NCBI GenBank assembly: GCA_021286935.1
Contig: JAJTBI010000007.1
Span: forward strand, 1 to 64,000
DNA: 64,000 nucleotides
Source of the DNA: Geobacteraceae bacterium
GTDB taxonomy: Bacteria; Desulfobacterota; Desulfuromonadia; Geobacterales; Pseudopelobacteraceae
Reading direction: 5' to 3'
In this document: positions 1-64,000 of the stretch, piece by piece
Position numbering within the stretch: position 1 is the first letter of the stretch
Layout: every line of letters starts with the position of its first letter
The notes under the pieces: generated by a model
The model's database searches: none
The model's input: only the letters and a program-made list of their open reading frames with translations
Told to the model about the DNA's origin: nothing
Translations under genes and position numbers: made by a program

Positions 1-693
1 TGGCAGGCATTCCGGCGTGGCTACCTAACCATCGGGCTGCCGGATCGGGAGCTGTTCAGCAGGATCTGGCAGGTGGGCTGGCCGGTGGCACTGGAACGGG
101 TGGCCCAGCAATCCGGTCAGCTGGTCTACTCCAGCGTGGTGATCGCCTATGGCACCACCGCTTATGCTGCCCACCAGATCGGGCTTTCCATTGAATCGCT
201 CTCCTTTATGCCCGGTGCCGGGATGGGGATCGCTGCCGCCACCCTGATGGGGCAGTCACTGGGGGCAAAAAAATACCAGCGCGCCCACGTCAGCCATGTC
301 GAGGCGCTACGGCTGGCCTTGGTGGTAATGGGGGTCATGGCGCTGATCTTCCTGCTGATACCGCAGTATCTGGTGATGATCTTTACCCATGATCCAGAAG
401 TAATCCAACAGGGTGCGGTCTTTTTGCGGATCGTGGCCTTTGCCCAGATCCCGCTGGCCATCTCCTTTGTCTATGCGGGTTCCCTGCGGGGGGCGGGCGA
501 CACCTTCTACGTCTTTATCGTGACGTTGCTCACCATGTGGGGGGTGCGGGTGCTGCTGGCCTGGATCGCCGGGCCGGTGCTACAGTTGTCACTGTATGCG
601 GTCTGGGGGGTGTTTCTGGTGGATTGGTATGTGCGGGCAGTGGCCTTTGCCTGGCGCTACCACAAGCGGGATTTACATGGTGTAACCTTATAA
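1..693 (+). CDS. MATE family multidrug/cation efflux transporter, C-terminal part
   Basis: The frame is open from base 1, so this is the last 230 codons of a longer gene whose start lies outside the window. The protein has alternating hydrophobic segments. It also shows the MATE-type stretch with E-S-L-S-F-M-P-G-A-G-M-G-I-A-A-A-T-L-M-G-Q, followed by a charged loop and an R-G-A-G-D-T motif typical of the second half of these sodium- or proton-driven exporters. A GTG at 73 is internal and is not the start. The gene ends at 693, where its TAA and the stop of the convergent minus-strand gene share the bases TTATAA. The substrate cannot be inferred. Confidence 0.85.
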   Translation, partial: WQAFRRGYLTIGLPDRELFSRIWQVGWPVALERVAQQSGQLVYSSVVIAYGTTAYAAHQIGLSIESLSFMPGAGMGIAAATLMGQSLGAKKYQRAHVSHVEALRLALVVMGVMALIFLLIPQYLVMIFTHDPEVIQQGAVFLRIVAFAQIPLAISFVYAGSLRGAGDTFYVFIVTLLTMWGVRVLLAWIAGPVLQLSLYAVWGVFLVDWYVRAVAFAWRYHKRDLHGVTL

Positions 694-948
694 ACCGTGC
701 TGCGTAGGGACAATATTCCAGCTTCCTGACGTCAGATCAAACAGTATCCGCGCCTGTCCGGCCTTCAACTGCTGCAATACCTGCTCAATCTTTTCCTCCA
801 GGGTAAAACCGGCATCAGACAGCTCAGACCACTCCCGGCTGACAAAATCAGCCAGCAGGGCCTGCAGAATCTCTGGATCAATCCGCTCCAGCGGGATCTC
901 AACACCCTCTTCTGCTTCATCAGACCGGTATTGTTCATTTTCCGCCAT
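688..948 (-). CDS. YheU family (UPF0270) small protein
   Basis: This 86-residue acidic protein carries the YheU/UPF0270 pattern: an I-P-L-E-R-I-D-P-E-I-L-Q stretch, then F-V-S-R-E, then T-L-E-E-K-I-E-Q-V-L-Q-Q-L-K-G-type helix, and a final N-I-V-P. No biochemical function is established for the family. The N-terminal 15 residues are an acidic extension compared with the usual 70-residue members. It lies 3 bases downstream of the YaeQ-type gene on the same strand, so the two are probably co-transcribed. It runs convergently into the MATE gene, overlapping it by 6 bases. Confidence 0.75.
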   Translation of the reverse strand: MAENEQYRSDEAEEGVEIPLERIDPEILQALLADFVSREWSELSDAGFTLEEKIEQVLQQLKAGQARILFDLTSGSWNIVPTQHGL

Positions 949-951
949 TAG

Positions 952-1491
952 CTAGCCCTGTGCATAACGTTTGGGGGTGGTTTCCAACGTCTCGTTGCCG
1001 TCCTGCAGGTAGAGGTTGCCTTCGGTTATGGTGATTGACCAGGCAACGCTGCGCTTAAGCCGACCCACCAGTTGATTGATAAACTCCTGCTCCAGGATGA
1101 TAACCGTGATATTGCTGCTGTTGATCAGCTTGTCCAGATGCTGGCGCTCCCAACCAGGCAGCTTGGAGCCAAAGGCAATCAGTGCCACCTGATCAGCATG
1201 CCGCCGGGCCTTAAGTAGCCGCTCAGGATCAGGCAGGCCCACCTCAATCCATGACCTGATCCGGTCGTCCGGCGCCTTTGACCAGAGATCCGGCTCATCC
1301 CCTTCACAAATCCCCTTGGTAAAGACAAGCCCCTCTTCATACAGCAGGGCATAGGCCAGCAGCCTGCCCACCAGCCGCTCTTCGGTCTCAGACGGGTGAC
1401 GGGCCGCCGTGGCCTGCAGGGTTTCATAGATGCCGCGATCAAGGTCGGAAAGCTGGATAGTTGCTTTATATATGGTTACCGGTAATGCCAT
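952..1491 (-). CDS. yaeQ: YaeQ family protein
   Basis: The 179-residue protein matches the YaeQ family along its whole length. It begins with M-A-L-P-V-T-I-Y-K-A-T-I-Q-L-S-D-L-D-R and continues with the conserved H-P-S-E-T-E-E-R-L motif. A central G-D-E-P-D-L-W segment and a W-I-E-V-G-L-P-D-P-E-R-L motif follow. YaeQ proteins have a restriction-endonuclease-like (PD-(D/E)xK) fold, and the E. coli member was reported to compensate for RfaH loss. The true substrate is unknown. The downstream partner is the YheU-type gene 3 bases away. Confidence 0.85.
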   Translation of the reverse strand: MALPVTIYKATIQLSDLDRGIYETLQATAARHPSETEERLVGRLLAYALLYEEGLVFTKGICEGDEPDLWSKAPDDRIRSWIEVGLPDPERLLKARRHADQVALIAFGSKLPGWERQHLDKLINSSNITVIILEQEFINQLVGRLKRSVAWSITITEGNLYLQDGNETLETTPKRYAQG

Positions 1492-1661
1492 CTGGCAGAT
1501 ACTCCTTGGTCTGTTGGTGGGCTACAGTACCACGGACAGCCTGAATGGTGCGTAAAAACTGGTCTGCGGTAGATTCATCACTAAAACCGGACTTTTAGCT
1601 TGATGATTACATGGTTATGGGTAGTATTGGTGTAAGCAACCCCCCTGCTAAAGGATAGCCC

Positions 1662-2096
1662 ATGAAAAAACTGATCCTGTTCTTACTTCTGCTGGCAACA
1701 TCAGCTCACGCAGAAACCTACAAATGGACCGACAGTGCCGGTACCGTACACTTTTCAGAATCTCTGGCAGAGGTTCCGGCCAGCTACCGGAACAGCGCCA
1801 AGCCGCTGGGAATCAGTACCTCGGCAGCCAGCCCGGCTGCTACTTCCGGCTCCACAAAAAGCAGCAATGACTTCAGCGGCGTAGAAAGTTTGAAAGAACG
1901 GATGCTGCAGGATCAAGGGGTGATGGAACAGATCCGCGCCCTGCAGAATGACCCTGAGATGCAGGCGTTGTTAAGTAATCCCGATGTCATACGGGCGGTG
2001 CAGTCTGGTGATTACAGCGTGTTGATTAATAATCCCGCCTTTTTGCGGTTGCTCAACAACCCTCGGGTTAAAGAGATAGGGAAGCGGATGCAGTAA
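1662..2096 (+). CDS. Secreted DUF4124-domain protein
   Basis: The 144-residue product starts with a clear Sec signal peptide (residues 1-17, ending S-A-H-A). A DUF4124 segment follows, recognisable as E-T-Y-K-W-T-D-S-A-G-T-V-H-F-S-E. Residues about 90-144 are rich in N-P/N-D-P repeats (Q-N-D-P-E-M-Q-A-L-L, S-N-P-D-V-I, N-N-P-A-F, N-N-P-R-V), which resemble STI1/DP-type helical repeats. It should act in the periplasm, but its role is unknown. An A-A-A-G-G-A ribosome site precedes the ATG. The 170 bases upstream hold no other gene and presumably its promoter. Confidence 0.7.
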   Translation: MKKLILFLLLLATSAHAETYKWTDSAGTVHFSESLAEVPASYRNSAKPLGISTSAASPAATSGSTKSSNDFSGVESLKERMLQDQGVMEQIRALQNDPEMQALLSNPDVIRAVQSGDYSVLINNPAFLRLLNNPRVKEIGKRMQ

Positions 2097-2159
2097 GTAG
2101 CAGGTGAGGTTTGGCAGCTGCGTTCTGGTCAATACTGAGTTGAATAAGGGAGAAATTTA

Positions 2160-2618
2160 ATGGACAGAACAAGTTCGATGGGTCTTTGGACTTACGGTCA
2201 TAATTTCTGCATTGCTGCTTGTGCGCTGGTAGAGAAAAATGACCCTCATACTAGCATTCCGGCCTACTATCTTATTTCTCACAGCATTGAACTCGCTCTG
2301 AAGGCATTCCTCCGTGGGGCTGGCGTAAGCTTGGAAGATTTGAAGAATCAAAGAAAATACGGACATAACTTAGAAAAATGCCTCAAGAAAGCACTTGAAA
2401 AAGACGTCCAAAAGTTAATCCAGATTTCTGCCATCGAGAAGCTGGCGATAGAGATGATAAACGATTACTACATGGACAAGCAGTTGAATTACATAAAAAT
2501 TGGTTACAAAGAATTTCCACAGATTTCAGTGTTGGTAGAGTTTGCTGGACGACTATTACAGAGCATAAACAAATTTTGCTTCGACAATCGCGACTTGCAC
2601 GCTAACGCGCCTGTCTGA
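2160..2618 (+). CDS. HEPN-like domain protein
   Basis: This 152-residue mainly helical protein resembles HEPN domains. It has an H-N-F-C-I-A-A-C-A-L-V-E helix, an A-Y-Y-L-I-S-H-S-I-E-L-A-L-K-A-F-L-R-G-A-G motif and a Y-G-H-N-L-E-K-C-L helix. The canonical Rx4-6H RNase motif is not obvious, so catalytic activity is uncertain. No MNT nucleotidyltransferase partner is adjacent. The gene is clearly lower in GC than its neighbours, suggesting recent acquisition. A GGGAG site lies before the ATG. HEPN assignment is by pattern only. Confidence 0.55.
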   Translation: MDRTSSMGLWTYGHNFCIAACALVEKNDPHTSIPAYYLISHSIELALKAFLRGAGVSLEDLKNQRKYGHNLEKCLKKALEKDVQKLIQISAIEKLAIEMINDYYMDKQLNYIKIGYKEFPQISVLVEFAGRLLQSINKFCFDNRDLHANAPV

Positions 2619-2679
2619 ACAAGATGAAAGGTGTCCAAGGGCTCAAGCTGTTATAAACATCAATTCCGCCTTACATTCA

Positions 2680-3408
2680 TTATTCTCCAATGCCGACCAC
2701 CTGAAACCGCGGATCAAGATCAAAGGTCTGTTGCACCAACTGTTGAGTAAGTATCTCGGTGGGCAGGCCATCGGCCAGTAGCTGCCCCTGGCGGATCACC
2801 AGCAGGCGATCCAGGTTGCGAGCCAGGATCAGGTCATGCAGGGAAAGCAGGATGGTCAGGTTGTGGGTCTGGCAGAGGCCCCGCAGCAGGGTCAGCAGTT
2901 CATACTGGTAACGCAGGTCTAACCCGGCCAGCGGTTCATCCAGCAGCAGGGTCTTGCCACCCTGGGCCAGGATCATGGCAATAAAGGCCCGCCGCCGTTC
3001 ACCGCCGCTGATCTGGGACAGCGGGGTCTGTTCATGGCCGTCCAGCCCCACCGCTGCCAGTACCTCCTGGCAGGAAAGCAGATGATCTTTACGGGCTGCA
3101 GCACGGCCCATCTCCACCAGTTCACCCACCCGAAACGGTAACGGCGCTTCAATGGACTGCGGCAGGTAGCCCAGGCGGGTGGCTCGCTCTTCACCCTTCC
3201 AGGAACGGACCGGTTTGCCATCCAGCTCCACCTGTCCCACCGTGGGTGTCAGCAGACCGGCACCCAGCCGCAACAGGGTGGATTTACCGGAGCCGTTGGC
3301 GCCGATCAGACCCACCAGCTCACCCTTGGCCAGATTGCAGGAAAACTGTACCACGCAGGGGGCGTTACCGTAACTGAAACAGACCTGATCAAACCTGAGG
3401 CTGCTCAT
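2680..3408 (-). CDS. btuD: Cobalamin-type ABC importer ATP-binding protein (BtuD)
   Basis: The 242-residue ATPase has Walker A G-A-N-G-S-G-K-S-T (about residues 36-44), signature I-S-G-G-E-R-R-R, and Walker B L-L-L-D-E-P-L-A-G-L-D. A Q-loop L-P-Q-S precedes the signature and an H-loop L-S-L-H-D follows Walker B. The family imports iron chelates, haem or cobalamin. The cobalamin assignment rests on context: it is the last gene of btuB-btuF-btuC-btuD behind a B12 riboswitch. Its ATG overlaps the TGA of the permease gene (ATGA). Confidence 0.85.
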   Translation of the reverse strand: MSSLRFDQVCFSYGNAPCVVQFSCNLAKGELVGLIGANGSGKSTLLRLGAGLLTPTVGQVELDGKPVRSWKGEERATRLGYLPQSIEAPLPFRVGELVEMGRAAARKDHLLSCQEVLAAVGLDGHEQTPLSQISGGERRRAFIAMILAQGGKTLLLDEPLAGLDLRYQYELLTLLRGLCQTHNLTILLSLHDLILARNLDRLLVIRQGQLLADGLPTEILTQQLVQQTFDLDPRFQVVGIGE

Positions 3409-4370
3409 CGCATACCTCCATTGGTGGCCCGGCGTAGCATGATCAGAAACCAGGGGGCGCCGATCAGGGCAGTGACCACCCCGGCCGGGATCTCCACCGG
3501 TGGCAGTACGCTACGCCCGACCGTATCAGCCAGGCAGAGCAGCATGCCGCCTCCAATGGCAGACAGCGGCAGCACCCGGCGGGCATCAGCACCCACTAGG
3601 GCGCGCACTCCGTGGGGCACCATCAAGCCCACAAAGCCGACAATGCCGCCCAGTGCCACCGCAGCAGCAGTCAGCAGCGAGGCAGCCAGCACCAGCAGGG
3701 CCCGTTCCCGGCCCGGCTCCAGCCCAAGGCCAAAGGCCACCTCATCACCCAGTGCCAGGGCATTCAGGCCGCGCCGCCGGGCCAGCGCAAGCACAAAGCC
3801 GATCAGCATCAGCAGTCCGGCTACCGGCACCACCGACCAGTCCGCCCCGGCCAGGTCACCGGCCATCCAGAGCAGGGCCCGCTTGACCCCGTCAGCCTGG
3901 GCCAGGGACATGACCAGCATCAGGATGGCGGAGAGGAAAAAGCCCATCCCTACCCCGGCCAGCAGTAGCCGTTCTGCACGTACCCCCCAGGCATCCCGCC
4001 CCAGCGATACCACTACGGCGCTGGTAACTAGAGCTCCGGCCAGAGCTAAACCGGGTACCAGCCAGATGCCGGTCCCCTGCGTAGCCAGCAGGCCAAAGGC
4101 AGCAGCCAGGGCAGCGCCGCTGGAGGTTCCCAGCACGTAAGGATCTGCCAGTGGGTTACGGAAGACACCTTGCAGGATCGCACCGGCTACCCCTAGTGAT
4201 CCTCCCATCAGCAAGGCCACCACGATTCTTGGCAAGCGCAGATCCAGCACAATCTTCAGTTGTAACGGATCAAGGTTAAAGGGGTTGACCGTCTGTTGCC
4301 CCAGGGAGAGCGACAGCAGCAGGACCAGCACCAAGCAGCCCAGCATGATGAAGAGAGGGTGGCGTTTCAT
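3405..4370 (-). CDS. btuC: Cobalamin-type ABC importer permease (BtuC/FecCD family)
   Basis: The product is a 321-residue FecCD-family permease with about ten membrane segments. Family landmarks are L-R-L-P-R-I-V-V-A-L-L-M-G near residue 45, the G-A-I-L-Q-G-V-F-R-N-P-L-A-D-P-Y-V-L-G motif, and the C-terminal G-F-V-G-L-M-V-P-H segment. I place the start at the ATG at 4370, which overlaps the upstream btuF stop as ATGA. An upstream in-frame start would lie inside btuF and is not needed. It would form the membrane channel with the ATPase encoded next. Confidence 0.87.
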   Translation of the reverse strand: MKRHPLFIMLGCLVLVLLLSLSLGQQTVNPFNLDPLQLKIVLDLRLPRIVVALLMGGSLGVAGAILQGVFRNPLADPYVLGTSSGAALAAAFGLLATQGTGIWLVPGLALAGALVTSAVVVSLGRDAWGVRAERLLLAGVGMGFFLSAILMLVMSLAQADGVKRALLWMAGDLAGADWSVVPVAGLLMLIGFVLALARRRGLNALALGDEVAFGLGLEPGRERALLVLAASLLTAAAVALGGIVGFVGLMVPHGVRALVGADARRVLPLSAIGGGMLLCLADTVGRSVLPPVEIPAGVVTALIGAPWFLIMLRRATNGGMR

Positions 4371-5329
4371 GGCCGTTGCCCTTTGTGGGCCAACTCCAGG
4401 CAATGCCTCAACTCGGCGATCCCTTCCGGGATGCGGGGGCCGGGCCGGTAGAGTGCGTCGCTGACCATACAGATCCGACCCTGCCTGACGGTATCTAGAG
4501 AATTGAGGTGGCCCAGCATCCGTTTCATCGGCCCGGCCAGTTTTTCTCCCTGGCCTGCAATGATCAACTGCGGGTTGCGGGTGATGACCGCCTCCAGTGA
4601 AAGTCGGGGATAGCCGGAGCGGGCATCGGCGGCGATGTTGCTCATGCCGGACAGCTTCATGGCATCATCCAGCATGGAACCGGGACCGGCCGCCACCAGC
4701 GGGTCGGGCCAGATCACAAACATGGTCTTGATCGGTGCAGCAGTTTTAAGTGGTTTCAGGGATTGTTCAATCCGGCCTGCCAATTGGTTTGCCGGTTGTT
4801 GTACCCCAAGATCGTTCCCCAATTGCCTGATTGCCGCAGCCAGTTTGTCCAGACGGGAACCGTGGAAGGTAACGGTTCTGATTCCAAGTTTCTGCAGCCG
4901 TTTGGCCAGTTTTGAACCGATCCCCTCTTCATCCACCAGCACCAGATCTGGCTTCAGGTTCAGCACCGCTTCAAGCGATGGATTAGCCGGTCCTCCCACG
5001 GTGGGCTTGCCTTTGACAGAGGCTGGCCGGTCGCAGAAGGTGGTAACTCCCACCAGATTTTTCTCCAGTCCCAGGGCACAGGCCAGCTCGGTCAGGCTGG
5101 GAGCCAGCGAGACGATCCGCCTGGGCGGCTCCCCGGCAAAACCGGGGGCCACAGAAAGGCAGACAGTCAAAACCATTGAAACACAGAGACACAGAGACAC
5201 AGAGAAAAACTTATCTATTCGAAACAACTTGATATTTTTTTGATTATTAAAGACTAGTGCAAACCTGCAGGCGAACTCACCGGGGTGAGAATCTCCGTGT
5301 CTCTGTGTCTCCGTGGTTGCTGTTTTCAT
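4367..5329 (-). CDS. btuF: Periplasmic cobalamin-binding protein (BtuF-like)
   Basis: From about residue 68 the protein is a typical BtuF/FepB-type binding protein. It has R-I-V-S-L-A-P-S-L-T-E, then G-V-T-T-F-C-D-R-P, then the D-L-V-L-V-D segment, ending with the P-G-P-R motif. The first 55 residues are unusual because bases 5179-5315 are a palindromic repeat of A-C-A-C-A-G-A-G units. It encodes V-S-L-C-L-C-V-S, which forms the first half of the signal-peptide core. The ATG at 5329 follows btuB by 3 bases but has no good ribosome site. An ATG at 5176 would leave a very short signal, so I keep the longer form with reservation. Confidence 0.8.
   Translation of the reverse strand: MKTATTETQRHGDSHPGEFACRFALVFNNQKNIKLFRIDKFFSVSLCLCVSMVLTVCLSVAPGFAGEPPRRIVSLAPSLTELACALGLEKNLVGVTTFCDRPASVKGKPTVGGPANPSLEAVLNLKPDLVLVDEEGIGSKLAKRLQKLGIRTVTFHGSRLDKLAAAIRQLGNDLGVQQPANQLAGRIEQSLKPLKTAAPIKTMFVIWPDPLVAAGPGSMLDDAMKLSGMSNIAADARSGYPRLSLEAVITRNPQLIIAGQGEKLAGPMKRMLGHLNSLDTVRQGRICMVSDALYRPGPRIPEGIAELRHCLELAHKGQRP
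5179..5315. repeat. Palindromic A-C-A-C-A-G-A-G repeat inside the 5' end of btuF
   Basis: The left arm (5180-5203) is ACACAGAG repeated three times. The right arm (5293-5312) is its inverted counterpart built of TGTCTCTG units. Between them lie about 90 bases of AT-rich sequence. The element lies wholly within the reading frame of the binding-protein gene. Similar arms occur within cydD and upstream of tyrS, so this belongs to a dispersed palindromic repeat class common in Geobacter-type genomes. Confidence 0.75.
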
Positions 5330-5332
5330 AAA

Positions 5333-7270
5333 TTAAAACGACACCTTTACGCCACCATAGGCACCAATGCCGGGGGTGCCGTAACCGGCCACCTCTTCAT
5401 ACTGACGGTCAAGCAGGTTGTCTATCCGCCCAAACAGCTGCAGGTTTTTAGTGACATCGTAGGAAGCGGCCAGATTTACAAGGACGTAGTCATTAAGTTT
5501 AAGGCTTTGGGTTGCAAATGTTATGGGATCATAGAGTTTGTCATTCCTGGAGCTTACATAGGTTATACTGGCATTGATATTTAACTGCTTTAACAACTGG
5601 TAGTTTGCATCAAATGAAATTTTATTTTTGGGTCTGCGTAGTAATTCTTCATTGGTCGTTCTGTTTTTTGTCTGGGTATAGGTGTATGCGATCTTCAAGG
5701 AAAGCTCATCAACTGGTTGGACTGAAGCGGCTAATTCAACGCCATATAAAGATGCCTTGCTTATGTTTTGATAAACCCCGTATGGGGCAGTTGAGATGCC
5801 TTTGAAATCAATCATATTTTCAATTTCATTTTTGAAATATGTAATATCAAGTTTTGTCTTCATCAGGTGAAGACTTTGTTCAATTCCAAGATCCCAGCCA
5901 GTGCTTTTTTCAGGCGACAATTGCTGATTACCATATTGTGAGTAGAGTTGATACAGCGATGGAGCTTTGAAGCCAGTTCCATAGCTCCCCTTTAACTTGG
6001 TGTCGGTTTGTTTTATGATATATGCGGAGGTAAAGCGGTAGGTAGCTTCAGTGCCAAACTGGCTGTGATCATCTATACGAACTCCAATAGTTGAATGCCA
6101 AGAGCTCCAAAGGTTAATTTGATCCTGTAAGTAACAGCTAGTAATTTGTGCTGATTTTCGTGAAACAACATCATCATAGGGAAAGAATGCATCTTCTGAA
6201 TGGTAGTTTGATTTTATACTCTCATCTTTATGTTCAACGCCTAAGATCAGCGTATTAGTTTTGTGCAGATTTATGGTGTTTTGCCAATCAACCTTTATAT
6301 TCTGACCATTATATGAACCATATGAAAGCTCAAAAGGATGATCTGTATCAACAGGGTTTGAGAGCCATCTTTTCTGATTACTGTAGGATATACCAAGTTG
6401 CTGATCCCAGAATCCTTCAAATAAAGATAAAAACCCTTGCGTTCTTAAAAAAAGCTCTTCGGAACGGCTAATAAAATTCGGGTCATCTGCAATATTTCCA
6501 CCACCGTTATCGAGGGCCGTTCTTGTTTTATTAAATCGCAAAATTACATCTATGTCAGAATTGGTTGAGGGGGCAATGCTCAGGCGACTTGAGAGGTTTG
6601 TATGCTGATAAGGGTCATTTTCCGTATTGCCATATTTAGAGGATGCAGATGATATCCCATTACTATCTATGCGTACGGTATTTAAAGAATACTGCAGTTT
6701 ATCCTTACTGATACTTATGCCAGCAGATTCTCTTGCAGTATAAAATGAGCCGCCTTCAGCTGATACATAACCATGTAAGGGGCCATTCCCTTTCTTCGTA
6801 ATGATGTTTATAACACCAGCTATTGCGCTCGATCCATATAATGTACTTTGTGGCCCGCGTAAAATTTCTATACGTTCGATGCCATCAGTAGTCAGGTTTG
6901 CAAAGTCAAAACTGCCGCCTGTTGAAGATGGATCGTTCAGTTCAATGCCATCAAGCAATACCAATGTATGTTTTGCCTCAGCGCCTCGTATATATATGGA
7001 GGTAGATCCACCAATTGTCCCGTTACGGACAACGTCGACCCCCGGCACCATCCGCAGCGCATCGGCCACGGTCCGTTTTTGCTGCTGCTCAATCTCCTTG
7101 GCCGTGACCACGGTGATGGAGCTGCCCACCTGCTCAATCGGCACCTCATCACGGGTGGCGGTAACCACCACTTCGCCCAGTTGTGTGGTCTTTTCCTCTG
7201 CCACTGCAGATCCACAGACTGCCAATACCAGCCCCAATGCTACCGCATACTTCTGTCTACTGCGTTTCAT
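5333..7270 (-). CDS. btuB: TonB-dependent outer-membrane cobalamin receptor (BtuB)
   Basis: The 645-residue protein has a signal peptide (residues 1-24) and a TonB-box-like T-T-Q-L-G-E-V-V-V-T-A-T-R segment. The plug domain (about 45-160) contains P-G-V-D-V, I-Y-I-R-G-A-E and E-I-L-R-G-P-Q-S-T-L-Y-G-S. A long beta-barrel ends in aromatic V-K-V-S-F. The barrel and much of the plug (about 5500-7000) are AT-rich, whereas the first 90 codons are GC-rich, suggesting a mosaic gene. It directly follows a B12 riboswitch and a GGGAGG site, and leads btuFCD. Cobamide uptake is therefore well supported, though the exact corrinoid is unknown. Confidence 0.88.
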   Translation of the reverse strand: MKRSRQKYAVALGLVLAVCGSAVAEEKTTQLGEVVVTATRDEVPIEQVGSSITVVTAKEIEQQQKRTVADALRMVPGVDVVRNGTIGGSTSIYIRGAEAKHTLVLLDGIELNDPSSTGGSFDFANLTTDGIERIEILRGPQSTLYGSSAIAGVINIITKKGNGPLHGYVSAEGGSFYTARESAGISISKDKLQYSLNTVRIDSNGISSASSKYGNTENDPYQHTNLSSRLSIAPSTNSDIDVILRFNKTRTALDNGGGNIADDPNFISRSEELFLRTQGFLSLFEGFWDQQLGISYSNQKRWLSNPVDTDHPFELSYGSYNGQNIKVDWQNTINLHKTNTLILGVEHKDESIKSNYHSEDAFFPYDDVVSRKSAQITSCYLQDQINLWSSWHSTIGVRIDDHSQFGTEATYRFTSAYIIKQTDTKLKGSYGTGFKAPSLYQLYSQYGNQQLSPEKSTGWDLGIEQSLHLMKTKLDITYFKNEIENMIDFKGISTAPYGVYQNISKASLYGVELAASVQPVDELSLKIAYTYTQTKNRTTNEELLRRPKNKISFDANYQLLKQLNINASITYVSSRNDKLYDPITFATQSLKLNDYVLVNLAASYDVTKNLQLFGRIDNLLDRQYEEVAGYGTPGIGAYGGVKVSF

Positions 7271-7295
7271 CTACTGCTACCTCCCTCGGGTTTTT

Positions 7296-7445
7296 CAGAT
7301 GGAGCGGTCTTCCGGCTACGGGCTTCCTAGTAGTCCGCCTTCCCAGTTTCCCAGTGGCTTTTTGCGCGTAACGCAATGGACGTTCGTTCCCTTCACGGCT
7401 GCGGGGCAGCGGGGGCATTTAACCCCTCTTCCTCATCTCCATCTG
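7296..7445 (-). promoter_or_regulatory. Cobalamin riboswitch upstream of btuB
   Basis: Read on the minus strand, the aptamer is closed by a perfect 9-bp stem (CAGATGGAG at 7445-7437 with CTCCATCTG at 7304-7296). It contains the GCCCCCGCTGCCCCGCAGC core and ends with a B12 box, AGCCGGAAGACCGC, near 7303-7317. A small variable hairpin, TTGCG with CGCAA, lies at 7361-7375. The btuB ATG follows 25 bases after the 3' arm with a GGGAGG site in between. This position fits translational repression when cobalamin is plentiful. Confidence 0.92.
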
Positions 7446-7496
7446 TTTGTGAACATTATTTTTGCCCCCCCAGCTTCCTCTTTGACTAAGGAGGGG

Positions 7497-8333
7497 TTAG
7501 GGGTGGTCAGGTTTTAGCCTGAATCCGTTCTGCTTTTCCAGCGCCTCCAACACTGCCTGATGCACCGTCTTGGCGATCAGGTCGCCGATCCGGCTATGGC
7601 CACCGGTGTAAGTGACCTTGGGTCCGTTGCTTCCCGATACTACAATCACACTGTCAGTACCGGTGCCGGTGGCCTGCACCCCTTTGGTGTAACTGCTGGT
7701 CACCTTCAGGTCTTCCAGCGCGGCGGTCTTGGCTTCGGTAATGGTAACCACGGACCGTGCCAGAGCACCATCGCTCAAACGGGCATTGGTCAGCACGATG
7801 ATGTTGATGGTACCGGCTGGCGGATCGGACGGTTCAATGTTGGTTCCTTCATCGGTCCCGGCCCGCAGGGCGTTACTTTTGGCCCCGGCTGTAACCAGGG
7901 CCGTCACGGTAAAGGGTGAAAACTGCTTGGTCACCACGGCCAGGTTATCCATATCCGCTGCCGTGCCCACCAGGGTCAGGTCTGCAGGCTGCAGGCCCAG
8001 TTTATTAGCGATCATCCCTTTGCGTTGTTGTTCATAGGTCTTGCCGCCGCACTGCAACTTGGTGGCAAGCTCAACAGCCAGTTTCTTCCAGAGCAGGGGA
8101 TGGGCGCTATGGTTAATCGCCCCCAGGCCATTGATGATGCCGTCGCTGGTGGAAAGTAGGTGACGCCGTTCAGGTAGTTGTACAATCAGGCTCTTCTCCC
8201 AGAGTCCGTCCCGCTCAGTCTTCAGTATCCGGGCGGTTGCGCCGAGTTCGGGCGGTAATGTCAGGTTGGCTGCGAACAGCGGTGTAGCCATAAGCAGGCA
8301 GATGATTGTCAACATCAGGATGTTTTTACGCAT
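7497..8333 (-). CDS. cbiZ: Exported adenosylcobinamide amidohydrolase (CbiZ family)
   Basis: Residues 1-21 form a Sec signal peptide (hydrophobic core L-M-L-T-I-I-C-L-L-M-A, end L-F-A-A). The rest is a CbiZ domain with I-I-N-G-L-G-A-I-N-H, a D-N-L-A-V segment, A-L-V-T-A-G-A-K-S-N-A-L-R-A-G, and a C-terminal T-G-T-G-T-D-S-V-I-V motif. CbiZ cleaves the nucleotide loop of cobamides to give cobyric acid, allowing salvage and remodelling. An exported version would act in the periplasm before import by BtuFCD. Its ATG overlaps the stop of the TrpD-like gene by 8 bases. It is the last gene of the riboswitch-led operon. Confidence 0.85.
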   Translation of the reverse strand: MRKNILMLTIICLLMATPLFAANLTLPPELGATARILKTERDGLWEKSLIVQLPERRHLLSTSDGIINGLGAINHSAHPLLWKKLAVELATKLQCGGKTYEQQRKGMIANKLGLQPADLTLVGTAADMDNLAVVTKQFSPFTVTALVTAGAKSNALRAGTDEGTNIEPSDPPAGTINIIVLTNARLSDGALARSVVTITEAKTAALEDLKVTSSYTKGVQATGTGTDSVIVVSGSNGPKVTYTGGHSRIGDLIAKTVHQAVLEALEKQNGFRLKPDHP

Positions 8334-9432
8334 TGCAGGCTCCTTTTTTTACCCGTTCGAACCGTTCCAGTCCGGCTTCTGCATGGCTGTTCTGGCAGGT
8401 TACCCACTGCTGCAGTCTGCTCAGGGCTGCACCGCTAGCCAGGGTTTCCTGTGCCATGGTAACCCCCTGTTTCAGATCCGTCGCCTTACCGGCAGTCCAG
8501 AGCAGCGCACCGGCATTCAGGCTGACAAACGCCTCACAGGCACTGAAACGACCGGTACCGCTAATAACCTGCATGAAACGCCGGATCTCCTCTTCCCGTG
8601 CGTTACAGGCGGCAATCTCCTCACCGCGACGGCAGGCCAGCCCCAGATCTTCGGGGACGACGGTGAACTGTTCCTGCTGTTCTCCCTGAAAGCGGCAGAT
8701 GGTGGAGGGGCCGCAGATTGACAGCTCATCCATTCCCAGACCGCTTGCGGCATCACTGCCGTAGACCACCATGCCGTGTTGGTAACCGATTTTAGCCATG
8801 ACCGCTGCGGTGTCAGGTACCATCTGGCGGCTGTAGACCCCCCGTAGCGCCTGACGAGGGCGGGCTGGATTGGCCAGTGATGCTGCAATGTTAAGGGTTG
8901 AACCAAAGCGGATCTGGGAGAGGATGCGCCCCAGACCGCCGGGGTGGACTGCCGGGGACATGCCGTTAAACAGGCCGATCCCGGCCTGACGGATGCTGTC
9001 GGCCACCTGCGCAGGGGTACAGTCCACATCAATCCCCACTGCTTCCATAATATCCACGGTGCCGCAGCGTGAGGTAATGGCCCGGGCGCCGTGGCGCGCC
9101 ATGACTACCCCGTTGGCTGCCCCTACAATGGCAGCGGCACTGCTGACGTTGAAGGTCTTGAAACCGTCCATGCCGGTGCCGGAGTTCTCAAACAACCCGT
9201 CCGGCAGATCTTCCGGGTGGATCGTGTCAAACTCGTCAATGGCCTGCCAGGCCCCGGCGATCTCGTCAACGGTTTCGCCCTTGGCGGTCAGGGCCGCCAG
9301 CAAGGCCCCCTGCTGCAGCGGACTTTGTCGGTCCAGCATCAGTTCAAGGAACAGCAGATAGCTCTGCTCCTGTGTCAGGTCCTGTTTCTCAATCAGCAGC
9401 TGAATCTGTGCACCAAACTGTTCAGGGGTCAT
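8326..9432 (-). CDS. Anthranilate phosphoribosyltransferase-family (TrpD-like) protein in a B12-controlled operon
   Basis: The 368-residue protein has the two-domain fold of TrpD-type transferases. It shows an N-terminal helical domain, then G-T-G-M-D-G-F-K-T-F-N-V-S-S (PRPP loop), then R-H-G-A-R-A-I-T-S-R-C-G-T-V-D and E-A-V-G-I-D-V. It lacks neighbouring tryptophan genes. It sits between the dehydrogenase and cbiZ with overlaps on both sides and behind a B12 riboswitch, so a role in cobamide lower-ligand handling is more likely than tryptophan synthesis. That role is my inference. The start at 9432 overlaps the dehydrogenase stop (ATGA). Confidence 0.8.
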   Translation of the reverse strand: MTPEQFGAQIQLLIEKQDLTQEQSYLLFLELMLDRQSPLQQGALLAALTAKGETVDEIAGAWQAIDEFDTIHPEDLPDGLFENSGTGMDGFKTFNVSSAAAIVGAANGVVMARHGARAITSRCGTVDIMEAVGIDVDCTPAQVADSIRQAGIGLFNGMSPAVHPGGLGRILSQIRFGSTLNIAASLANPARPRQALRGVYSRQMVPDTAAVMAKIGYQHGMVVYGSDAASGLGMDELSICGPSTICRFQGEQQEQFTVVPEDLGLACRRGEEIAACNAREEEIRRFMQVISGTGRFSACEAFVSLNAGALLWTAGKATDLKQGVTMAQETLASGAALSRLQQWVTCQNSHAEAGLERFERVKKGACNA

Positions 9433-10433
9433 GGTGTGCAGGCCTCCGGGTAAAGGTGGATCTTCATGCACTGACGGCTGGCCACCAGCTCAAGGGCCTC
9501 AGCCAGTCGGGACAGCGGCATCCGATGGCTAATCAGGTCACGCACCTCAAGCCTGCCGGACTGCAGCAGGGCAATGGCCTGTCTGCCATGGCGGTAACAA
9601 CAGCCGTAGGCCCCCGCCACCGTCTGTTCCAGATAATGCAGTTGGTTAAAATCAGTAGTGATAGCAGGGGTTTCTTTTGAGAGGCCGGAAAAGACCACCA
9701 GCCTGCCACGGGGGGCCAGACAGGCCAGGGCCTGTTGATAGGCGTCATTATTGCCGACCGCCACCACGCAGACATCAAACAGCTGGTCAGGTGGTTCAGC
9801 TACCCCCTTGGCCAGTTCTCTGCGTTGCAGATCCGGCTCAATCACGGTGGGCAGGGCATCGTAGGCAGTTGCAGCGCGGGCCAGCAACTGTCCTGCCGGA
9901 CCGCCGCCCCAGATGGCAATGGTCTCAGTGGGAGCCAGTCGGGCCAGTTCCAGGGCATTCAGGCAGCAGGAGAGCGGCTCGGCAAAGACCGCCTGCTCAT
10001 CACTGAGCCCTTCCGGTAAGGGGATCAGGCTTTTCAGTGGCGCAACCACGTAACCGGCAAAGCCGCCGTCACGGTGAAAGCCCATAATCCGCATGAAGCG
10101 GCAGAGATTTTCAGCTCCAGCTTTGCAGGCTGCACAGCTGCCGCACCATTCACCGGGGTAGACATAACATCTCTGATTTAAAAGAGTTGTATCACATCCC
10201 GGTCCCAGCGCTACCACCTCCCCCACCACCTCTTCGCCGGGAATACAGGGCAGCACCAGATCCCGATGTCCAACCTGGATGATCTTTAGGTCGGTGCGGC
10301 AGAGACCGGTTACGGTGACACGCAGCAACACCTCGCCCGGTCCCGGTTGGGGAACCGGACGTTGTTCAAACTGAAACGAGCCGATCTCACGCACGGAGAC
10401 CGCCTGCATGGTGGCGGGTAACGACTGCATCAT
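9429..10433 (-). CDS. Zinc-dependent medium-chain dehydrogenase (MDR family), B12-controlled
   Basis: The 334-residue protein has the MDR layout. A catalytic-zinc Cys lies in T-G-L-C-R-T-D, a P-G-E-E-V-V-G segment follows, and four structural-zinc cysteines lie in C-G-S-C-A-A-C-K-A-G-A-E-N-L-C. The nucleotide-binding motif is the glycine-rich G-G-G-P-A-G-Q-L-L-A. Zinc-ligand and cofactor residues look intact, so it should be an active NAD(P)-dependent dehydrogenase. The substrate is unknown. The first of two tandem ATGs (10433) overlaps the stop of the small leader ORF, and there is no good ribosome site of its own, so translational coupling is likely. Confidence 0.82.
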   Translation of the reverse strand: MMQSLPATMQAVSVREIGSFQFEQRPVPQPGPGEVLLRVTVTGLCRTDLKIIQVGHRDLVLPCIPGEEVVGEVVALGPGCDTTLLNQRCYVYPGEWCGSCAACKAGAENLCRFMRIMGFHRDGGFAGYVVAPLKSLIPLPEGLSDEQAVFAEPLSCCLNALELARLAPTETIAIWGGGPAGQLLARAATAYDALPTVIEPDLQRRELAKGVAEPPDQLFDVCVVAVGNNDAYQQALACLAPRGRLVVFSGLSKETPAITTDFNQLHYLEQTVAGAYGCCYRHGRQAIALLQSGRLEVRDLISHRMPLSRLAEALELVASRQCMKIHLYPEACTP

Positions 10434-10510
10434 GACAAACTGGAGCTGGAGAGTAAGGCTGTGGCTGAAATTATTGGGAAATATGACGCGGATTGCTGCT
10501 GGTTGTACAT
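10430..10510 (-). CDS. 26-codon leader ORF after the second B12 riboswitch
   Basis: I read this short frame directly. ATG at 10510-10508 follows a strong GGGGGAGG site with 6-base spacing. The peptide is M-Y-N-Q-Q-Q-S-A-S-Y-F-P-I and ends in a Ser-rich tail. Its TGA (10432-10430) overlaps the dehydrogenase ATG as ATGA. The riboswitch therefore appears to control a leader frame to which the dehydrogenase is coupled. It could also be a spurious frame with the real start elsewhere. No homology is recognised. Confidence 0.5.
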   Translation of the reverse strand: MYNQQQSASYFPIISATALLSSSSLS

Positions 10511-10532
10511 GAGTTGCCTCCCCCGAAGCCTA

Positions 10533-10813
10533 CGAATGGAGCGGTGTTCCGGCTCAGGGCGACCTACTTACCCACCTTCCCAGGGTTTCCCCCAGTGGTT
10601 TTACCTGAGCCGCTTCCATTTCGAGGCGCTGGCTGCGTTGGCTCATCGTCGGCTTCCTCAACGTACTGATCTAGTACGCCTCGTCGCCTCCTCTGTGCCG
10701 TCTTGCCATCATCCTTGAACTGAAACCGACGAACTGATGCAGGTTGGGCTTTCGTTCCCTTTACGGCTGCGGGGCAGCGGGGGCCTTTAACCCCTCTTCC
10801 TCGCTTCCATTCG
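10533..10813 (-). promoter_or_regulatory. Cobalamin riboswitch with a repeat inserted in a variable hairpin
   Basis: On the minus strand the aptamer is closed by CGAATGGA (10813-10806) with TCCATTCG (10540-10533). It carries the same GCCCCCGCTGCCCCGCAGCCGT core as the btuB switch. The B12 box reads AGCCGGAACACCGC, one base different from the btuB copy. The variable stem (CAGGT/ACCTG pairing, 10740-10744 with 10603-10607) holds a roughly 117-base dispersed repeat instead of the short loop of the first switch. It leads the leader ORF, dehydrogenase, TrpD-like and cbiZ genes. Confidence 0.88.
10611..10727 (+). repeat. Dispersed palindromic repeat family, copy A (inside riboswitch)
   Basis: The block begins CTTCCATTTCGAGGCGCTGG and ends CATCCTTGAACTGAAAC. 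It has the central CGTACTGATCTAGTACGCC palindrome shared with copies at 32751-32873 and 35308-35426, all in the same orientation on the plus strand. The ends can pair with each other, so the whole unit can form a long hairpin. This copy lies between the arms of a B12 riboswitch side stem. Confidence 0.85.
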
Positions 10814-10947
10814 GTGTAGAAATGTCAGTAACAGATGCCAAGAAACCAGCTGGCTGTCAAGAATTTACTCAAAAGGTTGCGGTTGTTTTTTCACACTTCA
10901 TACCGTACTATCCAGCATTAATTTGCAAAAACGTTTGGAGCTTACCC

Positions 10948-11928
10948 ATGGCATTACCGGCAAATATCCTTGTTGTTGACGATTCACTGGCAAACGGCAG
11001 CGTTATTGTTGATATCCTTGAGGCTCAGGGATATCTGGTGTCTGCCACCTCATCGGCTGAAGAGGCGATTCCGCTGTTCAATGAGCAGGATTTTGATCTG
11101 GTGCTGACCGGCCTGATGCTTTCCGGCATGAGCTGTTTCAATATGATGAAGGTGCTTAAGCGTCACAAACCGGAGATAGATGTCATTGTTCTCACCTCTA
11201 ATGACTCAAGTTACAACATCATCAAGGCACTGCGTCTGGGGGTCTATGACTATATTGTCATGCCGCTGGATGATGAAAGTGTGCTGTATAATGTGATTGA
11301 AAAGGCCCTTGAAAAAAAGGAGCAGTTGCGTAAAAGAGCGCATCTGCTGGGGGAGTTAACCAGAAAAAACAATGGTTTGCAGGAAACGCTGGAGATGATG
11401 AAGTCTGCCAACCAGATCAGCGCGGCGCTTATGTCAACCTTCAGCGTGCCGGAGATCATGAAAAAGCTGGTGGAGCTGGTTACCGAGCATTTGCGGGCAC
11501 GTCGTGGCTATATACTGCTGCTGGACAAGTCAGGCACAACCTTGCAGGCAAAGGTGGCCACCGGTCTGGACCCACTCTATTCACAATACTATAGCCTGGC
11601 CCTGGGCAAAGGGATCTCCGGTAAAGTTGTTGAAGAGGGTAAGCCGCTTATCATCTGTGATATCACTGACGAAGGGTTTGTGGATGATATCAGGACAGAG
11701 GACCCTGACGGTGCCATGCTGGCCGGTCCCAGCGTGCTTTCGGTGCCGCTGCGGGTGCAGGACAGGGTTGCCGGGGTGTTGACCATCTCCGGTGGTGTCA
11801 GCGGGGAACCGTTTCATAATGATCACCTTGAATTTCTCACCATGTTGTCCCGTTATGCAACCATCGCCCTGGCAAATGCAGGGGTGGTGTATAACCTGAA
11901 AAAACAACTGGCCGCGTCATCAGTATAA
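10948..11928 (+). CDS. Degenerate receiver plus GAF domain protein
   Basis: The chosen ATG at 10948 has a GGAG site 7 bases upstream; a longer upstream frame runs into the riboswitch and is rejected. Residues 5-125 are a receiver fold (I-L-V-V-D-D-S at 7-13). The usual phosphoacceptor Asp is replaced: the strand reads D-L-V-L-T-G-L-M, with Gly at position 55. The conserved Lys is Met (Y-I-V-M-P, 105). Residues about 160-315 are a GAF domain, joined by a coiled coil. It is probably a phosphorylation-independent signalling protein. It is divergent from the B12 operon and 24 bases upstream of the cobDQ fusion. Confidence 0.8.
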   Translation: MALPANILVVDDSLANGSVIVDILEAQGYLVSATSSAEEAIPLFNEQDFDLVLTGLMLSGMSCFNMMKVLKRHKPEIDVIVLTSNDSSYNIIKALRLGVYDYIVMPLDDESVLYNVIEKALEKKEQLRKRAHLLGELTRKNNGLQETLEMMKSANQISAALMSTFSVPEIMKKLVELVTEHLRARRGYILLLDKSGTTLQAKVATGLDPLYSQYYSLALGKGISGKVVEEGKPLIICDITDEGFVDDIRTEDPDGAMLAGPSVLSVPLRVQDRVAGVLTISGGVSGEPFHNDHLEFLTMLSRYATIALANAGVVYNLKKQLAASSV

Positions 11929-11952
11929 CCTGTTTGCCCATCCTGCCCTGAC

Positions 11953-14577
11953 ATGACCAACCAGAACCAACAACCGGTACGACATAGCCATGGCGGCAAT
12001 CTGCGCGGCCTTAGCGTCTTGTCAGGGATTCCGCAATCAGATCTGATTGATTTTTCAGCTAATATCAACCCGCTGGGGCCGCCGGACTGGCTGCGGCCGC
12101 TGATTGAAAGCCGGATCAGTGACCTGATCCACTACCCTGACCCGGATGCAACCGAGCTGGTGGAGGCGATAGCTGGCTTGCACCGGTTACCGGCTGACCA
12201 GATCCTGGCGGGTAACGGCGCTACCGAGCTGCTGCACCTGCTGCCCCGTGCGCTGGGTTGCTCGTCGCTGCTGCTGCCCCGTGCGCTGGGTTGCTCGTCG
12301 CTGCTGCTGCCGGTGCCCAGTTATGCTGATTATGAGGAACCGGCCAGACTCTCCGGCCTGAGTATTGAGCAGTTGCCACTTTCCCCTGATACCGGCTTTG
12401 TACTTGATCCAACCTGCCTGGTTCCGCTCTTGAAACCGGCCCAACTGGTGCTGCTGGGCCAGCCCAATAATCCCACCGGTCGTACCTTTGATGCTGAAGC
12501 CCTGCGTCTGATTGCACAGGATCATCCAGCCACCCTGTTTGTGGTGGATGAGTCGTTTATCGGCTTTACCGGCGGCAGCCGCAGCCTGCAGCAGAACCGG
12601 CCTGATAATATCCTGATACTGACCTCTTTGACCAAGCTGTACGCCATTCCCGGCCTGCGGCTGGGTTACCTGACCGGTGCTGCAAAGCATATCCAGCAGC
12701 TTAAAACCTATCTGCCTAACTGGACTGTCAACAGCCTAGCCCAGGCGGTAGGGGCACGAGCGGTGCAGGATAGGGAGTACCTGCAGCGGACCCGCAGCTT
12801 TGTCAGCGGGCAGCGGGAGTCGCTTGTGGCTCTACTGTCCAGTCTGCCCGGCCTGACGGTCTTTCCCGGTGAGGCCAACTTCCTGCTGCTGCGTCTGGAT
12901 CACCCCACGCTGGATGCACCTCAGCTTGCCGAACAGACCCTGCAACAGGGGATCGCCCTGCGGGTCTGCAGTAATTTCAGCGGGCTTGATCAGCGTTACC
13001 TGCGGGTGGCGGTGCGGACCGAAGCGGAACAGCAGCGGCTGTACGGCATCTTGCAGACTATTTTGGAGCCGTCCCGACCACGGACGGTCAAACGCCAGAC
13101 CCCGGCGATCATGTTTCAGGGCACCGGCTCCAATGCCGGCAAGAGCATCCTGACCGCTGCGCTCTGCAGGATTTTGAAACAGGATGGCCATGACGTGGCG
13201 CCGTTCAAGGCCCAGAACATGTCGCTCAACTCCTTTGTCACCCGCAACGGCGGCGAGATGGGACGGGCCCAGGTGCTGCAGGCCCAGGCCTGCCGGCTTG
13301 AGCCGGATGTGCGGATGAACCCGGTGCTGCTCAAGCCCAACAGCGAGACCGGCTCCCAGGTGATCCTGTGCGGCAAGGTAACCGGCACCACAGATTTCCG
13401 TTCCTATGCCCAGCAGCGGCAACAGGTCTGGTCCACGGTGCAGCGCTGCTACGATGAACTTGCAGCAGAACATCAGGTGATGGTGCTGGAAGGGGCAGGC
13501 AGCCCGGCCGAGGTCAACCTTAAGGCCAATGATATCGTTAATATGCGGATGGCGCAGTATGCTCAGGCGCCGGTGCTGCTGGTGGGGGATATTGACCGGG
13601 GTGGCGTCTTCGCCTCCTTTGTCGGCACCATGGAGGTCTTGAACGAGGCAGAGCGCAGACAGATTGCCGGGTTTGTGATCAATCGTTTTCGGGGAGACGC
13701 ATCCCTGCTGGGTGATGCCCTTGAGTACACCCGCTTTCATACGGGCAAGCCGGTGCTGGGCACGGTCCCCTATTTGCGGAACCTTGGCTTGCCGGAAGAG
13801 GATTCAGTCTCCTTCAAACAGGGGCTACTGGCGGCTGGTGAAAAAGATCTGCAACTAATTGATATTGCAGTGCTAGATCTGTCCCATATCTCCAACTTTA
13901 CTGACCTTGACCCGCTGGGGCTGGAGCCGGATGTGGGGTTGCGGATTGTCCGTAGCGCAGCAGAACTGGGCCAGCCCGATGCCCTGATCCTGCCTGGCAG
14001 CAAGAATACCCTGGCTGATCTGGCCTGGCTACAGCAGACCGGTTTGGCAGCAGCGGTTCTTACACTGGCACAGGCGGGCAAGGTTGAGATTGTCGGCATC
14101 TGCGGTGGGTTTCAGATATTGGGTAACAGGATCAGCGACCCCCATGCCATTGAATCCGGGGCAGGTGAGCAGCAGGGCTTGGGGCTGCTAGGGATCAACA
14201 CGGTTATGGCAGCAGACAAAACCACCTGCCAGACCAGCTGTCGCCATATCCCCTCTGGCTGTATGCTGAATGGCTATGAGATCCACCACGGCATCACCAG
14301 TGGCGACCAGCTCCAGCCGTTGATCACCAGCCCGGATGGGAATCTTCTGGGTGTTGGCTCTGACAACGGCCTGGTCTGGGGCAGCTACCTGCATGGCCTG
14401 TTTGATGCTGATCCGTTCCGGCGCTGGTGGCTGGACCGCCTGCGACAGCGCAAAGGCTGGCAGACTAACGGCAGTATCCGGGCCTGTTATGATCTTGAAC
14501 CAGCCTTGGACCGGCTGGCTGACTGTGTGCGGGGCAGTTTGGATATGCGGGAGATTTATAGGCTGTTGCGGTTGTGA
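11953..14577 (+). CDS. cobDQ: Fused CobD (threonine-phosphate decarboxylase) and CobQ (cobyric acid synthase)
   Basis: Residues 1-370 are a class I/II aminotransferase-fold CobD domain. It shows N-I-N-P-L-G-P-P at 38-45, Q-P-N-N-P-T-G, and the PLP lysine in T-S-L-T-K-L. Residues 380-874 are CobQ/CbiP with the N-terminal G-T-G-S-N-A-G-K-S synthetase loop, a C-G-G-F-Q-I-L-G amidotransferase Cys and the G-S-Y-L-H-G-L-F His motif. CobD makes aminopropanol phosphate and CobQ amidates the corrin side chains. The two joined activities normally come from separate genes. An exact 33-bp tandem duplication lies within the CobD part. Confidence 0.9.
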   Translation: MTNQNQQPVRHSHGGNLRGLSVLSGIPQSDLIDFSANINPLGPPDWLRPLIESRISDLIHYPDPDATELVEAIAGLHRLPADQILAGNGATELLHLLPRALGCSSLLLPRALGCSSLLLPVPSYADYEEPARLSGLSIEQLPLSPDTGFVLDPTCLVPLLKPAQLVLLGQPNNPTGRTFDAEALRLIAQDHPATLFVVDESFIGFTGGSRSLQQNRPDNILILTSLTKLYAIPGLRLGYLTGAAKHIQQLKTYLPNWTVNSLAQAVGARAVQDREYLQRTRSFVSGQRESLVALLSSLPGLTVFPGEANFLLLRLDHPTLDAPQLAEQTLQQGIALRVCSNFSGLDQRYLRVAVRTEAEQQRLYGILQTILEPSRPRTVKRQTPAIMFQGTGSNAGKSILTAALCRILKQDGHDVAPFKAQNMSLNSFVTRNGGEMGRAQVLQAQACRLEPDVRMNPVLLKPNSETGSQVILCGKVTGTTDFRSYAQQRQQVWSTVQRCYDELAAEHQVMVLEGAGSPAEVNLKANDIVNMRMAQYAQAPVLLVGDIDRGGVFASFVGTMEVLNEAERRQIAGFVINRFRGDASLLGDALEYTRFHTGKPVLGTVPYLRNLGLPEEDSVSFKQGLLAAGEKDLQLIDIAVLDLSHISNFTDLDPLGLEPDVGLRIVRSAAELGQPDALILPGSKNTLADLAWLQQTGLAAAVLTLAQAGKVEIVGICGGFQILGNRISDPHAIESGAGEQQGLGLLGINTVMAADKTTCQTSCRHIPSGCMLNGYEIHHGITSGDQLQPLITSPDGNLLGVGSDNGLVWGSYLHGLFDADPFRRWWLDRLRQRKGWQTNGSIRACYDLEPALDRLADCVRGSLDMREIYRLLRL
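12238..12303 (+). repeat. Exact 33-bp tandem duplication in the CobD domain
   Basis: Bases 12238-12270 and 12271-12303 are identical and encode L-L-P-R-A-L-G-C-S-S-L twice (residues 96-106 and 107-117). The unit keeps the frame and lies right after the G-N-G-A-T-E-L-L cofactor-phosphate loop. Perfect identity suggests a recent event, since silent sites have not diverged. Confidence 0.95.
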
Positions 14578-14651
14578 CAGAAATAGCATGCAGCAGCTTG
14601 GCGTGTTTTCTAAATTAGTATATTCCAATTCATTCGATTGTTGAGGTATGT

Positions 14652-15500
14652 GTGTCACTCTCCAGGCGAAAATTCCTAAAGCAGCTCGGAGTTGTTACTC
14701 TTTCGGGTTTGGCATGTAGTTATCCTTTGTTTATCGAACGTTATCTGCTTGAGACTAACTATTACAAAATTCCTGTCCCGAATCTTCCAGCTCATTTTCA
14801 TGGATTACGCATAGTTCACTTGAGTGATTTTCATTATGGACTCCTGCAACCGCTTGCTTTTGTGAAACATGCTATTGATCATGCCAATAGCCTCAATCCT
14901 GATCTAATTGTCTGTACAGGCGATTATGTCCACTCCCAACGCACAACAGATGAAATCGATACTGTGTGGCCTGAACTTTTACGATTGCGAGCGCCGTTGG
15001 GCGTTTTTTCAGTGCTTGGTAACCATGATCATTGGGCTAGTACAGAACGTTCACTGCACTGGCTTGATAAATCGGGACAAGGCATACATCACAAAGCCGT
15101 ACCAGTTACACGTAATGGTCAGCGCATCTGGCTGATTGGCGCTGGTGATTACTGGGAAGATCACCGAGGGCTCGATAAAATTATTGGTGATGTACCTCCG
15201 TTGGAATGTACAGTGGTGTTGGCTCACAATCCAGATACTGCCGATACAATATATAACCACCGAATAAATCTATTCCTTTGTGGGCATACACATGGTGGTC
15301 AGGTACGAGTTCCATTCTGGGGATCACCAGTCCTGCCGGTACGTAATAAAAATTATGACAGTGGGCTTTGTTATACTGCCACCGGAATACCAGTATTCAT
15401 ATCCCGAGGAATAGGTTGGGCTATTTTACCGGTTCGTTTTAATTGTCTTCCTGAAATTGCAGTGCTGGAGCTGGTCACCACGAATGCCAACCAAGCTTAA
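14652..15500 (+). CDS. Exported metallophosphoesterase (YaeI-like)
   Basis: The 282-residue protein begins with a twin-arginine-type signal (S-R-R-K-F-L-K) and a short hydrophobic stretch. The calcineurin-like motifs are D-F-H-Y (about residues 58-61), G-D-Y, G-N-H-D-H and G-H-T-H-G-G. They match YaeI-type phosphodiesterases thought to act on lipid substrates such as UDP-diacylglucosamine. A GTG start at 14652 follows a GAGG site. The gene is lower in GC than the cob genes on both sides, so it looks inserted between cobDQ and cbiB. Confidence 0.82.
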   Translation: MSLSRRKFLKQLGVVTLSGLACSYPLFIERYLLETNYYKIPVPNLPAHFHGLRIVHLSDFHYGLLQPLAFVKHAIDHANSLNPDLIVCTGDYVHSQRTTDEIDTVWPELLRLRAPLGVFSVLGNHDHWASTERSLHWLDKSGQGIHHKAVPVTRNGQRIWLIGAGDYWEDHRGLDKIIGDVPPLECTVVLAHNPDTADTIYNHRINLFLCGHTHGGQVRVPFWGSPVLPVRNKNYDSGLCYTATGIPVFISRGIGWAILPVRFNCLPEIAVLELVTTNANQA

Positions 15501-15894
15501 TCAACGGAAATTCGGAAACAGCTGTCTATTCATTCTAGGCGACCAGAAACCGGTTAACTTTGGAAAATTCTGGAGACAGTATACTAATCTAACTCTGCCA
15601 GCTAAGCTGATCCTGCCTTGACTCCTGCCAGTAATAAATCCATAGCAGTCAAAGCTTATGATTTGGCAATAATTCTGCGATAGCACAATTATTGCCGGTA
15701 CAACCTAAAAATTGCCTATAAATACTGCAATAGCATAATTTATATTGTCTAGGCTCTCAGGCCGTGGGAGATACCTTTGATCCTAACGAGATACAGCCGT
15801 TTCAACTGGCAGAGCTGTGTGAAGCCGCTGAGCTGCCCAAGGTCGTCGTGTAGCAGCATGATTTAAAAGAATATTCTGAGAACGCGAACTATCT
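15501..15894. other. Intergenic stretch with a possible gene remnant
   Basis: This 394-base AT-rich gap has no convincing gene. Bases about 15758-15853 read in one frame as A-V-G-D-T-F-D-P-N-E-I-Q-P-F and end with a stop. This may be the tail of a lost gene, but I cannot name the family. Two similar 21-base boxes, TTCTGCGATAGCACAATTATT and TACTGCAATAGCATAATTTAT, lie near 15671 and 15725. They could be an operator pair or a decayed repeat. Confidence 0.35.
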
Positions 15895-16851
15895 ATGATC
15901 CCTCTCTACCAACAAATACTGCTGGCCATCCTGCTGGACCTGCTGCTGGGCGACCCCCGCTGGCTGCCCCATCCGGTGCAGGGGATCGGCTGGCTGGCCC
16001 AGCGCGCTGAAGCACCGCTGCGACGCCTGATTGCCAATCAAAAACTGGCTGGCGTGGTTGCAGTATTGTGGGTGGTGGGTAGTACCACGCTGATTGGCTT
16101 TGGGCTGTTGAAGGCTGCAGCGCTGCTGCATCCACTGGCTGGAGATGTCGTAGCAATCCTGCTGCTGTACACCTGCTTTGCAACCCGGTCCCTGCATGAC
16201 CATGCCCTGGCGGTCTATCGTCCGCTGAAGGCAGGCGATCTGGTGGAGGCGCGGCAGCGGGCGGGTTGGTTGGTGGGAAGGGATACGGATCAGCTTGATG
16301 AGGGTGAGGTGACCCGTGCTGCAGTGGAGTCGGTGGCGGAAAACACGGTGGATGGCTGTACTGCGCCACTGCTGTACGCCTGTCTAGGAGGGCCGCTGGG
16401 GGCGCTGGCCTACAAGGCGATCAGTACCCTGGACTCTACCTTTGGCTATAAGAATGAACGCTATCTGCAGTTTGGCTGGGGATCAGCCCGGCTGGATGAT
16501 CTGGCCAATCTGATACCCAGCCGCCTGACCGCCCTGCTGACAGTTGCGGCAGCGTTTGTACTGCGGCTGCGTGCGGGCAATGCCTGGAGGATCTTTTGGC
16601 GGGACCGCCACAACCACCCCAGCCCCAACGGCGGTCAGATTGAATCTAGCGTGGCCGGGGCACTGGGGGTGCAACTGGGTGGGGTGAACAGCTACTTTGG
16701 CCAGCCCAGCACCAGGCCGTTTATGGGCGATCCGCTGCAACCGCTGGCAGCGCGGCATATCCTGCAGGCGGTGCAACTGATGTGGCTGGGGTATGGGCTG
16801 GTGGCGCTGATCGGGGTGGGGTGCAGGCTGCTGATCAGTTCAATGTGTTGA
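15895..16851 (+). CDS. cbiB: Adenosylcobinamide-phosphate synthase CbiB
   Basis: The 318-residue membrane protein matches CbiB/CobD-type synthases. It has a hydrophobic N-terminus, L-L-L-G-D-P-R-W-L-P-H-P-V, R-A-A-V-E-S-V-A-E-N-T-V-D-G, and Y-K-A-I-S-T-L-D-S with Y-K-N-E-R. CbiB attaches aminopropanol phosphate to adenosylcobyric acid, using the product of the CobD domain of the fusion upstream. Its stop codon overlaps the -35 box of the ccd promoter. Confidence 0.93.
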   Translation: MIPLYQQILLAILLDLLLGDPRWLPHPVQGIGWLAQRAEAPLRRLIANQKLAGVVAVLWVVGSTTLIGFGLLKAAALLHPLAGDVVAILLLYTCFATRSLHDHALAVYRPLKAGDLVEARQRAGWLVGRDTDQLDEGEVTRAAVESVAENTVDGCTAPLLYACLGGPLGALAYKAISTLDSTFGYKNERYLQFGWGSARLDDLANLIPSRLTALLTVAAAFVLRLRAGNAWRIFWRDRHNHPSPNGGQIESSVAGALGVQLGGVNSYFGQPSTRPFMGDPLQPLAARHILQAVQLMWLGYGLVALIGVGCRLLISSMC

Positions 16852-16884
16852 CAGTGGTTTGTATGCGTATCATAATGCGCATAC
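16848..16884 (+). promoter_or_regulatory. ccdAB promoter and palindromic operator
   Basis: TTGACA (16848-16853) and CATAAT (16871-16876) are separated by 17 bases, a near-consensus sigma-70 promoter. The inverted repeat GTATGCG (16861-16867) with CGCATAC (16878-16884) covers the -10 box. This is the layout expected for autorepression by a CcdA-CcdB complex. GGAGG follows, then the ccdA ATG at 16904. Confidence 0.75.
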
Positions 16885-16903
16885 AAATAGTGGAGGTGTT
16901 CCC

Positions 16904-17149
16904 ATGCAACTGGCATACGATCGTAATGCACCACGTAAAACCGTTAACCTGACGGTTAATAGTGACCTGCTACGGATGATGCGGGCTGAAAAATGTAATT
17001 TTTCCGGTTTTGTAGACAGTGCCATGGAGGCGTATCTGAAACAGCGGGAGCTTGAGCGCTGGAAAGAGGAAAATAAGGCTTCTTTTGAATCGTACAATCA
17101 GATGATTGCAGCGCATGGTCCGATTTCAGAGGAAATGGGACTACTCTAG
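16904..17149 (+). CDS. ccdA: CcdA family antitoxin
   Basis: The ATG at 16904 has a GGAGG site; an upstream in-frame start at 16859 lies inside the promoter. The 81-residue protein has a ribbon-helix-helix DNA-binding N-terminus (R-K-T-V-N-L-T-V-N-S-D-L). The helix around F-S-G-F-V-D-S-A-M-E follows, then a disordered tail with R-W-K-E-E-N that normally neutralises CcdB. It overlaps ccdB by one base. Confidence 0.9.
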   Translation: MQLAYDRNAPRKTVNLTVNSDLLRMMRAEKCNFSGFVDSAMEAYLKQRELERWKEENKASFESYNQMIAAHGPISEEMGLL

Positions 17150-17454
17150 TGGCTCAATTCGATATCTATCACAATCCCATGCCCCGCAGTTCCAAACGGG
17201 CACCGTATCTGCTGGAAATTCAGAGCAACCTGATTGATGCAGTGACGACCTGTGTGATTATCCCGCTTGTGCTTCCTGACAGTTTTATCCCTGCAAAGAT
17301 TCTGAACCCAACCATACCTGTACTTGGTGAACCCTACCTGCTCTGCACGGCGGAGATTACTGCCATACTCCGTTCAAGGCTGGGGCAACCAATACTATCA
17401 GCTGCCCCGTATCGAGCCGAGATTATAGCTGCCATAGATCGATTGCTGGTCTGA
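17149..17454 (+). CDS. ccdB: CcdB family toxin (gyrase poison), altered C-terminus
   Basis: The 101-residue protein has the CcdB pattern Q-F-D-I-Y, then Y-L-L-E-I-Q-S-N-L-I-D, V-I-I-P-L and an A-A-I-D C-terminal helix. The GTG start overlaps the ccdA stop. Known CcdB toxins end with an aromatic/Thr-Gly-Ile tail required for gyrase poisoning. Here the helix ends R-L-L-V and stops, so this tail is missing or altered. It may be a weakened toxin. Confidence 0.88.
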   Translation: MAQFDIYHNPMPRSSKRAPYLLEIQSNLIDAVTTCVIIPLVLPDSFIPAKILNPTIPVLGEPYLLCTAEITAILRSRLGQPILSAAPYRAEIIAAIDRLLV

Positions 17455-17458
17455 AATC

Positions 17459-18448
17459 CTACTCATCCCCCAAATGCTTGTTGGGGATCAGGTAGTTACG
17501 GATGTAATCGCTGACTGCTGCCTCCAGCGAGAGGGTTGCAGCGGTGTAGCCGGTCTGGCGGATCTTCTCGGTCTCGGCGCAGGTGTGGTACTGGTAGGTG
17601 TTACGGATCGATTCCGGCATGTCGATGTAGTCAATGGCCACCGGCAGGTCCATGGCGTTAAAGACTGCTGTTGCCAGCCGGTTCCAGCTGGCGGTGCTGC
17701 CGCCACCCACGTTGAAGATACCGGCTGCCTCGCGGTTGTCAAGAAAGTGCAGGGTCATGGCTGCCGCATCCTTGACATAGACAAAGTCCCGTACCTGCTC
17801 ACCGTCGGCGTAGTCGGGGCGGTGGGATTTGAACAGCTTGAGCCGGCCGGTCTCGGAGATCTGTTCAAAGGCCTTCTGCACCAGGGAACGCATCTCCCCC
17901 TTATGTTGCTCATTGGGGCCGTAGACGTTGTAGTATTTCAACCCTACCAGCTCGGTCAGTAACCCCTGCTGCTGCGCCCAAAGATCAAACAACTGCTTGG
18001 AATAACCGTACATATTCATGGGGCGTAGCTTGGTCAGGCGTGTCTCGTCATCGGAAAAACCAAGCTCGCCGTTGCCGTAGGTGGCAGCGCTGGAGGCATA
18101 GATAAAGCGGGCACCCTGCTCTTTGGCAAACAGTGCAGCCTTGCGGGAGTACTCAAAGTTGTTGCGGATCAGGTAGCTGGCATCCCGTTCCGTGGTGGCA
18201 GAGCAGGCCCCCAGGTGGATGATCGCCTGCAACGGCCCTGAAAGCCGGGATGTCAGGCTGCCGATGTCCAGCAGTGTCTCAAAGGCGTCTTTTTCAAGGT
18301 AATCCCTGAACTTGAGTGGTGCCAGGTTGCGCCACTTTTCAGTCAGACCCAAGTGGTCAACCACCATAATATTTTCACTGCCGCGTTGATTCAGGCCATG
18401 TACAACAGCGCTGCCGATCAGGCCGGCACCTCCGGTTACAATGATCAT
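17459..18448 (-). CDS. hldD: ADP-L-glycero-D-manno-heptose 6-epimerase (HldD)
   Basis: The 329-residue SDR protein starts with the NAD-binding motif T-G-G-A-G-L-I-G-S-A. It has the catalytic Tyr-x-x-x-Lys in Y-G-Y-S-K and the family segment Y-F-N/Y-N-V-Y-G-P-N-E. HldD makes the heptose used for the LPS inner core in the cytoplasm. It is convergent with ccdB with only 4 bases between, and stands alone without other heptose genes in the window. Confidence 0.9.
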   Translation of the reverse strand: MIIVTGGAGLIGSAVVHGLNQRGSENIMVVDHLGLTEKWRNLAPLKFRDYLEKDAFETLLDIGSLTSRLSGPLQAIIHLGACSATTERDASYLIRNNFEYSRKAALFAKEQGARFIYASSAATYGNGELGFSDDETRLTKLRPMNMYGYSKQLFDLWAQQQGLLTELVGLKYYNVYGPNEQHKGEMRSLVQKAFEQISETGRLKLFKSHRPDYADGEQVRDFVYVKDAAAMTLHFLDNREAAGIFNVGGGSTASWNRLATAVFNAMDLPVAIDYIDMPESIRNTYQYHTCAETEKIRQTGYTAATLSLEAAVSDYIRNYLIPNKHLGDE

Positions 18449-18588
18449 GATGTTTTCTCCTTCACTGCATACTTATACAGGATAATTGCGAAAGAATTGC
18501 GTTCTGTCAAACTCATTTCAGAATTGTTTTGTTAAAACAGGCAGGCTACTATCTTTTCTTCCAAGCCCTACTGCAAGGAGATGCTGCC

Positions 18589-20607
18589 ATGCGTTACCGT
18601 TCTGTCTGTCCCTATGACTGTCCTGATGCCTGTGGCCTGCTGGTAACGGTTGAAAATGACAAGGCGATCAAGATTGAGGCTGACCCACATCATCCGATTA
18701 CCCAGGGGCTGATCTGCGGCAAGATGCGGCAGTACCAGCAGACGGTCCATTCGTCCCAGCGTCTGACCACGCCGTTGCTGCGAACCGGTCCCAAGGGAAC
18801 CGGACAGTTTAAGCCGATCAGCTGGGACGAAGCAGCGCAGCTGATCTGTTCGCGCTGGCAGGAGATCATTACCGAGCATGGTGCCGAGGCGATCCTGCCC
18901 TATTCCTATGCCGGCACCATGGGGCTGGTGCAGCGTAATAGCGGCCATCCCTTCTTCCACAAACTGGGGGCAAGCCGTCTGGCCCGCACCATCTGTACTC
19001 CTGCCAAGGATTATGGCTGGAAGGCGGTGATGGGGGATACCCCGGCCATTGATCCGGCTGAGCGTAGCCAGAGCGACCTGATTATTCTCTGGGGACTGAA
19101 TGCCGCTGCCACCAGTATCCACAGCATGGCTGCCACCCAGGCTGCCCGGAAGCGGGGGGCGCAGGTCTGGGCCATTGACACCTATCAGACACCCACCTGT
19201 CAGGCCGTGGACCGGGCGATTATCGTCAAACCGGGCAGTGACAGCGCCCTGGCCCTGGGGATGCTGCAGGTGATGGCGGCAGAAGGGTTGCTGGATCAGG
19301 AGTTTATTGCTGCTCATGTGTCTGGTTTTGAAGAGTTGTGCGCTACGACGCTTTCCGGTTGTACCCCGGAAATAATGGCTGCCATCTGCGGTCTGCCTGC
19401 AGATACGATCAGAGATTTGGCGCGCATATATGCGGCTGCCAAAGCGCCTTTCATCCAGGTGGGTGGTGGCTTGACCCGCTACGGTAACGGTGCCATGACC
19501 ATCCGCTGTATCGCCTGCCTGCCTGCCGTTAGTGGGGCCTGGCAGCGGCCGGGAGGTGGGCTCTTCTGCGGCACCTCCACCGGCGCGGCCTTTCCGTTGC
19601 AGCGGGTCACTCATGAGGATTTTATGGCCAGCCCGACCAGGATAGTGAACATGAACCAGCTGGGGGCAGCCTTGAATAACCTCAATGATCCCAGGGTGAT
19701 GGCGCTGTACGTCTACCACTCCAACCCGGCTGCCATTGCCCCGGACCAGAATGCGGTCATACAGGGGCTGGAGCGGGAGGATCTGTTCACGGTGGTGCAT
19801 GAACGTTTCATGACCGACACCGCCCGCTATGCCGACATCGTCCTGCCTGCCACCAGTTCACTGGAACATCCCGATCTGTACCGCAGTTACGGCAGTTACC
19901 AGGCCCAGCGCTGCAGTAGGGTGATCCCTCCGGTAGGTGAGGCAAAGTCCAATTGGGACACCTTTTGTCTGCTGGCAGCCGGGATGGGCTGGGATGATCG
20001 GTTCTTCAGGCAGTCGGCAGATGACCTGATTGATCAGCTGCTGGCTGAACCCAATGACTGGCGGGATGCTGCAATCACCGGACAGCTCCGCCAGGGGGAG
20101 CCGGTTGTGATGACGCCCCCAAGCTCGCCACGTGGCCCCTGGTTGACACCGTCAGGCAAGATTGAGCTGCGCAATGAGCGGGAATCGCAGCCACTGCCCT
20201 GCCTGTTGCCCACCCATGCCGAGACAGACGGGTTTCCGCTGCGGCTGCAGCCAAGCGTGAGCCTGTACAGCCTGAACTCCAGCTTCAATGAGCGGAATGA
20301 CCTGCTGCAGAAGCGGGGAGAACCAACGCTGCTGATGCACCCTGCTGATGCCGCTGCCCGGCAGTTGCAGGATGGCCAGCCGGTATCTGTCTACAATCAG
20401 CTCGGTTCTGTTGAACTTGCACTGCAGCTAACGGAACAGGTGCCATCCGGCACCGTGGTCAGCGAAGGGGTCTACCGGCTTGATAGCAGCCGTTCCGGGC
20501 GTGGCATTAATGCCTTGACCTCTCAACGTCTGACTGACTGCGGTGAGGGCAGCACCCTCTATGATGTGGCGGTTGAGGTGGCAGCTGCAAAAAAAGCAGG
20601 AAAATAA
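18589..20607 (+). CDS. Molybdopterin-dependent oxidoreductase
   Basis: An AAGGAG site fixes the ATG at 18589 and a longer upstream frame is not needed. The 672-residue protein opens with four cysteines at 7, 11, 15 and 43 (C-P-Y-D-C-P-D-A-C and L-I-C-G-K-M) for a 4Fe-4S cluster. Molybdopterin-binding segments follow, including W-G-L-N-A-A-A, Y-H-S-N-P-A-A and a C-terminal M-x-P-x-D-A domain. A Cys in R-T-I-C-T-P may ligate the metal. There is no signal peptide, so it is likely cytoplasmic. No partner subunit is adjacent and the substrate is unknown. Confidence 0.85.
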   Translation: MRYRSVCPYDCPDACGLLVTVENDKAIKIEADPHHPITQGLICGKMRQYQQTVHSSQRLTTPLLRTGPKGTGQFKPISWDEAAQLICSRWQEIITEHGAEAILPYSYAGTMGLVQRNSGHPFFHKLGASRLARTICTPAKDYGWKAVMGDTPAIDPAERSQSDLIILWGLNAAATSIHSMAATQAARKRGAQVWAIDTYQTPTCQAVDRAIIVKPGSDSALALGMLQVMAAEGLLDQEFIAAHVSGFEELCATTLSGCTPEIMAAICGLPADTIRDLARIYAAAKAPFIQVGGGLTRYGNGAMTIRCIACLPAVSGAWQRPGGGLFCGTSTGAAFPLQRVTHEDFMASPTRIVNMNQLGAALNNLNDPRVMALYVYHSNPAAIAPDQNAVIQGLEREDLFTVVHERFMTDTARYADIVLPATSSLEHPDLYRSYGSYQAQRCSRVIPPVGEAKSNWDTFCLLAAGMGWDDRFFRQSADDLIDQLLAEPNDWRDAAITGQLRQGEPVVMTPPSSPRGPWLTPSGKIELRNERESQPLPCLLPTHAETDGFPLRLQPSVSLYSLNSSFNERNDLLQKRGEPTLLMHPADAAARQLQDGQPVSVYNQLGSVELALQLTEQVPSGTVVSEGVYRLDSSRSGRGINALTSQRLTDCGEGSTLYDVAVEVAAAKKAGK

Positions 20608-20663
20608 CGATAAAATAGGGTACTATGCCGCACTATTTTTGAACAATACGCTTGGAGAGCACC

Positions 20664-21845
20664 ATGAATTTCATCCTTGACCGCTATCTGGCTTTAAAGA
20701 TCAAGACCCGCATTTACCTACTCTGTGGCTGCTACAGTCTCTGCATTATTTTTGGTGTCGGGGCCGGCCGGTCGCTTCCCCTGACCTATTCAATCCTGAC
20801 CACCGCACTGTTTGTGGTGGCTGGGGCCTTCTTTGGCGGTCTGCTGTTCTGGTCGGTCAACGATGCCCTGCAGCGTATCCTTGGCTACCTGAAGGAGATG
20901 ACCGACGGCAATCTGCGCCAGAATATCTCCGCCAAGCGGAATAACGAGATCAGCGCCATCATCCGTTCCATCGCTACCCTGCAGACCGCCATGCAGGGTA
21001 TGATTTCCGGTATCAGGCAGACCTCTGACAGTGTTGCCACCGCCTCGGATCGTCTCCGCCAGACCGCTGAAACCATTGCCGACGGTACCGGCAGCGCAGC
21101 AGCCCAATCCGACGCGGTCAGCCAGTCAGCCGATGGTATGGCCAGCGTTAGCAGTGAGATCGCCTGCAGTTGCGATACCATGTCGGCTATGGCCACCGAG
21201 GCCGAGCAGGTTTCGCGAGAAGGAGAACGGATCATCTCCGGTATGTCGGTGGTGATGGGCAGCATTGAAGGGGTGATGACCGAGACCACCTCTGCAGTCA
21301 AGAACCTGGGGACCACCTCCAACCAGATCGGCGGCATCCTTTCCACCATCGGTGATATTGCTGACCAGACCAACCTGTTGGCGTTAAACGCCGCTATTGA
21401 GGCTGCCCGGGCAGGAGATCAGGGGCGTGGCTTTGCCGTGGTGGCTGACGAAGTGCGGCATCTTGCTGAGCGGACAGCCACTGCAACCCGCGAGATTCAG
21501 GGGATTATCACCGCCCTGCAGCGCGATGTGCGTGCCGTGGTCGGTTCCATGGAACAGAGCGCCGGCAGTGTCCATGAAGGGGGCGAAGGGGTTCGGCTTT
21601 CCTGCGAGGCGATCAGCACCATCCGTGAAAAAATCTGCGAACTGCTGAGCCAGGTCTCCCATGTTGCTTCTGCTGCTGCCCAGCAATCAAGTTCAACCGT
21701 GGCTATTTCCGACAGTATGCATGGTATTACCTCCGTGATCCGCGAGGCAGCCCAGGGGGCTGATGAAACCAAGACCGCAGCAGCCCAGATGGCCTCATCA
21801 TCGGCAGAGCTGCAACAGATGGTCAGTAAATTTAGAATCAATTAG
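20664..21845 (+). CDS. Methyl-accepting chemotaxis protein without a large sensor domain
   Basis: The 393-residue protein has two closely spaced membrane segments (about 14-30 and 38-60) and a HAMP-like linker. The signalling domain has the hairpin tip [18 protein letters not shown]. There is no room for a periplasmic ligand domain, so it may sense membrane or cytoplasmic conditions, or work with a partner. The ATG at 20664 is preferred to a TTG four codons upstream because GGAG precedes it. No che genes are adjacent. Confidence 0.88.
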
Positions 21846-21866
21846 CCGTATAAAGAAAGGTATAGT

Positions 21867-22529
21867 ATGCAAAAATCGATACGAACCGCACTTGTTTCCT
21901 GTTTCCTTCTGGTGGCTGCATTGACCGCCCAGGCGGCAGATCAACCGGCAGCACCGGCAACGCCGTCAGCTGCTCCTGCGCCAGCTGCCGTTACAGCTCA
22001 ACCCGCCTTGAAACCTGCTCCCGGTCTGTCGTTGCTGCCAACAGCCAAAGAGGAGGCCAAGCCGGTTGCAACCACAAAGATCGGTGTCGTTGATATCAAC
22101 AAGGTCTCAACTGAAACTGCCATGGGGAAGGCTGCCCAGGCTCAGATCAAGGCACATCAGTCAAAATTGCAAAAGCAGGTAGAGGCAAAGCGTAAGCAGC
22201 TGGACAAGTTTAAGGCTGATACCGAGCGCCAGCTGCCCAGCCTTTCACCCCAGCAGCGCGAAGCAAAATCAAAAGAATTTCAAAAGAAAATTGAAGAATT
22301 CCAGAAGTTTGGTATGAAGGCTGAGAAGGAACTGATGGAGAATCAGCAGAAGCTGACCAAAGCTCTGTTTGAGGCGATTGGCAAGGCTGCCGATGAACAG
22401 GGCAAGGCCAAAGGGCTCGCCGCAGTGGCCACCAACCGTGATCTGCTCTATCTCAGCTCAACTGTTGCCATGGTTGATATCACTGGTGATGTTATTAAAT
22501 CGCTGGATGAGAAGGGTGCCAAGAAGTAA
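21867..22529 (+). CDS. OmpH/Skp-like periplasmic protein
   Basis: The 220-residue product has a signal peptide (1-23) and a Pro/Ala-rich linker (about 25-65). A Skp-type domain beginning K-I-G-V-V-D-I-N-K-V follows, with a long coiled coil (about 85-165) and an L-L-Y-L-S-S end. Skp proteins chaperone outer-membrane proteins. The P/A-rich linker is longer than in the classical Skp. It is followed by a strong terminator. Confidence 0.78.
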   Translation: MQKSIRTALVSCFLLVAALTAQAADQPAAPATPSAAPAPAAVTAQPALKPAPGLSLLPTAKEEAKPVATTKIGVVDINKVSTETAMGKAAQAQIKAHQSKLQKQVEAKRKQLDKFKADTERQLPSLSPQQREAKSKEFQKKIEEFQKFGMKAEKELMENQQKLTKALFEAIGKAADEQGKAKGLAAVATNRDLLYLSSTVAMVDITGDVIKSLDEKGAKK

Positions 22530-22556
22530 CACAGATTCTTGTACACAACGAGTAGG

Positions 22557-22594
22557 AAGGGGGGCTGCCGTAATCGGTAGCCCCCCTTTTGTTT
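22557..22594 (+). terminator. Strong bidirectional intrinsic terminator
   Basis: AAGGGGGGCTGCC and GGTAGCCCCCCTT form an almost perfect stem around a 5-base loop. A T-rich tract follows on the plus strand and an A-rich counterpart lies on the other side. It separates the convergent skp-like and dicarboxylate carrier genes and probably serves both. Confidence 0.93.
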
Positions 22595-22600
22595 TGGCGA

Positions 22601-23929
22601 TTAGAATATGAAGCGCGAGATCACATAGGCCACCACGGTTGAGGTGCTGACACCGATCAGGCCGGGAATCATAAAGCTGTGGTTTAACAGGTACTTGCCG
22701 ATCCGGGTGGTGCCGGTGCGGTCCATGTTTATGGCGGCCAGGTCACTGGGATAGAAGGCAAAGAAGAAGTAGGCGTAGCTGGCAGGCATCAGGCCCAGCA
22801 GCAGCGGGACTGGCAAACCAAGTGCCAGACCCAGCGGCAGGGTGATGGCCAGTGTGGCAGCCTGGCTTTTCACAAAGGCGGAGATACAGAAGGTGGCGAT
22901 GGCAAAGGTCCAAGGGGCCATTTTGACCATGATGCCGATGTTATCAACCAGGAATTTGTTGTTGGCCGAGATAAAGGTATCACTCATCCAGGCGATACCG
23001 AAGATGGAGACAACCGCAATCATACCGGCAGTAAAGACGCTGGAGTGGGCAATATCTTTTGCTTTTACGTTACCGGCAAACATGATGAAGGCGCCAAAGG
23101 CAAGCATGACAAACTGAACGACGGTGGTCATGGCAACCGGTTTGCCATTATGTCCCATCGGCAGCAGGTGGGGGAAACTGGCCAGGAAGATGATCGTACC
23201 AACACCGGCAAAGAACAGCAGCACTGAAAACTTGGCGGTGGTGGAGATTTTCTGATCAAGGGTGGTGACGCTGGCGTTCAGGGAATCACGGAAATCTGGA
23301 TCCTGTAGGCGAGCTTGGAACTCAGGGTCCTTATCCAGATCCTTGCCACGGTTAAAGCTCCAGGCAGCAGCGGCCAGTACACCAACCACGCCGGCAGGCA
23401 TGGTGACCATGATGATGTCGATCAAGGTTACGGGATAGCCAGCCTTGGCGGCGAAACCGAGGAAGAAGGTGACCGCAGCAGCCACCGGACTGGCAGTGAT
23501 ACCCATCTGGGAGGCCACACTGGAAATGGCCATTGGCCGCTCAGGCCGGATACCGGTCTTCAAAGCCACGTCAGAAATAACCGGCAGCAGGGCATAGACG
23601 GCATGGCCGGTGCCGCAGCAGACAGTCAGGAAAAAGGTTGAGAGCGGAGCAAGAATGGTGACGTACTTGGGCTGTGACCTCAGCAGCCGCTCGGTCAACT
23701 GCACCAGATAATCCAGGCCGCCTGCCACCTGCAGGGTTGCCGAGGCGGTAACCACCGCCAGGATGATCAGCATAACCGCAATTGGTGGCTCAGATGGAGC
23801 ACTGCGGAAACCCAGCACCAGCAGTGAGACACCCAGACCGCCGATCAGACCCAGGGCAACACCACCCCGCCGGATACCGATTAAAACTGCACCCAGTACC
23901 AGTATGAATTGAATCCAGAACATTGCCAT
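22601..23929 (-). CDS. dcuB: Anaerobic C4-dicarboxylate exchanger (Dcu family)
   Basis: The ATG at 23929 has a GGAGG site 7 bases upstream, so 442 residues; a longer frame upstream is rejected. Family landmarks are I-G-I-R-R-G-G-V-A-L-G near residue 15, the T-V-C-C-G-T-G-H segment, R-P-M-A-I-S-S-V-A-S-Q-M-G-I-T and the D-P-E-F-Q-A-R-L loop. Dcu proteins exchange fumarate, malate, aspartate and succinate in anaerobic metabolism, which fits Geobacter-type fumarate respiration. DcuA and DcuB cannot be told apart with certainty. Confidence 0.87.
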   Translation of the reverse strand: MAMFWIQFILVLGAVLIGIRRGGVALGLIGGLGVSLLVLGFRSAPSEPPIAVMLIILAVVTASATLQVAGGLDYLVQLTERLLRSQPKYVTILAPLSTFFLTVCCGTGHAVYALLPVISDVALKTGIRPERPMAISSVASQMGITASPVAAAVTFFLGFAAKAGYPVTLIDIIMVTMPAGVVGVLAAAAWSFNRGKDLDKDPEFQARLQDPDFRDSLNASVTTLDQKISTTAKFSVLLFFAGVGTIIFLASFPHLLPMGHNGKPVAMTTVVQFVMLAFGAFIMFAGNVKAKDIAHSSVFTAGMIAVVSIFGIAWMSDTFISANNKFLVDNIGIMVKMAPWTFAIATFCISAFVKSQAATLAITLPLGLALGLPVPLLLGLMPASYAYFFFAFYPSDLAAINMDRTGTTRIGKYLLNHSFMIPGLIGVSTSTVVAYVISRFIF

Positions 23930-24048
23930 GACAGGCCTCCTTGACGTTATGTCGTCTGTTGTGCCCCGCAGGGCGAAAGTAGTAAGAGTTGTCATGGTAG
24001 TGAGCAGACAGCGTGCCAACGCGCTGTGCCATTTGTAAGTAGCTGCTA

Positions 24049-24198
24049 TAACGAAGTTAATTTTGCGTAATGGGGTGTCTAGTAAGAATGAAGGGGTATA
24101 ACGTTGGTTATGATAGCTGTGGTGAGGTTTAGGGTTAGTTGTTTGATATCAGTATGTTAGGTTGTAATAACGAGCGTTATCACTATAACGCCGGTTAT
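24049..24198. promoter_or_regulatory. Array of ATAAC-N4-GTTAT palindromes
   Basis: Three palindromes with the same spacing occur at 24098-24111, 24167-24180 and 24185-24198 (spacers GTTG, GAGC, GCCG). A weaker TAAC-N3-GTTA copy lies at 24049-24059. They lie between the divergent dcuB and the binding-protein gene, so a transcription factor binding this motif could control one or both. I cannot name the factor. Confidence 0.65.
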
Positions 24199-24288
24199 GG
24201 GGGATCTATCTGGGATGCGTGTAACTTTAATGTTTTCAGTGGCGATGCCCAGCATCTGTATGATCTGTTTGTCCTTTGGCGGGCCTCC

Positions 24289-24316
24289 TTGCTTTTGGGG
24301 AATTGCACTGTATACT
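24289..24316 (+). promoter_or_regulatory. Candidate promoter of the binding-protein/kinase pair
   Basis: TTGCTT (24289-24294) and TATACT (24311-24316) are separated by 16 bases. They lie 60 bases before the preferred ATG at 24376 and downstream of the palindrome array. Confidence 0.45.
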
Positions 24317-24375
24317 TTTCTGAACGATCCTTGGTACCTGCCACCGGCAAGCTGATTCTGGCCGAGGAGATTGGT

Positions 24376-25305
24376 ATGTCTGAAGTGACAAAAGAGCGGC
24401 TGCCACTGCTAAACAGGGTGAAGACGATGCGTAACTTGATCCGCTATATATGGTCAATGCACAGCGTTTGCTTTCCAGCTCTGTTTAGCTTTTTTTTGCT
24501 GATTGCAGCAACACCTACTGTCCAGGCAAAAGAAACACTGGTCTGGAGCGTAATCGACTTCCCGCCGTTTCAGATTCTTGATGGAACGTACGCCGCCAGC
24601 GGCAGTTTTGACGGAGAGCTGCAGACGCTGATGGACAAGCTGCCGGAGTTTGAGCACACAATTGTACGTATGAGCTTTGCCCGGCGGAAACAGGAGTTTC
24701 TCAATGGATCTCATATCTGCACACCTGGAATCTTTTTTGCGCCAGCTAAGGAGTTGCATCTTGCAGTGTCAAAACCGGCTCTGACACATCTGGATAATCG
24801 GGTCATATTTCTGAAAAGCAAGGCCGCGCTGTTTGGCCGGGGGAATCCGGTTGACCTGGAAGCCTTGTTCAAACGTAAGAACCTGATTGGAGGGATAGTC
24901 GCCGGAAGATCATATGCGCCTAATATTGATGCGACCATTCGTCGCTATAAAGACAGCCCTAATCTGGTTATTCGTGCCTTGTCAGGGGACCAGCTGTTCC
25001 AAATGCTGCTGAATGGCGATCTGGACTATCTGATCATGTTTTCTCATGAGGCTGCGTTTCAGAATATCCGTATGGGACTGAACGATACGGTGTTAAATCG
25101 ATCAATTGCAGGAACGCCACCGTATCTCTATACCTATGTCGCCTGCACCGGAGATGACTGGGGACATGCTGTTATTAACAAGGTTAATGCAGTCCTGAGC
25201 CGGGAGCGGGGAAAGGATTTCTATAAGCAGTTTTCAGAACGCTGGTACCCGGAAGAAGACCGAAAAAAAGTGCGTCGTTATTATCCGCTCATGCTTGCAG
25301 ACTGA
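24376..25305 (+). CDS. Periplasmic solute-binding-like sensor protein
   Basis: GAGGAG lies 5 bases before the ATG at 24376; starts upstream overlap the operator array. A signal segment (P-A-L-F-S-F-F-L-L-I-A-A, to V-Q-A at about residue 50) is preceded by a long n-region. An alternative ATG at 24427 would give a more normal signal. The mature part resembles family 3 binding proteins, with V-I-D-F-P-P-F and a G-D-L-D-Y-L-I-M segment. It is 15 bases upstream of a hybrid kinase and is probably its periplasmic input. The ligand is unknown. Confidence 0.7.
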   Translation: MSEVTKERLPLLNRVKTMRNLIRYIWSMHSVCFPALFSFFLLIAATPTVQAKETLVWSVIDFPPFQILDGTYAASGSFDGELQTLMDKLPEFEHTIVRMSFARRKQEFLNGSHICTPGIFFAPAKELHLAVSKPALTHLDNRVIFLKSKAALFGRGNPVDLEALFKRKNLIGGIVAGRSYAPNIDATIRRYKDSPNLVIRALSGDQLFQMLLNGDLDYLIMFSHEAAFQNIRMGLNDTVLNRSIAGTPPYLYTYVACTGDDWGHAVINKVNAVLSRERGKDFYKQFSERWYPEEDRKKVRRYYPLMLAD

Positions 25306-25320
25306 AAGGTAAACCGGCTT

Positions 25321-27234
25321 ATGCAGAGGCTTTCAAACCTGGCTGGACGGTTATTCAAGCTGGTATTCGGCTGGTACCTGGTATTGGCAATTGTAGTGAC
25401 CTGCGTCCAGCTGGGGCTGGAGTATGCCGCTATCCGATCAACAATTTCTTCTGATATGGTTGCGCTGGGCCGCTCGTTTTCTCCAGGCGTTTCTGATGCA
25501 ATCTGGACCTACGACCTGACCCTGCTTGATTCTCTGGCCCGGGGAATACGTCAGACAGCAATTATTACCGGTGTTGAAATTGAAAACCGCTCTGGGGAGA
25601 CTATTGCCTCAGACGGAGCTATCCCTGCTGATAAAGCGTCGCAGGGAAATAGCTGGCTGTCTCCCTATCAAAAATATGAAGTGCCATTATGGACAAAATG
25701 TTTGGTTAAGGGGCACACGACTCATGAATTGGGCAAATTGGTGCTTTACTCAAGCCGTGACGTGGCTGTTGAACGTGTCAGGTACAGCTTTCTGGTAATC
25801 CTTATCAACTCACTTGTTAAGACCGCCGGTCTCTGGCTGATCTTTTACTGGGTTATTACCAGACGTTTATCGTACCCGTTGACTGCACTTGCGGAAGCCG
25901 TGTCAAAACTGAATATAAAAGAGCATGAAGATACGCCGCAGCTGCTGGTGTATCCCTACCATGATGAGGTTGGTCAGCTGGTTAACTCGCTGAATGCGAT
26001 GAGTGCCAGGCTTGCAGCCTCTCATAATGAGCTTGAACAAAAAGTTGCTGATCGTACCGCTGATTTACAGGATGCCATGGCGCAGGCAGAGGCAGCCAAT
26101 CAGGCAAAAAGTTGCTTTTTGGCCAACATGAGCCATGAAATCCGTACACCCCTGAATGGAGTCATGGGGATGGTGGAGTTATTGCGGTTTAGTGAACTGA
26201 CTGAAGAACAGAAGGAATATCTGAATGCTATCGAGCTGTCTTCAGCAAATCTGTTGGGAATCATTAACGATATCCTGGATCTGTCCAAGATTGAGGCTGG
26301 GAAGGTAGAGCTTGAGTACGCTGATTTCTCGTTGCTGCATTGTTTAAAAGAAGCGTTGGCAATGCAGACAGCGAAAATAAGCAACAAGGGTTTGAGCTAC
26401 AACTGTCATGTTGCACCAGAACTTTGTGGCGTCTTTTACGGAGATCAGTTGCGCATAAAGCAGATTTTGCTCAACCTGCTTACGAATGCGGTCAAATTTA
26501 CCGACCAGGGGATGATCACCCTTGAGGCGGTTCTGATGGGATATCAGGATGATCTGGCACGTGTACGTATAACGGTCTCTGATACCGGCATCGGCATGTC
26601 GCAAGCCGCCTTAGACAGGGTATTTGAGCCATTTACCCAGGCCGATGCCAGCACTACCCGTAAATTTGGCGGCACAGGCCTCGGACTTACTATTTGTCGA
26701 CAATTGGCTGAGTTGATGGGGGGACGGATCTGGGTAGAAAGTGAAGAGGGGAAAGGTAGTCAATTCCATCTTGAGATACCATTCAAGACATCACCGCTGA
26801 TTGAAACCTCTTTACAACAGCAGCCGTTAGTCCCTGCAGTATCAACCACATCACTTCGTATCCTGCTCGCTGAAGACAACCAGATTAATCAGAGAACCAC
26901 TGAACTGCTGTTGAAGAAGATGGGACATCAGCCGTTATGCGTCTGTAATGGCAGGGAAGCTGTTGATATCTGGCAGCTGGGAGGAATTGAGCTGATTTTG
27001 ATGGATATCCAGATGCCGGAGATGAACGGAGTCGAGGCATTGCAGGCGATTCGTACACAGGAGGCAAGGAGCGGTGGACATACTCCCGTGATTGCACTTA
27101 CCGCCAATGCGGTTAAAGGTACAGGTGAGCGACTGTTTGCGGAAGGTTTTGACGGCTATCTGACCAAGCCGTTTCTGGCCTGTGCACTTGCTGCAGAAAT
27201 ACAGCGGGTTTGCACTGAGCTTGAGGTGTCCTGA
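25321..27234 (+). CDS. Hybrid sensor histidine kinase
   Basis: The 637-residue protein has membrane segments at about 14-32 and 158-180 enclosing a 125-residue periplasmic domain, then a HAMP-like region and coiled coil. It carries a HisKA domain (M-S-H-E-I-R-T-P, phosphorylatable His about 272) and an HATPase with N389 and G-T-G-L-G-L. The receiver at 511-637 has Asp about 562 and Lys in L-T-K-P-F. All key residues are intact. It likely reads the neighbouring binding protein and passes phosphate to an unidentified partner. Confidence 0.9.
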
Positions 27235-27358
27235 CTGCCCTTTGATACATTGCTGCTGTACCAAGTCGTTGTCAAAATCATCTGAGCCAGGTAACAGCGC
27301 AGGCGTTGTGCCTGTTTCAACCAGCTGAAGCTCCAACTACCTGCACAAGGAGGACGCC

Positions 27359-27706
27359 ATGAAATCTCTGACTGGCTGTATCTTGTTGGTTCTGTTCGTT
27401 ACCACAGTCAGCTACAGCAATGATCTGGTTGGTAGCTGTTCTCCTAAAAAATTGTTCTGTGTAGAGAAGCAGGGGAAGGGGAGCAAGGCGGGGGAAGTGT
27501 ATATGGGGCAATGCATGAAGTACCTGCCACCTGGGTGTGACGACTGTCCCCACACGAATTACGGGAAGTATGCCAAGGAGTGTAACTCCAGCTATGGATC
27601 AGCCTGTGTAGACGGCTGCTATGCCTGCTATCCTGCTGACGGCTCTTCTTTTTCAGGTATGCTTACCTGTTACGACACTAACGGCAAGGCCCATACTATT
27701 CCGTGA
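27359..27706 (+). CDS. Small exported cysteine-rich protein
   Basis: A signal peptide (about 1-20, ending S-Y-S) precedes a 95-residue mature protein with ten cysteines, an even number that would suit five disulfides. Glycine and tyrosine are also frequent and there is no CxxCH haem motif. AAGGAGG precedes the ATG. No family is recognised. Its position next to a sensory operon and a redox-type gene is suggestive only. Confidence 0.6.
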   Translation: MKSLTGCILLVLFVTTVSYSNDLVGSCSPKKLFCVEKQGKGSKAGEVYMGQCMKYLPPGCDDCPHTNYGKYAKECNSSYGSACVDGCYACYPADGSSFSGMLTCYDTNGKAHTIP

Positions 27707-27776
27707 TGTACTATCGGGATGCTGCCTCAGGACGGCTCTAGAATTATCAGCAAAACGGCTAACCTCACGCATTTAT

Positions 27777-28217
27777 TTACACAGTTTTCACCGTATACTC
27801 ATATTCCCGCAAAACATCATACAGTATCCCTGCTGCCTCAGCGGTCAGGCTGCGGCAGGCGATTCTGGTGTCGTTAGTGCTGAAATTGTCACGGAGCGTC
27901 TGGCAGATGGTGGCGCCGAAATGTGCCATAAACCGTTCCCGGTAGGCAGCGCTGATCTGGTAGGCAGCCTCTCTGCCCTGCTCTGGGTTTGACCTGCCGC
28001 AAAGCAGGCCGATGGCAAGCACGCCGCCGGTTAAAGCGCCGCAAGCTTCCTGGCGGGAACCGGCCAGACCGCCGCCAAAGCCGGTTGCCATTCGACAGGC
28101 AACGTTTTCTAGCTCAGGACAAAACAGGTGTGTGATGGCTGAGGCCACAGATTCGGAGCAATGCAGGCCGGATTCTGAATGGGCCTGCGCTAGGTGTTCT
28201 GCCTGTGTACGACTCAT
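27777..28217 (-). CDS. C_GCAxxG_C_C family protein
   Basis: The 146-residue protein has the family cysteines: L-H-C-S-E-S, N-V-A-C-R, E-A-C-G-A-L-T-G-G and a late I-C-Q-T-L and I-A-C-R. The glycine-rich G-F-G-G-G-L-A-G segment is also typical. The family is thought to bind a metal or act in redox chemistry, with no proven reaction. Its ATG overlaps the stop of the sigma-54 activator gene, so it belongs to that two-component operon and may be a target or partner. Confidence 0.8.
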   Translation of the reverse strand: MSRTQAEHLAQAHSESGLHCSESVASAITHLFCPELENVACRMATGFGGGLAGSRQEACGALTGGVLAIGLLCGRSNPEQGREAAYQISAAYRERFMAHFGATICQTLRDNFSTNDTRIACRSLTAEAAGILYDVLREYEYTVKTV

Positions 28218-29644
28218 GTTTCTATACCCTCCGGAGGCTGTTCCCGCTGTTTCAAACGCTTGGACAATGCCGGTTGCGAGATCCCCAGCAGGCGGGCCGC
28301 AATGGTCTGGTTGCCGTTACTGCGCTGCATAGCTTCGGTTACCAGCAGTTCGGCTGCCTCGCTAAAGGTGGGCAGTCGTTCGCAGCAGAGAAACGGGTTG
28401 CGTCGTTCCGGGGTTGCCGTTGCAGGGGTGGTTGCCTGGCTACCAATAGCACTGATAAAGCGTTCCATGGAGAGTACGCCGCCAGTATGCAGGCTGACTG
28501 CATCATAGACCAGCGCCTTCAGCTCCCGCACATTGCCGGGAAAAGAGTAGGTGGCCAGTAGCTGGGCCAGTTCCCGCGGGGCAGTGGGCTTTTTCTTGCC
28601 CAGTGCCTGGGCCGCCTCAGCCAGAAAATGCTCCAGCAGTAGCGGGATATCGCAGCGCCGGTCCCGCAGGGCAGGAATCCGTACCTGATGGGTTTTCAGG
28701 CGGTAGTAAAGATCACGCCGGAACTGGCCTGAAGCCTCTTTAGTTGCCAGATCGGCATGGGTGGCCACAATCACCCTGGCCCGCAGCCGTTTGGGGCGAT
28801 CACTACCCAGCGGATAGTATTCCCCTTCTTGCAGCAGCCGCAGCAGCTTGACCTGAGAGGCGATACTCAGGTCGCCAATCTCGTCCAGAAACAGGGTGCC
28901 GTCGTTGGCCTCTTCGATCATCCCTTTGCGGGGCTGGTCAGCGCCGGTGTAGGCGCCGCGCTGGTGCCCAAAAAGGGTGTCGCTGAAGACCGTATCATCC
29001 AATCCGGCCACGTTGACCGCCACCAGCGGTCCCTTGCAGCCGGAGGCAGCATGGGCAGCCCGTGCCAGCAGTTCCTTGCCGGTGCCACTTTCGCCAGTAA
29101 TCAAGAGCGGTTGGGGGCTTTTAGCAACTGCTTCGATATAGGCGAACTGGGTCAGCATGGCTGGATCACCGGTGACAAACGGGCTGAACAGTTCCGGTCT
29201 GCGCAGACCACCGCTCAACAGTCGGCTGTGCATCTCCCGGTTTTCCCGCTCCAGCTCCAGCAACCTGATCGCCCGCAGCACCCCGCCCACCAGCCGATCC
29301 TCTTCCACTGTCTTGACAAAGTAGTCAAAGGCCCCTTTTTTGATGCAGTTAACCGCTGTTTCCACCTGATTCAGGCCACTGATCACGATGCAGGTGATTT
29401 CGGGGTGCTGCTCGCCAATTAGGGTCAGCAGCTCTTCACCGGAGAGGTGCGGCATGGTCAGGTCAAGCAGTACCAGGCCAAAACCACCCCCGGCCAGGAT
29501 CTCCATGGCTTGGCGGCTGTCAGCACAGGTGCGGATGTTGGTGATGCCTGCGGAACGTTCCAGTGTCAGGGACACCGAGCGCAGCCAGGCTGGCTCGTCA
29601 TCCACCAGCAGAATACCAAAGGTGGGAAACAGGGATTCAGACAT
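28214..29644 (-). CDS. NtrC-type sigma-54-dependent response regulator
   Basis: The ATG at 29644 overlaps the upstream kinase gene by 8 bases; a longer frame is rejected. It has a receiver (Asp 61 in L-L-D-L-T-M-P) and a AAA domain with G-E-S-G-T-G-K-E. The sigma-54 loop reads G-A-Y-T-G-A rather than G-A-F-T-G-A. A Fis-type helix-turn-helix ends the protein (N-Q-T-I-A-A-R-L-L-G-I). The Tyr variant is known in functional activators. The cognate kinase is the next gene upstream. Confidence 0.9.
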   Translation of the reverse strand: MSESLFPTFGILLVDDEPAWLRSVSLTLERSAGITNIRTCADSRQAMEILAGGGFGLVLLDLTMPHLSGEELLTLIGEQHPEITCIVISGLNQVETAVNCIKKGAFDYFVKTVEEDRLVGGVLRAIRLLELERENREMHSRLLSGGLRRPELFSPFVTGDPAMLTQFAYIEAVAKSPQPLLITGESGTGKELLARAAHAASGCKGPLVAVNVAGLDDTVFSDTLFGHQRGAYTGADQPRKGMIEEANDGTLFLDEIGDLSIASQVKLLRLLQEGEYYPLGSDRPKRLRARVIVATHADLATKEASGQFRRDLYYRLKTHQVRIPALRDRRCDIPLLLEHFLAEAAQALGKKKPTAPRELAQLLATYSFPGNVRELKALVYDAVSLHTGGVLSMERFISAIGSQATTPATATPERRNPFLCCERLPTFSEAAELLVTEAMQRSNGNQTIAARLLGISQPALSKRLKQREQPPEGIET

Positions 29645-31343
29645 GATGAACCGCCTCCGTGTAGATCGGCAATAATAACGTGACCGTGGTACCTTGCCCG
29701 GGCGGTGAGGAGAACAGCAACTGCCCACCATGTTCCTTGACGATCCCGGCTGAGACCGACAGCCCCAGGCCGGTGCCGCCGCTCTCCCGTTTGGTGGTAA
29801 AGAACGGGTCAGTCAGTCGGTCCAGGTGCTCCGGTGCAATGCCGCAGCCCTCATCACGGACAAAGATACCGATACAGTTTGTTGCATAATCGATAAAAGT
29901 TCGCAGGAAAATACCGCGATTCTGGTCGGTTAAAGCCTGGCAGGCGTTCAGTAGCAGATTGACCAGCACCTGTTCAATCCGCTGGCTGTTGCCCTGTATC
30001 ATCGGCAGCGGTTCGGTGTACTCGGCTTCAAACCGGTTGGTTGCCGTGCGTAATGACCGCTCCACCAGCCGTACCGCAGCCTTGGCCACTTGATTCAGGT
30101 CCAGCGGCTCCATCAGGGCAGCATCATCCTGGCGGGCAAAGTCCTTCAGATCTTCTACAATCCGCTTGATCCGTCGCGCACCGTCCTGCATTTCATCCAA
30201 CATCAACGGCAGCTCTTCCTTAACACGGTTAAACGATAGACCGCCCAGCTCCGTCTGACTCTGCTGTTGCTCAAGGGCCGCCAGGGCATCATTACAGACA
30301 TCCTTTAAAATTGGCATGTTCAGTAAAATCAAGCCGTTGGGATTGTTAATCTCATGGGCTACCCCGGAGACCAGCACCCCCAGGGCAGCCATCTTGTCAG
30401 CCTGTACCAGCTGTTGCTGGTTACGGCGCAACTCCTCTTCAGCTGCTGTCCGCTCGGCAATCTCACGGGTCAGATCAGCGGTACGCAGGGCCACCTGTTT
30501 GTGTAAGGAACGAGACCAGAACGCCATCCCTCCTAATACCAGCAAGAGCGGCGCCAACACCAGAACGGCCAGCTTGATCGCCTTGCCGATGGCCAGCCCT
30601 TCGGGCTCCAGCACCCCCAGCCATTTGGTGTGTATCTGATCGTACTGACCGGTTTTTTTTAGAATTGCCAAACCTTCGGTCATCTTTGCCTGCAGTTCGC
30701 TATTTCCCTGGCGCACACCGTACCCGTATTTTTGCGAAGCGATGCTGCGGGCAACCGGTACCAGGTTGGTCAGCTTGTTTTCACGGATGATATACATGCC
30801 CGGCACCATTGCCACCACGGCATAGTCGCATTGGCCTGATGCCAGTAGCCGCAAGGCGTCAGCAGGGGTTGGAGTCGGCAGTAGATCCGGACCGTAGCCC
30901 AGCCGGATTAGCTGTTCATGCATGATCCCATCGCGGTGCAGGGTTATCTTCTTCCCCTTCAGTTCTGCCAGCGAACTGACAACAGGCGATTCCCGGCGGG
31001 CAAAGATGGCGTGGTTGACAATGGTATGGGGAGGTGTGAAGTCGATCTGGGCGGCCCGCTGTTCAGACCAGGAAATCCCCTGCAATAGGTCGATCCGGCC
31101 CTCCTTCAGGTCCCGCAACTGTTCCGACCAGCCACCCAGACGAAACTCTACCTGTAGCCCCATCACCTCGGCTATGGCCTTGGTCAGCTCTACATTGTAG
31201 CCGGTGGGTTTTCCATTTGAATCAAGAAATTCATAGGGGGGGTAGTCCCGATCGCCGCCCACAATGATGGTCTTGGCAAGGGCGCTGACCGGCAGCAGCA
31301 GGCAGAATAGCAGGGCTATGGAAAGGGTGGCTGAACGCAGCAC
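29637..31343 (-). CDS. Family 3 binding protein fused to a histidine kinase
   Basis: The 568-residue protein has a signal (1-23), then a complete SBP family 3 domain (about 25-245) with D-Y-P-P-Y-E-F and the W-S-E-Q-R segment. A membrane segment (256-275), a coiled coil and a DHp/HATPase kinase follow. The phosphorylatable His is about 330 (V-A-H-E-I-N-N-P) and the ATP lid has G-T-G-L-G-L. The cognate regulator follows. The ligand may be an amino acid-like solute, but this is a guess. Confidence 0.9.
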   Translation of the reverse strand: MLRSATLSIALLFCLLLPVSALAKTIIVGGDRDYPPYEFLDSNGKPTGYNVELTKAIAEVMGLQVEFRLGGWSEQLRDLKEGRIDLLQGISWSEQRAAQIDFTPPHTIVNHAIFARRESPVVSSLAELKGKKITLHRDGIMHEQLIRLGYGPDLLPTPTPADALRLLASGQCDYAVVAMVPGMYIIRENKLTNLVPVARSIASQKYGYGVRQGNSELQAKMTEGLAILKKTGQYDQIHTKWLGVLEPEGLAIGKAIKLAVLVLAPLLLVLGGMAFWSRSLHKQVALRTADLTREIAERTAAEEELRRNQQQLVQADKMAALGVLVSGVAHEINNPNGLILLNMPILKDVCNDALAALEQQQSQTELGGLSFNRVKEELPLMLDEMQDGARRIKRIVEDLKDFARQDDAALMEPLDLNQVAKAAVRLVERSLRTATNRFEAEYTEPLPMIQGNSQRIEQVLVNLLLNACQALTDQNRGIFLRTFIDYATNCIGIFVRDEGCGIAPEHLDRLTDPFFTTKRESGGTGLGLSVSAGIVKEHGGQLLFSSPPGQGTTVTLLLPIYTEAVHHV

Positions 31344-31395
31344 GCATGACCTCCACTGTTACAACAGCGACTACCCGATAAATGATTCTATTCCT

Positions 31396-32706
31396 CTATT
31401 TGCTTGTTCGTTGTCCCCGGCGGCCGGTCTTGGGGGCAGGACGCTCCGGCACCACCTTTTTCCGTTTGGGGGTTGCAGCTTTAACATCTGTCTTCTTTGG
31501 CTTGGCCTGTTCTTTGGCCAGTTTACCTTCCTTTGCCTTCACCGTCCGTCTGACCGCATACTGGGGAAATTCTGCCAGACTCTGGCGCGGAATACTCTGC
31601 TTGACCAGCTTTTCGATGGCCACCAACAGAATCTGTTCTTCCTGGCTGACCAGCGAAATGGCAATACCCTCTTCTCCGGCCCGGCCGGTGCGGCCGATCC
31701 GATGCACATAATCTTCAGGCACCTGGGGCAGATCATAGTTAACCACATGGGGCAGGCGCTCTATGTCCAGGCCGCGGGCAGCCACATCGGTTGCCACCAG
31801 CACCTGAAACTGGCCCTGTTTGAATTCTGCCAGGGTACGGGTACGGATTGACTGGCTCTTGTTGCTGTGGATGGCTGCCGCCTTAATCCCGTCAAACAGC
31901 AGTTCTTCAGTCAGTTTATCTGCGCCGTAACGGGTGCGGGTAAAGACCAGTACCTGATTCCAGCCGTTTTTGCGGATCAGGAACGACAGCATCTCCCGTT
32001 TGCGGCTGCGCTCCACCTGATACACCGCCTGGGTCACCGCCTCGGCGGTCAGAGTGCGGCGGGCCACCTCAATCCGTTTGGGATGATCCAGTAGCTGATC
32101 CGCCAACTGTTTGATATTCTGGGAGTAGGTGGCTGAGAACAACAGGGCCTGATGCTTGGCAGGCAGGTACTCTGCCACCTTTTTGATGTCATCGATAAAA
32201 CCCAGATCCAGCATCCGGTCTGCCTCATCCAACACCAGAAACTTGATCCGTGACAGGTCAATCGTGCCCCGCTCGGCATGATCCAGTAGTCGTCCCGGCG
32301 TTGCCACCACAATATCAACACCACGGTGTAGCCGTTCGATCTGGGCCTGGATGGTTACGCCGCCATAGATCATGGTGGAGCGCAGTGACAGACGGCGGGC
32401 ATAGCGGTTCATCTCATCGCTGACCTGGGCAGCCAGTTCACGGGTGGGGACCAGCACCAGAGCGCGGGGCTTGCGGCGCTTTTCTGCAGGGGTGGTTTCA
32501 GCCAGCATCTGCACGATCGGCAGGGCAAAGGCCGCAGTCTTGCCGGTGCCGGTCTGGGCGCCGGCAAGCAGGTCGCCCCCTTCAAAGATAACAGGAATAG
32601 CCTCAGCCTGAATCGGGGTGGGGTTGGTATACCCCAGGCTGGCAATGGCGCTTAGCAGTTCAGGCCGCAGGCCGAGGGAGTCAAAGGATACGTCAGTGTT
32701 TTTCAC
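31396..32706 (-). CDS. rhlE: DEAD-box RNA helicase RhlE
   Basis: The 436-residue protein has a Q motif (F-x-x-L-G-L with P-T-P-I-Q), A-Q-T-G-T-G-K-T, D-E-A-D, S-A-T and H-R-I-G-R-T-G-R motifs. A basic C-terminal tail (K-K-T-D-V-K, R-R-G-Q-R) follows, as in RhlE proteins that act in ribosome assembly and RNA turnover. It is flanked downstream by the kinase operon and upstream by repeat copy B. Confidence 0.88.
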   Translation of the reverse strand: MKNTDVSFDSLGLRPELLSAIASLGYTNPTPIQAEAIPVIFEGGDLLAGAQTGTGKTAAFALPIVQMLAETTPAEKRRKPRALVLVPTRELAAQVSDEMNRYARRLSLRSTMIYGGVTIQAQIERLHRGVDIVVATPGRLLDHAERGTIDLSRIKFLVLDEADRMLDLGFIDDIKKVAEYLPAKHQALLFSATYSQNIKQLADQLLDHPKRIEVARRTLTAEAVTQAVYQVERSRKREMLSFLIRKNGWNQVLVFTRTRYGADKLTEELLFDGIKAAAIHSNKSQSIRTRTLAEFKQGQFQVLVATDVAARGLDIERLPHVVNYDLPQVPEDYVHRIGRTGRAGEEGIAISLVSQEEQILLVAIEKLVKQSIPRQSLAEFPQYAVRRTVKAKEGKLAKEQAKPKKTDVKAATPKRKKVVPERPAPKTGRRGQRTSK

Positions 32707-32750
32707 AGGATACCGCTTTCTGGCGAAGATAGAGCTCTTCGACCTTGTTC

Positions 32751-32873
32751 CAATTCCAACTCAAGGCGATATCATCGTTGGCTCGTCTTCGGCTCCTCAG
32801 CGTACTGTGCTGTACGCCTGCGTTGCCGAATTCCTTGCCGCCTTGATCTCATCCTTGATTAGAAATTGGAATT
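32751..32873 (+). repeat. Dispersed palindromic repeat family, copy B
   Basis: The copy begins CAATTCCAACTCAAGGCG and ends CATCCTTGATTAGAAATTGG. The central segment is CAGCGTACTGTGCTGTACGCC. The ends pair as CAATT/AATTG and CAAGG/CCTTG, so the whole unit can fold into a long hairpin. It lies between rhlE and the uup-type gene and might act as a transcript end or a processing site. Confidence 0.85.
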
Positions 32874-32900
32874 ACTTTCCCCATAATGGAGTTGCTACCG

Positions 32901-34682
32901 TTATCGCAACGCCTCCAGCTCTTCCCAGCGGGCATAGGCTGTCAGCAGCTCGGCATCAATAGCTTCAAGCCGGGCATTCAAAGTCACCGCCTCGGCCCCG
33001 CGATTTTTATAAAATTCCGGATCAGCCAGGGTGCTGTGGATCTGCTCCTGCTCTGTCTCAAGGGTGGTAATTCGCTCCGGCAAGGCCTCCAGCTCACGCT
33101 CTTCCTTGAAGGAGAGCTTGCGGGGCCGCTCTTTCTGCGGTTTGCCCTTTTCCTGAACCGGTTTTGCAACCGGAGGGACAGCCTCAAACTGTTGCTCCCG
33201 CAGCCAGTCATCATAGCCACCGACGGTCTCCTTGACCGTACCGTCAGAGTTGATCGCCAGGGTGGAGCTGACCACGTTGTTCAAAAATTCCCGGTCGTGG
33301 CTGACCAGCAGCAGGGTGCCGCTGTACTCCATCAGCAGGTCCTCCAGCAGCTCCAGGGTCTCGGCATCCAGGTCGTTGGTCGGCTCATCCAGCACCAGTA
33401 CGTTGCCCGGCTTGGTAAACAGCTTGGCCAGCAGCAGCCGGTTGCGCTCACCACCGGAGAGGATTGAGACCGGTGAACGGGCCCGTTCCGGTGAGAACAG
33501 GAAGTCCTGCAGGTAGCCGATAATATGGCGTGATTTTCCGCCGATGATCAGGGTATCATTCCCTTCCCCCACGTTTTCAGCCACGCTTTTCTGGGGATCA
33601 AGCTGGTCACGCATCTGATCCATGTAGAGCACTTCCAGCCTGGTGCCCTGCCGGATGGTCCCGGACTGCGGTTCAAGCTCACCCAGCAACAGCCGCAGCA
33701 GGGTGGTCTTGCCGGAACCGTTGGGGCCAATGATCCCCAGCTTGTCGCCCCGCATGATGGTGGTGGAGAGGTCGCGAATCACCGTCCGGTCGCCATAGCT
33801 GAAGCCGACCTGCTCCGCCTCAATCACCAGCCGGCCAGAACGTTCTGCCTCCTGCAGCCGAATGGTTGCGGTGCCCTGGCGGGTGCGACGCTGGCGGTAC
33901 TCCTCCCGCAGTGCCTTCAGTGCCCGGACTCTGCCTTCATTGCGGGTACGGCGGGCCTTGATCCCCTGGCGGACCCAGGCCTCTTCCTGGGCCAGCTTCT
34001 TGTCAAACAGGGCCATCCGGGTGATCTCTGCCTCCAGCAGCGCCTCACGACGCTCCACAAACTGGTCGTAACCGCAGGAAAAGGCAAAGATTCTACCCCG
34101 GTCCAGTTCGGCGATTCGGTTTGCAAGCCGCCGGGCAAATGCCCGGTCGTGGGTGACAAAGATGCAGGTGGTGATGTTTCTGGCCAGAAACTCCTCCAGC
34201 CAGAGGATGGTTTCAATATCCAGATGGTTGGTCGGCTCGTCCAGCAAGAGAATGTCCGGTGCCGCCACCAGGGCGCGGGCCAGCAGCACCCGCCGCTTGG
34301 TGCCGCCGGAGAGGGTGGCAAACTCCGCCTCCGGTTCCAGGTGCAGCCGGTTCAGCACCCGTTCCACCTGCTGTTCATGCTCCCACTGTTCAGTACCGGC
34401 TGCAGCATGGGGGTGCTGCGCCACCACCTCAAAAACCGTTCCAGCCACCTCCTGGGGGATCTCCTGGGAGACCAGGGCAACCCGTAGCCCTTGGCTGCGA
34501 ATGACTTCCCCCCCTTCAGGCGGGATCTCTCCGCTGATCAGTTTCATCAGGGTGGATTTGCCGGTGCCGTTTCTGCCCATCAGACAAAGCCGGTCCCCCG
34601 GTTCTATCTGCAGGTTGATGCCGTCAAACAGCGGAGGGCCGCCAAAGGCCAGGGATATGTCACGCAGGGTAATCAGGGCCAT
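32901..34682 (-). CDS. uup: ABC-F protein Uup
   Basis: The ATG at 34682 is preferred to a TTG eight codons upstream. The 593-residue protein has two nucleotide-binding domains with G-R-N-G-T-G-K-S-T and G-P-N-G-S-G-K-T-T and signatures L-S-G-G-T-K and L-S-G-G-E-R. The long linker and the C-terminal coiled coil (K-L-S-F-K-E-E-R-E-L-E-A-L) are typical of Uup. Uup binds ribosomes and branched DNA, and its loss affects transposon excision in E. coli. Confidence 0.88.
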   Translation of the reverse strand: MALITLRDISLAFGGPPLFDGINLQIEPGDRLCLMGRNGTGKSTLMKLISGEIPPEGGEVIRSQGLRVALVSQEIPQEVAGTVFEVVAQHPHAAAGTEQWEHEQQVERVLNRLHLEPEAEFATLSGGTKRRVLLARALVAAPDILLLDEPTNHLDIETILWLEEFLARNITTCIFVTHDRAFARRLANRIAELDRGRIFAFSCGYDQFVERREALLEAEITRMALFDKKLAQEEAWVRQGIKARRTRNEGRVRALKALREEYRQRRTRQGTATIRLQEAERSGRLVIEAEQVGFSYGDRTVIRDLSTTIMRGDKLGIIGPNGSGKTTLLRLLLGELEPQSGTIRQGTRLEVLYMDQMRDQLDPQKSVAENVGEGNDTLIIGGKSRHIIGYLQDFLFSPERARSPVSILSGGERNRLLLAKLFTKPGNVLVLDEPTNDLDAETLELLEDLLMEYSGTLLLVSHDREFLNNVVSSTLAINSDGTVKETVGGYDDWLREQQFEAVPPVAKPVQEKGKPQKERPRKLSFKEERELEALPERITTLETEQEQIHSTLADPEFYKNRGAEAVTLNARLEAIDAELLTAYARWEELEALR

Positions 34683-34752
34683 ACTATTCCAATCCTGTTG
34701 TTGCAATTTATCTGCAGTGTCGTACTATCTGAAAACCTTCAAGGGAGTCGCC

Positions 34753-34971
34753 ATGGACTACCGTCGTATTGCAAAAGAGTTGTTGAATGAGCATCCCCAG
34801 ACCATTGCGGTGGCCTTATCCCGCCTGCCCGCTGAACATGCCGGAGAGATCTTGAAGCTGTTGCCCGGTTTTATTCAGGCTGATCTGGTGAACCGGATCG
34901 TGCAGACCGATCAACTGCCAACTGTCGTGGTTGAGGAGATTGACCGGCTGCTGGATAGGTTACTCAAATAG
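34753..34971 (+). CDS. 72-residue protein resembling an isolated FliG middle domain
   Basis: I read this frame from the ATG at 34753 (GGGAG site). It contains E-H-P-Q-T-I-A-V-A-L-S-R-L and A-G-E-I-L-K-L-L-P, then D-L-V-N-R-I-V, and ends in E-E-I-D-R-L-L-D. This is the pattern of the FliG middle domain, where E-H-P-Q contacts FliM, and its length equals that domain. No flagellar genes surround it. It could be an adaptor, a decoy or a degenerate remnant. Family identity is by pattern. Confidence 0.65.
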   Translation: MDYRRIAKELLNEHPQTIAVALSRLPAEHAGEILKLLPGFIQADLVNRIVQTDQLPTVVVEEIDRLLDRLLK

Positions 34972-35045
34972 GGATAACAATAGTTGCCATTTGAGATGTC
35001 TCATGCTACCAACGCAACTTCAAACCAAACCAGAAGGGATCCCCC

Positions 35046-35303
35046 ATGTTCGAGAACATCGGTGCCGATATCTATAAAACCTGGAGTGACGACCAACGCC
35101 GCGCTGAGATCGGTAAGCTGGTGGAAGGTCATCGTGCCGGTCTGCCCCTTAAAATCCTCTTCCAGATGGCATCTGGTATTGCCGGTAGTCCGGACAATGC
35201 CCGTGATCATCTGGCCGCCCTGATCCCCGCGGATGAACGACACAAGATGGTGACGCGGGAGAAGGGTGCTGATCAGGCGCTGGCCGCATCATTTTTAATG
35301 TAG
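35046..35303 (+). CDS. Hypothetical 85-residue protein
   Basis: A short, probably soluble protein with mixed helices, a W-S-D-D-Q-R-R motif, and no signal or membrane segment. An AAGG-type site precedes the ATG. It lies 74 bases downstream of the FliG-like gene. I do not recognise a family. Confidence 0.5.
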   Translation: MFENIGADIYKTWSDDQRRAEIGKLVEGHRAGLPLKILFQMASGIAGSPDNARDHLAALIPADERHKMVTREKGADQALAASFLM

Positions 35304-35307
35304 CGTT

Positions 35308-35426
35308 CAATTCCATATCAAGGCGCTAGCTCTGTTGGCTTCGTCGTCGGCTCCTCAACGTACTGTTCTGTACGCCTGCGTCGCCTCCTCCTTGCCGCCT
35401 TGCTATCATCCTTGATCTGAAATTGA
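35308..35426 (+). repeat. Dispersed palindromic repeat family, copy C
   Basis: It begins CAATTCCATATCAAGGCGCT and ends CATCCTTGATCTGAAATTG. The central palindrome is ACGTACTGTTCTGTACGCC. The ends are complementary (CAATT with AATTG, ATCAAGG with CCTTGAT). It shares orientation and core with copies at 10611 and 32751. Confidence 0.88.
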
Positions 35427-35477
35427 AATGGTTTGCTGTGTGACTACGCCTTGTATCCGGCCCTCCTCGTACGTTTT

Positions 35478-35798
35478 TTACTCTTCCAGTCTTCTCATCT
35501 TCCTGCGCAGGGCTGCCATCCGTTTTTCCGCCACCCGCTGCAGTTTCTGGCCTTTGGGCACCTTGGTGGCCAGCCGTTTTTTATCGACCCGGTTACGCTT
35601 CTCCAGCGCCATCCGTAGCCGCTCCATGGCCACTTCACGATTGCGCAGCTGGGAGCGGTTTTCTGCGGCATGCACCACAATGCCGGTGGGCAGGTGTCTG
35701 ATCCGCACCGCCGAATCGGTGGTGTTACGGTGCTGCCCACCCGGACCGGAGGCGCGGTAAAACTCCACCCGGATATCTGCTTCGTTAATCTCAATCAT
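35478..35798 (-). CDS. Small RF-1-type GGQ peptidyl-tRNA hydrolase-like protein
   Basis: The 106-residue protein contains the class I release-factor GGQ motif ([15 protein letters not shown]) and a basic C-terminal tail. It lacks the codon-recognition domain, so it resembles ArfB-like or RF-H-like ribosome-rescue factors. The exact family is not certain. It overlaps the next gene by 8 bases. Confidence 0.8.
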
Positions 35799-36132
35799 CG
35801 TGCTTGAAGATGCTCAGGACCCAGTTCACCACAGCCAGTACAATACTGAAGGCAACGGCCCAAAGAAAACCCTGCACCTGAAAACCGGGTACCAGCTTGG
35901 CAGTCAGCATGATAAGCAGTGCATTGATTACCAGACTGAACAGTCCCAGGGTCATGATTGTCAACGGCAGGGTCAGCAGTTTCAAGACAGGCTTAATAAC
36001 CGCATTGATAAGCCCCAGAACTACCGCAGTCAACAGCGCAGCCTTAAAGCCGGACAGATGAATGCCCGGCAAAAGGTACGCCGTAATGACAATGGCAATC
36101 CCGGAAATCAGCCAGTTGATAATAATACTCAT
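35791..36132 (-). CDS. YvlD/holin-like four-helix membrane protein
   Basis: The 113-residue protein has about four hydrophobic helices with N-A-x-x-K-P-V-L-K, [11 protein letters not shown] and a K-L-V-P-G-F loop, as in the YvlD (phage holin-like) family. The function is unknown. It overlaps the cydC stop by 4 bases and the RF-like start by 8, so these are likely co-transcribed. Confidence 0.82.
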
Positions 36133-37781
36133 ACGTTAGCTCCTTTTGTTGCTCCAATCCTGACAATACGTTCTGCCAACTGCAGACAGGCCGGTCGATG
36201 GGTCACCACCAGCAGGGTTGTGCCTTGCAGCCTGAGCTTTAGCCGTTCTACCACACTCTGCTCTGTAGCGCCATCCAGTCCCTCGGTCGGTTCATCCAGA
36301 AGCAGGATCGGCGCATTGCTGACCAGGGCACGGGCCAGGGCGATCCGCCGCGCCTCGCCACCGGATACGGCGCTGCCGGTCTCACCCACCGGGGTATCCA
36401 GCCCCTGGGGCAGGCCGGTAATCCACTGCTCGAGGCCACTGTCAACCAGAACAGCAGTCAGTTGTTCATCAGTAACCTCTCGCCCCAGCAGGATGTTTTC
36501 CCGGATCGTGCTGTTAAACAGGTGCGGTTGCTGCGGTACTGCGGCAACCAGTTGAGCAAGCTGATCTGGCGAAATATCCAGCAGTTCACAACCACCAATA
36601 GAGATACTGCCCTGATAGGGACGAAAACGGAGCAGGAGTTCAACCAAAGTGGACTTGCCGCTACCGCTGGGGCCAACTACCGCCACTCGCTCACCCTGAT
36701 TGATCGTCAGTGAGAACTGCTCCAGCACAGCCTGACCTCCACCATAGCCACAGCTGACCTGATCCAGTACGATCCTGCATGACTCCGGTAGCTGCGGATG
36801 CAGCGGTTCCGGCAGCGGTATGGGTGCATCGGCCAGTTCCCTGATCCGGCGGATCGCTTCACTGGTGGCAGGGATCAGTTGCAGTGAGTGAGCCAACGGA
36901 CCGACCGCCTCAAAGGAGGCTGCGCTGAACAGCAGCAACATCACCAGATTGGGGCCTGCCAGCTGTCCTGTCTGCACCAGGGGAATACAGACCAGTGCCA
37001 GCCCTGCCATAGCCAGGGCACCGCAGATGGTGACGCCGGCCAGGGTCAGGCTGCTGATCTGTCCCAGACGGACCTGCTGCTGTACCAGACCACTGGAGAA
37101 CCCCTCAACCGTCTGGGCCTGTTTATCAGTTGCTCCTAGTAGCAGCAGTTCTTCTGCCCCCTGCAACCCTTCCGTTACCGTGGTGCGCAGCATCCCGGCC
37201 AGTTCTGTTGAACGTTTGCCCGGCTGTTCAGCCAGGTGACGTGCCAGCAGTGGCAGCAACAGCCCGGACAGCAGTAATAACCCCACCAGCAGCAGGGCTG
37301 CTGAACCACTCCAGACCAGCACAAACAGCCCGGACAGCAGGATGGTAAAAGCGCCGGTGGCAAGTGGCGCAATGATCCGCAGGTAGAGATTTTCCAGACT
37401 GTCCACATCGGCCCGCAGCCGACCGGCCAGGTCACCACCGGCATAGCTTTCAAGCCCGGCCGGTGCCAGCGGAATCAGGCGTTTGAACAACCAGACCCGC
37501 AGATCTGCCAGGATATGGAAGGCTGCCTCATGGCTGACCAGCCGCTCGCCATAGCGGCCCGAAGCTCGCAGGATGGCCAGGGCGCGAATGGAGGCCGAGG
37601 CAAAGAAATAGTTAAAGGAGGCTTGCGTAACCCCTGCTACTGCCATGGAGGCGATGAACCAGCCGGAGATCGCCATCAGGGCGGCATTGGCAGCAATGAC
37701 CGCCACTCCCAGCCCGATCCCGCCCGCCATCCAACGCCAGTGTTGTCTGGCAGGTCTCAGCATCCGCAGCAGTTCTCTCAT
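36129..37781 (-). CDS. cydC: Thiol reductant ABC exporter subunit CydC
   Basis: The ATG at 37781 overlaps the cydD stop (ATGA), giving 550 residues. It has six membrane helices (1-320), then an ATPase with G-P-S-G-S-G-K-S-T, signature V-S-G-G-E-A-R-R and L-L-L-D-E-P-T-E-G-L-D. CydDC exports cysteine or glutathione and supports cytochrome bd assembly. cydAB is not in the window. Confidence 0.88.
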   Translation of the reverse strand: MRELLRMLRPARQHWRWMAGGIGLGVAVIAANAALMAISGWFIASMAVAGVTQASFNYFFASASIRALAILRASGRYGERLVSHEAAFHILADLRVWLFKRLIPLAPAGLESYAGGDLAGRLRADVDSLENLYLRIIAPLATGAFTILLSGLFVLVWSGSAALLLVGLLLLSGLLLPLLARHLAEQPGKRSTELAGMLRTTVTEGLQGAEELLLLGATDKQAQTVEGFSSGLVQQQVRLGQISSLTLAGVTICGALAMAGLALVCIPLVQTGQLAGPNLVMLLLFSAASFEAVGPLAHSLQLIPATSEAIRRIRELADAPIPLPEPLHPQLPESCRIVLDQVSCGYGGGQAVLEQFSLTINQGERVAVVGPSGSGKSTLVELLLRFRPYQGSISIGGCELLDISPDQLAQLVAAVPQQPHLFNSTIRENILLGREVTDEQLTAVLVDSGLEQWITGLPQGLDTPVGETGSAVSGGEARRIALARALVSNAPILLLDEPTEGLDGATEQSVVERLKLRLQGTTLLVVTHRPACLQLAERIVRIGATKGANV

Positions 37782-39571
37782 GGGGCCACCTCCAGATACT
37801 CTTGGGAGGTGGTGACCTGCTCCAGCCTGCCTGCGGCCAGCACAGCCACCTGCTGGCAACGGCTGATGGTGGCCTCGCGGTGGCTGATGATCAGCATGGT
37901 CCGCCCAGCCGCCAGCCGTCCCATGGCATCCAGCACCAGTTGTTCGTTCTCTGCATCCAGTCCGGCAGTGGGCTCGTCCAACACCACCAGGCTGGCATCC
38001 CGCAGAAAGACCCGTGCCAGGGCCAGCCGCCGCAGTTCACCGCCGGACAGTCCGGCCCCGCGATCACCCAGCCGGGTTGCCAGTCCCTCCGGCAGCGCAC
38101 TGATCACCTCGCTAAGCGCAGCAGCAGCAAGGGCCTGTTGGATCGCCTGATCATCGGCATCGGGCCTGCCCAGCAGCAGGTTTTCTCTGATTGTGGCACT
38201 GAAAAAGAACGGCTGTTGCGGTACCCAGGCCAGTTGTAGGCGCCATGCCTGCTGATCCAGCTCTGCCAGGTCAACACCGTCCACCGTGATCCGGCCTGAT
38301 TCCGGTTGGGCCAGCCCCAGCAGTAGACGGGCCAGGGTCGATTTGCCGCTGCCGCTGGCTCCCACCAGGGCGGTCATGCTGTTGGCCGGGATGGTCAGCG
38401 AGATATTCTGCACGCCACCGCGATCACCTCCGTAACGGAAGGTGACCGATTCGCACGCGATCTCAACGGACTCACCGCAGAGGACGCGGAGGTTCGCAGA
38501 GGAATTGAGTGTTGGGATAGTATCGGTACCTATTATTTCTTCCTCTGTGTTCCTCTGTGCCCTCTGTGGCAAAAGATCTTTTGTTGGCAGTGGTTGCTGC
38601 AGTAGCGGAATAATCCGCTCGGCAGCAGCCATGCCGTTCATCCGGCTGTGGTAGGCCAGCCCGAGATTGCGCAGCGGCAGGTAGTATTCCGGTGCCAGCA
38701 GCAGCACAAACAGACCGTCCAGCAGCGACAGATTTCCGGCCAGCAGGCGGAAGCCGATGATCACCGCCACCACTGCCGTGCCCACGGTTGAAAAAAATTC
38801 CAGGGTAAAAGCAGACATAAAGGCCACCCGCAGTACGGCCATGGTGCCGCTGCGGTACTGGTCAGAAACCAGAGCCACCAGTTCTGCCTCCCGCTTGGCA
38901 GCGCTAAAGATCTTCAGATCAGGCAGCCCCTGCACCAGATCCAGCAGATGGCCTGCCATGCGGGAAAGCCGGGCAAACTGGCGGCGATTCAGGGTTTCAG
39001 TCCCCTTGCCGATCAGGATCATCAAGAGCGGGATAAACGGCGCCGAGAAGATCAGCACCAGTGACGAGCGCCATTCTGACGGCAGTACCACCAGCAGCAC
39101 CGCCAGCGGCAACAGACCTGCCAACACCATCTGGGGCAGAAAGCGGGCAATGTAGGCCTCAAGCCCTTCCACCCCGCTGGTCACCACCTCGGTCAATGGC
39201 CCCACTTCACCGGCCATACCGGTCGGCCGCAGCCGTAGCAACCGTTGGTACAGGGCAGTGCGGACCTGTTGCCTGACCTGTGCTGCTGCCTTGATGGCTG
39301 CATGTTCGCTTAGATAGGCGGCAAGACCACGCATCAGGGCGATCAGACCTACCCATGCCAGCAGCGGCAGCAACGGAGTCCGCCCGATCCCCTCAATCAC
39401 TACTCGTTGGCAGACCAAGGCCAGCAATCGCGCCTGCAGGATGATCAACAAACCGCCGCCAAAAGCCGCCAGAATAGCCGCCAGCATGCTGCCTTTGACC
39501 GTGCGGGCCTGCTGACGCAGCCAGGCTTCGGGGGTGGGGTGGCTTGGCATGGTGTCCTGTTTTTCAGCCAA
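37778..39571 (-). CDS. cydD: Thiol reductant ABC exporter subunit CydD with a repeat-derived linker
   Basis: The 597-residue protein has six membrane helices, and an ATPase with G-A-S-G-S-G-K-S-T and L-S-G-G-E-L-R-R. Residues about 331-370, encoded by bases 38462-38581, are unlike the surrounding protein and come from a palindromic repeat of C-A-G-A-G-G units (R-A-Q-R-N-T-E-E-E). The insert lies in the linker between membrane and ATPase domains. CydC is encoded directly downstream. Confidence 0.87.
   Translation of the reverse strand: MAEKQDTMPSHPTPEAWLRQQARTVKGSMLAAILAAFGGGLLIILQARLLALVCQRVVIEGIGRTPLLPLLAWVGLIALMRGLAAYLSEHAAIKAAAQVRQQVRTALYQRLLRLRPTGMAGEVGPLTEVVTSGVEGLEAYIARFLPQMVLAGLLPLAVLLVVLPSEWRSSLVLIFSAPFIPLLMILIGKGTETLNRRQFARLSRMAGHLLDLVQGLPDLKIFSAAKREAELVALVSDQYRSGTMAVLRVAFMSAFTLEFFSTVGTAVVAVIIGFRLLAGNLSLLDGLFVLLLAPEYYLPLRNLGLAYHSRMNGMAAAERIIPLLQQPLPTKDLLPQRAQRNTEEEIIGTDTIPTLNSSANLRVLCGESVEIACESVTFRYGGDRGGVQNISLTIPANSMTALVGASGSGKSTLARLLLGLAQPESGRITVDGVDLAELDQQAWRLQLAWVPQQPFFFSATIRENLLLGRPDADDQAIQQALAAAALSEVISALPEGLATRLGDRGAGLSGGELRRLALARVFLRDASLVVLDEPTAGLDAENEQLVLDAMGRLAAGRTMLIISHREATISRCQQVAVLAAGRLEQVTTSQEYLEVAP
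38462..38581. repeat. In-frame palindromic repeat inside cydD
   Basis: The plus strand carries CGCAGAGGACGCGGAGG-type sequence at 38463-38500 and its inverted form TTCCTCTGTG...CTCTGTGG at 38540-38572. The block is in frame and contributes about 40 residues to CydD. The arms belong to the same general class as the btuF and tyrS-upstream elements. Confidence 0.75.
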
Positions 39572-39574
39572 CGC

Positions 39575-40771
39575 TTATCCCTTCACACAGACCAGATACT
39601 TGAGATAACGACCTTCAGGCAGGGTAACCGGGTATGGGAAGTCAACCGGCTGCCCCTTTTGCTCAATCACCCGCAGTTCTGACTTGGCTTGGAGGGCACC
39701 CCGACGCAGCTCCTTCAGGTAGTCAGCCAGATCGGTCTTCTGGTGATTGGAGGAGCAGATCAGCAGGCCACCATCAACCAGCAACGCCAGACAGGCTGCC
39801 ACCAGATCACTGGTGCCGCCACGGGTGGTAAAGCGTCCCTTAGCCGTGGTGGAAAAAGAGGGCGGGTCCATCAGGATGATATCAAACTGTTCCCGGGCAG
39901 AGGTCAGTTCAGCCAATTTGGCCATGCAGTCCCCCACCAGAAAGCGGTGCTTTTTGGGATTCAGGCGGTTGGCACTAAAGTTGGCCCGGTTCCAGTCTGT
40001 ATAGCCGGGGGATACATCCACTGAGGTCACCTGGGTTGCGCCGCTTGCGGCAGCTGCCACGGAAAAGGCACCGGTATAGGCAAACAGGTTCAGGAAACGT
40101 TTGCCTACCATGCGTGGCATCAGGCTGTGACGGTTCTCCCGCTGGTCCAGAAACAGACCGGTGTTAAGCCCTTCTTCCAAAGAAACCAGAAAGGTCAGGC
40201 CGTTTTCCTGTACCTCCAACCGTTGCGGAGCTGCGCTGCCTGCCAACAATCTGCCATACTTCTTGCTGTCGCTGACCGCCTCCAGTTCGCGGGTGTTCTG
40301 GGGTCGGGCCTTCTCATAGATCCCGAGTGGTTGCAACAGTTCCTGAAGGACACTAGTCACCAGTTTCAGGTACGGTCGCCAGCCTTCGCAGTAGAGCTGG
40401 ATCAGCAGATAGTCAGCATAGCGATCCACGGTCAGACCGGGTAGCGCATCCCCTTCGGCATTCACCAGGCGGTAGGCGCTGGTGTTGCTCAGATCGGCAT
40501 ACTTTTCCCGCAGGCTGATGGCAGCCTGCAGTCGCTTTTTGATCCAGCCACGATCAAGCTGCATCGGCTGATGGCTCAGCACCCGTGCCACAATCCGGTC
40601 CGCCGGATCCAGCAGGGCAATGGCCAACGGTTTGCCACGCTCATCAGTCAGTTGTACCAGATCACCGGCCTTTGCCTTGGGCCAACGCTTGGTGAAACTG
40701 TCTGCAATAATCCAGGGGTGCCCCAGTTCCAGCATCCTAACGGTATCTTGTCCTACTATCCGCTGTTCCAT
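39575..40771 (-). CDS. RlmI-like 23S rRNA cytosine methyltransferase
   Basis: The ATG at 40771 has a GGAG site, giving 398 residues. A PUA-type domain (1-80) with G-H-P-W-I and a SAM-binding methyltransferase with L-N-L-F-A-Y-T-G-A-F-S and M-D-P-P-S-F give the RlmI/RlmK-type layout. It modifies 23S rRNA, but the exact position cannot be assigned. It lies 3 bases from cydD on the same strand. Confidence 0.85.
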   Translation of the reverse strand: MEQRIVGQDTVRMLELGHPWIIADSFTKRWPKAKAGDLVQLTDERGKPLAIALLDPADRIVARVLSHQPMQLDRGWIKKRLQAAISLREKYADLSNTSAYRLVNAEGDALPGLTVDRYADYLLIQLYCEGWRPYLKLVTSVLQELLQPLGIYEKARPQNTRELEAVSDSKKYGRLLAGSAAPQRLEVQENGLTFLVSLEEGLNTGLFLDQRENRHSLMPRMVGKRFLNLFAYTGAFSVAAAASGATQVTSVDVSPGYTDWNRANFSANRLNPKKHRFLVGDCMAKLAELTSAREQFDIILMDPPSFSTTAKGRFTTRGGTSDLVAACLALLVDGGLLICSSNHQKTDLADYLKELRRGALQAKSELRVIEQKGQPVDFPYPVTLPEGRYLKYLVCVKG

Positions 40772-40843
40772 CTGCTGCTCCAAACACAAAAGGAACCACC
40801 GAGGCAGGCCCTTTTGCACAGAGTGATTATTACGTCATTACGG

Positions 40844-42049
40844 TCATCCGATTACGATCCTGACAAAGCGGCGTTTGCCGATCTGGACGATGTACTCGCC
40901 GCTGGCGGTCAGTTCCAGATTGGTATTACTGACTTTCTCACCGTTCAGCTTGACCCCACCCTGGTCGATGGAGCGGCGGGCCTCGCCATTGGATTTGGTC
41001 AGCCCTGCCTCGGTTAAGGCCTTGGCCAGCAACAGTGGGCAATCAACCGTGCCGTAGCTGACCTGAGGCATATCCTCCGGAATTTCGTTTTCCTTGAACC
41101 GTTTGACAAAGTTTTCTTCAGCAGCATCACCGGTACCAGCCCCGTGGAAGCGGGTCACGATCTCCCGGCCAAGGGCCTTTTTAGCTGCCATCGGGTGTAC
41201 TGAGCCATCAGCCAGACCGACCTTTAACTGCTCGATCTCAGCAATGCTCTTGTCGGAGAGCAGTTCATAGTAACGCAGCATCAGTTCGTCAGAGATGGAC
41301 ATCACCTTGCCGAAGATCTCGTCTGGCGCCTCACTGATGCCGATATAGTTACCCAATGATTTAGACATCTTATTGACGCCGTCCAGGCCTTCCAAGAGCG
41401 GCATAGTCAAGACGCACTGGGGCGTCTGGCCCCATTCCCGCTGCAGTTCACGCCCCATCAGCAGGTTGAATTTCTGGTCGGTACCGCCTAGTTCCACATC
41501 GGCCTTCATGGCCACCGAGTCATAGCCCTGGATCAGGGGGTACAGGAATTCGTGGATCGCAATCGGCTGTTGGGTGGTGTAGCGCTTGTGGAAGTCATCA
41601 CGCTCCAGCATCCGCGCCACGGTGTACTTGGAAGCCAGCCCGATCATGCCGCCGCAGCCCAGTTCGTTCAGCCAGGAAGAGTTGAAAACCACCTTGGTCT
41701 TTTCCGGGTCAAGGATCTTGAAGACCTGCTCTTTGTAGGTCTCGGCATTGCGCAGGACATCTTCGCGGGTCAGGACCTTGCGGGTCTCTGATTTGCCGGT
41801 TGGGTCGCCGATCATACCGGTGAAATCGCCGATCAGGAAGTGGACATCGTGGCCCAACTGTTGGAACTGACGCAGTTTTTGGATCAGTACCGTGTGCCCC
41901 AGGTGCAGGTCTGGCGCGGTGGGGTCAAAACCGGCCTTGATGATCAATGGGCGGCCTGTGGCCAGTTTATCTTCCAGTTCTTTCTGGATCAGCAGCTCTA
42001 CACAGCCGCGCTTGATAACGGCGATCTGTTCGGCAACGGGGATACTCAT
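40844..42049 (-). CDS. tyrS: Tyrosyl-tRNA synthetase
   Basis: The 401-residue class I synthetase has HLGH (HIGH motif, about 49-52), K-M-S-K-S near 230, and a C-terminal S4 domain ([12 protein letters not shown]). It is the TyrRS type with the long insert. It charges tRNA-Tyr in the cytoplasm. A repeat lies in its upstream region. Confidence 0.95.
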
Positions 42050-42082
42050 GGTAATACTCCGTGAAAGGCATGAAAAGCCATG

Positions 42083-42232
42083 ATAATAGACCGCGGATGA
42101 CGCTGATTGAGCGGATTAGCGCGGATAATAAAAACTTTAACGCAAGGATGCAGAGTTGCAAAGACGCAAAGAACTAACTAGCTGATCTTACCTGTAAACA
42201 TAATCTCTGCGTTAAAAGCTTGTTTTAGCTGT
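42083..42232. repeat. Palindromic and short-unit repeat upstream of tyrS
   Basis: The left part (42092-42126) is CGCGGATGACGCTGATTGAG with a near-copy GCGGATTAGCGCGGATAA. The right part holds TTTAACGCA (42136-42144) and its inverse TGCGTTAAA (42208-42216), with CAAAGACGCAAAG between. These units are common dispersed repeats and may also shape the 5' leader of tyrS. Confidence 0.7.
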
Positions 42233-43018
42233 TCAACAAGCAGCGTTAATTCGTTCAATACTGACGGCCTTGCCGGTCTTTGTGTCTACCCCGATCACCA
42301 CGGCATTGATCCGCAGGTCCTTTTTGGGGATATCAAACTTGACTGACTGCTGGGTCAGGAAACGCTGGATCGCCTGGCCCTTGTCCACGCCGATCACGGA
42401 GTCAAAGGAGCCGGTCATCCCTACATCAGTAATGTACGCGGTACCGTTCGGCAGGATCCGTTCATCAGCGGTCTGGACATGGGTGTGGGTACCCACCACG
42501 GCAGAGACCCGACCATCCAGATACCAGCCCAAAGAGGCTTTTTCCGACGTGGTCTCGGCATGGAAGTCCAGCAGTATAATGGATGTTTCTTTTCTCAGCT
42601 GTTCCAGCTCTGCATCGGCACAACGGAAGGGACAGTCCAGGTTTTTCATGTAGACCCGTCCTTCAAGGTTCAGCACGCCAACCTTGATACCGGCAGGGGT
42701 CTCAACGACGGTTGAACCTCGGCCTGGCGTGCCAGGGGGGTAGTTGAGTGGTCGGATGATCCGTTCTTCCCGATCCAGAAAACCGGAGTTATCCTTCTTG
42801 TCCCAGATATGGTTACCGCTGGTCAGCAGGTGGACTCCCTGACGATACAGCTCTGCTGCGGTGTCAGGGGTGATACCAAAACCACCGGCAGCGTTTTCGC
42901 CGTTGGCAATCACCAGATCAACGGCATGACGATCCACCAGCCGGTGCAGTTCCCGGCTGATGGCTGTCCTGCCTGGACTTCCAACGATGTCACCTATGAA
43001 AAGGATTCTGACTGACAT
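42233..43018 (-). CDS. ymdB: YmdB family metallophosphoesterase
   Basis: The 261-residue protein has R-I-L-F-I-G-D-I-V-G-S-P-G-R, then N-G-E-N-A-A, G-N-H-I-W and G-T-H-T-H-V-Q. The YmdB family hydrolyses 2',3'-cyclic nucleotides in Bacillus. It is directly downstream of rny, as in many genomes, and the stop of rny is adjacent to its ATG. Confidence 0.92.
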   Translation of the reverse strand: MSVRILFIGDIVGSPGRTAISRELHRLVDRHAVDLVIANGENAAGGFGITPDTAAELYRQGVHLLTSGNHIWDKKDNSGFLDREERIIRPLNYPPGTPGRGSTVVETPAGIKVGVLNLEGRVYMKNLDCPFRCADAELEQLRKETSIILLDFHAETTSEKASLGWYLDGRVSAVVGTHTHVQTADERILPNGTAYITDVGMTGSFDSVIGVDKGQAIQRFLTQQSVKFDIPKKDLRINAVVIGVDTKTGKAVSIERINAAC

Positions 43019-44584
43019 TTATTTGGCATACTCGGTGGCACGGGTTTCTCTAATCACATTGACCTTGATCATGCCGGGATAGGTCATCTCACTCTCGATC
43101 TTTTTGGCAATTTCGCGGGCCATCAGGACCGACTGTTCGTCGGAGACTTTGTCACTGGAGACCATCACGCGGATCTCACGACCGGCCTGGATAGCAAAGG
43201 AACCCTGTACACCGTCAAACGAAGTGGCGATCCGCTCCAGATCTTCCAGACGCTTGACATAGGATTCCATCATCTCGCGCCGTGCGCCGGGACGTGCGCC
43301 GGACAGGGCATCGGCTGCCTGGACCAGCACCGCCAGGATGGTGGACGGTTTCTCGTCTTCGTGGTGGGCAGCAATGGCATGAACGATCTTTGGTGATTCT
43401 CCGTACTTACGCGCCAGATCGGCACCGATTACGGCGTGTGAGCCCTCGATCTCATGGTCAACGGCCTTACCCAGGTCATGCAGCAGACCGGCCCGCTTGG
43501 CCTGTTTGACGTTGATCCCCAGCTCGGCTGCCATGATGCCGCACAGGAAGGCAACTTCCAGTGAGTGCTGGTAGACGTTCTGAGTGTAGGAGGTGCGGTA
43601 CTTGAGGCGACCGATCAGCTTGAGTACTTCAGGGTGAATACCATGGACACCCAGGTCAAAGGCGGCTTGTTCGCCTGCCTCTTTGATCGCCTTTTCAACC
43701 TCTTCCTCTGATTTTAAAACCACTTCTTCGATCCGGCCCGGATGGATCCGACCATCGGCCAGCAGTTTTTCCAGTGACAGACGGGCAACTTCACGACGTA
43801 CCGGGTTGAAGCCGGACAGGATTACTGCTTCCGGGGTGTCATCAATAATCAGGTCAATACCGGTGGCAGCTTCCAGGGCGCGGATATTGCGGCCTTCACG
43901 GCCGATAATCCGCCCTTTCATTTCATCAGAGGGCAGGGGCACCACGGAGACACATTTTTCTGAAACATATTCGCCAGCATAGCGTTGAATCGCTGCGGCG
44001 ATAATCTCTTTTGACTTCTTGTCAGCGGTTTCCTTGGCTTCGTCCTCAATCAGTTTGATCCGTTTGGCCGCATCGTGCTTGGCTTCGCTTTCCATCGCCT
44101 CGATCAAGGAGTTTTTTGCCTCTTCAGAGCTCATACCGGAGATCTGCTCCAGCTTGGCACGCTGCTCACCTGCGGCCTTGTTCAACTCTTCTTCCTTTGT
44201 AGTCAGGGTTTGTTCTTTTGTTGATACGGCCTGTTCCTTTTTGAGCAGATCCATCTCTTTTTGATCAACCAGCACCGCTTTTTTGTCCAGATGTTCTTCT
44301 TTCTGCTGTATCCGTTTTTCCTGAACCTGAATTTCTCTCTTTTTTTCCTTCAATTCGCCTTCTGCTGCTTCTTTTGCCTCAAGGGCCGCATCTTTGGCCT
44401 TCAGTTCTGCTTCCTTGGCAATATTATCTGCCTCACGCCGGGCATCCTCAAGCAGCCGGGCAGCAAGCTCTTCAGCCTGTGCCACAAGTCCTTCAGTGCT
44501 CTTGCGTCCAAAACGGTTGCCGGCAAAATATGCCGCACCAGCGACAGCGACGATGACCAACGCCATGATGATACTTGTTATCAT
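43019..44584 (-). CDS. rny: Ribonuclease Y
   Basis: The 521-residue protein has an N-terminal membrane helix (1-20), a long coiled coil (about 35-200), a KH domain with G-R-E-G-R-N-I-R, and an HD domain with H-D-L-G-K. It is the membrane endoribonuclease that starts mRNA decay. The ymdB gene follows directly. Confidence 0.95.
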
Positions 44585-44602
44585 GCTTCATCCTCCTTTA
44601 TG

Positions 44603-45181
44603 TTAATCCGGCATAGTGCCGGTCACTACCTGGACAATCCGTTTATCCGTAACAACATACTGCATTCTGATATCATGTCTCTCTGCCGGGACCTGCTCCA
44701 ACAGCTGGAAATCATGACATAAGCCTACAAGCGTACCGTGCTTTGGAAGCTGACTCAGGCAACGGTCATAGTAGCCCTTGCCAAAACCGATCCGATGTCC
44801 CTGTAGATCAAAAGCAACCCCGGGAACCACAATCAAGTCTGCTGATGCAAGGCTATGCTCCTCACCAAATCTGCAGGGTTCAAGGATACCAAAGGCACCG
44901 GAGGCACGTTGGCCTGTTTCAGTAACCTCCCGGAACTGCAGGTTGTTACCGCAGACCAGCGGATACAAAACCTGCTTTCCTGCAGAGCGTGCCGTTGCAA
45001 ACAGCAGCTCGGTGTCAACTTCCTGTTGAATCGGCGAGTAGAGGGCAATACAGGCTGCCCGCTGAAACAGTTCCAGATCGGCCAAGCGCTGTTGGGCAGA
45101 CGCGCTGGCAGTGTGCCAAGTGGCCTGATCCATTGCGCGGCGCCGCGCAAGCAGGTCACGTCGTAAGGCCTTTTTAGGCAT
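44603..45181 (-). CDS. 5-formyltetrahydrofolate cyclo-ligase
   Basis: The ATG at 45181 has GAGGG before it. The 192-residue protein has an N-terminal K-K-A-L-R-R-D-L-L, a Q-Q-E-V-D-T and the conserved V-P-G-V-A-F-D-L-Q-G-H-R-I-G-F-G-K-G-Y-Y-D segment. It converts 5-formyl-THF to methenyl-THF. It is located after the 6S RNA candidate and zapA, the same arrangement as in gammaproteobacteria (ygfA). Confidence 0.92.
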   Translation of the reverse strand: MPKKALRRDLLARRRAMDQATWHTASASAQQRLADLELFQRAACIALYSPIQQEVDTELLFATARSAGKQVLYPLVCGNNLQFREVTETGQRASGAFGILEPCRFGEEHSLASADLIVVPGVAFDLQGHRIGFGKGYYDRCLSQLPKHGTLVGLCHDFQLLEQVPAERHDIRMQYVVTDKRIVQVVTGTMPD

Positions 45182-45231
45182 ACAGCCCTCACAATAAAAC
45201 ACGCACAAACAGGTGGTTACCCGGAGGCCGG

Positions 45232-45432
45232 GTCTGGTCTGCTGCAGGGAGGATGGAAGGATAGATCGGCAGTTCCCAATTGGTTCTGTCTGCCGAAGGC
45301 CCCTTGCATACCGGGGATATATAAGCCAGTGCAGATATCAGTACGCAGCTGATGCCACGGAAACTGAACAGGTACAAATAGTTAATGCGTTGGTGGTTTA
45401 TATATCAACGTCTCCCTGAAGAGACCACGTGC
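45232..45432 (-). ncRNA. ssrS: 6S RNA candidate (ssrS)
   Basis: The gap between zapA and the cyclo-ligase has the length and position of 6S RNA. On the minus strand the ends pair: GGTCT with AGACC and CAGGGAG with CTCCCTG (45426-45411 with 45251-45236). Between them lie alternating paired stretches that would give the long hairpin with a central bulge. A short GC hairpin, ACCCGG-CCT-CCGGGT (45233-45219), follows. The exact 5' end is uncertain. Confidence 0.75.
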
Positions 45433-45467
45433 TTGTTCTGCTACTAATTCAGGCTGTTATCGTGTGC

Positions 45468-45743
45468 TTACAGTGCCCTGTCAAGTTGTTCAAGCATGCT
45501 GCTGATACGGGCTTCCAGCGTATTTGAACCATCCTGACGCCCCTGCAGTTCCAGATAGGATTCTGACAGGTTCAGCAAGGCCAGGGTTACCAACAGTTGC
45601 GGGTCAGCTGTGGTCAGCCGCTCACGGATCGCCTCAATCCTGGTATTTACAAAGGCCTCAACCTCCCGCACCTTTTCTTCTGATGCAGAACTGCGGACCG
45701 GGATTTCTCGCCCCAGCACCGTGACCAGATGGGCCTTGATCAT
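45468..45743 (-). CDS. zapA: Cell division protein ZapA
   Basis: The 91-residue protein starts H-L-V-T-V-L-G-R-E-I and ends in a coiled coil (Y-L-E-L-Q-G). It promotes FtsZ bundling at the division site. It lies 3 bases after the ZapB-like gene on the same strand. Confidence 0.88.
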   Translation of the reverse strand: MIKAHLVTVLGREIPVRSSASEEKVREVEAFVNTRIEAIRERLTTADPQLLVTLALLNLSESYLELQGRQDGSNTLEARISSMLEQLDRAL

Positions 45744-45746
45744 GCC

Positions 45747-45923
45747 TTACACGCCTTCAAGTTTACTCAGAATCGCATCAACGCGCCCTTTAAGGCCTTC
45801 TCGCTCCTGACGGAGGCGTGTGTTTTCGTCTGCAAGAATCCGGTTTTCTTCCTTTAAAGCAGTATAGTTAGTCAGCAGCGTGCTGATTTTTTCTTCAAGT
45901 TTTTCAAAAAGTTCTGTTTCCAC
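45747..45923 (-). CDS. ZapB-like coiled-coil protein
   Basis: I choose the GTG at 45923 because GGAG precedes it; the long upstream frame overlaps the end of ftsY and is rejected. The 58-residue product is one long coiled coil (E-K-L-E-E-K-I, E-N-R-I-L-A-D-E-N). Such proteins stabilise the Z ring with ZapA, which is encoded next. Confidence 0.75.
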   Translation of the reverse strand: METELFEKLEEKISTLLTNYTALKEENRILADENTRLRQEREGLKGRVDAILSKLEGV

Positions 45924-46014
45924 GTCGGTATCTCCTTCTGAGGGTGCAATAATGTATTGATTTTCCTGAATAAAGTCAAGGCCCATTTGCATAGACGGTT
46001 CCGTGCTGTGGCGG

Positions 46015-47043
46015 TTATGAGGTCTGGAAGAGGGCATCCACAAACTCGTTAGGATCAAATTCACGCAGGTCGTCAACCCCTTCACCCACGCCGATGTAGC
46101 GGACAGGCAGGTTGAACTCATGGGAGACCGCAACCACAATGCCACCTTTGGCCGTGCCATCCAGCTTGGTCAGGGCAATACCGGTGACCCCGGCAGATTC
46201 CTTGAAGAGGCGTGCCTGTGAAAGGGCATTCTGACCGGTGGCTCCATCCAGAACCAGCAGGGTCTCGTGGGGGGCTCCGGGAATTTCACGTCCGATAACC
46301 CGATGGATCTTCTTCATCTCCTCCATCAGATTGACCTTGGTGTGCAGCCGTCCGGCAGTGTCGATGATCAGTATTTCTGTGCCTCGACTGACCGCTGCCT
46401 TGCAGGCATCAAAGGCGACGGCTGAGGGATCGGCCCCCTCCTGATGGCGGATGACCGCAACCCCGGCCCGTTCTCCCCAGATTTCAAGCTGTTCTGCAGC
46501 GGCAGCGCGGAAGGTGTCACCGGCGGCCAGCAGGACTTTTTTGCCTTCAGCCGCAAATTTTGCCGCCAGTTTGCCAATGGTGGTGGTCTTGCCAACGCCG
46601 TTGACCCCCACCACCAGAATGGTAAACGGCGCAGCAGTATCGGTTTTCAGCAGGGTGTGATGTGCCAGCAGACGCGTGTGCAGCTCTTCCTTCAGGGCCC
46701 CGCGCAGGGCAGTGCCATCTTTCAGCTCATTGCGGGAGAGGCGCTGCTCCAGACTGCGGATCAGTTCAACCGTTGTCTTAACCCCGATGTCAGAGGTGAT
46801 CAGGATCTCTTCCAACTCTTCCAACGTGTCGGCATCAATCTCTTTTTTACCTAATACCAGGGCATCAATCCGACCTACCAGCCCATCAGTGGTTTTTTTG
46901 AGGCCTGACTTCAGCCGCTCAAACAGTCCTGGCTTTTTCTGAGTATCATCAGTAACTTGCTGTGGGGATTCAGGTTCCTGGGGGGCGGTCCCGGTTACCC
47001 GTTCAAACATCCCCCGCAGAAATCCTTTTTTTTCTTCAGACAT
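46015..47043 (-). CDS. ftsY: Signal recognition particle receptor FtsY
   Basis: The ATG at 47043 overlaps the previous stop and follows AAGGA. The 342-residue protein has a basic N-terminus (1-45), then the NG domain with [25 protein letters not shown] and T-K-L-D-G. It delivers ribosomes to the membrane. It is encoded between the roadblock protein and zapB. Confidence 0.93.
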
Positions 47044-47399
47044 CAAAGTTCCTTTTTCAGACGTGCCAGGGCATTGGTAAAGTAATAACGGGCCAGTCCC
47101 ACCGGACAGGCTCTATCTGCCTGCAATACCAGTGAATAATCTGGGTCAACAGCGCCGATCAACAGAACCTGCCGCTCTGAGGTGACCACAACATCCTCGA
47201 TAACGCCCCCCTGATTATCGGCATGGGTCTCGCGCAGACGTGAGAGCACAATCCCTTTGTGGGCAGCAACAAAGCGCATGTCATAGGAATCACAGTGGCA
47301 GTACTCCTGAACCGCCTCCCCTTCCCAGTCAACCAGAATAGCACCTACGGCATGGGGTACACTATCCACCAGCTCTTTTAATACGGTCTGAAACGGCAT
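47043..47399 (-). CDS. Roadblock/LC7 domain protein
   Basis: The 118-residue protein has the roadblock pattern with G-A-I-L-V-D-W-E-G and a central hydrophobic strand R-Q-V-L-L-I-G. Such proteins often control small GTPases (MglB-like). Its stop overlaps the ftsY ATG, so it is translated with ftsY. No MglA partner is visible. Confidence 0.7.
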   Translation of the reverse strand: MPFQTVLKELVDSVPHAVGAILVDWEGEAVQEYCHCDSYDMRFVAAHKGIVLSRLRETHADNQGGVIEDVVVTSERQVLLIGAVDPDYSLVLQADRACPVGLARYYFTNALARLKKEL

Positions 47400-47456
47400 T
47401 GTCTGTTCCTCGCAATGGCTGCAGAAATGATCATTTTACATACCAGAACAATCGGC

Positions 47457-50400
47457 TTAATGCAATCGGACCGACACAAGCCGTGAGGCGCCCGGCTCCT
47501 CCATGGTGATGCCGTACAGGGTGTCCGCAACCGCCATGGTGGTCTTGTTATGGGTAATAATGATGAACTGCGAGATGGCGCTCATCTCCCGCACCATATC
47601 GTTAAAGCGACCGATATTGGCATCATCAAGCGGTGCGTCAACCTCGTCCAGCAGGCAGAACGGAGTCGGTTTGATCAGGAAGATCGAGAAGATAAGCGCA
47701 ACAGCGGTCAACGCCTTTTCTCCACCGGACAGCAGCATCACGTTGGACAGTTTTTTGCCCGGTGGCTGAACGATAATATCAATGCCGGTCTCCAACAGAT
47801 CCTGTTCATCGGTCAGACGCAGTTCCGCCTTGCCGCCGCAGAACAGCCGCGGAAAGACCTCCTGAAACTTTTCGTTGATCAGGGTGAAGGTCTCCAGGAA
47901 CCGTTTACGGGTGGTACGGTTGATCCGGTGAATCGCCTGCTGCAGGTCATTCAGGGATTCTTCAAGATCCGCCTTCTGGCCGGCCAGGAAGTCGTAGCGC
48001 TGTTCCATGCCGGCGTGCTCTTCAATCGCCATCAGGTTGACTTCACCCAGTTCATCGATCATCCGCTCAAGGTCGGTCTGGCGGATCCGGGCTGCGACTG
48101 GATCAAGCTCCCGCTGGCCAAGCCGCTCCCGCACCTCATGCAGACTCAACCGATGCCGGTCCTGCAATGACTGTTCAAGGTGTTCCTGTTGCAGTGCCAG
48201 TGAGGAGACCTTGAGCGACAGGTCTGCATGGAGTTGACGGACGGTTTCCCGCTCTTCACGGCGCAGACGGGCATCAAGCTCAGCTGCGGCCAGTTGCATT
48301 GCTGCAGCCTCATGCTGTTGGCGCACAATCTGTAGCTGTTCGTCCTGCTTGACCTGCTGCCCAAGCAGAACCTGCAGACGTTGTTCTTCGCTTGCCAGTT
48401 CACTGCATAGGCGTTGCCGACTGTTTTCAGTCTGTTCATGCTCAGCCGTGCTATTTTGAATACGCAGTTCCAGCTCTGCCAACTGGGAGGTCAGTGAAAT
48501 AACCGTGCGCTGGTGGGCTTCACCCTGTTCACGCAGGGTGGCAACCGCTACCCGTTGGCCTGTCAGTGCCTCCCGGGCAGCGGCAAGGATCAGGCGACGT
48601 CCCTCAAGCTCGGCACTCAAGAAGTGCGACTCCTGTTCAAGGCTTTTCGCGCGGCTTTCAGCCTCCTGCTGACCGATGTCTGCAGCCTTCAGCTCTTCCT
48701 GCAGGCCGGTCTGCTCCTCCTCCAGGGTGGTTCGTTCATGCACCAGCAGTTCCAGACGCTCTGCAAGCCGTCCCTCTTCGGCATCAAGCTGCTGCTGGTC
48801 TTTGATCAGTCCTGACAGCAGCAGATCCAGCCGGTGTTGATCGGTACGGGCGGTCTGCAGCGCCTGACCAGCCTCCTGCAGTTCAGCCCGAATCCGCTTC
48901 AGCTCTTCCTCGCTGCTGGCCAGCAATTGGGACTGTTCCTGTACCTGCAGCTCTAGCGACCTGATTTCCCGCTTTTTGTGAATGATACCGCCCTGAGCCG
49001 ATTCCGGGGGGCCGGCGCTGACCGTGCCGTCGGAGGCGACCACTTCTCCGGCCCGTGTTACAAAGGTCAGATCGGTGTGGCGACGGGACAGCGTCAGGGC
49101 ATTTTCAAGGGTATCGACCAGATGCACCGGAGCAAGCATCCGTTGTAGTTGCACCGTTGCCTGTCCGGAGACCTCAAGCAGGGTCAATAAAGGCGTTGTG
49201 CCGCTGATCTGTTGCGGCGCAACCGCTTGTTGCTGAGGTGCCGCCAGTTGTGCCCGACCTGTCGCCTGTTCACGCAGATACTGGAGTGCGCTGATCAGAT
49301 CCTGTTCGTTGTTGCAAAGCACCGCTTGCAGCCGTTCAGCTAGCACGGATTCAACTGCCAGTTCATACTCTTCCGGCACCAGCAGGGTATCAGCCAACAT
49401 ACCCCCCAACCGTTCCCGCAGGGGGGATTCGGTCATCAGCTGGCGAACACCCTGGCCATAGCCAGCAAACTGGGCCTCAAGCTCCTGCAGTGACGTCAGA
49501 CGTGAGCTGTTTCGACTGAGTTCATCCCGTTGAGACTGAACCAGCTTGTCCAGTTCCGGTAGCTGTGTCTTCAGCAGCTGTTCCTGTTCAGCCAGTAGCG
49601 CGGCCTGTGTGGCAGCGGCCCGATGCTCCTGTTGGTGCTGTTCAATCTGCTCAGTCAAAGAGGAGTAACAGCGCCTGTTTTCCTGCTGTTTTTCCATAAC
49701 CACGATCTGCTCATGGCTGTGTCGCTCCAGCCGTTCAGCCAGAACGGCGAGGCGTTTCCGGGCTGTCTCCTGGCGGGTACGGCATTGTGCTGCCTCACCG
49801 GTGGCACTGAACAGTTCACGACGCTGCGTCTCTATCCGGCGGCTTAAGGTCTCAAACCTCTGTTCCTGCTCCTGTTGTTCCTCCTGCAGGCTGGCAAGTT
49901 GCACTTCGGCAGCATTCAGGTCATTGCCGGTGGTCTGCTGATGCTGCTGCAATCTGGTCAGCTCGGCAGCAAGGGCTTCGCGCCGTTCAGCAACGGTCTG
50001 CTGCTCAAGCTCAAGCCGGGCCAGACGTTCTGTAATCGTTTCCTGCTCTTTGCGGCGAAAGGTCAGACCGTTTTCACAGGCAGCGGCCTCACTCCTAATC
50101 CGGAACAGCTCTTCCTGCTCTGTCGACAGCCCTTTTTCCGATTCCAGCATGGCCATACGTTGCAGCTCTACCTGATTTTCCGAGGTGTCGGCTGCGCTCA
50201 AGACCTCTTGCATCCGCTGCTGCTGCTCGGTCAGTTGCTGCTGGGTCTGCTGGTGCTCAGCCTGCAGGCTGTCGGCCTGATGCAGGGTGAAAAGCAGGTC
50301 AATCTCCCGCAGTTCTTCTCGATGTTCACGAAATTTCTCTGCCTTTTTGGCCTGGCGCTGCAGGGCGTTCAGCTGTCGTTTGATTTCCCCCAGCACATCG

Positions 50401-50984
50401 GACAGACGCAGCAGGTTCTGGCGGGTGGCATCAATCTTTTTAAGGGCCAGCTGTTTTCTGGTCTTGTATTTGGTGACACCGGCAGCCTCTTCAATCAGCA
50501 GGCGGCGTTCTTCCGGGCGAGAGTGCAGGATCTGACCGATCTTGCCCTGCTCTATGATTGAATAGGCCTTGGTGCCAACGCCGGTATCCATAAACAGTTC
50601 AGAGATATCCAGCAGGCGGCAGGGGGTCTTGTTGATCAGGTATTCGCTTTCACCATCGCGGTAAAGGCGGCGGGTCAGCTGAATCTCGCTGAATTCAAGG
50701 TACTTGGCCGGAGCACGTCCGTCCTCAGTTGAAAAAACCAGGGAAACCTCAGCCATCCCCAGCGGCTTGCGGTTTTCACTGCCAAGGAAGATCACATCCT
50801 CCATCGCCTTGCCACGCAGGTTTTTGGCAGACTGCTCCCCCATGCACCAACGGATGGCATCAACAATATTGGACTTACCGCAGCCGTTGGGGCCTACCAC
50901 GCCGGTAACCCCTTGCTGGAAGTCCAGCACAACCTTGTCAGCAAATGATTTAAATCCCGCTATCTCGAGCCGTTTGATTTTCAT
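47457..50984 (-). CDS. smc: Chromosome segregation ATPase SMC
   Basis: The 1175-residue protein has Walker A G-P-N-G-C-G-K-S-N at 32-40, a coiled coil, a hinge at about 510-640, a second coiled coil, and a C-terminal ATPase with L-L-S-G-G-E-K-A-L and L-L-D-E-V-D-A-P-L-D. It organises and segregates chromosomes with ScpA/ScpB, which are not in the window. It leads the operon with the roadblock protein and ftsY. Confidence 0.96.
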   Translation of the reverse strand: MKIKRLEIAGFKSFADKVVLDFQQGVTGVVGPNGCGKSNIVDAIRWCMGEQSAKNLRGKAMEDVIFLGSENRKPLGMAEVSLVFSTEDGRAPAKYLEFSEIQLTRRLYRDGESEYLINKTPCRLLDISELFMDTGVGTKAYSIIEQGKIGQILHSRPEERRLLIEEAAGVTKYKTRKQLALKKIDATRQNLLRLSDVLGEIKRQLNALQRQAKKAEKFREHREELREIDLLFTLHQADSLQAEHQQTQQQLTEQQQRMQEVLSAADTSENQVELQRMAMLESEKGLSTEQEELFRIRSEAAACENGLTFRRKEQETITERLARLELEQQTVAERREALAAELTRLQQHQQTTGNDLNAAEVQLASLQEEQQEQEQRFETLSRRIETQRRELFSATGEAAQCRTRQETARKRLAVLAERLERHSHEQIVVMEKQQENRRCYSSLTEQIEQHQQEHRAAATQAALLAEQEQLLKTQLPELDKLVQSQRDELSRNSSRLTSLQELEAQFAGYGQGVRQLMTESPLRERLGGMLADTLLVPEEYELAVESVLAERLQAVLCNNEQDLISALQYLREQATGRAQLAAPQQQAVAPQQISGTTPLLTLLEVSGQATVQLQRMLAPVHLVDTLENALTLSRRHTDLTFVTRAGEVVASDGTVSAGPPESAQGGIIHKKREIRSLELQVQEQSQLLASSEEELKRIRAELQEAGQALQTARTDQHRLDLLLSGLIKDQQQLDAEEGRLAERLELLVHERTTLEEEQTGLQEELKAADIGQQEAESRAKSLEQESHFLSAELEGRRLILAAAREALTGQRVAVATLREQGEAHQRTVISLTSQLAELELRIQNSTAEHEQTENSRQRLCSELASEEQRLQVLLGQQVKQDEQLQIVRQQHEAAAMQLAAAELDARLRREERETVRQLHADLSLKVSSLALQQEHLEQSLQDRHRLSLHEVRERLGQRELDPVAARIRQTDLERMIDELGEVNLMAIEEHAGMEQRYDFLAGQKADLEESLNDLQQAIHRINRTTRKRFLETFTLINEKFQEVFPRLFCGGKAELRLTDEQDLLETGIDIIVQPPGKKLSNVMLLSGGEKALTAVALIFSIFLIKPTPFCLLDEVDAPLDDANIGRFNDMVREMSAISQFIIITHNKTTMAVADTLYGITMEEPGASRLVSVRLH

Positions 50985-51344
50985 GGACTGTTAGAATGTA
51001 CCTTTGTTGCTGACGTGGAAATAGTGATGCAACGCAACACTGTTGCATGCAACATTATGCAAATTATTGTATTCATTGCTATGTGCTCTTGCTTCGTGTG
51101 GTTGCTTGTTGCGTTGTTGTCTGCAACATTGTCCAGCAAGCAATAGGTGTCGCATATCGCAAGACAGGTTGCTGGTCAATGTAAGTTGCTTAAATTGCTT
51201 AATAATAAAAAATAAATAAAAATTTTATCTGTGTTGGCACGCAAACTGTAATTAAAGAAATCAAGAACGGCACATCACGAAGTGCCAAACAAGATCCCAG
51301 TTATACGATACGCATCATAAAAACACAAACAAAGGAGAAGTGTC
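50985..51344. promoter_or_regulatory. Regulatory region with GTTGC/GCAAC boxes and a sigma-54-like site
   Basis: This 360-base gap has many GTTGC or GCAAC boxes, including a perfect palindrome TGTTGCATGCAACA (51041-51054). At 51234-51250, TTGGCACG-CAAA-CTGTA has the -24 GG of a sigma-54 promoter with an imperfect -12. It precedes two small membrane proteins. An AT-rich tract at 51200-51230 could be an activator or IHF site. Confidence 0.5.
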
Positions 51345-51497
51345 ATGAAAGCAAAAAACAATTTCTCAGTTCTGTTGGCAGAAACCACCGCAAAAGGTAG
51401 TCTGGCAATCTTCGCAGGGGCAGCAGTATTCCTTGGTGGCTTTATCACCTGGTCAGCAGCCGGTACCGTCAGTGGCTTGATGAGTCTGTTCAACTAA
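51345..51497 (+). CDS. 50-residue membrane protein, small
   Basis: I read this frame directly. ATG at 51345 follows AAAGGAG at 8 bases. The protein begins M-K-A-K-N-N-F-S-V and has one hydrophobic segment (about 18-40: L-A-I-F-A-G-A-A-V-F-L-G-G). It ends L-M-S-L-F-N. The long reading frame on the other strand is a shadow. No family is known. Confidence 0.6.
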   Translation: MKAKNNFSVLLAETTAKGSLAIFAGAAVFLGGFITWSAAGTVSGLMSLFN

Positions 51498-51532
51498 CAA
51501 CCTAATTAACCACACTATAGGGGGAACGTATC

Positions 51533-51679
51533 ATGAAAGTTAAAGTCAGTTATTCCGATTTAGATGACAGGAAATACATTGGAAGGGTGCTTGGCGTGTT
51601 CGGCCTCTTCGCAGCAGGCGCTGCCCTGAACGTTGCCTGGCCGGCACTGAGCCATATCGGTGGTAAATTGATCGGCTGA
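51533..51679 (+). CDS. 48-residue membrane protein, small
   Basis: ATG at 51533 follows GGGGGAACG. The protein has an N-terminal charged part (Y-S-D-L-D-D-R-K-Y) and a hydrophobic segment (V-L-G-V-F-G-L-F-A-A-G-A-A). It lies 35 bases after the first small gene, with a terminator following. The pair may be one transcript under the sigma-54-like promoter. No family is recognised. Confidence 0.6.
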   Translation: MKVKVSYSDLDDRKYIGRVLGVFGLFAAGAALNVAWPALSHIGGKLIG

Positions 51680-51699
51680 TCCGATTAAAAATCAGCAGA

Positions 51700-51735
51700 A
51701 ACAGAAAGACCCGGCCTAAACCGGGTCCTTCTGTT
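51700..51735 (+). terminator. Terminator after the small membrane protein pair
   Basis: AGAAAGACCCGG and CCGGGTCCTTCT form a strong stem with a 6-base loop, followed by GTTTT. It is also positioned to stop transcription from the convergent NifU-type gene. Confidence 0.85.
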
Positions 51736-51756
51736 TTCAGAGTAAGTCAGCAACGG

Positions 51757-51978
51757 TTAACGAACCTGCTGTACCTCAACGATCTCAGGGATCTGCTCCT
51801 TGATCGCCTTTTCGATCCCCATCTTGAGGGTCATGGTGGACATGGGGCAGGAACCGCAAGCTCCCTGCAGCTTTACTTTTACAATGCCGTCAACTACTTC
51901 GACAAGCTCAACATCGCCACCGTCGCGCTGCAGCATGGGACGGACCTGATCAAGTACTGCCTGAACTTTTTCCAACAT
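51757..51978 (-). CDS. NifU C-terminal domain protein
   Basis: The 73-residue protein is a complete NifU C-terminal domain with [12 protein letters not shown] and the cluster-binding C-G-S-C (about 41-44) followed by P-M-S-T-M-T-L. It carries Fe-S clusters to target proteins. GGAG-type sites precede the ATG. Confidence 0.9.
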
Positions 51979-52074
51979 GATTGTATCTCCTTCTATTAAT
52001 GATTAGTTTGCATCCTTGTTAATGGGACGACATTAGTCTTGTATAGCCTTTTTAAGAAAAAAGTGCACGCACTT

Positions 52075-52422
52075 TTATGCAAGCAGATCAAGTAGCTCCT
52101 GTCGTTTAATCGGCTTGACCAGGCAACCATCAGCCAGATCGCTTAAGTGTTGTTCATAATCAGCCGGGGTTGAGGTGACCACAATAATCCGTGGCTTGTG
52201 GTCTGAGAAGTTTCTGACCAGTGAAGCAAAAGAATAGCCGTTTAACTGGGGCAGGTTAAGATCAAGCAGCACAACAGCAGGCAAGTGCTGCTGATACAGC
52301 TCTATCGCGGTCACGCCATCGGCAGCGATCAAGGTGTGATAACCGGCCTCATCTGCAATCATTTCCAGGATTGCCGCGGTCATTTCGTCGTCTTCAACGA
52401 TTAAGACGGTCTGTTTTTCCAT
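52075..52422 (-). CDS. Single-domain response regulator
   Basis: The ATG at 52422 has a GGAGG site; a GTG five codons upstream overlaps that site. The 115-residue receiver has E-D-D (10-12), phosphoacceptor Asp 54 (L-L-D-L-N-L-P) and Lys 103 in V-K-P-I-K. It has no output domain. The partner kinase is unknown. Confidence 0.85.
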   Translation of the reverse strand: MEKQTVLIVEDDEMTAAILEMIADEAGYHTLIAADGVTAIELYQQHLPAVVLLDLNLPQLNGYSFASLVRNFSDHKPRIIVVTSTPADYEQHLSDLADGCLVKPIKRQELLDLLA

Positions 52423-52459
52423 GGGGGATTCCTCCACTACAATAGAGTAGTTCCTATGC

Positions 52460-52933
52460 TCATTGCTGGATCAGCAGCACCACGGCATGGGCCGATATCC
52501 CTTCACCGGTGCCGGTAAAGCCCAAGCCCTCTTCAGTGGTGGCCTTGACATTAATCCGGTCGATCTCCACGCCGCAGGCCCGGGCAATATTCTCCCGCAT
52601 GGTCTGAATATGAGGCGCCATTTTGGGCTTTTGGGCGATGATAGTAGCATCCAGATTGCTAACGCAATATCCTTTAGCGCGGATCAGGCCAACTACATGC
52701 TCAAGCAGTTTCATGGAGTCAGCACCTTTGAAGGCAGGATCTGTATCAGGAAAATGCTTGCCGATATCACCCATGGCAAGTGCACCCAGCAGAGCGTCGG
52801 CTATGGCGTGCAGCAGCACATCGGCATCAGAATGTCCCAACAGCCCCTTTTCATAGGGGATATCTACGCCTCCCATGATCAACTTTCTGCCTTCCACCAG
52901 CCGGTGGACATCATAGCCATGACCTATGCGCAT
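52460..52933 (-). CDS. ispF: 2-C-methyl-D-erythritol 2,4-cyclodiphosphate synthase IspF
   Basis: The 157-residue protein starts [10 protein letters not shown] with zinc ligands, followed by H-S-D-A-D-V-L-L-H and an [11 protein letters not shown] motif. It works in the MEP isoprenoid pathway. It overlaps the ttcA-type stop by 10 bases. Confidence 0.95.
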
Positions 52934-53712
52934 TGTGTACCTTCCTTAGTCAAGTGTCGTTCAAGCAGGTGACGGGGCTGAACATTACCCAGTGCTGCCA
53001 GCAGGCTGTTTTTAATCTGTGGTATTTCCTGCTCAAGCTCTTTCAGCAGGCGTTTCATCCGTTGGCGCTGGTGGTCAGCATCAGCAACCGGGCAGGAACA
53101 GCGTACAGCAGCCATGCCGGTCTGGTGCAGTGCGCTTGCGATATCGTCCTCAGCCAGATAGACCAGAGGACGTATCACGGTTATATCGCCGCTGTCACAC
53201 AACATTTTGGGCGACATAGCTTTCAGGGTACCGATAAAGAACTGGTTCATCAACAGGGTTTCGATAAAGTCATCCCGATGATGCCCCAGCGCCAGCAGAT
53301 TGCAGCCCAGTCGCCGTGCTGCACCATACAGGGCGCCCCGTTTAAGCCGGGCACAAAAGGAACAGTAGGATGAGCCGGGGCGCAGCTTGCTGGTGATCAA
53401 CCCGGCATGGTCGGTCTGCTCCACAATCAGTTCCAGCCCCAACTGTTCAACAAAGCCGCGGATTGCTGCGGTATCAAACTGTTCAAAACCTGCATCAATG
53501 GTGACCGGTAGCAGCTCATAGCGGATCGGCGCCCGCTGCTGCAGGTCATGCAGCAACAGCAGCATGGTCAGTGAATCTTTACCGCCGGAAAGCCCGATAC
53601 AGAGCCGGTCGCCGTCATTAATCAGGCCAAAGTCACCGATCGCCCTGCCAACACCGTTGCGTAAAGAACGCCAGAGTTTGGGATCAATCCTGTCTGTCTG
53701 CAGGTTTTTCAT
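52924..53712 (-). CDS. ttcA: TtcA-type tRNA 2-thiocytidine synthetase
   Basis: The 262-residue protein has a PP-loop S-G-G-K-D-S (about 43-48), a C-x2-C pair in [11 protein letters not shown], and a later C-S-C-P. TtcA uses an Fe-S cluster to thiolate C32 in some tRNAs. It overlaps the exported HExxH gene by 4 bases. Confidence 0.88.
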
Positions 53713-55565
53713 CGTATTTTTTTGCTGATACGCGCCAACGATTTCTGTACCAGCTCTGGGTTGTGGCCGCTGGCCACCGCCTGCTGCAATAGTTTGATTC
53801 CCTCCTGCGGAGTGCCGAGGTGATCGGCAAGCAGCAGGCCAGATTGGTAGTATGCCTCTGCCAGCAGTTTGGTGTCGTTGGGCGACAGTTTTGGTGCCTC
53901 TTTAATGACCTGCTGATAGGCAGTAAAGGCGGCTTGGTGGTCTGCCGCACGCTTATAGGCGTGGGCGCTTAGCAGCAGATGGATAAGCCGTGTACCGGGC
54001 GTCGTGGCAAGATCGGCAGCCCAAACATGGGCTTTGGCTGCCGGAAGATGCAGTGCCAGCTTTTGATTCAATGCAGCAATCCGCTGAACACCGCCAAGAT
54101 CCGGGAAGAAGTCGGCTCTTGTACGGTATGCCTCCAGAGCATCTTGGAGCTGACCGGTTCTTTCATACAGCCTGCCCAGCTCCAGCATAATGCCGGGGTG
54201 CAGCGGATGCAGCTGTTTGGCCTCCAGCAGCAGGGGCAGCGCCTGATTGTCCTGTTTGTCCTTAATCAGCGCTTCGGCCTGATGGTGCAGTTTTGAGGCC
54301 TTCTGCCGGTCAACTGACGGGATCAGGTCAGCGCGGCTGGCCAGCTGATCCAGCGCCTGAAGTGGCGGGAGACGATCCGGGTGGCGCAGGGGAAAGTTAA
54401 GGTTTGCCCAGCCCCGTTCGGGCTTGAAGTCACTTTTGGTGCTGAAACGCTGTGGAATCGTAGTGTCAAAATGCCAGCGGTAGTAATCAAGCTGGCTGGT
54501 TCCCTTCCAATCAGGAAACTGGCTTCGTACCGCAGGTTTATAGCCGTGGTTGGGCTTGATGCCGGACATGCTCTCTACCGTGTGAAAGAACTCATGCATA
54601 ACCAGTAGCGGTGCATAGCTGTTGATCAGGCGATGCCCGGGAATCTGGATGAAGCCACGCAACGGGCTGGCCAGCGTCCAGGGGATCAGTACATGGGGCA
54701 GGCTGCCGCCGGTGGCATACTGAGCAAATTTCTCTCCGCCGCCCCAGATGTAGACGATGGTATCAACCTGTTGATAGCGGTCGCGCAATAACGGCCAGAG
54801 TGACGGGGCAGCATGGTTCAGGTCAGGCTCCCGTATCTCGCCGCTGGTGCCATCCGGCCTGATCCGGAGCGCCTTGACTGAGCCCGAATACTCAAGAGTT
54901 GTGAATGTTGCAGAAAGCCTGCCCTGGCTCAGGGATTCCAGATAGCCACGCAGGGCGCTGAAGGCATGACGGGCGCGGGATTTCTGCTGCTCGTTGAGTA
55001 TTGTCCTGCCGGTGATCCGGTTGGCATGTAGCCCTGGCTGATCAAGCGATACGTCATGCAGAAAGACCAGCAGAAAACGATGGGTATAGTCAGGCTGCCG
55101 TCTTGGCAGTGTCAGCATCCGCTGGGCAAGTTGCAGATGGGTATCGCTATCCAGCAGGTTGGGTCCCCACGATTTTGCTATCCGGGGATACTGTCCGGCC
55201 AGCTCTGAGATGCGTCCAAAACGATCTGCAGCCTGTTGCCAGTCTGCATTGCCGAATGCGCTGTGACCATGCCACCAGGCTGCCAGGGCCACCTTGCGGG
55301 CGAATCGTTCCTTGAGGTGTTCCGGGGCAAGTGTGAGTGCTTCTTCTGCTGCAGACAGCATGGCTGGAAAATCATCGGCTTTTTCAGCCGCATCCAACCG
55401 TTCGGCAACAGCAGTCAGCGGTATGCCAGGCACGACTCCAGCCTTGGCAGTGGTACCGGTCAGTTCGGTTGGCTCACCCGGTGGTAGCTGGTCATCGGCA
55501 TAAACTGATGCTGCCAGCGTGCCACAGCAGGCTGCCAGCGCCAGAAATAGCCGGAGGCGGAACAT
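53709..55565 (-). CDS. Exported HExxH metalloprotease-like protein with TPR repeats
   Basis: The 618-residue protein has a signal peptide (1-23). A middle domain contains the zinc-protease motif H-E-F-F-H at 324-328. C-terminal TPR-like helices follow (about 415-615; P-G-I-M-L-E-L-G-R-L-Y-E-R-T-G-Q). A Gly/Trp-rich segment before the motif (Y-I-W-G-G-G-E-K-F) may line the active site. The third zinc ligand is not assigned. No family is recognised with certainty. It is coupled to ttcA. Confidence 0.7.
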   Translation of the reverse strand: MFRLRLFLALAACCGTLAASVYADDQLPPGEPTELTGTTAKAGVVPGIPLTAVAERLDAAEKADDFPAMLSAAEEALTLAPEHLKERFARKVALAAWWHGHSAFGNADWQQAADRFGRISELAGQYPRIAKSWGPNLLDSDTHLQLAQRMLTLPRRQPDYTHRFLLVFLHDVSLDQPGLHANRITGRTILNEQQKSRARHAFSALRGYLESLSQGRLSATFTTLEYSGSVKALRIRPDGTSGEIREPDLNHAAPSLWPLLRDRYQQVDTIVYIWGGGEKFAQYATGGSLPHVLIPWTLASPLRGFIQIPGHRLINSYAPLLVMHEFFHTVESMSGIKPNHGYKPAVRSQFPDWKGTSQLDYYRWHFDTTIPQRFSTKSDFKPERGWANLNFPLRHPDRLPPLQALDQLASRADLIPSVDRQKASKLHHQAEALIKDKQDNQALPLLLEAKQLHPLHPGIMLELGRLYERTGQLQDALEAYRTRADFFPDLGGVQRIAALNQKLALHLPAAKAHVWAADLATTPGTRLIHLLLSAHAYKRAADHQAAFTAYQQVIKEAPKLSPNDTKLLAEAYYQSGLLLADHLGTPQEGIKLLQQAVASGHNPELVQKSLARISKKIR

Positions 55566-55570
55566 GGGGC

Positions 55571-56677
55571 TCAGCTCCCACTGACCCGTTCCAGCAGAGA
55601 ACGGACCATCGGGCTAAAGGTTTCATGCTCCAGCAGGAAGGCATCGTGACCATAGGCAGACTGAATCAGGTGGTATTCCACCTCTTTGCCTAATCCCTGC
55701 AGGCAGGTCACCATCTCTTCGGTCTGATAGGGGGGGTAGAGCCAGTCAGAGCTGAAGGCAAAAAACTGGATTGGCGCCTGCACCCGGCTAAAGGCATCGG
55801 CCATGGATTCGTAGCCCCAGGCCACATCGTAGAGATCCAGCGCCTTGGCAAGATAGAGGAAACAGTTGGCGTCAAAGCGATCCACAAAGTTGTGGCCGTT
55901 ATAGTTCAGATAGCGTTCAACCTCAAACTGGCCAAAGAAATCAAACAGGCCGTCTTTGGCCGAGAAGCGACGATCAAATTTCTGCCACATTGATTCATCG
56001 GACAGGAAGGTGATATGCCCGATGCCGCGGGCCAGGGCCAGACCATCCTTGGGGTTGTGTTTGTACTCCCCCTTTTTCCAGGTAGGGTCATTAAAGATGG
56101 CCCAACGTGCTACGGCGTTCAGCGATATGGCCTGGGGTGACGGGCGTGGTGTGGTGGCCAGAGCGATCACCGAGGCGACCCGGTCCGGGTACTGGGTCGC
56201 CCATTCCAGGGCTTGCATGCCGCCCATGCTGCCCCCCATCACGCAGAGCAGGCGCGTGATCCCCAGGTGGTTCAGCAGCAGTTCCTGGGCTCGGACCATG
56301 TCACGGACGGTGATGACAGGAAAGGTAAGGTTGTAGCGCTTGCCGGTCTTGGGGTTGATGGAGGCCGGGCCGGTGGAACCGTAGCAGGAGCCGATCACAT
56401 TGGAACAAAGTACGCAGTAGCGGTCAGTGTCCAGCAGTTTTCCGGGACCGACAATGGCATCCCACCAGCCTGGCTTGGTCTCCTCTTCGCTGCGCTTGCC
56501 GGCCAGGTGGGCGTCACCGGTCCAGGCATGTTCCACCATAATCACGTTGGAACGATCAGCGTTTGGGGTGCCGTAGAGTTCATAGACCAGGGTGATCGGC
56601 GCAAGTATCCGACCGCTCTCCAACCGGACGCCGGAGTCAAAGGTTATGGTCTGTTCCTGTACAACGCCGATGGACAT
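55571..56677 (-). CDS. metX: Homoserine O-acetyltransferase MetX
   Basis: The ATG at 56677 gives 368 residues; an upstream frame overlaps the terminator and is rejected. It has the alpha/beta hydrolase nucleophile Ser about 150 (G-G-S-M-G-G) and the oxyanion segment [10 protein letters not shown]. It acetylates homoserine for methionine synthesis. A SAM riboswitch with terminator lies upstream, as expected for this pathway. Confidence 0.93.
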
Positions 56678-56694
56678 GAGTACCCCGAAACAAC

Positions 56695-56726
56695 AAAAGC
56701 CCCTGCATGGTATGGGAGCAGGGGCC
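56695..56726 (-). terminator. SAM-riboswitch terminator before metX
   Basis: On the minus strand GGCCCCTGC and GCAGGGGCTTTTGTT form a stem and U-tract, between the aptamer and metX. It would form when SAM is bound and stop transcription. Confidence 0.9.
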
Positions 56727-56736
56727 TTGAGTAACG

Positions 56737-56847
56737 TCAAGATCCTCGCTCATCTTCGCCTTGCGGCAGGATTTAGCACCTGACGCCCCTACCGGGACCG
56801 GTTGCTGTGGTTTCATAGGGCCTTATCCCTCCACCACTCTTGATAAG
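56737..56847 (-). promoter_or_regulatory. SAM-I riboswitch aptamer
   Basis: On the minus strand, CTTATCAAGAGTGG and GAGGGATAAGGCCCTATGA are the SAM-I hallmarks. CAGCAACC and GGTGCTAAATCC follow, and TCAAGA pairs with TCTTGA to close the aptamer. It controls metX through the terminator downstream. Confidence 0.93.
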
Positions 56848-57017
56848 CAGGTTGTGGGCGATAAAATACGTGAATGATCTCTGAGAGTCAATGTAAATTG
56901 AGAGGGTTACCGTTCAATTGGATAGCTCTGGAAAATGCCGTTACCATCTGGTATAACATTCAGGATTTCTGGAACAGACAAACTACATCACGATACGACA
57001 GAATCGGGAGGATGGTT

Positions 57018-57872
57018 ATGCGACGGTTGGTGCTACTGGTTGGTTTGCTATTGCTGCCGCTTGTGGGGGGCTGTGCCCACAACTACTATAATCTGCCGCA
57101 GGATGCGGTGGCGGAAAAAGTGAAGGTATTGGGAGTGGTGCCAATCATTGTCGATACCGACTCTGACATCCGCCATCCTCAGCGTGAAGAATTGATCACT
57201 CTGCTGACCAATGTTAACCGCTCCTTTGAACGTGACCTGCTGCGGTTGGTAAAAAACACCAACAGCTTTTATACGGTTACCCTGCTGGATGCAGACCCCA
57301 AGGCGGTCTTTGCCAGCACTTTGTTCCGGCGCGAACGCCGTGACGATGCAGCTATCCAGTACAATAAATATTTCTGGAAAGAAGATGCCCTGGCTGATTT
57401 CATGCGTAAAAACAGCCTGGATGCGGTGATGTTTGTGATTGTCAGTGGCATTACCCGCCCGGACAAGATCTCTTCCTCCAACCTGCTGGACTCTCTGACA
57501 ACCGACTATAACTTTCTGGTTATGACGGCCCAGATTGTGGATGCCAAGGCCACCATCCTCTGGGAATACCCCAACTTCCGGCAGCGGACCCTTTCGTACA
57601 ATCCGCTGATGAATCTGCAGTATCCTGATTTTGACGAGGCCAAGGCCAATATGAGCCCACGGGTGCAGGTCAAGTTCAAGACCTTGGAGGGGATCCGGCG
57701 CTCCCTTGAAAAGCGGCGTCTGGACCTGCTGCGCCGTGAAACCCCTGAGGTGGAGCTGTATATGGGCCAGTTTGAAGATATGACCTCCATGCTGGAGATC
57801 GACAAGGATCGTAAACCTGCGCCTCCCGCGCAGCCTGCACCAAAGAAGGATGAACAGGAGACCAAAAAGTGA
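57018..57872 (+). CDS. Lipoprotein, hypothetical
   Basis: The ATG at 57018 follows GGGAGG at 6 bases and gives a lipoprotein signal with lipobox L-V-G-G-C. The 284-residue mature part has mixed structure with E-R-D-L-L-R-L-V-K-N-T and a proline/lysine-rich end. I recognise no family. The last codons overlap the OsmC start. Confidence 0.65.
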   Translation: MRRLVLLVGLLLLPLVGGCAHNYYNLPQDAVAEKVKVLGVVPIIVDTDSDIRHPQREELITLLTNVNRSFERDLLRLVKNTNSFYTVTLLDADPKAVFASTLFRRERRDDAAIQYNKYFWKEDALADFMRKNSLDAVMFVIVSGITRPDKISSSNLLDSLTTDYNFLVMTAQIVDAKATILWEYPNFRQRTLSYNPLMNLQYPDFDEAKANMSPRVQVKFKTLEGIRRSLEKRRLDLLRRETPEVELYMGQFEDMTSMLEIDKDRKPAPPAQPAPKKDEQETKK

Positions 57873-58276
57873 AGATAGACATCAGTTTTGAAGGCGGTAA
57901 AAAAGTTGCCTCAACGTTTGAAAACGGACTACAGATGATGACTGACCAAGCTGTCGAGAACGGTGGCGACGGTAGCTATCCTGAGCCCTTTGCCTGTTTT
58001 CTTGGTTCCATCGGGACCTGCGCCGGTATCTATGTGCTTGAGTTCTGTAATGCCCGCAAGATTCCGACGGAAAAGGTGTCACTGACCCAGAACATTGAAT
58101 TTGAGCTTGATCCGCAGGGTAAACGTCGGGTCAGTAAGGTGAGCATGACCATCAACCTGCCTCCTGAGTTTCCTGAGCGCTACCAGAAGGCGATTGTCAA
58201 GGCTGCCGAGCTTTGCTCCGTTAAAAAAGCGATCATGCATCCCCCTGAATTTGTTATTGATTATCAGGTAGTATAA
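57869..58276 (+). CDS. OsmC family protein
   Basis: The 135-residue protein has the OsmC-type K-V-A-S-T-F and P-E-P-F-A-C-F-L-G-S-I-G-T-C-A-G-I-Y segment, and C-S-V-K-K-A-I near the end. Its two conserved cysteines suggest a peroxidase-type role in organic hydroperoxide reduction. The GTG start overlaps the lipoprotein stop. Confidence 0.85.
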   Translation: MKIDISFEGGKKVASTFENGLQMMTDQAVENGGDGSYPEPFACFLGSIGTCAGIYVLEFCNARKIPTEKVSLTQNIEFELDPQGKRRVSKVSMTINLPPEFPERYQKAIVKAAELCSVKKAIMHPPEFVIDYQVV

Positions 58277-58284
58277 AGGCATCC

Positions 58285-60627
58285 GTGGACGAAACACGTA
58301 AAGCAAAACTGACCAAGGAGCTCCAGGGGATTGGTGTAGGCGCTGTTGGCCTGTTCATCCTGCTGGCTTTTATCACCTTCAGTTCGGCAGACCAGTCGTT
58401 GAACAGTTGGTCAACCGAAGGGGGTATCCGCAACCTGGGGGGGCGTCTGGGTGCCCAGGTGGCTGATCTGTTCTTTATGCTGTTTGGCCTGGCTTCGTAT
58501 CTGCTGCCCGGAGCATTGCTGTTTATCTCCTATAACCTGCTGCGCTTCAAGGAACCCCGCCTCCGTTTTTACAAGGTTGCCGCCTTTATCGGCCTCCTCT
58601 TTTCGCTGGCATCACTGTTCGCCTTCAGCATTGAATCCACGAATTTTATGGGGCAGCAGATCCCCACCGGTGGCTTGATCGGACGGGGTACGGTCTTGAT
58701 GCTGCGGGGCAGCATGAATGCCTTTGGTGCCCTGCTGGTGTTATTGCCGCTGCTGGCGGCCTCAATCATGATCCTGTCTGGGTTCTCTTTTGTCCTGTTT
58801 GCCTCCTGGTGGCTGGAAAATTTGCGCACCAAGTGGGCTGCCCGCAAGGAACGTACTGCCCATGCCAAAGAGGGACGCGAGCGGGACAAGGCGTTGGCCG
58901 AAGGAAAGGCGGTACCGGTTAGTGGTCCGGTAATCAAGGAGGCGGCGGCGCCCTCCCCTACGCCACGTCCTAATTTCTTTAAAAAGGAAAAGAAAAAGGA
59001 GGCGGCCAAGGATAAGGCGGTACAGGAGTCGTTCGACTTTATCAAGCAGGAGGGGGATTTTATCACCCCGCCCTTGTCGCTGCTGGACCCTCCGCCCACC
59101 ACTGAACGGCGGGTTGATCGTGAGGCGTTGGAGATGAACGCCCGCCTGCTGGAAAAGAAACTGCTGGATTTCGGGATAGACGGCGAGGTGAAAGAGATCT
59201 GCCCCGGCCCGGTTATCACCATGTATGAGTTTGCCCCGGCCCCCGGCATCAAGATCAGTCGGATCGCCGGCCTGTCCGATGACCTGACCATGGCGCTGCA
59301 GGCGCTTTCAATTCGGATTGTCGCTCCGATTCCCGGTAAAGGGGTGGTGGGGATTGAGGTGCCGAACCGTGATCGTGAGACGGTCTACCTGCGCGAGATC
59401 TTTACCTGTGATGATTTTCTGCAAAGCCGGATGAAGCTGCCGCTGGTGCTGGGCAAGGATATCGCCGGTTTGCCCTCCCTGACTGATCTGGCCAAGGCCC
59501 CGCACCTGCTGGTGGCCGGTTCCACCGGTTCCGGTAAATCGGTCTCGGTCAATACCATGATTCTGTCCCTGCTCTACACCGCCACCCCCCGTGACGTTCG
59601 TTTCATCATGGTTGACCCCAAGATGCTGGAATTCTCCATGTATGAAGGGATTCCGCACCTGCTGCTGCCGGTGGTGACCGAGCCGAAAAAGGCCTCCCTG
59701 GCCCTGAAATGGGCGGTGAACGAAATGGAGCGCCGCTACCGCCTGCTGGCAGACAAAGGGGTTCGTAATATTGAATCCTACAATCGCAAGCTGGCGGTTG
59801 AGGAAGAAGAGCTGGCGGTCCATGATCTGGATGATGAGGATATTATCGAAGAGCTGGAAGAGGTGATTGAGGGGGAAGATCCGGCAATACTGGATGAGCC
59901 GCTGCCGTTTGTGGTTGATGATGAGGTGGATGAGCTGGAACACAGCCATCTGCCCTATATCGTGGTGATTGTGGATGAGTTGGCTGACCTGATGATGGTG
60001 GCCGGGCGCGAGGTGGAGGAGCATATCGCCCGTCTGGCCCAGAAGGCCCGGGCTGCCGGTATTCACCTGATTCTGGCCACCCAGCGGCCATCGGTGGATG
60101 TCATCACTGGTCTGATCAAGGCCAACCTGCCGTCCCGTATCTCGTTCCAGGTTTCTTCCAAGGTTGACTCCCGCACCATCCTGGATTGCAACGGGGCCGA
60201 GGCGTTGCTGGGGATGGGTGACATGCTCTACCTGCCCCCTGGCACCGGTCGTCTGCAACGGGTACATGGCGCCTTTGTCTCTGATGCCGAGGTGCAGCGG
60301 GTGGTAGACTTCCTCAAAAAGCAGGGCAAGCCGGTCTATGAAAAATCGATCCTTGAGATGAAGGATACGGATGACAAAGGCGGTGCCGGTGATGATGAAG
60401 AACAGGATGAACGCTGGGAAGATGCCCTGCGTCTGGTGGCTGAGACCAAGCAGGCCAGTATCTCCATGGTGCAGCGACGGCTGCGGATCGGCTATAACCG
60501 GGCGGCCCGGATTGTTGAGATGATGGAGCGGGAAGGGATGATCGCCCCCAGCGACGGCACCAGCAAGCCCCGTGAGATCTATATGGATATCATCAACGCC
60601 TACCTGAATTCACAACTGACGAGGTAG
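58285..60627 (+). CDS. ftsK: DNA translocase FtsK with an acidic motor insert
   Basis: The 780-residue protein has four membrane helices (about 15-175), a linker, and a motor with Walker A G-S-T-G-S-G-K-S (412-419) and V-D-E-L-A-D-L-M-M. The C-terminal gamma domain (R-R-L-R-I-G-Y-N-R-A-A) is present. Between about 503 and 555 lies an acidic insert (E-E-E-E, D-L-D-D-E-D, E-E-L-E-E-V) not usual at this point. It moves DNA at division. Confidence 0.93.
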   Translation: MDETRKAKLTKELQGIGVGAVGLFILLAFITFSSADQSLNSWSTEGGIRNLGGRLGAQVADLFFMLFGLASYLLPGALLFISYNLLRFKEPRLRFYKVAAFIGLLFSLASLFAFSIESTNFMGQQIPTGGLIGRGTVLMLRGSMNAFGALLVLLPLLAASIMILSGFSFVLFASWWLENLRTKWAARKERTAHAKEGRERDKALAEGKAVPVSGPVIKEAAAPSPTPRPNFFKKEKKKEAAKDKAVQESFDFIKQEGDFITPPLSLLDPPPTTERRVDREALEMNARLLEKKLLDFGIDGEVKEICPGPVITMYEFAPAPGIKISRIAGLSDDLTMALQALSIRIVAPIPGKGVVGIEVPNRDRETVYLREIFTCDDFLQSRMKLPLVLGKDIAGLPSLTDLAKAPHLLVAGSTGSGKSVSVNTMILSLLYTATPRDVRFIMVDPKMLEFSMYEGIPHLLLPVVTEPKKASLALKWAVNEMERRYRLLADKGVRNIESYNRKLAVEEEELAVHDLDDEDIIEELEEVIEGEDPAILDEPLPFVVDDEVDELEHSHLPYIVVIVDELADLMMVAGREVEEHIARLAQKARAAGIHLILATQRPSVDVITGLIKANLPSRISFQVSSKVDSRTILDCNGAEALLGMGDMLYLPPGTGRLQRVHGAFVSDAEVQRVVDFLKKQGKPVYEKSILEMKDTDDKGGAGDDEEQDERWEDALRLVAETKQASISMVQRRLRIGYNRAARIVEMMEREGMIAPSDGTSKPREIYMDIINAYLNSQLTR

Positions 60628-60629
60628 TC

Positions 60630-61418
60630 ATGCCAGAGCCACAGACGATCACCGCCGCCGCAATTCAGTTCAACGTTACCCAAGGGGACCTTGATGCCAA
60701 CCTGAACTATGTCCGTGCTGCCCTGAAACGGGTCGTAGAACAAGGAGCCAATCTAGCAGTGCTGCCGGAGATGTGGTCAACCGGCTTTGCCTACAAAAAT
60801 CTGGCCGAACTGGCGCAACGTACCGAAGCCGTAGTGGCTGAACTGTGTGAGCTCTCGGCCCAGTACAAGCTGGTGATTGTCGGCAGCCAGCCGGAGCCGG
60901 CTGATGATGGCCGCGTCTTCAACACCATCCATGTGGTTGATAACGGCCAAGTGGTGGCCCGTTACCGCAAGCTGCACCTGTTTTCTCTGTTGGGTGAAGA
61001 CAAGGCGTTCAAGGGGGGCGATAGCTGGTGTCTGGCAGAGACCTCCATTGGTAAGGTCGGCGTTATCATCTGCTATGACCTGCGCTTTCCTGAATTGTCC
61101 CGTCGGCTGGCGCTGGAGGGAGCACGGGTGATCTGCGTGCCGGCCCAGTGGCCCAAGCCTCGCCAGGAGCACTGGCGGACGCTGCTGCGGGCCAGGGCAA
61201 TTGAGAACCAGCTCTATGTTGTCTCCTGTAATGCCTGCGGCCAGATCGGCAAGCTTGATTTCTTTGGTATGAGTATGGTGATTGATCCCAAAGGCGAGGT
61301 GTTGGCCGATGCAGGTGAAGCGGTTTGTGAGGTTTCTGCAACCTTGGACTGGCAGGCCATGGAGGCGTGGCGGGCGCAGATCCCCTGTTTTGGTGATCGT
61401 CGGCCTGAATTGTATTGA
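60630..61418 (+). CDS. Carbon-nitrogen hydrolase (nitrilase superfamily)
   Basis: The 262-residue protein has the catalytic triad Glu 47 (L-P-E-M-W), Lys 114 (Y-R-K-L-H) and Cys 148 (I-I-C-Y-D-L-R-F-P-E). Its pattern fits omega-amidase or related amidases, but the substrate is not known. It is 3 bases after ftsK. Confidence 0.88.
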   Translation: MPEPQTITAAAIQFNVTQGDLDANLNYVRAALKRVVEQGANLAVLPEMWSTGFAYKNLAELAQRTEAVVAELCELSAQYKLVIVGSQPEPADDGRVFNTIHVVDNGQVVARYRKLHLFSLLGEDKAFKGGDSWCLAETSIGKVGVIICYDLRFPELSRRLALEGARVICVPAQWPKPRQEHWRTLLRARAIENQLYVVSCNACGQIGKLDFFGMSMVIDPKGEVLADAGEAVCEVSATLDWQAMEAWRAQIPCFGDRRPELY

Positions 61419-61432
61419 TACCGCATTGTTGC

Positions 61433-61461
61433 TTGACGACCTGACGCTGAAGGACTAGGTT
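61433..61461 (+). promoter_or_regulatory. Candidate tol operon promoter
   Basis: TTGACG (61433-61438) and TAGGTT (61456-61461) are separated by 17 bases. They are 31 bases before the GTG of tolQ, with AGGAGG between. Confidence 0.45.
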
Positions 61462-61491
61462 TAGCAATATTTTCTCAGGAGGTTCTATCCC

Positions 61492-62175
61492 GTGGGATTG
61501 GAAATGTTTTTTACCAGCACCGGTCTGGTGGTGAAGGGTGTGTTGCTGCTGCTGATCATGTTTTCAGTGGTTTCCTGGGCCATCATCATGTTCAAGTTTT
61601 TTCAGATCCAGAAGGCGTTCAGTGAGTCTGGCCGGTTCATGGACTTTTTCTGGAAGACCAAGCGGTTTGACTCAATTGCGTCACAGGTGGATCGCTTTGC
61701 CAGCTCTCCGCTGACAGCGCTGTTCAATGAAGGCTATAGCGAACTGAAGCAGTTGATGGAGGCGGAGGGCGCCAAGCCGGATCATGGTGGGCTCAGTACC
61801 GATCTGGGCGGGGTTGCCAACGTCACCCGCGCCCTGCGTCGCGCCACCAACCTGGAGGTCAACCGGCTGGAGAAGTATACAACTTTCCTGGCAACCACCG
61901 GTTCTACCTCACCTTTTATCGGCCTGTTCGGTACGGTCTGGGGGATCATGGTGGCCTTTGAAGGGATCGGCAAAACCGGTTCTGCCTCGCTGGCGGTTGT
62001 AGCACCTGGTATTGCCGAGGCGCTGATCGCTACAGCGGTTGGTCTGGTGGCTGCTATTCCGGCGGTTATGGCCTACAACCATTTCCAGCACAAAATCCGG
62101 GTTCTGGTGAAAGAGATGGACAGCTTCTCTACGGAATTCCTGAACATTGTTCAGCGCAACATCGCCGGGAAGTAG
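61492..62175 (+). CDS. tolQ: TolQ/ExbB proton-channel protein
   Basis: GTG at 61492 follows AGGAGG at 9 bases. The 227-residue protein has three membrane helices and the family segment F-I-G-L-F-G-T-V-W-G-I-M. It forms the proton channel with TolR. Order tolQ-tolR-tolA-tolB supports TolQ over ExbB. Confidence 0.9.
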   Translation: MGLEMFFTSTGLVVKGVLLLLIMFSVVSWAIIMFKFFQIQKAFSESGRFMDFFWKTKRFDSIASQVDRFASSPLTALFNEGYSELKQLMEAEGAKPDHGGLSTDLGGVANVTRALRRATNLEVNRLEKYTTFLATTGSTSPFIGLFGTVWGIMVAFEGIGKTGSASLAVVAPGIAEALIATAVGLVAAIPAVMAYNHFQHKIRVLVKEMDSFSTEFLNIVQRNIAGK

Positions 62176-62184
62176 GGGGACGCC

Positions 62185-62598
62185 ATGGCTATGGGTGGTG
62201 GTGATGATGATAGGGGCATGATGGCGCAGATTAACGTCACCCCGCTGGTTGACGTTATGCTGGTGCTGCTGGTTATTTTTATGGTGACCGCCCCGATGAT
62301 GCAGCAGGGGGTGCAGGTTAACCTTCCCAAGGCAGATACCAAAGGAATGAATGCCCAGGAAGATACGGTAATTGTTGCGGTTGACAAGAACGGTCGCACC
62401 TTTATCAACAAGGATGAGGTGCCGGGCGGGGATCTGCGTAAGAAGCTGTCTGAGATGTTTGCCACCCGCACGAAAAAAGAGGTCTTCCTGAAGGCAGATG
62501 CCGGTGTCCCCTATGGCGAAGTGGTACGGGCCATGGCTGAAATCAAGGGGGCCGGGATTGAACGGTTGGGTATGGTGACGGAGCCGGCCCAGAAATAA
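62185..62598 (+). CDS. tolR: TolR/ExbD protein
   Basis: The 137-residue protein has one membrane helix near the N-terminus with the essential Asp (P-L-V-D-V-M-L-V-L-L), then a periplasmic domain with V-P-Y-G-E-V-V. It partners TolQ. Confidence 0.9.
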   Translation: MAMGGGDDDRGMMAQINVTPLVDVMLVLLVIFMVTAPMMQQGVQVNLPKADTKGMNAQEDTVIVAVDKNGRTFINKDEVPGGDLRKKLSEMFATRTKKEVFLKADAGVPYGEVVRAMAEIKGAGIERLGMVTEPAQK

Positions 62599-62603
62599 GG
62601 TCT

Positions 62604-63341
62604 ATGTATCAACTTGTAGCTCGCAAAGACACCGGCTTGGGTGTCGCAACAGCACTGTCCGTCACGTTTCACGTGGCGGCGTTTGCTTTTCTGGTCTGGT
62701 GGCAGCAGCTGATGCCAAACCTGGGGCCGGTGCAGACCACCTATTATGTTGATGTGGTTAATCTGCCGGTGGCAAACCCGCGTGCAGGTAGTCCTACTGA
62801 TACCGGTAACGAGGCAAAACCAGCCCCACCTGCCCCTGCCCCGCAGGCAATGACAACCCCTGCAGTGCCGTCAAAAACAGCACCTGGGAAAAAAGCGGTA
62901 ACAGGCTCCACAACTGAATCTACGGCTTTTCAGGAACGGATGGCCAAGCTTGAGGGTAAGGTGGACGCACAACGTCAGTCCGCTGCCTTTGAGGAGCTGC
63001 GCAAAAGAGTTGCTGCACGGGGTAAAGTCGGTATGCCGAAGGGTGGCGGCACCGAGTCTGGCAGTGATTATACCGCCTACCTGCATTCACGGTTAAAGGA
63101 TTCCTTCAAGGAGACCATCAGCTACCAGACCAAGGCCCCTTTTGTGATGGTCAGAATCACCATTGACGGCGATGGCCGCATCATCAGGACGCGGATTGAA
63201 AAAAGCACCGGTGACAAGGCCTTTGAGCTTTCAGTTGTACGGGCCATCACCCTGGCTGAACAGTCCATTGTACCACCACCCTCCAGAACAGTGTATGAAG
63301 GGGCCTTTGTCTTTAAACCCCAGGGAGTTACTCAGCGATGA
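62604..63341 (+). CDS. tolA: TolA-like protein
   Basis: The 245-residue protein has an N-terminal membrane helix, a Pro/Ala-rich stretch (about 60-100), a short coiled coil, and a TonB/TolA-type C-terminal domain (Y-L-H-S-R-L-K, I-E-K-S-T-G). It is shorter than enterobacterial TolA. Its stop overlaps the tolB ATG. Confidence 0.85.
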   Translation: MYQLVARKDTGLGVATALSVTFHVAAFAFLVWWQQLMPNLGPVQTTYYVDVVNLPVANPRAGSPTDTGNEAKPAPPAPAPQAMTTPAVPSKTAPGKKAVTGSTTESTAFQERMAKLEGKVDAQRQSAAFEELRKRVAARGKVGMPKGGGTESGSDYTAYLHSRLKDSFKETISYQTKAPFVMVRITIDGDGRIIRTRIEKSTGDKAFELSVVRAITLAEQSIVPPPSRTVYEGAFVFKPQGVTQR

Positions 63342-64000
63342 GCTTTTTGCAGCGTATATTCCTTGTCTGCCTGCTGGTATTGTTCGTTCAGCATAGCAGC
63401 GAGGCAGCCAACTATATCGAGGTTACGGCAGCGGGAAACCGTCTGCTGAAGCTTGCCGTGGTGCCACCCCAGCCGATGGGGGCGACAATTCGTCCAGAGC
63501 TGGCCAATGAAACGGCTGAAGTGCATTCCTTTGATCTGACCATGTCCGGGCTGTTTGCTGCTGAACGGCGCGATGCCGCGCCACTGCTACATGGTCTTTC
63601 TCTGACGCCGATTGATTTTGTGCCCTGGTTGTCAGCCGGATATGATCTGCTGATCCGCGGTGAATATGAACTGCGTGGGCAGGAACTGACCCTTGAGTTC
63701 AGACTCTATGATGTGGTTGCCAAGAAGCTGTTGACCTCGAAACGGTTTCTGGGACGTGAAAAAGACCTGCGGCGTTACGCCCACAGTTTTAGTGATGAAG
63801 TCTTGCGGGCCTTGACCGGTGAAAAGGGGAGCTTTACCTCAAAGATCCTGTACGTATCCAACCAGACCGGCAATAAAGAACTGTATCTGATGGATTGGGA
63901 TGGCTTTAACTCCCGGCAATTGACCAGTAACCACTCAATTAACATCTCGCCGGACATCTCGCCAGATGGTCGTGAGGTTATCTTTACTTCCTACAAGCGG
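63338..64000 (+). CDS. tolB: TolB, N-terminal part (cut by window end)
   Basis: The ATG at 63338 overlaps the tolA stop (ATGA). The first 221 residues include a signal peptide (1-24), an N-terminal domain with D-L-T-M-S-G-L-F, and the start of a beta-propeller (I-L-Y-V-S-N-Q-T-G-N-K-E-L-Y-L-M). TolB is the periplasmic Tol-Pal component. No stop is in the window. Confidence 0.92.
   Translation, partial: MSFLQRIFLVCLLVLFVQHSSEAANYIEVTAAGNRLLKLAVVPPQPMGATIRPELANETAEVHSFDLTMSGLFAAERRDAAPLLHGLSLTPIDFVPWLSAGYDLLIRGEYELRGQELTLEFRLYDVVAKKLLTSKRFLGREKDLRRYAHSFSDEVLRALTGEKGSFTSKILYVSNQTGNKELYLMDWDGFNSRQLTSNHSINISPDISPDGREVIFTSYKR

Follow-up and report, generated by a model that had tools for sequence, protein, structure and literature searches.

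Palindromic repeats inside the genes of structured RNAs are already known. In Rickettsia, palindromic elements (RPE) of 105-146 bp have inserted into the genes for tmRNA and for the M1 RNA of RNase P (PMC2229807), and in the pneumococcal trp operon a BOX element separates two T-box riboswitches (PMC3049150). Bacterial MITEs and REP-like repeats have been reviewed (PMC10969869) and include Chunjie, a 178-235 bp element in Geobacter uraniireducens. Cobalamin riboswitches have a P6 accessory region that varies greatly in length and a kissing loop formed by L5 and L13 (PMC9600662). Here, we describe a cobalamin riboswitch that has a dispersed palindromic repeat, designated family I, inside the aptamer itself. 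It is encoded within a 64,000 nt stretch of DNA (the window) from a Geobacteraceae bacterium (contig JAJTBI010000007.1).

As with the RPE, a palindromic repeat resides in a structured, functional RNA that it apparently does not destroy, but the repeat is a different one, the host is a ligand-binding mRNA leader rather than a stand-alone RNA gene, and independent events have occurred in several lineages with several repeat families. Like the BOX element, it is a dispersed repeat that forms part of a composite 5′-leader whose regulatory function seems to have been preserved, although the BOX element lies between two riboswitches and the repeat described here lies inside an aptamer, within one helix. 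The core, B12 box, P1, L5 and L13-like hairpin are those of the RF00174 class, and the insertion site is the variable arm of that class. Where the published account describes P6 length variation, one source is identified here, a captured mobile palindrome, and this suggests a concrete origin for part of that variation. Family I is, like the MITEs and REP-like repeats, short, multicopy, palindromic, non-coding and mostly intergenic, but no target duplication or transposase could be linked to it. With a length of ~120 bp it is set apart from Chunjie by size, not by sequence comparison. A literature search that covered few subscription papers yielded no earlier account of a riboswitch aptamer that contains a dispersed repeat, which is not proof of novelty.

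The explanation that we consider very probable is that a REP/MITE-like palindrome inserted into the loop of the P6 accessory hairpin and is carried there as an extra helix by a riboswitch that still senses its ligand, with selection maintaining the core, recombination redistributing the arm and tolerance determining the site.

The riboswitch and its insert

The riboswitch is encoded on the minus strand, a detail missing from the initial annotation, and the core, closing stem P1 and B12 box ascribed to it there are all present (Table 1). The 5′-core (10745-10810) is 89% identical to that of the btuB riboswitch 3.4 kb away and 89-100% identical to those of relatives, and the B12 box, AGCCGGAACACC, is intact. 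The complementary loops CCCC (L5) and GGGG (L13) are both present, the L13 hairpin being predicted in a fold calculated without pseudoknots. The arms ACCTG and CAGGT do flank the repeat, as had been noted, and the nearby btuB riboswitch has, also as described, a short loop at the same site (TTGCG-TTA-CGCAA). An alignment that includes 11 insert-free riboswitches of the genus places the insert exactly in the variable hairpin that precedes CCACTGG. The riboswitch of the same gene in genome G004 has a short hairpin, GCGC-TTC-GCGC, at this position. The closing arms vary together and still pair, as ACCTG/CAGGT in the window and ACCC/GGGT in genome G010.

Downstream of the riboswitch there follow, in order, a leader ORF, a Zn-dehydrogenase-like gene, a glycosyl-transferase-3/TrpD-like gene, cbiZ, the second cobalamin riboswitch, btuB and a btuF-like gene. 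The window repeats and this riboswitch-gene stretch match plasmid pGLOV01 of T. lovleyi SZ, and the genome is of the Trichlorobacter type (Geobacteraceae). Equivalents of the leader ORF, 19-27 aa in length, are present in 5 species, and the Shine-Dalgarno (SD) sequence of the window ORF is within the riboswitch hairpin, an arrangement like that of the riboswitch-controlled uORF of ppe2 in M. tuberculosis (PMC11260477).

Table 1. Positions of the riboswitch, its parts, the repeat copies and the neighbouring genes. Positions are those of the window unless a locus is named.
Feature	Position	Strand	Basis
Cobalamin riboswitch aptamer with inserted repeat, 281 nt	10533-10813	-	Core identity to relatives; invariant positions kept
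P1 5′-strand, CGAATGGAAGCG	10802-10813	-	Sequence; predicted pairing, P ~1.0 for most pairs
P1 3′-strand, CGCTCCATTCG	10533-10543	-	Sequence and predicted pairing
Segment with B12 box, CCTGAGCCG	10550-10558	-	Sequence and predicted pairing
L5 loop CCCC, suggested to form a kissing loop with L13 GGGG	10771-10774	-	Sequence; pairing inferred
Variable hairpin (P6 accessory), 5′-arm ACCTG	10740-10744	-	Sequence
Variable hairpin (P6 accessory), 3′-arm CAGGT	10603-10607	-	Sequence
Inserted family-I palindromic repeat copy, 118 nt	10613-10730	-	nhmmer E 6.1e-25; alignments
CGGCTCAGG, seen only in the window; fully complementary to the B12-box segment	10604-10612	-	Predicted pairing
L13-type hairpin GCTTC-GGGG-GAGGC, SD (10524-10517) inside	10516-10529	-	Predicted fold; regulatory role inferred
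Leader ORF, 26 aa (MYNQQQSA...), stop overlapping the dehydrogenase start (ATGA)	10430-10510	-	Equivalent ORF in 5 species
Zn-binding dehydrogenase-like gene that follows the riboswitch	9429-10433	-	
Second cobalamin riboswitch (btuB), insert-free with a short hairpin at the corresponding site	7296-7444	-	
Family-I repeat copy	32750-32871	-	
Family-I repeat copy, ~5 nt past a stop codon	35308-35428	-	
Family-II insert (family ~120 bases) in addition to a family-I insert, btuB riboswitches of T. lovleyi and G003	L103:3202-3371; L100 ~3197-3355		

The repeat family and the history of the insertion in Trichlorobacter

The two further copies of the repeat recognized in the window by the initial annotation are indeed present, and positions 10614-10725 of the insert are 86% identical to the copy at 35.3 kb (E = 3.8e-28). 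The window genome has 50 copies of this ~120-base repeat as detected with a covariance model (41 matches by BLAST); there are 223 copies in 15 genomes of the genus, 14 of which have the repeat, and within the order it is found in 105 of 141 genomes and 25 of 29 genera. Thirty aligned copies yield one long imperfect hairpin of 33 pairs in which 94.5% of the cells are paired, versus at most 36% when the alignment is slid, and 21 pairs have changed on both sides. With palindromic, self-pairing ends and many dispersed copies, both features of MITE/REP-like elements, family I is a non-autonomous palindromic REP/MITE-like repeat. CGG flanks several of the inserts on both sides at the P6 accessory hairpin (site A), where the empty site is not clean enough to recognize a target-site duplication. 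No RAYT connection was found for family I: the retrieved flanks of the three Y1_Tnp genes in the draft window genome contain no repeat copy.

Sixteen of 30 family-I copies in the window genome are within ~17 nt of a stop codon, with ORFs called mechanically, and 15 of these 16 are antisense to the adjoining gene. An argument for strand based on G-U versus A-C cells was dropped, as the structure had been predicted on that strand and many gene-adjacent copies are antisense. On pGLOV01, a family-I repeat (L034:6001-6118) overlaps the annotated start of cobN (6102), a start that may be mis-annotated.

Full-length inserts are present at site A in four genomes, upstream of the dehydrogenase gene in the window species and in G010, and upstream of btuB in T. 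lovleyi and in G003. An assembly artefact is ruled out, as these four genomes include the complete T. lovleyi genome. Riboswitches that precede the dehydrogenase gene in G004 and G003 have an empty site, as do their homologs in G007 and G008 and btuB riboswitches; with part of the genus lacking it, the insert is evidently not needed. A sequence pattern for the full-length combination matched only the same four of 277 genomes of the class, and the reversed control pattern matched none of the 277. That a repeat-like block is instead an ancestral part of this riboswitch class, from which the dispersed copies were derived, has practically no chance of being correct given the empty sites in relatives and paralogs, the restriction of the full-length combination to these four genomes, and a family in the genus nearly all of whose copies are elsewhere.

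The comparison rather indicates that the repeat landed in the loop of the P6 accessory hairpin in a common ancestor from which several Trichlorobacter species descend. The four full-length site-A inserts (the window, T. lovleyi and G003 copies being tree loci L005, L072 and L073) form one clade with a support of 0.93, and the simplest reading is therefore a single insertion. The T. lovleyi copy has a dehydrogenase-type 5′-end, yet leads into btuB, and the G003 copy has a btuB-type 5′-end; such mixed ends indicate that recombination among the riboswitches of the genus later moved the insert-bearing arm. A different riboswitch, on plasmid pGLOV01, has an internally deleted remnant of the insert of ~50 nt. 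Tandem cobalamin riboswitches are present in G003 and on pGLOV01 (L101, L102, L105).

Conservation of the core and predicted folding

The 11 insert-free riboswitches share 92 invariant positions, and every one of these (91 positions for the pGLOV01 remnant) is also conserved in the five riboswitches with inserts, the doubly inserted ones included. Between species the insert itself has diverged by 5-8%; were the core to diverge by 7%, all 92 sites would remain unchanged with a probability of ~0.001 per lineage, a value that assumes independent sites and separate lineages and is a guide only. In fold predictions, which address secondary structure and ignore tertiary contacts and pseudoknots, the insert pairs with itself at 0.57 per base and with sequences outside at 0.05, and the window riboswitch with the insert retains P1, P4, the CTGG hairpin and the SD hairpin. 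Pairing within P7/8 of the window riboswitch is predicted to decrease from ~0.57 without the insert to 0.10 with it, and the CTGG hairpin of G010 is predicted at only 0.03. With these helices predicted and the core fully retained, the aptamer is predicted still to fold with the insert in place. The proposal that a mobile palindrome has been tolerated in a regulatory RNA is thus supported, the block being neither ancestral nor accompanied by a loss of the predicted fold.

Searched with the Rfam Cobalamin model (RF00174), the window riboswitch gives two partial, wrongly registered matches of 23.2 and 21.8 bits, below a cut-off of 31.5 bits that is a criterion for detection and not a biological one. 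The insert-free ortholog in G004 scores 55.8 bits, and the low score in the window is therefore attributable to the insert. All four full-length site-A riboswitches of Trichlorobacter are below the cut-off or missed; riboswitches with an inserted repeat can be overlooked when genomes are annotated with standard covariance models. Failure to be recognized might also be expected of a broken, decaying riboswitch, but this is very improbable, as all five insert-bearing copies have kept every invariant position, P1, the B12 box, the SD hairpin and the leader ORF are intact in both the window and G010, and the length of the insert accounts for the score.

The insertion may instead have changed regulation, through folding speed, RNase access or ligand response; in the window, 9 bp formed between CGGCTCAGG and the B12 box might bring this about. 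With the insert, 8 of these 9 pairs are predicted at ~0.6-0.67; without it, this particular pairing is impossible and most B12-box positions are less paired. This complement of the B12 box was, however, recognized post hoc, half of it is supplied by the arm sequence CAGG, it is absent from G010, which has the same insert, and from G004, and the core positions reveal no relaxation. A regulatory change is consequently unlikely.

In the explanation that we prefer, the repeat, because it folds back on itself, would form an extra helix that extends an existing arm, a structure predicted by folding and presumably adopted by the molecule, and would remain outside the ligand pocket and the L5-L13 switch. 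With the insert so positioned, selection would have continued to act on the conserved core, and the riboswitch has most likely kept its ability to sense a corrinoid and to gate the SD sequence of the leader ORF and dehydrogenase gene.

Independent captures and the choice of site

Repeats have also been captured in cobalamin riboswitches at a different site, from a different family and in other lineages. In G003 (C29:321341-321646), a family-I copy occupies a different variable hairpin, after GAGGGGTGTA (site B), in the upstream member of a tandem pair that still scores 88.8 bits with the Rfam model. The nearest relatives of this insert are ordinary dispersed copies (up to 89.7%). In the btuB riboswitches of T. 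lovleyi and G003, GCCC and the B12 box are separated by a further insert, 135-146 nt long, whose central part belongs to a different dispersed family (II); this family has 28 matches in the T. lovleyi genome and 32 in that of the window.

When all genomes were scanned for a gap of 135-165 bases at site A, nine matches were obtained, eight of them with an Rfam cobalamin match in the locus. One, upstream of a TonB receptor in a Smithellaceae MAG (L170), contains a family-I copy at site A (nhmmer E 1.2e-10), with 83-87% identity to other copies in its own genome. In a Xanthobacteraceae MAG (L175) the same site is occupied by an unrelated repeat found at ~40 places in that genome, mostly with 87-95% identity. 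Four more loci (L168, L171, L173, L174) are cobalamin riboswitches of unrelated bacteria with long P6 accessory arms, and apart from a self-inverted match inside L173, these inserts have no further copies in the available DNA of each. The remaining matches were rejected, L167 and L169 as ordinary riboswitches matched out of register and L172 for having no Rfam match.

These captures amount to an experiment, repeated by nature, that reveals where a riboswitch can accommodate an insertion of 110-150 bases. Every insertion found is outside the conserved core, and there have been three independent events in the genus versus 0.55-0.82 expected (P ~0.02-0.05), a rough estimate based on 325 copies of the two families, 46 riboswitch matches and an assumed 8-12% of intergenic DNA. 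Together with the unrelated repeat at the same site in Xanthobacteraceae, this would be consistent with a transposase that targets hairpin loops, making the riboswitch arm a preferred landing site beyond mere tolerance. Survivor bias would, however, generate the same pattern, many other copies are located directly after stop codons and the three Y1 transposase genes have no nearby repeat copy, so that targeting of this kind appears improbable. Tolerance combined with chance nearly suffices for the insertions observed, and a mild preference for hairpins is possible. The site would accordingly be determined mainly by tolerance, with insertions into the core lost and those into the arm surviving. 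Captured dispersed palindromes could conceivably be a general source of new helices for cobalamin riboswitches at the P6 accessory arm, and possibly for other riboswitches at their permissive arms, with some adding switching contacts such as the anti-B12-box strand of the window, but we regard this extension as less likely than not.

Elsewhere in the window, an ORF on the plus strand (11953-14577) appears, judged by eye from its sequence, to be a CobD-like/CbiP-like fusion, and contains a short tandem duplication in which RALGCSSLLLP is present twice. A SAM riboswitch is located at 56747-56849 on the minus strand (73.7 bits).
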